DNA from: a virus
IMG/VR virus record: IMGVR_UViG_3300024999_000425
Coordinates: 1 to 22,623 of that record
Strand: one strand, 5' to 3'
Length of the DNA stretch: 22,623 nucleotides
This document shows, piece after piece, positions 1-22,623 of the stretch. The notes under the pieces are model-generated. The model did no database searches and was not told where the DNA came from. It was given only the letters and a program-made list of their open reading frames with translations. The translations under genes were made by a program, and so were the position numbers. The stretch's first letter is position 1, and each line of letters begins with the position of its first letter.

Positions 1-2
1 GA

Positions 3-166
3 AGCCCACATTTGTATAGAGAACACGCAGTTAGAAATAATGTAATTGATGATAAAAAGAAAGATTGGTTTATAACTAATGGAGTATATACTAGTTGCCA
101 TGATTTAATATCAAAAATATTACAATTCGATAGACATTACATGTCGAATCAAAACTTGGCAAACCT
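3..166 (+). CDS. 5' exon (partial) of an intron-split phage gene of unknown function
   Basis: The frame is open from the left edge and would stop at TAA 168-170 without splicing. I read it as the last part of an upstream exon, because the 5' splice site predicted from the group I intron falls at 166/167 and joining 166 to 1196 keeps the frame into the long open frame that follows. The exon ends ...NQNLAN plus two bases of a Leu codon, and the spliced product continues L-MEYTVDGDKS. The visible 54 residues are polar and match no family I can name. The gene's start lies outside the window. The alternative is that this is the tail of a separate small ORF ending at 170; the in-frame junction and the P1/P10 pairing argue against that. 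Confidence 0.55.
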
Positions 167-1195
167 ATAAAAATAGGGTGTCATATAACATTAGAAAAAA
201 TAGTTATATGGCTAACGGGGAAATCGTAGTGAGTAAAGTCACCGACAATCCCGTAGGAAGGTTGGTCTATTCTTTTAAACCTTTAGAGGGGGTTTGAAAG
301 GCCATAAATAATTTTTACATTTATGAATGGTACAATGTTGATACTGGATTTGTGTTTTATGTCGGTAAGGGATGTGGCAACAGATATAAATTGTCTACAA
401 AGTCTGTCAGAAGTAAACATTTTATAAATTATAAAAATAAATATAATTGCGATGTTAGAATAACGCATTCTAATTTAAAAGAAGATGATGCCTTCAAATT
501 AGAACGTGAAACCATTGAAAAATATAGAATAAATAATCAATGTATTTGTAATTATACAAATGGTGGAGAAGGTATTAGTGGATATTCACATTCTGAATCA
601 GCAAAAAGAAAAATATCTGAAACACACAAAGGAGAACAAAATAGTCAATTTGGAATATCTCCAAAAGAAAGGATGGGTGATAATTATGAAGATTGGTTGA
701 ATAAAATGAGTGAAGGGAAAATTGGGTCTTCTAATCCAAATTACAATAATGATACATTAAAGATAAAATATAAAGAAAATCCAGATTTAGCTTTAGAAAA
801 ACAATCAAGAAAAGGAGATATAAATGGGAGAGCAACAAAAATACAACTATATGATAAAAATATGAACTTTATAAAAGAATTTGATTATATAGGCTTATGT
901 TGCGAATATTTACATAAAAATCATGGATTTTCAAGTGATGCAGAAGTTGTAAGAGTTGGTATTAGAAGGAGTATTAAAAATAATATTCCATATAAAGAAT
1001 TTAAGTTTATAAAAATATAAAAAATTAAAAGAATAGACCAATAACCTCTAACGACTATCGAAAGGGTAGGAAATTGAAAAATATTTCCGAGTAACCGAGT
1101 AGAGTAGAGATTATGTGAAAATCATAACTCGAAACGCCAAGCATTATAATACTGCGATGTATTATAATGAAGATATAGTCTGTGCCATATGAAAG
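167..1195 (+). ncRNA. Group I self-splicing intron carrying a GIY-YIG endonuclease ORF
   Basis: Self-splicing intron. P1 pairs exon ACCT (163-166, U at the splice site) with GGGT (176-179), giving the expected U-G wobble. P10 pairs TAT (1196-1198) with ATA (173-175). P2 is a perfect 8-bp hairpin, CATATAAC 182-189 with GTTATATG 203-210. P4 is ACGGG with CCCGT (about 215-219 and 252-256). P6 is extended by a perfect 15-bp stem, TTGGTCTATTCTTTT 262-276 with 1027-1041, which closes around the ORF. P7 is GACTAT 1053-1058 (R element) with ATAGTC 1175-1180 (S element, GAAGATATAGTCTG). A perfect 11-bp hairpin, CATTATAATAC with GTATTATAATG, sits just before the S element. The 3' end at G1195 is the only nearby G that keeps the exon frame. 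Boundaries are inferred from pairing, not demonstrated. Confidence 0.82.
304..1020 (+). CDS. Intron-encoded GIY-YIG homing endonuclease, non-AUG start
   Basis: Site-specific DNA endonuclease expected to cut intronless alleles and spread its intron. The GIY-YIG core is YIYEW followed by FYVGKG, with Arg in GNRYK, the metal-binding Glu in ERETIEKY and Asn in CNYTNGGEG. A NUMOD3-like motif follows (SESAKRKISETHKG), then a C-terminal DNA-binding part (IQLYDKNMNF...) resembling NUMOD1/helix-turn-helix modules. The first conventional start in frame is GTG 352, but that would delete the YIY half of the active site. The frame is open from 298 with no ATG, GTG or TTG before 352, so translation probably starts at ATA 304 or ATT 319, behind AGAGGGGG (about 285-292) or GAAAGG (297-302). 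The ORF lies inside the P6 extension of the intron, so it can be expressed without disturbing the catalytic core. The start codon is uncertain; the function is firm. Confidence 0.85.
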   Translation: MNNFYIYEWYNVDTGFVFYVGKGCGNRYKLSTKSVRSKHFINYKNKYNCDVRITHSNLKEDDAFKLERETIEKYRINNQCICNYTNGGEGISGYSHSESAKRKISETHKGEQNSQFGISPKERMGDNYEDWLNKMSEGKIGSSNPNYNNDTLKIKYKENPDLALEKQSRKGDINGRATKIQLYDKNMNFIKEFDYIGLCCEYLHKNHGFSSDAEVVRVGIRRSIKNNIPYKEFKFIKI

Positions 1196-2144
1196 TATGG
1201 AGTACACGGTAGATGGAGATAAGTCTTTGGTTGTTGCTTGTCCTACGTTAATTTCAATTGCAGAACGTAATATGAAAGATATAGTTCCGCTTTATTATAA
1301 TATGAGAAAAGCACCAGCAGAATTAATTACTAAAAAAAGTATTTATAATGGTTTAAAAACTGCATATACTGGTGGAAACATTGGAATGGGTAGTAATAAT
1401 ATTACAAAGATATGGAATAGTGGTAAAGTAAATTTAGATGTAATTAAATTATTATGTATGGAAAACAATTTTACAATTGATTATGCTAAAACTTTGTATA
1501 AACCAGTAAGACCAAAGTCTAAAAAGAATATGATTACTGATTATACTAAATTAAAGACCCCTCATTTTTTCATTTATGCTAAAGATAAAGAGAAAGATAA
1601 GGTTGAATTAGTTAACAATAGTGTTGTAAATAGATTAGAAAAGATAATTCCAAATACTAAAATTAGTTTTACTGCTACAGGATTAGGAAATTTTGATTAT
1701 AAAATGCTTATGAGAAATAAAAAAGTGGAGTTAAGTGAAGATATTATAAAAAAATATAAGGAACTAGATTTAAAGAAGCATTTTATGATAAATTCCACAT
1801 ATGAGGAAGATGAACAAAACAATGTAACATATTTATATCAAGAAATCGTAAAAAGTATTTTAGAGATTAATAATGATATTTATTATGTAACAGATGTATT
1901 GGTTAAATATTTATACGAATTTAAGAAATCAAACTTTAAAACTACATTGTGGGAATGTTTTGGACATATAATTGTTGAGAATTTAAAAACAAATGTAGAA
2001 ACCAGTAAAATATATTGCGATGTTTGTGGTGATTTAATAGACCAAGGGAGCAATCGTAAAAAGTATTGTGAGAGATGTTGGAAAGAAAAAGAAAGGGGGA
2101 TTTGGAGAGAAAGCAAGAGAAAAAGTAGAAATGTCCAAGTTTAG
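1196..2144 (+). CDS. 3' exon of the split phage gene; C-terminal zinc-binding motif, function unknown
   Basis: Continuation of the exon ending at 166. About 316 residues are encoded here, starting MEYTVDGDKSLVVACPTLIS. The sequence is well composed, and stretches such as YNMRKAPAEL, TGGNIG, ITKIWNSG and MENNFTIDYAKTLYKP look like a conserved phage protein, but I cannot name the family. The C-terminus is a short treble-clef-like zinc motif, CDVCGDLI...KKYCERC, followed by a basic tail (KEKERGIWRESKRKSRN), which suggests nucleic-acid binding. GTG 1182 could look like a start but has no Shine-Dalgarno and lies within the intron's 3' end. Homing introns usually occupy conserved positions of essential genes, so the host gene is probably important, for example in replication or nucleotide metabolism. 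That is inference. The gene ends intact 10 bp before the left-end hairpin of the TnpB element. Confidence 0.7.
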
Positions 2145-2154
2145 AAAAATCCTG

Positions 2155-2177
2155 AAACCCTACTCCTACAAGGGTTT
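2155..2177 (+). repeat. Left-end hairpin of the TnpB element
   Basis: Perfect 7-bp inverted repeat, AAACCCT and AGGGTTT, with a 9-base loop, beginning 10 bp after the upstream stop codon. A second hairpin, ACCCTT with AAGGGT, lies near 2298-2315. The position fits a subterminal left-end imperfect palindrome of IS200/IS605 elements. It could also end transcription of the upstream gene, but it is followed by GAAATTT rather than a T run, which makes it a weak terminator. Confidence 0.55.
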
Positions 2178-2431
2178 GAAATTTAGCTATATTGCTGTAT
2201 TCGCTCAAACGTAGTCATACCAACACTTTCAGCATTTTGTCATAATAGTCTCTAAGGGAAACATAGGCTAATATACAAAAATAAGAGTTATGTATACACC
2301 CTTTTAAGAAGGGTATGATTTTAAGTTAATTGTACCCTTACGTTCCTAATAGAATTAAAGAGCATTTATCTTTCCTTACTAACGAGAACATGTCATAAAA
2401 TTAATTATATATTATATAAGGAGGTGGCAAG

Positions 2432-3841
2432 ATGAAAGCAACAACTGCGTCATATAATCTCACTTTAGATTTAAATTTAGAAATATATCAACAAAATATT
2501 TTAGATAAACGCTTTAATATTTCTAGGCAAATTTATAATGCTTGTTTGGGAGAGTTATTAAAACGTTATAAAATGTTACAACATGATAAAGAATATCAAG
2601 AAATTGTTGAAATGACTAAATCAAAAAAGAGAAATAATTTATTTAAGCAATTAAATCAAAAATATAAGCTTAATGAATATTCTTTGCATGAATTTGTTAA
2701 ACCAATGCAACATCATTTTAATAAAAATATAGATGCTTTTACTGCTCAAAAACTTGCCACTAGAGCGTGGAAATCTTTTGAGAAATTAATGTATCATCAA
2801 GCCAAGAAAGTTAATTTTAAAAGATTTGGTGAAATAGATTCTATTGAAGGAAAAGATAATAAAACTGGAATCAAATTTAGAAATAATCAAATCATTTGGA
2901 AAGGACTTAATATTAAAGTCAACGTAGATAGAAATGATACTTATGCTCAAATAGCAATACAAGATAGAGTTAAATATTGTCGCATTGTTCGTAAGGAAAT
3001 TAGAGGGAAAATTAAATATTATCTTCAGCTTATTTTAGAGGGAATTCCTCCCATCAAGATTTATAAAAATACTGGAGAAATAAAAAATTATACTAAAGAT
3101 GGGGAAGTCGGTTTAGATATTGGCATCTCTACATTAGCGTTGGTGTCAGATGATAAAGTAAGTTTATTAGAGTTTTGCAATGGGTTAGATAATTTAGATA
3201 AAACTAAGCGTAAAATTCAAAGAAAAATGGATCGAAGTAAACGTGCCACAAATCCCAATAAATTTAATGAAAATGGAACAATCAAAAAAGGCAATAAAGA
3301 TAAATGGATTTTCTCTAATCATTACAAAAGGATTAGAAGTGAATTAAAGGAAATTCAAAGAAAGATTGCTTCCAAACGTAAAATAGAACATGAAATATTA
3401 GCAAACTCCATCTTAGAGCAAGGGGGTATAATCAAAGTTGAAACAATGAACTATAAAGGATTACAAAAAGGAAGATATGGAAAGAGGATGGGATTAAAAG
3501 CTCCTAGTATGTTTTTAACTATTTTGAATAGAAAACTTAAATATCAAGATAAAGAATTATTAAAAGTAAATGCTTGGACAGTTAAAGCAAGTCAATATAA
3601 TCCATTGGATGATACTTATATTAAAAAGCCATTATCTCAGAGGTGGCAAATATTAAGTAACGATATTAAAATTCAACGAGATATATTTTCAGCTTGGTTG
3701 ATTAAAAACGTTAAAGATGATCTTCAAAAAGTTGATAGACAAAAATGTTTAGATAGTTTTACAAAGTTTTATAGTTTATATAAAATTGAGGAAAATAGGT
3801 TAAAACAGTGTACTGGATTAATTAGTAGTATGGGATTTTAG
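2432..3841 (+). CDS. tnpB: TnpB, RNA-guided RuvC nuclease of IS200/IS605 elements
   Basis: Ancestral Cas12-type nuclease that uses an omega-RNA from the element's right end to cut DNA next to a TAM. It is 469 aa, near the upper normal range for TnpB. The RuvC triad is visible: D229 in GLDIGISTLA, E337 in KVETMNYKGL and D417 in IQRDIFSAWLI. The usual four-cysteine zinc ribbon before the last Asp is missing and is replaced by a stretch with ASQYNP and KKPLSQRW. I recognise this pattern from a Firmicutes TnpB subfamily, so it need not mean inactivity. The C-terminus, LKQCTGLISSMGF, is also typical of that subfamily. AAGGAGGTGG lies 5-6 bp before ATG 2432. With the triad intact, it does not look like a dead TnpB-derived repressor (TldR). 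Confidence 0.9.
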   Translation: MKATTASYNLTLDLNLEIYQQNILDKRFNISRQIYNACLGELLKRYKMLQHDKEYQEIVEMTKSKKRNNLFKQLNQKYKLNEYSLHEFVKPMQHHFNKNIDAFTAQKLATRAWKSFEKLMYHQAKKVNFKRFGEIDSIEGKDNKTGIKFRNNQIIWKGLNIKVNVDRNDTYAQIAIQDRVKYCRIVRKEIRGKIKYYLQLILEGIPPIKIYKNTGEIKNYTKDGEVGLDIGISTLALVSDDKVSLLEFCNGLDNLDKTKRKIQRKMDRSKRATNPNKFNENGTIKKGNKDKWIFSNHYKRIRSELKEIQRKIASKRKIEHEILANSILEQGGIIKVETMNYKGLQKGRYGKRMGLKAPSMFLTILNRKLKYQDKELLKVNAWTVKASQYNPLDDTYIKKPLSQRWQILSNDIKIQRDIFSAWLIKNVKDDLQKVDRQKCLDSFTKFYSLYKIEENRLKQCTGLISSMGF

Positions 3842-4028
3842 TTAAAAAATAGAATCGTCTTGAATCGGGCGATATGCTAACGTTAAATGATAAGTTAGAG
3901 ACTTTGTCACTATACCAGTAATGGTCGGAATCATTTGTTAGTAAAAATCTTAATGAAGATGATTAGTGATTAGTCATAGGACTAAGAGAAATCATTGTAA
4001 TTAAGAACCTGTTACATAATTTGTACAG
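3842..4028 (+). ncRNA. Candidate omega-RNA / right-end structured region of the TnpB element
   Basis: No ORF, but dense potential structure directly after the tnpB stop, where omega-RNAs of this family are encoded. There is a CTAAC/GTTAG hairpin (about 3875-3899), an ACCA-GTAA-TGGT hairpin, and a nested hairpin in which GATGATT 3958-3964 pairs with AATCATT 3990-3996 (one G-U) around TTAGTC 3970-3975 and GACTAA 3980-3985. A further CTGTTAC/GTACAG hairpin lies at 4009-4028. The guide would be the 15-20 nt just beyond the true right end, which I cannot place exactly. The assignment rests on position and pairing only. Confidence 0.5.
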
Positions 4029-4130
4029 AGATTCAGTAAAATTGCTATTAAACTGTATTGGTCGATTGCAGTTTAAATATAAAATAAAAACAAAACAATA
4101 AACTCCAAAAAGGAAGTATCAATAATATAA

Positions 4131-4433
4131 TTGGAAAAAATCACAAAACAAGAAATGTCATACTTAATCAATCTAAAAATTATAAAACAGCATAACGGCA
4201 ACTACGGAGATAATCTAGTAGTAATAGGAAAATTCAGTAGTAAAAAAAGAAAGCAACGCTACATTACAGACCCATACTATAATTATTTGCTCAGATTAAA
4301 GCAAAATGATAAAAATAAACAGACTATTGATGATGTAAAAGAAAATCAGAGGTATTTGTTTATGGATAGTATGGATAGTATGGATAGTGGTAACAGTAAT
4401 AATGGAATTAGTAACAGTGAATGTGTCTTATAA
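4131..4433 (+). CDS. Small phage protein of unknown function
   Basis: 100 aa, TTG start behind AAAAAGGAAG (about 4104-4113), just past the right end of the TnpB element. The first 65 residues are basic and compact (KEEMSYLI-like start, NGNYGDNLVVIGK, SSKKRKQRYITDPYY), which suggests a small folded, possibly nucleic-acid-binding protein. The tail is low complexity: three identical 9-bp units encode MDS-MDS-MDS, then a Ser/Asn/Gly-rich end. No family recognised. It sits 36 bp before the PIN-PhoH gene and is probably cotranscribed with it. Confidence 0.6.
   Translation: MEKITKQEMSYLINLKIIKQHNGNYGDNLVVIGKFSSKKRKQRYITDPYYNYLLRLKQNDKNKQTIDDVKENQRYLFMDSMDSMDSGNSNNGISNSECVL
4362..4388 (+). repeat. 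Three perfect tandem copies of ATGGATAGT
   Basis: Coding micro-repeat near the 3' end of the preceding small gene. Copies lie at 4362-4370, 4371-4379 and 4380-4388, each encoding Met-Asp-Ser. Repeats of this kind expand and contract by replication slippage, so length may differ between related phages. Each unit contains an in-frame ATG, but no Shine-Dalgarno stands before them. Confidence 0.9.
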
Positions 4434-4469
4434 TACATAGTAAAATAATTAGTAGAGGGATGATTCTTA

Positions 4470-5708
4470 TTGCCCAGTAAAGTATTTGTAGAAACAAATA
4501 TAATGCTGAATCATAACTTCGATCTAAATAACTATCTTCATGTTAAAATACCTATAATAACAATTGAGGAGTTAGATGGGTTAAAGAAGAGCGAAACTGT
4601 TGGTTATCAAGCCAGAAAAGCTCTTAGAGATATCAAAAAAGCAATGCAAGATAAAAGAGTGACAATAGTAAAAGATTATGAATTTAAATTAGAGAATAGA
4701 TTCTTAGATCACAAAAATGATAATTTCATTTTAGGATTCGCGTATGAAACTTATATAGACGACAATGAATATGTTTTTATTACAGATGATTTTAATCTAT
4801 GGATAAAAGCGGAAGCGTATAATATTCCTTGTGAACTTTTTGGATTTAAAGATATTGAAGAAGAAAAATACAATGGAATTAGAGAAGTTTGGTTAACTGA
4901 TAGAGAATACATAAACATAAGAGACAGTGAAATTAATCAATTAGATTGCTTGCTAAATGAGTATGTAATTGTTAATAACACAACAAAAAATGAACAATAT
5001 TTGTATACTTGGAATGGTGAATATCTTGACGAGGTTAAAGTAAAACCAATAACTAATAAATATCTTAATATGGGAGATGCGGTTCTTCACTTAGATATAT
5101 ATCAGAAAGCATTAATACACATGTTACAAAATGAAAATGTAAGAATTTGCATTACTGATTCAATTTATGGATCAGGTAAATCGTATATTATGTTACATTG
5201 GGCATTACAACAATTGGGTAGTGGTAATGGAAAATATAAAAAGATTTACTTTGTAAAAAGTGATTCACCGCCAAAAGGACGTAAGGAATTTCCTGCAATC
5301 CCTGGAAATGTAGCTGAGAAAACAGAACCGTTAATGGGAGTAATATTAGATACAACATCTGAAGATAGTATGTCAGATTTTTCTTCTGGAAATAGTAAAG
5401 TTGAAATACTTCCAATTCAATTTTGTCGTGGTAGAAGTTTAAGAAAAGCAATCTTATATATCAATGAAGCTCAGAACTTTACTCCTTCAGAAATGGAATT
5501 GTTACTTTCTAGAGCTGGTGAAGATACTGTAGTTTTGATTGATGGATCTACTAAACAAATTGATAATAGGTATTGCGTTCATAGAAATGGACTTAGTACC
5601 GTAAGCGAAAACTTTAAAGATAAGTCTATAGCAGCACAAGTTAATATGGTAGAAGATTTCAGAAGTGAAATTAGTAAAATGGTTAGTGAAATGGATTGGC
5701 ATGATTAG
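4470..5708 (+). CDS. PIN-PhoH protein: RNase-fold domain fused to a PhoH-type ATPase
   Basis: 412 aa. PIN-PhoH (PhoH2-like) proteins combine a PIN ribonuclease fold with a PhoH helicase/ATPase and act on RNA. The PIN domain (about 1-130) begins KVFVETNIML and includes ITIEELDGLKK and the acidic FITDDFNLWIKAEAY. The PhoH domain (about 195-410) has Walker A YGSGKS (234-238), RGRSLRKA and a Walker B-like YINEAQNFTPSEMELLLSR, then VLIDGSTKQID. Several key positions are changed: the first PIN Asp (usual DTN) is Glu8 in ETN, the leading Gly of Walker A is Ser, and the Walker B Asp is Asn332. So ATPase or nuclease activity may be reduced. The start is TTG 4470 after AGAGGG. PhoH genes are frequent in large phages, usually near replication or metabolism genes. 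Confidence 0.85.
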   Translation: MPSKVFVETNIMLNHNFDLNNYLHVKIPIITIEELDGLKKSETVGYQARKALRDIKKAMQDKRVTIVKDYEFKLENRFLDHKNDNFILGFAYETYIDDNEYVFITDDFNLWIKAEAYNIPCELFGFKDIEEEKYNGIREVWLTDREYINIRDSEINQLDCLLNEYVIVNNTTKNEQYLYTWNGEYLDEVKVKPITNKYLNMGDAVLHLDIYQKALIHMLQNENVRICITDSIYGSGKSYIMLHWALQQLGSGNGKYKKIYFVKSDSPPKGRKEFPAIPGNVAEKTEPLMGVILDTTSEDSMSDFSSGNSKVEILPIQFCRGRSLRKAILYINEAQNFTPSEMELLLSRAGEDTVVLIDGSTKQIDNRYCVHRNGLSTVSENFKDKSIAAQVNMVEDFRSEISKMVSEMDWHD

Positions 5709-5723
5709 GCAATAGTTGTTTTT

Positions 5724-5753
5724 ACTCCCTCAGACTGTTTTTCTGTAAGGAGT
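5724..5753 (+). terminator. Hairpin after the PIN-PhoH gene, possible weak terminator
   Basis: ACTCC (5724-5728) pairs with GGAGT (5749-5753), with inner CAGA/TCTG pairing, 16 bp after the stop codon. There is no T run directly after it, but a second T-rich hairpin follows (ATAG...TTTTTCTAT, about 5761-5776). This could be transcription termination or an mRNA-stabilising end for the upstream message. Confidence 0.4.
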
Positions 5754-5778
5754 TAAGGTATAGAGTGTTTTTCTATCA

Positions 5779-5834
5779 CCTCTTTAAATTAATTCAAGGA
5801 GGTAAGTCACTATATTAATGGATTTTGGTTAGCG
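5779..5834 (+). promoter_or_regulatory. Shine-Dalgarno-sequestering hairpin with a mini-cistron
   Basis: A strong AAGGAGGTAAG ribosome-binding site near 5793-5803 can pair with CCTCTTT upstream (about 5779-5785): seven pairs, one G-U. It is followed only by a tiny frame, ATA-TTA-ATG-GAT-TTT-GGT-TAG. No real gene follows this site; HU begins 110 bp later with its own GGGG site. It is either a translation-controlled leader for the HU message or the remnant of a lost small gene. Confidence 0.3.
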
Positions 5835-5943
5835 TAAATTAGATATTAGTTAAAATATCATTATAAAATAAAACAAAATAAAAACACGGGTCTGGTACAA
5901 AGTACGCAGATACTATTATAAGAATAAAAGGGGATTAAAATAA

Positions 5944-6225
5944 ATGAATAAGCAACAACTCGTAGCAGAATTAAGTATTAAATCGGAGATCACAAAAAAG
6001 GAAGCAGAGAAGCATGTTACAAATCTATTTGATATTATCATGGAAACTGTAGCTATTGGCGAAGATGTAAAAGTAGTGGGTTTTGGAAAATTCGAGAAGA
6101 AAGAAACAAAAGGTCGTGAAGGGGTATCTAAACTTCAAGGCGTGGAAAAACCATGGAAAACCGAGGATTCTTTCAAACCATATTTCGATCCATCTAAAGC
6201 TTTTGAAGACAAAGTAAAAGCGTAA
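5944..6225 (+). CDS. HU-family histone-like DNA-binding protein
   Basis: 93 aa, the usual HU length. HU dimers bend and coat double-stranded DNA; phage versions package or organise phage DNA and help replication or transcription. The N-terminal helices, NKQQLVAELSIKSEITKKEAEKH, match HU. The turn VVGFGKFEKKE corresponds to the family's G-F-G-x-F signature, and the C-terminus, FKPYFDPSKAFEDKVKA, matches the strand and helix that close the fold. The arm region (about 54-75) is shorter and less basic than bacterial HU and lacks the classic RNP tip, so binding strength or bending may differ. ATG 5944 follows AAAAGGGGATT. A 234-bp leader with hairpins precedes it and a tRNA gene follows. Confidence 0.9.
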   Translation: MNKQQLVAELSIKSEITKKEAEKHVTNLFDIIMETVAIGEDVKVVGFGKFEKKETKGREGVSKLQGVEKPWKTEDSFKPYFDPSKAFEDKVKA

Positions 6226-6260
6226 TCTATTAACAATAATTTTATGCTATCAGTGTAAGT

Positions 6261-6293
6261 CCTTATATCTAATTTATATAGTTGGATATAAGG
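6261..6293 (+). other. Perfect 9-bp stem-loop between the HU gene and tRNA-Thr
   Basis: CCTTATATC (6261-6269) and GATATAAGG (6285-6293) form a perfect stem with a 15-base loop. There is no T run after it, so it is not a standard terminator. It lies 19 bp before the tRNA and may protect the HU message's 3' end or be a processing signal for release of the tRNA. Confidence 0.5.
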
Positions 6294-6311
6294 CAGGATA
6301 GTATATTCTAT

Positions 6312-6386
6312 GCTGGATTAGCTCAGTGGTAGAGCAGTTGCCTTGTAAGCATCAGGCCATCAGTCCGAATCTGATATCCAGCTCCA
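6312..6386 (+). tRNA. tRNA-Thr (anticodon UGU), CCA encoded
   Basis: Cloverleaf read by eye. The acceptor stem is GCTGGAT/ATCCAGC with seven pairs. The D arm is GCTC-AGTGGTA-GAGC. The anticodon loop CTTGTAA gives UGU, decoding ACA, a codon frequent in this AT-rich phage. The T stem is ATCAG/CTGAT. G1-C72 and C2-G71, important threonine identity pairs, are present, and CCA is encoded at 6384-6386. Two oddities: a U-U mismatch at the second pair of the anticodon stem (GTTGC/GCATC), and a T loop of TCCGAAT, in which C replaces the nearly invariant U55. It may be a functional but relaxed phage tRNA, or one that is decaying. Confidence 0.9.
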
Positions 6387-6450
6387 TATAAATTAGCGTA
6401 AGGCAAATTAAAAATAAATAAAATAAAATAAAAGGTGGAATAATCAAACA

Positions 6451-6681
6451 ATGGCAAAATCCAAACTTACTGAAACCAAGAAAATTACACATAAATTAGC
6501 ATCTGAAGGCGAATTAACAATTGAAAATAATATAGCAGTAGTCAACATCCCAGATGAAGGCGTTAAGAATTTAATTGAGTTATTGAAAAATTTCTCAGGA
6601 AAATATGTTAAATTTTCTTTTACAGAAGAAGAAGTTGAAGATGTAATTGATGAGGAAGAAACTGAATCTGAAGACGAGTAA
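6451..6681 (+). CDS. Small acidic-tailed phage protein, possibly YonK-like
   Basis: 76 aa, ATG preceded by AAAGGTGG. A basic N-terminus (MAKSKLTETKKITHK) is followed by a small beta-alpha-beta stretch (ASEGELTIENNIAVVNI...LIELLKNFSGKYVKFSFTEEE) and a very acidic tail (EEVEDVIDEEETESEDE). The middle resembles, by eye, the B. subtilis SPbeta YonK family (a short phage protein ending with a GKxVxxxVxEE-like strand), but the match is weak. The acidic tail suggests DNA mimicry or a chaperone-like contact, which is speculative. It sits 65 bp after the tRNA and before a 250-bp leader. Confidence 0.6.
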   Translation: MAKSKLTETKKITHKLASEGELTIENNIAVVNIPDEGVKNLIELLKNFSGKYVKFSFTEEEVEDVIDEEETESEDE

Positions 6682-6839
6682 ATGCTAATAAATAATAACT
6701 GTTACTATTCAATAATCATTATAGAGTAAGATAAAAAGTGATATCATCAGGAAGGGGATGGTTAAATTGCAGGAATCTAGTAGAGGTTAATATAGGCGTG
6801 AGTAGTGCCTGAATCTAAATATTCCATTAGTGGTATTAT

Positions 6840-6882
6840 AGAGAACGGAGAATAATTATTATGATAACTTTATCCGTTCTCT
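6840..6882 (+). promoter_or_regulatory. 10-bp stem-loop in the leader of the 213-aa gene
   Basis: AGAGAACGGA (6840-6849) pairs with TCCGTTCTCT (6873-6882) across a 23-base AT-rich loop. It lies 50 bp upstream of the next start codon. A smaller TAGGC/GCCTG hairpin (about 6795-6813) and an orphan AGGAAGGGG site followed by a 10-codon frame (near 6751-6790) occupy the rest of this 252-bp gap. It may be a terminator of the upstream unit or an attenuator; the loop is long and no T tract follows. Confidence 0.4.
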
Positions 6883-6933
6883 CTCAATAAAATAATTTAT
6901 CAAAATTTAAAATTAAAGGGGATAAATAAAAAT

Positions 6934-7575
6934 ATGACAACTGAAACAATGACAATCCATAAAGCATTATCAGAACTAAAAGTAATTGGTGCAAGAATTG
7001 ATAAAACTATTTCCCAAGGAGTATATTGCAAAGCAAATAAACACTCTAATGATAAAATTAATGGTGTATCGGTGGATGAATTTAAAACACAAATCCAATC
7101 AAGTTGGAATAAAGCAAATGACTTAATTAGTCGCAGAAATGCAATTAAGAGAGCAACTGTTTTATCTAACGCTACTACTAAAGTTAAAATTGGTGATAAA
7201 GAAATGACAGTAGCAGAAGCAATTGAGATGAAAAATAGTGGAATGGAATATAAGAAAACTCTAATGAATACTATGAGTCAACATTATGTACATTCTATTC
7301 AAATTATAGATAAAGAAAATGGAGAAACGCTAAATCAAAAAGCTGAAAACTATGTAATTGGATTATTTGGTTCAAAAGAAGGGAAAACAAATACTGATGA
7401 ACTTGAAAAAGTTAGGAAAGAATTTATTCTCAATAATTCTTTTGAATTTGTAGATCCAATTAAAGTTAAGGATAAGATTGATGAATTAGAGAAAGAAATT
7501 TCAGATTTTGAATCTGAGATTGATTCTGCACTGAGTACGTCAAATGCTTTAACAGTGATAGAAATTGAATATTAA
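6934..7575 (+). CDS. Coiled-coil phage protein of unknown function
   Basis: 213 aa, ATG behind AAAGGGGAT. It is mostly helical. It begins MTTETMTIHKALSELKVIGARIDKTI, continues with the conserved-looking SNDKINGVSVDEFK and NKANDLISRRNAIKRATVLSNATTKVKIG, and ends with a heptad-like coiled coil, KDKIDELEKEISDFESEID. I recognise this as a common type of Firmicutes phage hypothetical protein but know no function. A soluble cytoplasmic protein is expected, with no signal peptide or membrane segment. It ends before the longest gene-free stretch of the window. Confidence 0.75.
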   Translation: MTTETMTIHKALSELKVIGARIDKTISQGVYCKANKHSNDKINGVSVDEFKTQIQSSWNKANDLISRRNAIKRATVLSNATTKVKIGDKEMTVAEAIEMKNSGMEYKKTLMNTMSQHYVHSIQIIDKENGETLNQKAENYVIGLFGSKEGKTNTDELEKVRKEFILNNSFEFVDPIKVKDKIDELEKEISDFESEIDSALSTSNALTVIEIEY

Positions 7576-7786
7576 TTACCATAATATTTAAGAAATAATT
7601 ACTTGCTGCTTTTTGAAAACTTTTAACCATAATTGACAAGTCTTTTATGTACTTAGACTGGTTTTATAAATATAAAGAAAGTACATATTATTTACATCTT
7701 TAACAGGATGTTTACTTTAAAAATTATATGATTTAACTAAAAATCAAATAATACAAAAGCAAAACAACAAAAATTCTGTAAAGATT

Positions 7787-7852
7787 AAAGTTTAAGACTA
7801 AACGCTTAAAGATAAAAATTCAAAGTTTATTATAAGTGTAAAGTTTAAGACT
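7787..7852 (+). repeat. Direct repeat AAAGTTTAAGACT, two copies
   Basis: Identical 13-mers at 7787-7799 and 7840-7852, 53 bp apart start to start (about five helical turns), with a shorter relative, CAAAGTTTA, between them. The spacing would place bound proteins on the same DNA face. They could be iterons or an operator; the nearest candidate DNA binders in this window are the HU protein and the winged-helix protein at 8927-9514. Confidence 0.5.
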
Positions 7853-8079
7853 TAAAGAGTAAGTAATAAAGATTGATTAAATCCCTGATAAAACGGTTTG
7901 GTATGATTATGCTTGACCAAAAGTATCCGCAGGGCTGGGAAGCAGTAAGTTATTATATAAATTTAATATTATTGGCTCTTAGATGAGTGAATATAATTAT
8001 CAAGTTGGAAGTAGTTTCATAAACTGACTTCATTGAAGTATTTATTTCATGGTAAATATTTTCTAATAATCTAAACTAA

Positions 8080-8114
8080 AGAGGTTTGGCAATACAACCT
8101 AGATAAAAATTGCC
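8080..8114 (+). promoter_or_regulatory. Compact H-type pseudoknot, resembles a preQ1-I riboswitch fold
   Basis: Stem 1 is AGGTT 8082-8086 with AACCT 8096-8100. Stem 2 is GGCAA 8088-8092, inside the stem-1 loop, with TTGCC 8110-8114. The joining segment, AGATAAAAA, is A-rich, and the upstream bases are AGAGG. A five-base-pair stem 1, an A-rich third loop and a closing stem from the loop are the layout of type I preQ1 riboswitches, whose B. subtilis member also begins AGAGG. Stem 2 here is longer than in that class and the ligand-contacting bases are not verified. It lies about 58 nt before ATG 8173. Confidence 0.35.
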
Positions 8115-8172
8115 TTCTACAATCCAAGAAAAACTGTATTTGATAGGAATTCTCTCTAAGGAGGATTAAGTA

Positions 8173-8322
8173 ATGGAAAAATTAAATAATAATTATGACA
8201 TAGAAAATTCTGATACTACTTGCCCTATTTGTAAAAATGATAATAAGAGATACTGGTTGGCATTCTTTTATGATAGGAGTTATTTGGTTTGTAGGGATTG
8301 TGGGTATAGTAATGAAATCTGA
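8173..8322 (+). CDS. 49-aa zinc-ribbon protein
   Basis: ATG with a strong TAAGGAGGATTAAG site just upstream. The product is a single zinc ribbon: CPIC (residues 17-20) and CRDC (41-44) separated by 20 residues that include the aromatic stretch RYWLAFFYDRSY, ending GYSNEI. Stand-alone ribbons of this size bind DNA, RNA or the transcription machinery. No specific family is recognised. It is preceded by the pseudoknot leader and followed by another structured intergenic segment. The four-cysteine spacing and the ribosome site support a real gene despite its small size. Confidence 0.65.
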   Translation: MEKLNNNYDIENSDTTCPICKNDNKRYWLAFFYDRSYLVCRDCGYSNEI

Positions 8323-8360
8323 GGAATAAATAGTTAATTAATAAAAAGTAGGCCAAACGA

Positions 8361-8420
8361 GAGCAATGTATCGGAACAAGCGTGTTCCTCTTCTAAATAT
8401 TCGCTAATGCTCATATTTAG
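8361..8420 (+). promoter_or_regulatory. Structured RNA with hairpins and a possible loop-closing pseudoknot
   Basis: Hairpin A is GGAACA-AGCG-TGTTCC (8373-8388), six perfect pairs with a tetraloop. Hairpin B is CTAAATAT 8393-8400 with ATATTTAG 8413-8420, eight perfect pairs and a 12-base loop. The loop of B contains TGCTC (8408-8412), which can pair with GAGCA (8361-8365) upstream of hairpin A and so close a pseudoknot. It lies 54 nt before the next start codon. It could be a leader element controlling the 100-aa gene, or an RNA end structure; no T run follows B. Confidence 0.45.
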
Positions 8421-8473
8421 GATTTGATTATTTAATTTATTTGATATTTTAAAATTTAAGGAGGCATTTAATT

Positions 8474-8776
8474 ATGCAAGTTAATTTTAGGTATAGTGAT
8501 ACAAATTTTATATCTTATCTTATTACATTAGGATATAAATATAATAACATTGAAATTACAAAAGATAAAGATTATGGAATTAAAGTTTTTGTTCATTTTA
8601 CTGGAGAAAAAAAAGAATTAATTAATCTTTATAATAATTTTATAAATGATAATGCAAATATAAATGTTTTATCTTTCTCAAAAAACAGAAAACAAATCTC
8701 AAAAATCATTAGAGCAGAAATAGCAAAGTATGAGGCAACCAAAGTTACGGAGAACGAGGAAACGTCTAATAATTAA
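8474..8776 (+). CDS. 100-aa phage protein, DUF5659-like
   Basis: ATG behind AAGGAGGCA. It starts MQVNFRYSDTNFISYLITLGYKYNNIEIT and has a strand, DYGIKVFVHFTGEKKELINLYNNFI. The pattern of a 'D-x-N-hydrophobic-x-x-YL...GY' opening, followed by a VFVHF strand and an 'L..LYN.FI' helix, is like short phage proteins annotated DUF5659, whose function is unknown. The similarity is from memory and modest. The C-terminus is a charged tail (KVTENEETSNN). A hairpin region and a terminator-like structure follow. Confidence 0.65.
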   Translation: MQVNFRYSDTNFISYLITLGYKYNNIEITKDKDYGIKVFVHFTGEKKELINLYNNFINDNANINVLSFSKNRKQISKIIRAEIAKYEATKVTENEETSNN

Positions 8777-8797
8777 GAAGAGTAAACCTCAGAAAGC

Positions 8798-8846
8798 ATT
8801 GATATTACTTAATTTAAAAATAATTTTATGCATTATTAGGTATCAA
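8798..8846 (+). other. Inverted repeat ATTGATA/TATCAAT
   Basis: Seven-base arms, with further partial pairing inward, flank an AT-rich centre just after the preceding gene. Together with the GC-richer hairpin downstream it forms the end of this transcription unit or an operator for the winged-helix gene that follows. Confidence 0.3.
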
Positions 8847-8850
8847 TTCG

Positions 8851-8897
8851 GCATCTACATACCGACTTGCTGAAAAGCTTGCTGTGTAGGTGTTTTT
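8851..8897 (+). terminator. Rho-independent terminator-like hairpin before the winged-helix gene
   Basis: CATCTACA (8852-8859) pairs with TGTAGGTG (about 8885-8892, one G-U), followed by TTTTTAG. The long loop includes GCTTGCTG. A hairpin followed by a T run is the normal form of an intrinsic terminator. It is 30 bp before the start of the next gene, so it may instead act as an attenuator for it. Confidence 0.55.
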
Positions 8898-8926
8898 AGT
8901 GATTCCATAAAGGAGGGCATTTAAAT

Positions 8927-9514
8927 ATGTCAGAAATGAAAGACTTTGTTAACGAGATAAATAGCGAATTTGTAAATATGGTAGGTGGGTCTTACGCATC
9001 AATAAAAACTGGTGAAATATTTACACAAAAAGAATTAGATAAACTTGTAAAAAGTAAAGTTGAAGCATTTAATATTGAAAGATTTAAAGAATCTGTTGCT
9101 TGTGGAGTACCACTTGATCAAGTTCTAATGAAGAAAAGACCACCTAAGAAAGAGACAAAAACAACATATGAGGGTGGAGATTTTAATATTGTATATCGTT
9201 CTAGATTAGAGGAGTTGATAGGTATGCAATTGGAAGTAAATGAAAAACTCGTATATTACGTATTAAGAGATTTTACAGTTTTCCCTTCTAATTCTATTAT
9301 GATAAATGATAAAGTTCCCACATTTGAAGAATTAGAACCTATTCTTGGATTGAAAGAAAGAACTATTAGAAAAGCAGTCAAAGCTCTTGAATTAAAGGGA
9401 TTATTTAAATTAAAACAATCAGGACATAAGAAAGTTATCTATGTAAATCCAGAGTATTATGCCACGGGTAAGAATTTAGATATAGATACTGTGAAAATGT
9501 TTGATTTAATGTAA
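8927..9514 (+). CDS. Winged-helix DNA-binding protein, RepL-like C-terminal half
   Basis: 195 aa, ATG 8927 behind AAAGGAGGGC. The first 80 residues are helical and charged. The C-terminal half reads as a winged helix: a first helix LVYYVLRDFTVFP, then TFEELEPILGLKERTIRKAVKALELKGLFK (helix-turn-helix) and a beta wing, LKQSGHKKVIYVNPEYY. The final YVNPEYYATGKNLDIDTVKMF is similar to the end of Firmicutes plasmid RepL initiators and related phage wHTH proteins. A role in replication initiation or transcription control is plausible, not shown. The direct repeats at 7787-7852 could be its target, which is inference. A terminator-like hairpin precedes the gene and a strong ribosome site follows it. 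Confidence 0.7.
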   Translation: MSEMKDFVNEINSEFVNMVGGSYASIKTGEIFTQKELDKLVKSKVEAFNIERFKESVACGVPLDQVLMKKRPPKKETKTTYEGGDFNIVYRSRLEELIGMQLEVNEKLVYYVLRDFTVFPSNSIMINDKVPTFEELEPILGLKERTIRKAVKALELKGLFKLKQSGHKKVIYVNPEYYATGKNLDIDTVKMFDLM

Positions 9515-9545
9515 TTGGTTACAATAAAAGGAGGTTCATTTAAGT

Positions 9546-9581
9546 ATGGGCAAGAAGAAAATAATTGGTGAAACTCTATGA
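9546..9581 (+). CDS. 11-codon upstream ORF coupled to the next gene
   Basis: Peptide MGKKKIIGETL. Its ATG has the optimal site AAAGGAGG (about 9528-9535), while the downstream gene's ATG (9578) has no Shine-Dalgarno of its own in the expected place. The two frames overlap as ATGA (9578-9581). This is the classic layout for translational coupling, in which ribosomes ending the short frame restart on the long one. It could be a leader or a very small functional peptide. Confidence 0.5.
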   Translation: MGKKKIIGETL

Positions 9582-10234
9582 AAATAACAGACTTAAAATC
9601 CAATGAAGGTGGTCTACATTATTATAATAAAGGATACTTAATGGATTGGATAGTAAATAAAGAAGTTACATTTCAAGATCAAAACGGATATAGGTTTACC
9701 GTAGATGTAGATAGGTTGGGATTTGGTTCTATGGAATCTTATGTTTATAAACATACCGGAGCAATGGAACCTTATTATAGCGGAAAATGTTGTTACTGTA
9801 TTGAAGCGATGTTTGGTAAAATTACAAAAAAGAAACACGATAAGTTATTTGATGCTAGATTTGATGATATAACAAATGGAGATTGGAATAAAAATATTAT
9901 AATCATGGATCACGATTATGATGATGGTATTGATTATGATTATTATAAAACTCATCCATGTAATTTTTGTAGATACAAAGGAGCAGTAGATTGTATCTTA
10001 ATATTTGATATTGCTTTTGCAAGAAAAGGTGCAATTATTGTTGCAATAGAAATAGAGAATACTTCTCCTGTAAAATGGAATAAATTAAAATTTTGTAAAG
10101 AAACTGAAACAACTTTAATTGAAGTTAAAGCAAAAGATATTAATAATGTTACATTGCGAGAAAATAAAATTGTTCAATGTGATGTCTTACACAAAGGAAA
10201 TTTAACTGGTACAAATGGTTTAAAATATATTTAA
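9578..10234 (+). CDS. Cysteine-containing phage protein with a possible PD-(D/E)XK nuclease core
   Basis: 218 aa. Translation probably depends on the short frame that overlaps its start. Visible motifs are CCYC (71-74) and CNFC...C (128-139), which could hold a zinc ion. Next comes ILIFDIAFARKGAIIVAIEIENTSPVKWNKL, summarised here by key positions D144, E158, E160 and K166. An Asp before a strand, then a hydrophobic strand ending E-x-E and a Lys further on, is the form of the PD-(D/E)XK fold and resembles CoiA-type proteins that act on incoming DNA. The catalytic assignment is tentative. It lies between a winged-helix gene and a metallophosphoesterase, a plausible DNA-processing context. Confidence 0.6.
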   Translation: MKITDLKSNEGGLHYYNKGYLMDWIVNKEVTFQDQNGYRFTVDVDRLGFGSMESYVYKHTGAMEPYYSGKCCYCIEAMFGKITKKKHDKLFDARFDDITNGDWNKNIIIMDHDYDDGIDYDYYKTHPCNFCRYKGAVDCILIFDIAFARKGAIIVAIEIENTSPVKWNKLKFCKETETTLIEVKAKDINNVTLRENKIVQCDVLHKGNLTGTNGLKYI

Positions 10235-10236
10235 TA

Positions 10237-10258
10237 AATTCCTATTGGTCGATAGGAA
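10237..10258 (+). terminator. Perfect 8-bp hairpin after the 218-aa gene
   Basis: ATTCCTAT-TGGTCG-ATAGGAAT, immediately after the stop codon. The following bases, AATGTTTAAT, are only weakly T-rich. A compact stem with a 6-base loop at a gene end suggests transcription termination or mRNA end protection. Confidence 0.5.
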
Positions 10259-10302
10259 TAATGTTTAATAAAATAAATTACAATAGGTGGTATTAATAAA
10301 TA

Positions 10303-11511
10303 TTGTCAAAATCAAAAGATGAACTTTATATTATCGGTGTAGATTTTAAAAATAATAGAGATAAATACAAAAAAATACTTAATACCAAAAATCCTTCTTG
10401 GAATGATTTAAATGAGTCTCAAGGATTTCCATTTAAATCTGGTGAACATTATAGGCAGTTTATCAAGAAAAGACAGGACAGAGATGGTACATTAAGGAAA
10501 TTAAATGTTGTTGGAGATATTGTTAGGGATGAGATTGTTGACAAGAAACTTTCTTCTCTTGATTTAAAAGAAATAGAGTTAAAGAAGGAAAGAGTACGAC
10601 TTGGAGATCAAAGAAGTAAATTAAATACCTTAATAAGACAATCTGCTAGAAGCGATGGGTTGAAAGAATTGTTAGAATCATGTATTAAGAATAGTCAATT
10701 TAATGATTTTGAATTAACTATCCCTAAACATCAATATGGTGAAGATAACGAAATGATAATTCCTATTTCAGATAGTCATTACGCTTTATCAATTGATAAT
10801 GAATTTGAGAAATATAATACAGATGTTTTTCTTGAAAGATTAGCAAATTACATGATGCAAATATTAGATATTAAAAAGACACATAAGATAAATACTTGTC
10901 ATATAGCATTTTTAGGTGATTTAATATCAGGAGTACACATGAATATTATAAGATATTCTAATCAAGAAAATGTTGTTAGTCAAGTACAAAATTTTTCTGA
11001 GTATATGGTTAAATTTTTAGATAAATTAAGTCAACATTTTGAGAATATGAATATTTACTTTGTGACTGGAAATCACGCTAGAAACTTTCAAGATAAAAAA
11101 GAATCTATTGATAGTGAAAGATATGAGAATTTTATCATTTGGTATTTAAAAGCAAGAATGTCTAACCACAAGAATATTGTGTTTCACGATTCTATTCTTG
11201 ATAATACAATTGCTATTGGTAAAGTTAAAGGAAATACTTGTTTCTTTACTCATGGTGATAAAGATACGCCTAGTAGGATAGTAGAAAAATTAACATTAAT
11301 GATTGGAGAAATCCCAAAACTAATATATTTTGGTCATTCCCATCATTTTAGTGTCGATACTGTTCAAAAAATAAAAACTATTATGTCTGGAAGCTTCTGT
11401 GTTAACGATTCGTATTGTACTGGAATTAGGGTTATAGGAGAACCAAGTCAAACTGTTAGTATTGTTGATGATAAAGGTTTAAAGTGTGTTTATGATTGTA
11501 AGTTAAACTAA
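10303..11511 (+). CDS. Calcineurin-like metallophosphoesterase, putative DNA nuclease
   Basis: 402 aa, TTG start after AATAGGTGG. The di-metal phosphoesterase motifs are in order: D157-x-H159 in ISDSHY, GD 205-206 in FLGDLISG, GNH 256-258, HGD 317-319 in FTHGD, and GHSHH 344-348. These are the metal ligands of the Mre11/SbcD-type fold. Phage proteins of this size are usually annotated DNA repair exonuclease or metallophosphatase. The N-terminal 130 residues are not part of the enzyme: they contain a helix-turn-helix-like stretch (PSWNDLNESQGFPFKSGEHYRQFIKK) and a charged coiled coil (about 85-110), a layout common to this phage group. No SbcC-like ATPase partner is in the window. Roles in end processing or repair are inferred from the family. 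Confidence 0.85.
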   Translation: MSKSKDELYIIGVDFKNNRDKYKKILNTKNPSWNDLNESQGFPFKSGEHYRQFIKKRQDRDGTLRKLNVVGDIVRDEIVDKKLSSLDLKEIELKKERVRLGDQRSKLNTLIRQSARSDGLKELLESCIKNSQFNDFELTIPKHQYGEDNEMIIPISDSHYALSIDNEFEKYNTDVFLERLANYMMQILDIKKTHKINTCHIAFLGDLISGVHMNIIRYSNQENVVSQVQNFSEYMVKFLDKLSQHFENMNIYFVTGNHARNFQDKKESIDSERYENFIIWYLKARMSNHKNIVFHDSILDNTIAIGKVKGNTCFFTHGDKDTPSRIVEKLTLMIGEIPKLIYFGHSHHFSVDTVQKIKTIMSGSFCVNDSYCTGIRVIGEPSQTVSIVDDKGLKCVYDCKLN

Positions 11512-11549
11512 TAAATATAATAACAAGAAAGATCTATGAGGATAATTTT

Positions 11550-12041
11550 ATGGCATTAGACAAAATCAAATTCAAAGAGATTATCAATGAGACAACAAAT
11601 GAAACTTCATATCAAATAAACAATAAATTCGTCACAAAAGAAATATACGATTCAATCGAGCAAGATGACTCACTATATATCATGCCACCACTCCCTAAAA
11701 TGAATGGAAGTCCTGAAAATAGCAATTCTCCCAAACCTAGTAATGTCACAAATATCAATAAATATAATTCTAATGATTCCGAATATGAGTCTAATGAAGA
11801 ATGCGATTGCCCTCAATGTCAAGAATTGATGGACATAATTTATACAATTAGAGAAATGGATGATTATGAAGCAAAGGAATTATTAACTAATTACATAGAC
11901 GCAATAAAAACAAAGACTGGTTTAGAAACATCTATCGAAATATATAGTCAACTTGGTAATGGAATGATTAAGGTTTCTGCTCAGTTAGATGTGCAATTAG
12001 ATAATTTTATGAGTCAATTTGATGTTGTTGAAGAAGAATAA
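11550..12041 (+). CDS. Phage protein of unknown function with a CxxC motif
   Basis: 163 aa, ATG start; the upstream GATCTATGAGGATAATTTT contains a modest GAGGAT site. It has three parts: an N-terminal domain (MALDKIKFKEIINETTNETSYQINN), a Pro/Asn/Ser-rich linker (about 48-85) and a C-terminal helical part beginning CDCPQCQELMDIIYTI. Two or three cysteines may bind a metal, alone or in a dimer. The end, VSAQLDVQLDNFMSQFDVVEEE, is acidic. No family recognised. It is closely followed by another cysteine-rich acidic protein, so the two may work together. Confidence 0.6.
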   Translation: MALDKIKFKEIINETTNETSYQINNKFVTKEIYDSIEQDDSLYIMPPLPKMNGSPENSNSPKPSNVTNINKYNSNDSEYESNEECDCPQCQELMDIIYTIREMDDYEAKELLTNYIDAIKTKTGLETSIEIYSQLGNGMIKVSAQLDVQLDNFMSQFDVVEEE

Positions 12042-12102
12042 TTGTGGTTTAGGGTTTAGGACTCATTACAAAAATAAAATAATAAAGGTAGGAATATTAA
12101 CT

Positions 12103-12816
12103 ATGCAAATTAATAAACAAAAATATACATTATCTCAAGTTGAAGAAATTATCGACTCCCATATTGAATCCGACACAAATTTTACGTTCGTATGTAATTT
12201 TGAATTAGCTCATTATATCTATGATTATTTAGGTAATGAGTATGATGTAGAAGCAGATTCAATTGAACTTTCTTCGGAAGTAGATGAATATTATGTCTCT
12301 TTAAATTTCTATAAAAATGATATTACTTTTGTTTGCGAGTATGCAAAATGGGATCAAGCAGGAACATATAAATATGATGATGGCGACAAAATTGATTATT
12401 TTGTGTTTAGTAATATGAGTTTTGGAGACATTAGGGAATATTTATCTAGAGATGGATGTATTAGATTTTGTGAATTAATTGATGAAGATTGCATTGATGA
12501 TACAGAGGTTGAGAGTATGGATGAATATGAATGTGAAAATGGTAATGTTGATGAGTATTTAGAAGATGATAATTGTGTTCCTTGTCAGTGTGATGATTGC
12601 TGTGAATCTCGTGGAGAATTTGATGATGAAGATGAATGTTTTTGTCAAGAATGCAATCAAGAAAGAGAAGAAGATTTAATCGATCAATGTGTTGAAGTTA
12701 TCCTTAATGGTTGTACTGATTGTGCCATAAAATGTGTTGTTAACACATTACTTACTTTTAAAAAACTTGGTAAATTAGAAATGAAACAAGAGATGAAAGA
12801 TTTCTTAGAGGATTAG
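12103..12816 (+). CDS. Acidic cysteine-rich phage protein of unknown function
   Basis: 237 aa. I chose ATG 12103 because it has AAAGGTAGGA about 10 bp upstream; the frame is open further upstream to about 12019, but that would overlap the previous gene and has no ribosome site. The N-terminal half looks like a folded alpha/beta domain (QINKQKYTLSQVEEIIDSHI...NFTFVCNFELAHYIYDYLG). The middle (about 150-205) is extremely acidic and contains a cysteine cluster: CVPCQCDDCCES and CFCQEC. This may be a zinc-binding knuckle. The end is a helix (TFKKLGKLEMKQEMKDFLED). The high Asp/Glu content could mimic nucleic acid, as in some anti-defence proteins, but nothing more specific supports that. Confidence 0.6.
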   Translation: MQINKQKYTLSQVEEIIDSHIESDTNFTFVCNFELAHYIYDYLGNEYDVEADSIELSSEVDEYYVSLNFYKNDITFVCEYAKWDQAGTYKYDDGDKIDYFVFSNMSFGDIREYLSRDGCIRFCELIDEDCIDDTEVESMDEYECENGNVDEYLEDDNCVPCQCDDCCESRGEFDDEDECFCQECNQEREEDLIDQCVEVILNGCTDCAIKCVVNTLLTFKKLGKLEMKQEMKDFLED

Positions 12817-12846
12817 TATAATTTAATATTTTTGCTATAGATAGTG

Positions 12847-12878
12847 TCTCTAACTTATTTAATTATAGTTAGAGATAT
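12847..12878 (+). terminator. Perfect 9-bp hairpin after the acidic cysteine-rich gene
   Basis: TCTCTAACT pairs with AGTTAGAGA across an 11-base AT loop, followed by TATTCTTG. It lies about 30 bp after the stop codon. Between it and the next gene are two imperfect direct repeats, GTGTCTTACCA (about 12913) and ATGTCCTACCA (about 12943), which may be an operator for the next gene. Confidence 0.5.
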
Positions 12879-12967
12879 TCTTGTGTAACAAAATAAGTTA
12901 TACAAATAAGGTAGTGTCTTACCACTAAATATTGGGTCATGTCCTACCATGAGAAAAGGAGAAATAT

Positions 12968-14077
12968 ATGATAACTAAAGAATTATTAAACAAAAACAGA
13001 GTATTAACTATGTCAAATAATAGAAAATGTGATTATCTAATTGTAGATGTATCTGTCACCACAGGAAATAATAGAGATATTACAACTATGATGGCAATTA
13101 ATACACAAGGAAATAGAAAAGATATATTAGTTATAAAAACATTTATAGGAAAATCATTTGCAGAACTTGTAGATGAAGCATATTGGTTGTGCAACGAATT
13201 TGGAATACAGATTATTTTAGCAGACAAATCAGGTATGGGGTTAGGATTTATTGAACAATTTCAAACGAATATAAATCCTAATAATGTTTCTATAAGAGCA
13301 TTAGATGGAAGAAAAATATATCAAAATATAGATATCAATGAAATAAAGAAAGATTTGCAATATGGAAATTTGAGATTTTTACAAGCACCAGAATTAGCAA
13401 TGGTTAGTTATATAAAACCATTTTTAGGATTATCAAATATTATGGATTCTCATAGAGAAACTAGTGAATTAATTAATGAGATAAATAATCTTGAGATAAA
13501 AATGGAGTCAATTGGACAACCACGATTATCTCGTATTGATGAAACTATAGGTAAATCTAGAGTCAATTGTTTATTGAGTTTTTATTCATATCCTATGAGT
13601 GGTGTGGTTGTTGAAAACAAGGAAGAATTAGATATTAGTTTTAACGAAAAATATGATATTACTAAAAGAATCGCTCAATATGAAGTAATTCATGGAACTT
13701 TTTATAAATATTTATTCAAGTGTATTGAAAATGATGGAATTAAGGTTTTATTTTATCATAATGGCAAACATAAGATAAAACAATTTCAGAATATTACTCA
13801 AGAAGATGATTTTAGGAAATTGTTTTCTAATGATATTAAGAGTTTAAGTATTACAAAAGATGGATTAGATATTGTATTTTTCAATGGAAGCTATATTAGA
13901 TTTGTATTTGGTGGTAAAAATAGTCGTGGACAGAGATATCATTATGCTGTAGTGGATAGTGATTTAGAAAAAGATATTTTTTATAGTGTAATTCTTCCTA
14001 CTTCTGTTTTGTTTGAAAGAGATAAAGATAATATGTGTTTAAAGGATAATTATAATATTGAGACTATTGATATGTAA
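12968..14077 (+). CDS. Stand-alone terminase-nuclease (RNase H-fold) paralogue with an unknown C-terminal domain
   Basis: 369 aa, ATG behind AAAAGGAGAAA. Residues 20-210 match the nuclease domain of this phage's own large terminase position by position. CDYLIVDVSVTTGNN (D27) aligns with the terminase strand carrying its first Asp (351). IILADKSGMGLGFIEQF (D86) aligns with YIVLDLQQAGIAVFERL (D414). LINEINNLEIKMES...RIDETIGKSRV (D191) aligns with LINESVNLEY...RRDRYTSNSY (D568). The acidic triad is therefore complete, but there is no ATPase domain. Residues 210-369 form a separate beta-rich domain (HGTFYKYLFKCIEN...GLDIVFFNGSYIRFVFGGKN) that I do not recognise. It lies in the same orientation upstream of the terminase genes. 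It may be an accessory packaging nuclease, a resolvase-like enzyme or a regulator. Confidence 0.65.
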   Translation: MITKELLNKNRVLTMSNNRKCDYLIVDVSVTTGNNRDITTMMAINTQGNRKDILVIKTFIGKSFAELVDEAYWLCNEFGIQIILADKSGMGLGFIEQFQTNINPNNVSIRALDGRKIYQNIDINEIKKDLQYGNLRFLQAPELAMVSYIKPFLGLSNIMDSHRETSELINEINNLEIKMESIGQPRLSRIDETIGKSRVNCLLSFYSYPMSGVVVENKEELDISFNEKYDITKRIAQYEVIHGTFYKYLFKCIENDGIKVLFYHNGKHKIKQFQNITQEDDFRKLFSNDIKSLSITKDGLDIVFFNGSYIRFVFGGKNSRGQRYHYAVVDSDLEKDIFYSVILPTSVLFERDKDNMCLKDNYNIETIDM

Positions 14078-14113
14078 TTTATAATTAAGAATTTATAAAG
14101 TTTTGTGGATTAT

Positions 14114-14165
14114 AGGCGTATTAGGAATGATACGTCTAATTGTCTATGAAAATATAGGCATAGAC
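14114..14165 (+). other. Two tandem hairpins before the nested terminator
   Basis: AGGCGTAT (14114-14121) pairs with ATACGTCT (14130-14137, one G-U). GTCTATG (14142-14148) pairs perfectly with CATAGAC (14159-14165). Both are compact and lie between the terminase-nuclease paralogue and the terminator, so they may be a small structured RNA or an mRNA end. Confidence 0.45.
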
Positions 14166-14167
14166 TT

Positions 14168-14232
14168 AGGTGAGAAGTTTGTAATAGGGTAGCTCCCTAT
14201 TCTCTGTGTGCTTCTCTCCTATTTTATTTTTT
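14168..14232 (+). terminator. Rho-independent terminator with a nested hairpin
   Basis: The outer arms, AGGTGAGAAG (from 14168) and CTTCTCTCCT (14211-14220), enclose a perfect inner hairpin, AATAGGG-TAGCT-CCCTATT (14183-14201). ATTTTATTTTTT follows. This is the strongest terminator in the window. It separates the middle-gene region from the packaging and head genes, which should need their own promoter. Confidence 0.75.
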
Positions 14233-14287
14233 AGATAGAGTATAAACACACAGAGTATGATTAAACACAGAAAGAAGGAATAAGAAG

Positions 14288-14983
14288 ATGTTAGAGAAAA
14301 TAATTGGAGTTTACGAAATTAAAAATCTAGTAAATGGTAAGTATTACATAGGTAGTAGTAATAATGTTAAGAGAAGATGGAAAGAACATGTAAATCAATT
14401 AAATAGTAGTAATCATCATAACATGTATTTACAAAATTCATGGAATAAATATGGTGAAGAAAATTTTAGATTTCAAATTCTAGAATATGTGAATAACGAA
14501 AAATTTTTAAGAGAAGCTGAAGAACAATGGATACATAATCTAAAGTCTTATGAAAGAGAAGTTGGATATAATATTTCTATTTATACAGATTCACCATTAA
14601 GAGGAGTGAAATTAAGAGAAGAAACAATTAATAAATTAAAAAATAAAATATTTACAAAACAGCATAAATCAAATATAAGCAAGGCAAAAAAAGATAAGAA
14701 ATTAACTAAAGAACACAAGAGCAATATTAGTGATGGATTAACAGGAAGAATTTATACAACAGAAGCAAGAAAGAATATGAGTAAAGCACAACAAGGAGAT
14801 AACCATCCAAATAATAAGTTAACAAAAAAAGATGTTATATTAATAAAGAGATTATTAAAAGAAGATTTGACAAATATTGAGATAGCGGAAATATTTAAAA
14901 TATCACCTAAAACTATATCGGCAATAAAAACTGGTAGAAGGTGGAGTTGTGTTACAGAAAAGGATTTAGAAGAAGTTAGTTAG
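14288..14983 (+). CDS. Free-standing GIY-YIG homing endonuclease
   Basis: 231 aa, ATG after AAAGAAGGAA. The nuclease domain (1-95) has IIGVYEIKN and YYIGSS (the GIY and YIG halves), the catalytic Arg in VKRRWKEH, the metal-binding Glu in EAEEQWI and Asn in GYNIS. Two or three NUMOD3-like repeats follow (KQHKSNISKAKK, KEHKSNISDGLTG, EARKNMSKAQQGDNHPN), then a helix-turn-helix, DLTNIEIAEIFKISPKTISAIKTGRRW. The repeats and helix-turn-helix give DNA specificity. No group I intron core surrounds it, so it is a free-standing (Seg-like) element placed between a terminator and the terminase genes. It is unlike the intron-borne GIY-YIG enzyme at the left end in its DNA-binding tail, so the two probably arrived separately. 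Confidence 0.9.
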   Translation: MLEKIIGVYEIKNLVNGKYYIGSSNNVKRRWKEHVNQLNSSNHHNMYLQNSWNKYGEENFRFQILEYVNNEKFLREAEEQWIHNLKSYEREVGYNISIYTDSPLRGVKLREETINKLKNKIFTKQHKSNISKAKKDKKLTKEHKSNISDGLTGRIYTTEARKNMSKAQQGDNHPNNKLTKKDVILIKRLLKEDLTNIEIAEIFKISPKTISAIKTGRRWSCVTEKDLEEVS

Positions 14984-15020
14984 TTAGTAATTAATTTCTT
15001 CTTTATTTAATTAAAAAGAG

Positions 15021-15986
15021 GTGAGACCTATACCTAGAGTTGGAAAAACAATAAAAGAACCTAAGTTAAATATTCCTGAGAAAATATATTGTAGAGTATG
15101 TGAAGATTATAAAGCACCCTCTGCATTCTATGAGTGTACAAATCCTATGATTGATAAAAATGGTTATATGAGTGTGTGTCGAGACCACTGCAATGAGATA
15201 TTTGACAACTATTTTTCTATATATAATAGTTTAGAAGTTTCCTTAAAATTAACTTGTCAAGATTTAGATGTTAGATATAGTGAAGAATCTTTAAAACAAG
15301 CACAAACACACATGGAAAGTTTAATGACAAAAGGTAAAAATGCAACAAAATTATTTGGATATTATAAAAGCAAACTCAGTTCAACAAATAAAAGCAATGA
15401 AAAAATGGAGTCGTTTAGGTACAAAGATAGTAATTTTCTAAGACAAGAAAATATTGATATCGTAAACGAAGAAGTAGATGACGATTTAGTGTTATTTTGG
15501 GGCAAAAGTTTCATAATTGATGATTATATTTTTCTAGAAGCAGAACTATCAGCATGGAAAGAAACTCATAAATGCGATAATCAAGCAGAAATAACTTTAT
15601 TAAGAGAAATTTGTATTAAAATACTTGAAATTAGACAAGCAAGAGATAAAGGCGATGGCGTTGGAGGTCTTCAAAAAGAATTACAAGACTTGTTAAAAAC
15701 AGCATCCCTTGACCCTGCAAAAGCCAATGCAGCGAGTGCAGGAAAATCGCACGATTGTTTTGGTAAATGGGTTAAAGATATTGAACAATTTAAACCTGCT
15801 GAGTGGTTTGAAGATCAAGAAAAATACAAAGATATGGATGGATTTATTCCATATATTAAAAATTATATAGTTAGGCCAATTGAAAATTTTATAACTGGTG
15901 TTAGAAATTTTGTTGTCGATGATAGTATTGATGCAGATTTAGATAGTGTTGATGTTGGAAATAATGACGGTGATTATAATGGGTAG
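15021..15986 (+). CDS. terS: Terminase small subunit
   Basis: 321 aa. It recognises phage DNA and brings it to the large subunit for packaging. I know this form from Firmicutes phages: an N-terminal zinc motif (YCRVCEDYK...YMSVCRDHC), a helical middle, the stretch LVLFWGKSFIIDDYIFLEAELSAWKE and a C-terminal part with LQKELQDLLKTASLDPAKAN and GKWVKDIEQFKPAEWFED. The GTG at 15021 lies inside the ribosome site AAAGAGGTGAG, which leaves no spacer. ATA 15030 (giving IPRVGKTIKE) is spaced better and may be the real start. The gene overlaps the large terminase by 8 bp, so the two are translationally coupled. Confidence 0.85.
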   Translation: MRPIPRVGKTIKEPKLNIPEKIYCRVCEDYKAPSAFYECTNPMIDKNGYMSVCRDHCNEIFDNYFSIYNSLEVSLKLTCQDLDVRYSEESLKQAQTHMESLMTKGKNATKLFGYYKSKLSSTNKSNEKMESFRYKDSNFLRQENIDIVNEEVDDDLVLFWGKSFIIDDYIFLEAELSAWKETHKCDNQAEITLLREICIKILEIRQARDKGDGVGGLQKELQDLLKTASLDPAKANAASAGKSHDCFGKWVKDIEQFKPAEWFEDQEKYKDMDGFIPYIKNYIVRPIENFITGVRNFVVDDSIDADLDSVDVGNNDGDYNG

Positions 15987-17787
15987 ATCGTATAGTAAAT
16001 TTGAAAATAATTTTAGTAAATATGCTGGTCATAGTGATCAATCTAGAGCACCAAAAACAATGATTAAAGATAAGGAAATAAGTGAACAACGACAAGATAA
16101 TTTAATAGACTGGATTACATTTTATCGCCGTAATGTACATCGCTTTATACAACACTATTATTCAATTCAACTCTATTGGTATCAGGTTTTATGGATTTAT
16201 TTTATGAGTATTTCAGAAAACTTTGTTACAATAGCGTCAAGAGCAGCAGCAAAAAGTTGGTTGATCGCCGTATTAGCATATGCCCGTGGCAGTCTTTACC
16301 CGAATTCTGAAATTGTGATCGTGGCGACAACTTTAAAACAAGCCTCTATTATTTTTGGGAAAATGGCAAGATTAAGAGATGATTACCCAAATATAGCAAG
16401 AGAAATAAAGACTTTTTCAGACACTCAAAATAATTGTAATTGTACGTTACATAATGGCACAACCATTAAGATTGTGGCCTGTTCTGAAAGTGGAAGAGGA
16501 GAGCGTTCTACATTTACAATAGGTGAAGAATTTCGGATTATGGATAAAAATAAGTTCGATTCAATTGTTAAACCTTTCGCTTATGCTAGGCAAACTCCAT
16601 ATTTAAAAGATCCTAAATACTCAGGTGTAAAAGTATTAATCGAAGAACCAAGACAAATTCTTATCTCATCTGCTTACCACAAAGGATTATGGTGGTATAA
16701 AGAAACATTAACCACTATAAAAATGATGTTGCAAGGCAAAGACGCTGGTTTTATAGCTTTTGATTATTTAATAGCTATAAAGCATAATATAAAAACTTTA
16801 AAAGTAATAGCTAGAGATAGGTCTACTATGGATTCAATTACTTTTTTAGAAGAATATGAGAATATACCTTGGGGAGAAAATAGTAACGCTTATTTTAAGT
16901 TAGAAATGTTTCAAAAAAATAGAAGTTTAAAGAAAGCATTCTATCCTTTAAGAAATGATATGCTTGATAAGAAAAAAAATCCTAACGACATAAAACGTGT
17001 AGAAGGAGAAATAAGAATTGTTTCTGCTGATATTGCAACTAGAAAAAATGAAAAAAATGACAATACTATAATAAGTTGTATTAGAGCAATACCAACTGCA
17101 AAAGGTTATGAAAGAGAATTTGTTTATCAGGAGGCACATCAAGGGGAACATACTGGAAAACAAGCATTAAGAATTAAGCAAATTTATCATGATTTTGAAG
17201 CTGATTACATAGTATTAGACTTACAACAAGCAGGAATTGCGGTTTTTGAAAGACTAGCTGTGCTTACTAAAGATGAAGAAAGAGGAATAGAATATGAAGC
17301 TTTTACTGTTTTCGAACATAAGTCATTAGATAAAAAATTAATTGAAGAATTACAAGAGAAAACTTTGGGTTTAAATGCAAAACCAGTAATTTATCCAATA
17401 ATGGCAAATTCTAAATTAAATAATGATATAGCTGTTGATTTTAGAGATAAATTACAAAGAAGTATGTGTAGTTTTCTTATAGATGATAATGATGCAGAAG
17501 TATATTTAACGAAACACAATAAAGAATATGCAAATAATAATGGAAAAGATGTAAATATTAATATATGGTTCGTTAAACCATATATTGAAACACAACTGTT
17601 AATTAATGAATCAGTAAATCTAGAATACTCTTTTAATGGTGGTAACATAAAATTAGATACTGTTGGGACTGCTAGGCGTGATAGATATACGTCAAATTCA
17701 TATGGAAATTATTTTATATCATTATTAGAATTAGATTTATTAAAAAATACTAATGATGACTACGATTTTGTATTTTCATACTCATAA
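15979..17787 (+). CDS. terL: Terminase large subunit, ATPase and nuclease
   Basis: Motor that pumps DNA into the prohead and cuts concatemers. ATG 15979 gives MGRSYSKFENN (602 aa); the longer upstream frame runs into terS and lacks a ribosome site. The ATPase domain has a deviant Walker A, ASRAAAKSW (about 87-95), lacking the usual Gly before Lys; this form is common in Firmicutes phages. It also has VIVATTLKQA and a Walker B, TFTIGEEFR, in which the Asp is Glu next to the catalytic Glu. The RNase H-fold nuclease domain (about 345-590) has D351 in VSADIATRK, D414 in YIVLDLQQAG and D568 in RRDRYTSNSYGNYF. The same nuclease domain occurs without the ATPase in the 12968-14077 protein. The start overlaps the terS stop by 8 bp. 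Confidence 0.95.
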   Translation: MGRSYSKFENNFSKYAGHSDQSRAPKTMIKDKEISEQRQDNLIDWITFYRRNVHRFIQHYYSIQLYWYQVLWIYFMSISENFVTIASRAAAKSWLIAVLAYARGSLYPNSEIVIVATTLKQASIIFGKMARLRDDYPNIAREIKTFSDTQNNCNCTLHNGTTIKIVACSESGRGERSTFTIGEEFRIMDKNKFDSIVKPFAYARQTPYLKDPKYSGVKVLIEEPRQILISSAYHKGLWWYKETLTTIKMMLQGKDAGFIAFDYLIAIKHNIKTLKVIARDRSTMDSITFLEEYENIPWGENSNAYFKLEMFQKNRSLKKAFYPLRNDMLDKKKNPNDIKRVEGEIRIVSADIATRKNEKNDNTIISCIRAIPTAKGYEREFVYQEAHQGEHTGKQALRIKQIYHDFEADYIVLDLQQAGIAVFERLAVLTKDEERGIEYEAFTVFEHKSLDKKLIEELQEKTLGLNAKPVIYPIMANSKLNNDIAVDFRDKLQRSMCSFLIDDNDAEVYLTKHNKEYANNNGKDVNINIWFVKPYIETQLLINESVNLEYSFNGGNIKLDTVGTARRDRYTSNSYGNYFISLLELDLLKNTNDDYDFVFSYS

Positions 17788-17819
17788 CAAATCCCTAAAG
17801 AAAGGAGGAATAACTTCTC

Positions 17820-19427
17820 TTGACAAAAAACAATACACCTCAAATAGAAACATCCACCTCCCCTCAATTCTCAACATCAAATGAAATAGAATTAAACTCA
17901 TTATCCTATAATTCATATTCATTTTCAACAGGAAGATTAGATACTGATAATATACCTATGAGCGATTTAAAACAATATGTCAAATATCCAATGATATATA
18001 ATGAAATATTAAGAACTATATCAGAACAAGCTTATAATTCTGATGGTTTGTACTCAAATATTTTGGAATATATGGTTGCTATACCTACTTTAGCAAATAT
18101 TACAACTATGAGAAACAAAACTCCTGAATTTAAAGAGAAAAAGAAAAAGTTTAATCTTATATTAAAGCTATTAAATCACGATAGGTCAACTAGAGACATA
18201 TTAAGAAATTTATATATTTACGGAACATATGTAGGCACACTTAGAGAAACTTTTGCAAGCAATAAAAATATAGATACTGATTCGATTACGGTAGAATCAA
18301 TTGATAGAATTGAAGGGTTATCTCTAGATGATAATTTTATGATTCAACCATTGGATTTAGATTATTGCAAGATAATTGGATTTCAAAATAATATATCTAT
18401 TGCTGCTTTTGATATGATATATTTCGATCAATTCAAATTTGGTGGTTTAGTAAATGAAATAAAAAATTTTCCGAAAGAGTTTATGAAAGCATATATGTCA
18501 TACAAGAAAGACGCGAGTAAAAGATGGTTTATTCTTGATTATAGAAAAACTATTGCATTAAAATCTAAATCAAAAGAGGATGAACCATATGGTAGACCTC
18601 TAGGTTTGTCTGCGTTCAAAGATATGAAAGCAAGTAGTGATTATAACGATAGTCAATATCAACTTATTAGTGAATTAGCAAGCAGTATATACTACCTTGT
18701 CTTACCCAGTGGGGAAAAAACTGGCTCTTGCTCATTAAATTCTACTCAGCAAAAAGAAGTTATTGAGGCTTTTAAAAATGCAGTAAAAGTTAATACAAGT
18801 GGAGAAAACGCCAAAATCTCAACCCTCAGTTTAGCACCGGGGACTGAAATAAGTAGGTTAAGTAAAGATTCTTCATTAATCAAGGACACATTGAGTGACG
18901 AGAACATGAAGAAAATTTCTACAAGTCTTGGTTTTGCTAGTTCTGCTTTAAATGCTGAAAGTTCTGGTGGAAGTTCATATGCAAATTTAGCTGTAAATTT
19001 AGATTTAGTATCATCCCAAGTATTTCAATCTGTAAATGAAATAGCTAGAGAATATACCAGAGTAATTAATGAATTATTAGGTATTAAGCCAAAGGATTAT
19101 ATAGACATTAAGTACCTGCCTATTTCTTGGTTAAATAAGGATGATATGTTTGAGAAAGCACAATCTTTGTATACTCAAGGAAAAGGTAGCTTAAAATTCT
19201 GGATCGCCACTACGGGCATCAATATCGAAGACTACTTAAGTCTAATGGATGAAGAGTTAGAAGAAGATTTTGAAAACAAGTACCCTGTTCATTTAACATC
19301 GGCAACTTTTTCAGGAAAAGATGAGAAAGGTGGAGCACCTTTGAAAAAAGAGAAAGATTTAAGTGTCGGAGGAAAAGTAACTCGCAATAATAATAGCAAT
19401 AATCAAGTTAAACCATCAACAAAATAA
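17820..19427 (+). CDS. Portal protein
   Basis: 535 aa. It forms the dodecameric ring at the capsid vertex through which DNA enters. It is recognised by position directly after TerL and by portal-like features: the clip/stem-type segment MSDLKQYVKYPMIYNEIL, the helical SGGSSYANLAVNLDLVSSQVFQSV and a disordered, polar C-terminus (KVTRNNNSNNQVKPSTK). The TTG start follows AAAGGAGG with an 11-base spacer. The N-terminal 45 residues are Ser/Thr/Asn-rich and include EIELNSLS, the same E-[LV]-N-S motif that is repeated in the downstream protease-scaffold, so the portal tail may be trimmed during maturation (inference). The gene ends 50 bp before a strong terminator. Confidence 0.85.
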   Translation: MTKNNTPQIETSTSPQFSTSNEIELNSLSYNSYSFSTGRLDTDNIPMSDLKQYVKYPMIYNEILRTISEQAYNSDGLYSNILEYMVAIPTLANITTMRNKTPEFKEKKKKFNLILKLLNHDRSTRDILRNLYIYGTYVGTLRETFASNKNIDTDSITVESIDRIEGLSLDDNFMIQPLDLDYCKIIGFQNNISIAAFDMIYFDQFKFGGLVNEIKNFPKEFMKAYMSYKKDASKRWFILDYRKTIALKSKSKEDEPYGRPLGLSAFKDMKASSDYNDSQYQLISELASSIYYLVLPSGEKTGSCSLNSTQQKEVIEAFKNAVKVNTSGENAKISTLSLAPGTEISRLSKDSSLIKDTLSDENMKKISTSLGFASSALNAESSGGSSYANLAVNLDLVSSQVFQSVNEIAREYTRVINELLGIKPKDYIDIKYLPISWLNKDDMFEKAQSLYTQGKGSLKFWIATTGINIEDYLSLMDEELEEDFENKYPVHLTSATFSGKDEKGGAPLKKEKDLSVGGKVTRNNNSNNQVKPSTK

Positions 19428-19452
19428 ATATAGTAATTTTTAATAAGAGATA

Positions 19453-19510
19453 GGTTGGGCTTATAATCCAACCGACAAGACGAGTTCCTTTCGCTCGTCT
19501 TCTTTTATTG
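19453..19510 (+). terminator. Rho-independent terminator after the portal gene, with a leading hairpin
   Basis: A perfect hairpin, GGTTGG (19453-19458) with CCAACC (19468-19473), comes first. It is followed by AAGACGAG (19477-19484) with CTCGTCTT (19494-19501), eight perfect pairs, and then CTTTTATTGTTT. Terminators within a head-gene operon usually regulate the ratio of structural proteins. Here it separates the portal gene from an endonuclease gene and the protease. Confidence 0.75.
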
Positions 19511-19558
19511 TTTAAATTTAAGCAAGAAAGGGAGTGATTGGTTCATTGGAAAGGAATG

Positions 19559-20731
19559 ATGACTAAAATGAGTAAAAAGAAAACACATGAAGAATTTTTA
19601 AAAGAAATAAATAAAGTAAATACAAATATTAAAATAATATGGCAATATAAAACAGCAAGAGATACTATTAAAGTAAAATGCTTAAATTGTACTGGAGAAT
19701 GGGAGCCAACAGCAGATAGTTTGTTGCATAAGCATGGATGCCCCTATTGTTGTCATACTCCTAAAAAAATATTAATTGGTTTTAATGATATGTGGACAAC
19801 TAATCAAAAATTAGCAGAGCTTCTTGCCAATAAAGAAGATGGATATAAATATACTCAATATAGTAATAAAAAAGTTGATTGGAAATGTAAAGATTGTGGT
19901 AATATTATAAGAAATAAGACAATAAGTGATATTTCTTTAAAAGGATTTATTTGCCCAAAATGTGGTGACGGTGTTAGTTATCCAGAAAAGTTTATGTTTA
20001 ATTCTTTAAAGCAATTATTAAATAAAGGTTTTCAGACACAATTAAATAAATCTACTTTTAAATGGTGTAAAAATTATAAGTATGATTTCTATATAAATGA
20101 AATATATGGAATTGTGGAAACAGGGGGTTTGCAACATTATGAAGATATTAAAAAGGGTCTTTGGCAATCATTAGAAGAAACACAGGAAAACGATTTTGAT
20201 AAAGAATGGCTTGCTAGAAAAAGTGGTATTAAAAATTACATAATAATAGATTGTAGAAAATCTGATATGGAGTGGATAAAGAAATCTATTATGAAGTCTA
20301 GATTGCCTATATTATTAGGATTTAAAGAGGAAGATATAGATTGGTTAAAGTGCCATGAATACGCATGTAGCTCATTAGTTAAAGTAGTATGTGATTATTG
20401 GAATAACGGAATTAAAAATATTTGTGACATTGTGGATATTACTGATTTACATCGTGATACTATTAGAAAGTATCTTAAGCAAGGTGTTGAATTAGGCTGG
20501 TGTGATTACAATGCTAAAGAAGAATCTATAAAGAATATTGAAAATAATAAAATATTAAATTCTAAAAAAGTAAAATGTATTGAAACGGGAATTATTTTTA
20601 ATTCTATTACTGAAGCAATAGGGAAAATTTTTGATGTTAAAGCATATAAAATATCTCAATGTTGTAAAGGTGAAAGAAAATTTTGTGGTAAATTAGAAGA
20701 TGGAACTAAATTACATTGGGAATATGTTTAA
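19559..20731 (+). CDS. Free-standing homing endonuclease, Vsr/PD-(D/E)XK type with zinc ribbons and NUMOD-like tail
   Basis: About 390 aa. The start is uncertain: ATG 19559 has GAAAGGA upstream, ATG 19568 (MSKKKTHEEF) matches the family's usual beginning, and TTG 19538 is also in frame. The N-terminal region has THEEFLKEINKV, then three zinc motifs: CLNC with CPYCC, CKDC, and CPKC. The nuclease core follows: SYPEKFMFNSL, then YKYDFYINEIYGIVETGG and QHYED (key residues D176, E187 and H193), and YIIIDCRKSDMEW, as in Vsr-like enzymes of the EDxHD group. Next come a helix-turn-helix (DITDLHRDTIRKYLKQG) and a NUMOD1-like end, KVKCIETGIIFNSITEAI...CKGERKFCG...WEYV. It interrupts the portal-protease pair. 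Confidence 0.8.
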   Translation: MTKMSKKKTHEEFLKEINKVNTNIKIIWQYKTARDTIKVKCLNCTGEWEPTADSLLHKHGCPYCCHTPKKILIGFNDMWTTNQKLAELLANKEDGYKYTQYSNKKVDWKCKDCGNIIRNKTISDISLKGFICPKCGDGVSYPEKFMFNSLKQLLNKGFQTQLNKSTFKWCKNYKYDFYINEIYGIVETGGLQHYEDIKKGLWQSLEETQENDFDKEWLARKSGIKNYIIIDCRKSDMEWIKKSIMKSRLPILLGFKEEDIDWLKCHEYACSSLVKVVCDYWNNGIKNICDIVDITDLHRDTIRKYLKQGVELGWCDYNAKEESIKNIENNKILNSKKVKCIETGIIFNSITEAIGKIFDVKAYKISQCCKGERKFCGKLEDGTKLHWEYV

Positions 20732-20751
20732 ATTATAATATTTGAAAGGAG

Positions 20752-22371
20752 GTGAGGAAAACGAAAAATAGTGTAATAGAAATATCTAAAAAGACATCTA
20801 AAGCAGGACGTACCCCAGTATCATTTGTATTGCATGAAATTTATGATTCTGACAAAAAATTTAATTCTAACGGCATAAGTTGGAAAAAAGAATATGTTGA
20901 AGAAAATATAGATAGCGTAAAAACGATGCCAATAGTTGCACAATTTCTTGATGATGATAATTCTATACCATTTGGTGCTCACGGAGAACTTAATTCTAAA
21001 GATGGAAAAATAACTTTTCAAGATAGTTTAGTTGTAGGTGCTTTTGAGGATGCTTTTATTGATGAAAACATAGAAGTAAATGGTAGGACGATTACTGGAC
21101 TTGTTGCTAAAGGTTACATATTTGATCAACGATTTCCAGAACTCGTTACTTACTTACAAGAACAATATGATAATGGTGATCCTGTTGAAAGCTCTGTAGA
21201 AATATGTGCTGATAAATCAAAGGGAAACACAAAGATCCTCTATGATGGAGGGTGGAAAGAAAAAGGTAGGGTTCCTGAAGTTTATCAATACAGTGGACAT
21301 GCGCTAGTAATTGGAGTTGAACCATCTGATAAGTCTGCCTTAATGCTTGAGTTGAACTCCAAATTGAATAATAATCTAACATTAGAAACAGGAAAGGAGG
21401 ACAATATATTGCCAGATGACAACAATATCCCTAACAAAACATCAATCGAACTAAATGAATTAAACTATGATGACCTTTCAATGTTAGTAGAAAATGGATT
21501 CAACAGAAAATTTAATAAAGAAAATTCAGATTCAGATGGTGAATGTCATTATTATTATATTCATAAATTTTATCCAATTAGTTCAACTTTTGTGATGAAA
21601 AGCTACTATAAAACAGGGGAATATTATGGAAGCTCTTATACAGTGGAAAATTCTAAGGTTATTATTGGCAACATTGTTAAAGTTGAAGAAGGGTGGAAAC
21701 CAGTTGATGGTGAACAGTCTGTCGAAGTTAACAATACGCTGATTAATATATTAAATAATCAAACAAAGGAGGAAAGTAAAAAAATGGATGAAAAAATCGT
21801 ATTAGAACTTAATCAAAAAATCGAAGATAAAATTAATGAAATTAATACTCTTACAAACTCCCTAGAACAAAAAGGAGTAGAGATAAATTCATTGACTAAA
21901 TCTTTGGAGGAAAAAGCAACAGAAATTAATACTCTAACTGAAAAAGCAATAGAACTTGATAGTAAAGTAATTGAACTAAACACCACAATTGTAGAGGTTA
22001 ATAAATTACTTGAATCTGAAAAAGCAGAAAAAGAATCTTTGACTGTTGAGGTAAATTCTTTCAGAGAAGAAAAAATTAAAGCAGATTCAGAAGCAAAAAT
22101 TGCAGAAGTAAATTCTTATTTTGAAACAGAAATCACTAAGAATGGCTTTGAAGAATCAGAAGTAAATTCACTTAAATCATTTGTTGAATCAGTTGATTTA
22201 GATGGATTAAAGAAAGCAGAAGCAGAATTGTGTGCAAAGAAATTTAAAGAAATGATCGCAAATAATGATACAACTGATGTTGAAGTAAATTCTACTAATG
22301 CGATGTTTATTTCTATTAAAGAAAAAGAAATGAAAAAAGTTCCTGGTAGTATCCCATCTTTCTTTAACTAA
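20752..22371 (+). CDS. Prohead protease-scaffold fusion with internal start sites
   Basis: 539 aa. Residues 1-200 form the protease. The key residues are H77 in FGAHGEL, S147/S148 in VESSVEI, and H183 in YSGHALVIGVEPSDKSA, a layout like phage assemblin-type serine proteases that mature the capsid. Residues 225-345 look like a beta-rich inserted domain (SSYTVENSKVIIGNIVKVEEGW). Residues 345-480 are a coiled-coil scaffold, rich in EINTLT and SLEEKATEINT units. Two internal starts with AAAGGAGG sites lie at 21409 and 21784. The E-[VIL]-N motif occurs at least 15 times and is a candidate processing site. The annotated GTG (20752) lies inside AAAGGAGGTGAGG, so the true start may be ACG 20761 or later. 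Confidence 0.85.
   Translation: MRKTKNSVIEISKKTSKAGRTPVSFVLHEIYDSDKKFNSNGISWKKEYVEENIDSVKTMPIVAQFLDDDNSIPFGAHGELNSKDGKITFQDSLVVGAFEDAFIDENIEVNGRTITGLVAKGYIFDQRFPELVTYLQEQYDNGDPVESSVEICADKSKGNTKILYDGGWKEKGRVPEVYQYSGHALVIGVEPSDKSALMLELNSKLNNNLTLETGKEDNILPDDNNIPNKTSIELNELNYDDLSMLVENGFNRKFNKENSDSDGECHYYYIHKFYPISSTFVMKSYYKTGEYYGSSYTVENSKVIIGNIVKVEEGWKPVDGEQSVEVNNTLINILNNQTKEESKKMDEKIVLELNQKIEDKINEINTLTNSLEQKGVEINSLTKSLEEKATEINTLTEKAIELDSKVIELNTTIVEVNKLLESEKAEKESLTVEVNSFREEKIKADSEAKIAEVNSYFETEITKNGFEESEVNSLKSFVESVDLDGLKKAEAELCAKKFKEMIANNDTTDVEVNSTNAMFISIKEKEMKKVPGSIPSFFN
21393..21411 (+). promoter_or_regulatory. Internal ribosome site and TTG start inside the protease-scaffold gene
   Basis: AAAGGAGG (21393-21400), an 8-base spacer, then TTG 21409-21411, in frame with the full gene at residue 220. 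It would give a 320-aa product (LPDDNNIPNK...) containing the beta domain and scaffold but no protease. Confidence 0.6.
21765..21786 (+). promoter_or_regulatory. Internal ribosome site and ATG start for a 195-aa scaffold product
   Basis: AAAGGAGG (21765-21772), an 11-base spacer, then ATG 21784-21786, in frame at residue 345. The product (MDEKIVLELNQKIEDK...) is a coiled-coil scaffold protein on its own, analogous to lambda Nu3 within C. Confidence 0.65.
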
Positions 22372-22479
22372 TGTTAGGAAAGTAAAGATAAATATACAGT
22401 TAATGTCAATGTTCTAGAATAGTTAAATAACAATGATTAAACAGTAAAACAAAAATAAAAAGAAATGAGGTAATTAATA

Positions 22480-22623
22480 ATGAGTTTATTTAAGTTTCAT
22501 GATTCAAATTTTCTTAATGTATCCAACAAACCTAATGTAAAGGCAATTGCAGATACATATAATGGTTATCAGTTCAATGTTACATCTGATGTTCAGGTAT
22601 TAGTTCCAGATTTAGCTACAGCA
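22480..22623 (+). CDS. Start of the next head gene, probable major capsid protein (partial)
   Basis: ATG preceded by AAATGAGGTAA. The 48 visible residues begin MSLFKFHDSNFLN and continue NVKAIADTYNGYQFNVTSDVQVLVPDL. The position directly after the protease-scaffold gene, the absence of a signal peptide, and a folded-looking N-terminus suggest the major capsid protein. A small head protein is also possible. The gene runs off the right edge. Confidence 0.5.
   Translation, partial: MSLFKFHDSNFLNVSNKPNVKAIADTYNGYQFNVTSDVQVLVPDLATA

Follow-up and report, generated by a model that had tools for sequence, protein, structure and literature searches.

The window, meaning the whole 22,623-nucleotide stretch of IMG/VR virus record IMGVR_UViG_3300024999_000425 analysed here, contains at positions 12968–14077 an open reading frame of 369 amino acids, which an earlier note on this DNA had also placed there, with an ATG start and an AAGGAG-type ribosome site; we call its product TNL. 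Downstream, and likewise on the plus strand, lie a GIY-YIG homing endonuclease (HEN) ORF between the TNL gene and terS (14288–14983; Pfam GIY-YIG, 3.6e-13), a gene in the terS position (15021–15986; phrog_3314) that is the counterpart of YonG by position and by synteny with SPbeta, terL (15946–17787), and a portal protein gene (17820–19427; phrog_2739, 7.6e-47) that is the counterpart of YonE by position. The TerL is a YonF homologue (35% to SPbeta YonF) with the normal ATPase–nuclease order, and its matches to Pfam TerL_ATPase and Terminase_6C both fall slightly under cutoff. Because the TerL is homologous to YonF and the gene order (YonJ-type exonuclease, ..., terS, terL, portal) is that of yonJ-...-yonG-yonF-yonE, we assign the window by its gene content to an SPbeta-like phage; named relatives have Bacillus, Thomasclavelia, Lysinibacillus, Psychrobacillus and similar Firmicutes as hosts.

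The interval between TNL and terS holds a HEN-like ORF in the mapped loci, those of the relatives being other than that of the window, and in several phages without TNL the same island carries antirepressor-type genes (AntA, P22_AR_N, ORF6N). TNL itself has no match to a HEN catalytic domain (GIY-YIG or DUF723-type) in Pfam or PHROG, and a PDB sequence search with the single protein returned nothing meaningful. Elsewhere in the window are an IS605 OrfB-like transposase ORF (2432–3841; Pfam OrfB_IS605 E 8e-4, below cutoff), a tRNA gene (6312–6383; Rfam RF00005) and, upstream of TNL, a gene for an acidic, Cys-rich protein of 265 amino acids (12019–12816), which is kept in several relatives and belongs to no family.

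The leader of TNL (window positions 12909–12962) is nearly invariant in the family and is built around a 17-nt motif with the consensus GGT-NNTG-NCYNAC-CANN. Two copies precede TNL in the window (GGT-AGTG-TCTTAC-CACT at 12910–12926 and GGT-CATG-TCCTAC-CATG at 12935–12951, plus strand) and in most relatives, and one copy precedes other accessory-island genes. The outer bases are complementary in 28 of 28 distinct motif matches across loci, and in seven of seven from a further listing, some of which are possibly the same places as the 28; they occur in four combinations (AGTG/CACT, CATG/CATG, GATG/CATC and AATG/CATT), and this covariation of complementary bases makes each copy a candidate small hairpin. 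The leader as one large RNA fold was discarded, being not above shuffles (z +0.70). Copies elsewhere stand 13–16 nt before gene starts in the same island, often that of the gene immediately upstream, which suggests a shared translational control with the motif as candidate operator. Other places with the motif are L006 1245, L076 1824, L108 99, L017 3451 and L214–L219.

The first half of TNL (residues 1–215; 12968–13612) corresponds to the TerL linker and nuclease fold. The resemblance of residues 20–210 to the TerL nuclease, which the earlier note had drawn by eye, is borne out over the N-terminal ~205 residues: against the nuclease of the TerLs of the same phages, hhalign gave 97.0% (E 1.1e-10) with a score of 74.6, whereas column shuffles, of which 300 were run, reached at most 31.0 and the reversed control 13.1. 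Against whole TerL the value was 97.5% (E 6.5e-12), the match beginning in the pre-nuclease linker, and the LINE..NLE segment, also noticed earlier, falls into line (ETSELINEINNLE / ETQLLINESVNLE). In an AlphaFold model the pLDDT is about 60–85 for the greater part of residues 20–210, lower around 150–162, and the top 18 Foldseek PDB matches are all terminases, either nuclease domains or large terminases (Sf6, HCMV, G20c, SPP1, PhiV-1; E down to 1.7e-5). By the hhalign scores relative to shuffles and the terminase matches of the model, the first half is homologous to the TerL linker and nuclease, with a predicted RNase H-like fold of terminase type.

The catalytic triad proposed for this fold (D27/D351, D86/D414, D191/D568) stands in its first two members but not in its third. 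Asp27 (13046–13048) and Asp86 (13223–13225) align with the first and second nuclease aspartates of TerL and are unchanged in every relative covering them, but Asp191 (13538–13540) is out of register, and three methods (hhalign, hmmsearch/hmmalign and a gapless register scan) instead place Ser197 (13556–13558) opposite the third aspartate of TerL, which is D in all 26 TerLs. The scan yielded −0.14 per column with residue 197 and −0.68 with residue 191, the gapless local match of TNL to type-2 TerL around this aspartate reads RIVKTHKRDRATSL / RIDETIGKSRVNCL, and a helix starting at 196 in the model fits the S197 register. None of the 14 family members compared has an aspartate at position 197, which is always S, T, G or L. 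Residue 191 is D in 11 of them; L016 has N there, and L019 and L020 have K, as does the partial sequence L024. By these alignments the TNL triad is incomplete, with two of the three TerL aspartate equivalents present.

TNL might still be an active free nuclease in which D27, D86 and D191 bind metal and which trims or debranches DNA during packaging, as its Foldseek-supported terminase nuclease fold, the invariance of D27 and D86, the aspartate at 191 in 11 of 14 members and the strong purifying selection on the nuclease half would lead one to expect. However, the serine opposite the third TerL aspartate and the change of D191 to N or K in relatives that are still under selection (dN/dS 0.20 for the nuclease half of L019 vs L020, the K191 lineage) speak against it, and we consider it unlikely. 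Concatemer cutting or debranching, which the earlier note had offered among possible roles, is not supported as the default one, given the incomplete triad and a second half derived from the ATPase. As a counterpoint, D27 and D86 remain, so TNL may have some nuclease activity, weak or altered, and in most family members the place of the third aspartate could be taken by D191 or another acidic residue close by.

This second half (residues 216–369; 13613–14074) had been described as a beta-rich domain of unknown type behind a nuclease-only paralogue; both descriptions give way to a degenerate TerL ATPase core. Compared with TerL ATPase, it reached an hhalign value of 97.3% (E 1.8e-11; score 78.1 vs at most 31.4 for shuffles), and residues 249–346 match phrog_15503 at 1.7e-7, a family labelled 'unknown function' that represents a piece of the TerL ATPase and is also matched by the ATPase of the window's TerL; the TNL match spans only profile positions 107–208 of 245. 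When 14 whole named SPbeta-like genomes were searched with the second-half profile, a single place was found in 13, always terL. The stand-alone model of this half is poor (mean pLDDT 51), and its best Foldseek match, a weak one, is a large terminase (E 0.036). A Pfam TBP-TOTE match in TNL (E 0.012) was dismissed as chance, the same region fitting TerL far better, and the C-terminal tail was rejected as a copy of the conserved DDYDFVFSYS tail of TerL, the TerL tail ranking no better than 3rd to 84th among its own 8-mers.

Residues 1–203 of TNL correspond to TerL profile positions 301–551 and residues 227–346 to positions 86–207, so that TNL carries nuclease and then ATPase, the reverse of the TerL order. 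The ATPase part extends from the Walker A strand/helix to just past Walker B, and the N-terminal segment of TerL and the post-Walker B part of its ATPase are missing. The absence of Walker motifs, seen earlier, holds: Walker A is absent from the C-terminal half, the P-loop Lys position being Tyr or Gly according to the register chosen, and the DE of TerL Walker B is D(S/N/T/K/R) across the family, with Asp330–Ser331 (13955–13960) in the window replacing the catalytic Glu in the alignments. TNL thus has both domains of a YonF-type TerL, its first two nuclease aspartates and the NGS..RG.R..VVD region of its ATPase core, but in reversed order and without the P-loop Lys, the Walker B catalytic Glu and the third nuclease Asp; these catalytic positions are gone throughout the TNL family and kept in TerLs.

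At least 16 TNL homologues were found in IMG/VR (L002–L010, L012, L016, L017, L019–L021, L024 and L025/L026), and their identity to the TNL of the window ranges from 48 to 93%; a search of 84,980 bacterial and archaeal species genomes brought up no homologue. TNL is a conserved gene under purifying selection in both halves and, as the earlier note had argued from the triad, not a pseudogene: the frame is intact, and codon comparison gave dN/dS values of about 0.1–0.5 overall, 0.10–0.26 in the first half and about 0.14–0.47 in the second, so that constraint on the nuclease half equals or exceeds that on the ATPase half. Synonymous divergence is unequal between the halves (dS 0.83 and 0.28 for window/L003, 0.43 and 0.86 for window/L004), which suggests recombination between them. 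The same values bear on whether TNL is a by-product of terminase cassette exchange, in which remnants of terL would have survived by chance, caught between an incoming terS–terL and a homing endonuclease. TerL types at the same position do differ by up to about 80%, with HEN-like ORFs alongside, and one published account, which counts for a by-product, describes nuclease genes at the boundaries of phage gene exchange (PMC10448857); intact frames, the dN/dS range and the almost unchanged 5′ leader argue instead for a selected and probably regulated gene, and leave the by-product very improbable. As an account of what TNL does at present, the by-product reading is contradicted, but cassette exchange may be the origin of TNL.

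TNL is accessory, dispensable and independent of TerL type. Its recurrence beside terS in related phages is partial: of 27 related loci anchored on the portal gene and reaching 4 kb or more upstream of terL, 6 have it and the rest do not (a hand count with duplicates kept). It accompanies TerLs of six or more types, between which identity is 17–39%; between the window and L002, TNL is 93% identical, TerL 24% and portal 45%, and between L019 and L020, TNL is 94% and TerL about 22% identical. L088, whose TerS and TerL are 93% and 96% identical to those of the window, has no TNL copy in its whole 230-kb contig, and L025 and L026 have the second half alone, as a 156-aa gene. These cases weigh further against an active nuclease, which is evidently not needed with a near-identical terS–terL and whose whole nuclease half is lacking in the L025/L026 lineage.

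With the Walker A Lys, Walker B Glu and third nuclease Asp positions lost, TNL is, in our view, somewhat more probably than otherwise a TerL-derived pseudo-terminase with reversed halves and little or no catalysis, a modulator or mimic of terminase of the binding type, and the single-domain TerL-like proteins of relatives (YonH and the 114-aa ATPase-core-like ORFs, below) support this reading. Such a protein, with the TerL linker and nuclease fold first and a truncated ATPase core second, would neither hydrolyse ATP nor cut DNA efficiently, its catalytic residues being missing, and would act through what it binds, not as a nuclease or a DNA pump. Its gene stands just upstream of the packaging genes, and the likeliest role for the protein is an accessory one, to modulate or mimic terminase by competing for something that terminase binds, be it the viral DNA end, a packaging partner, or a factor from the host or a rival by which terminases are recognised. 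As TNL tracks neither TerL nor portal type, a general ligand, such as DNA or a factor of host or rival, is more probable than the phage's own TerL.

Avs1–3-type STAND proteins recognise TerL, and TNL could accordingly be imagined as a decoy for terminase-sensing bacterial immunity that offers TerL surfaces without function. A decoy would account for a kept fold with lost catalytic centres, the accessory distribution, the independence from the phage's own TerL type and the place directly ahead of terS–terL; the Avs3-bound terminase 8dgc is among the Foldseek matches, a mere reminder, as any TerL-like fold would give 8dgc. However, reversed domains should disturb the native two-domain surface, and the open-access literature on terminase, Avs and decoys yielded work on Avs5 only. 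We hold the decoy to be improbable, giving it about the same weight as the active nuclease and ranking both below the pseudo-terminase reading.

A related case is known from SPbeta. The earlier note was right that a terminase-related gene stands beside terS–terL, but the layout is not without precedent: YonH, encoded before yonG, is a truncated TerL-nuclease-like protein in the slot before terS. It matched the TerL nuclease profile (hmmsearch 4e-5, hhalign 93%; Pfam Terminase_6C at E 0.015, below cutoff) and is at least 96% identical in SPbeta, phi3T and SPR, though the SPR TerL is of another type. A published screen, which lists YonH as of unknown function, found insertions in it over-represented after replication arrest (PMC9836290). 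YonH resembles TNL in lying directly before terS and in its TerL-nuclease-like residues ~75–150, with the second Asp aligned; unlike TNL, it has 166 amino acids, stops before the third-Asp region, lacks an ATPase core and begins with an N-terminus of ~45 residues of its own, common to alleles with other C-terminal parts. TNL gave no match to phrog_31869, the YonH family, and direct YonH–TNL orthology was rejected (hhalign 2.8%, not significant), leaving the same slot and the same source.

Relatives also encode stand-alone ATPase-core-like proteins of ~114 amino acids (L171/L172, at 139 kb in a 230-kb relative; L173 2305–2649, which is ORF100 of Psychrobacillus phage Perkons; OP172811 34379–34654). 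Like TNL, they fit the C-half profile (hhalign 97.1%) and have the ARGYR..(V/I)D segment, but they stand alone, elsewhere in the genome, and have no nuclease half. It is conceivable, though we would put it forward only tentatively, that SPbeta-like phages keep terminase-derived pseudoenzymes (TNL, YonH and the stand-alone ATPase-core pieces) as dedicated mimics that act in trans to control packaging or to protect it, for instance by serving host sensors as terminase decoys or by poisoning the terminases of rivals. If so, they would form a layer of packaging control or counter-defence built on dead motor parts, and YonH, the single-domain counterpart in a standard Bacillus subtilis phage, offers a ready genetic test. 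To our knowledge, no terminase paralogue has been described in which both catalytic centres are lost and the domains reversed, nor did one appear in the titles and abstracts of the open-access literature.

Some observations concern the same slots in other phages. Alleles in the YonH slot (L027 7395–7895, which is SPbeta yonH; L032 2867–3391; L190 and L193 4001–4471) have a common N-terminus of ~40–45 residues and three unrelated-looking C-terminal parts: one TerL-nuclease-like, one a P-loop protein (GKGKTT) and one ending in STRGMRYDYK. The Goe14 (P-loop) and L190 types were discarded as TerL pieces (hhalign 2% and 5%, not significant). In L002–L026 and L045–L168, terS–terL cassettes replace one another at one position beside HEN-like ORFs, the TerLs being of six or more types, a candidate case of homing-endonuclease-driven exchange of packaging genes, and two TerL ORFs of about 1040 amino acids (L029 8001–11117 and L089 3842–6961) probably carry an insertion such as an intein.
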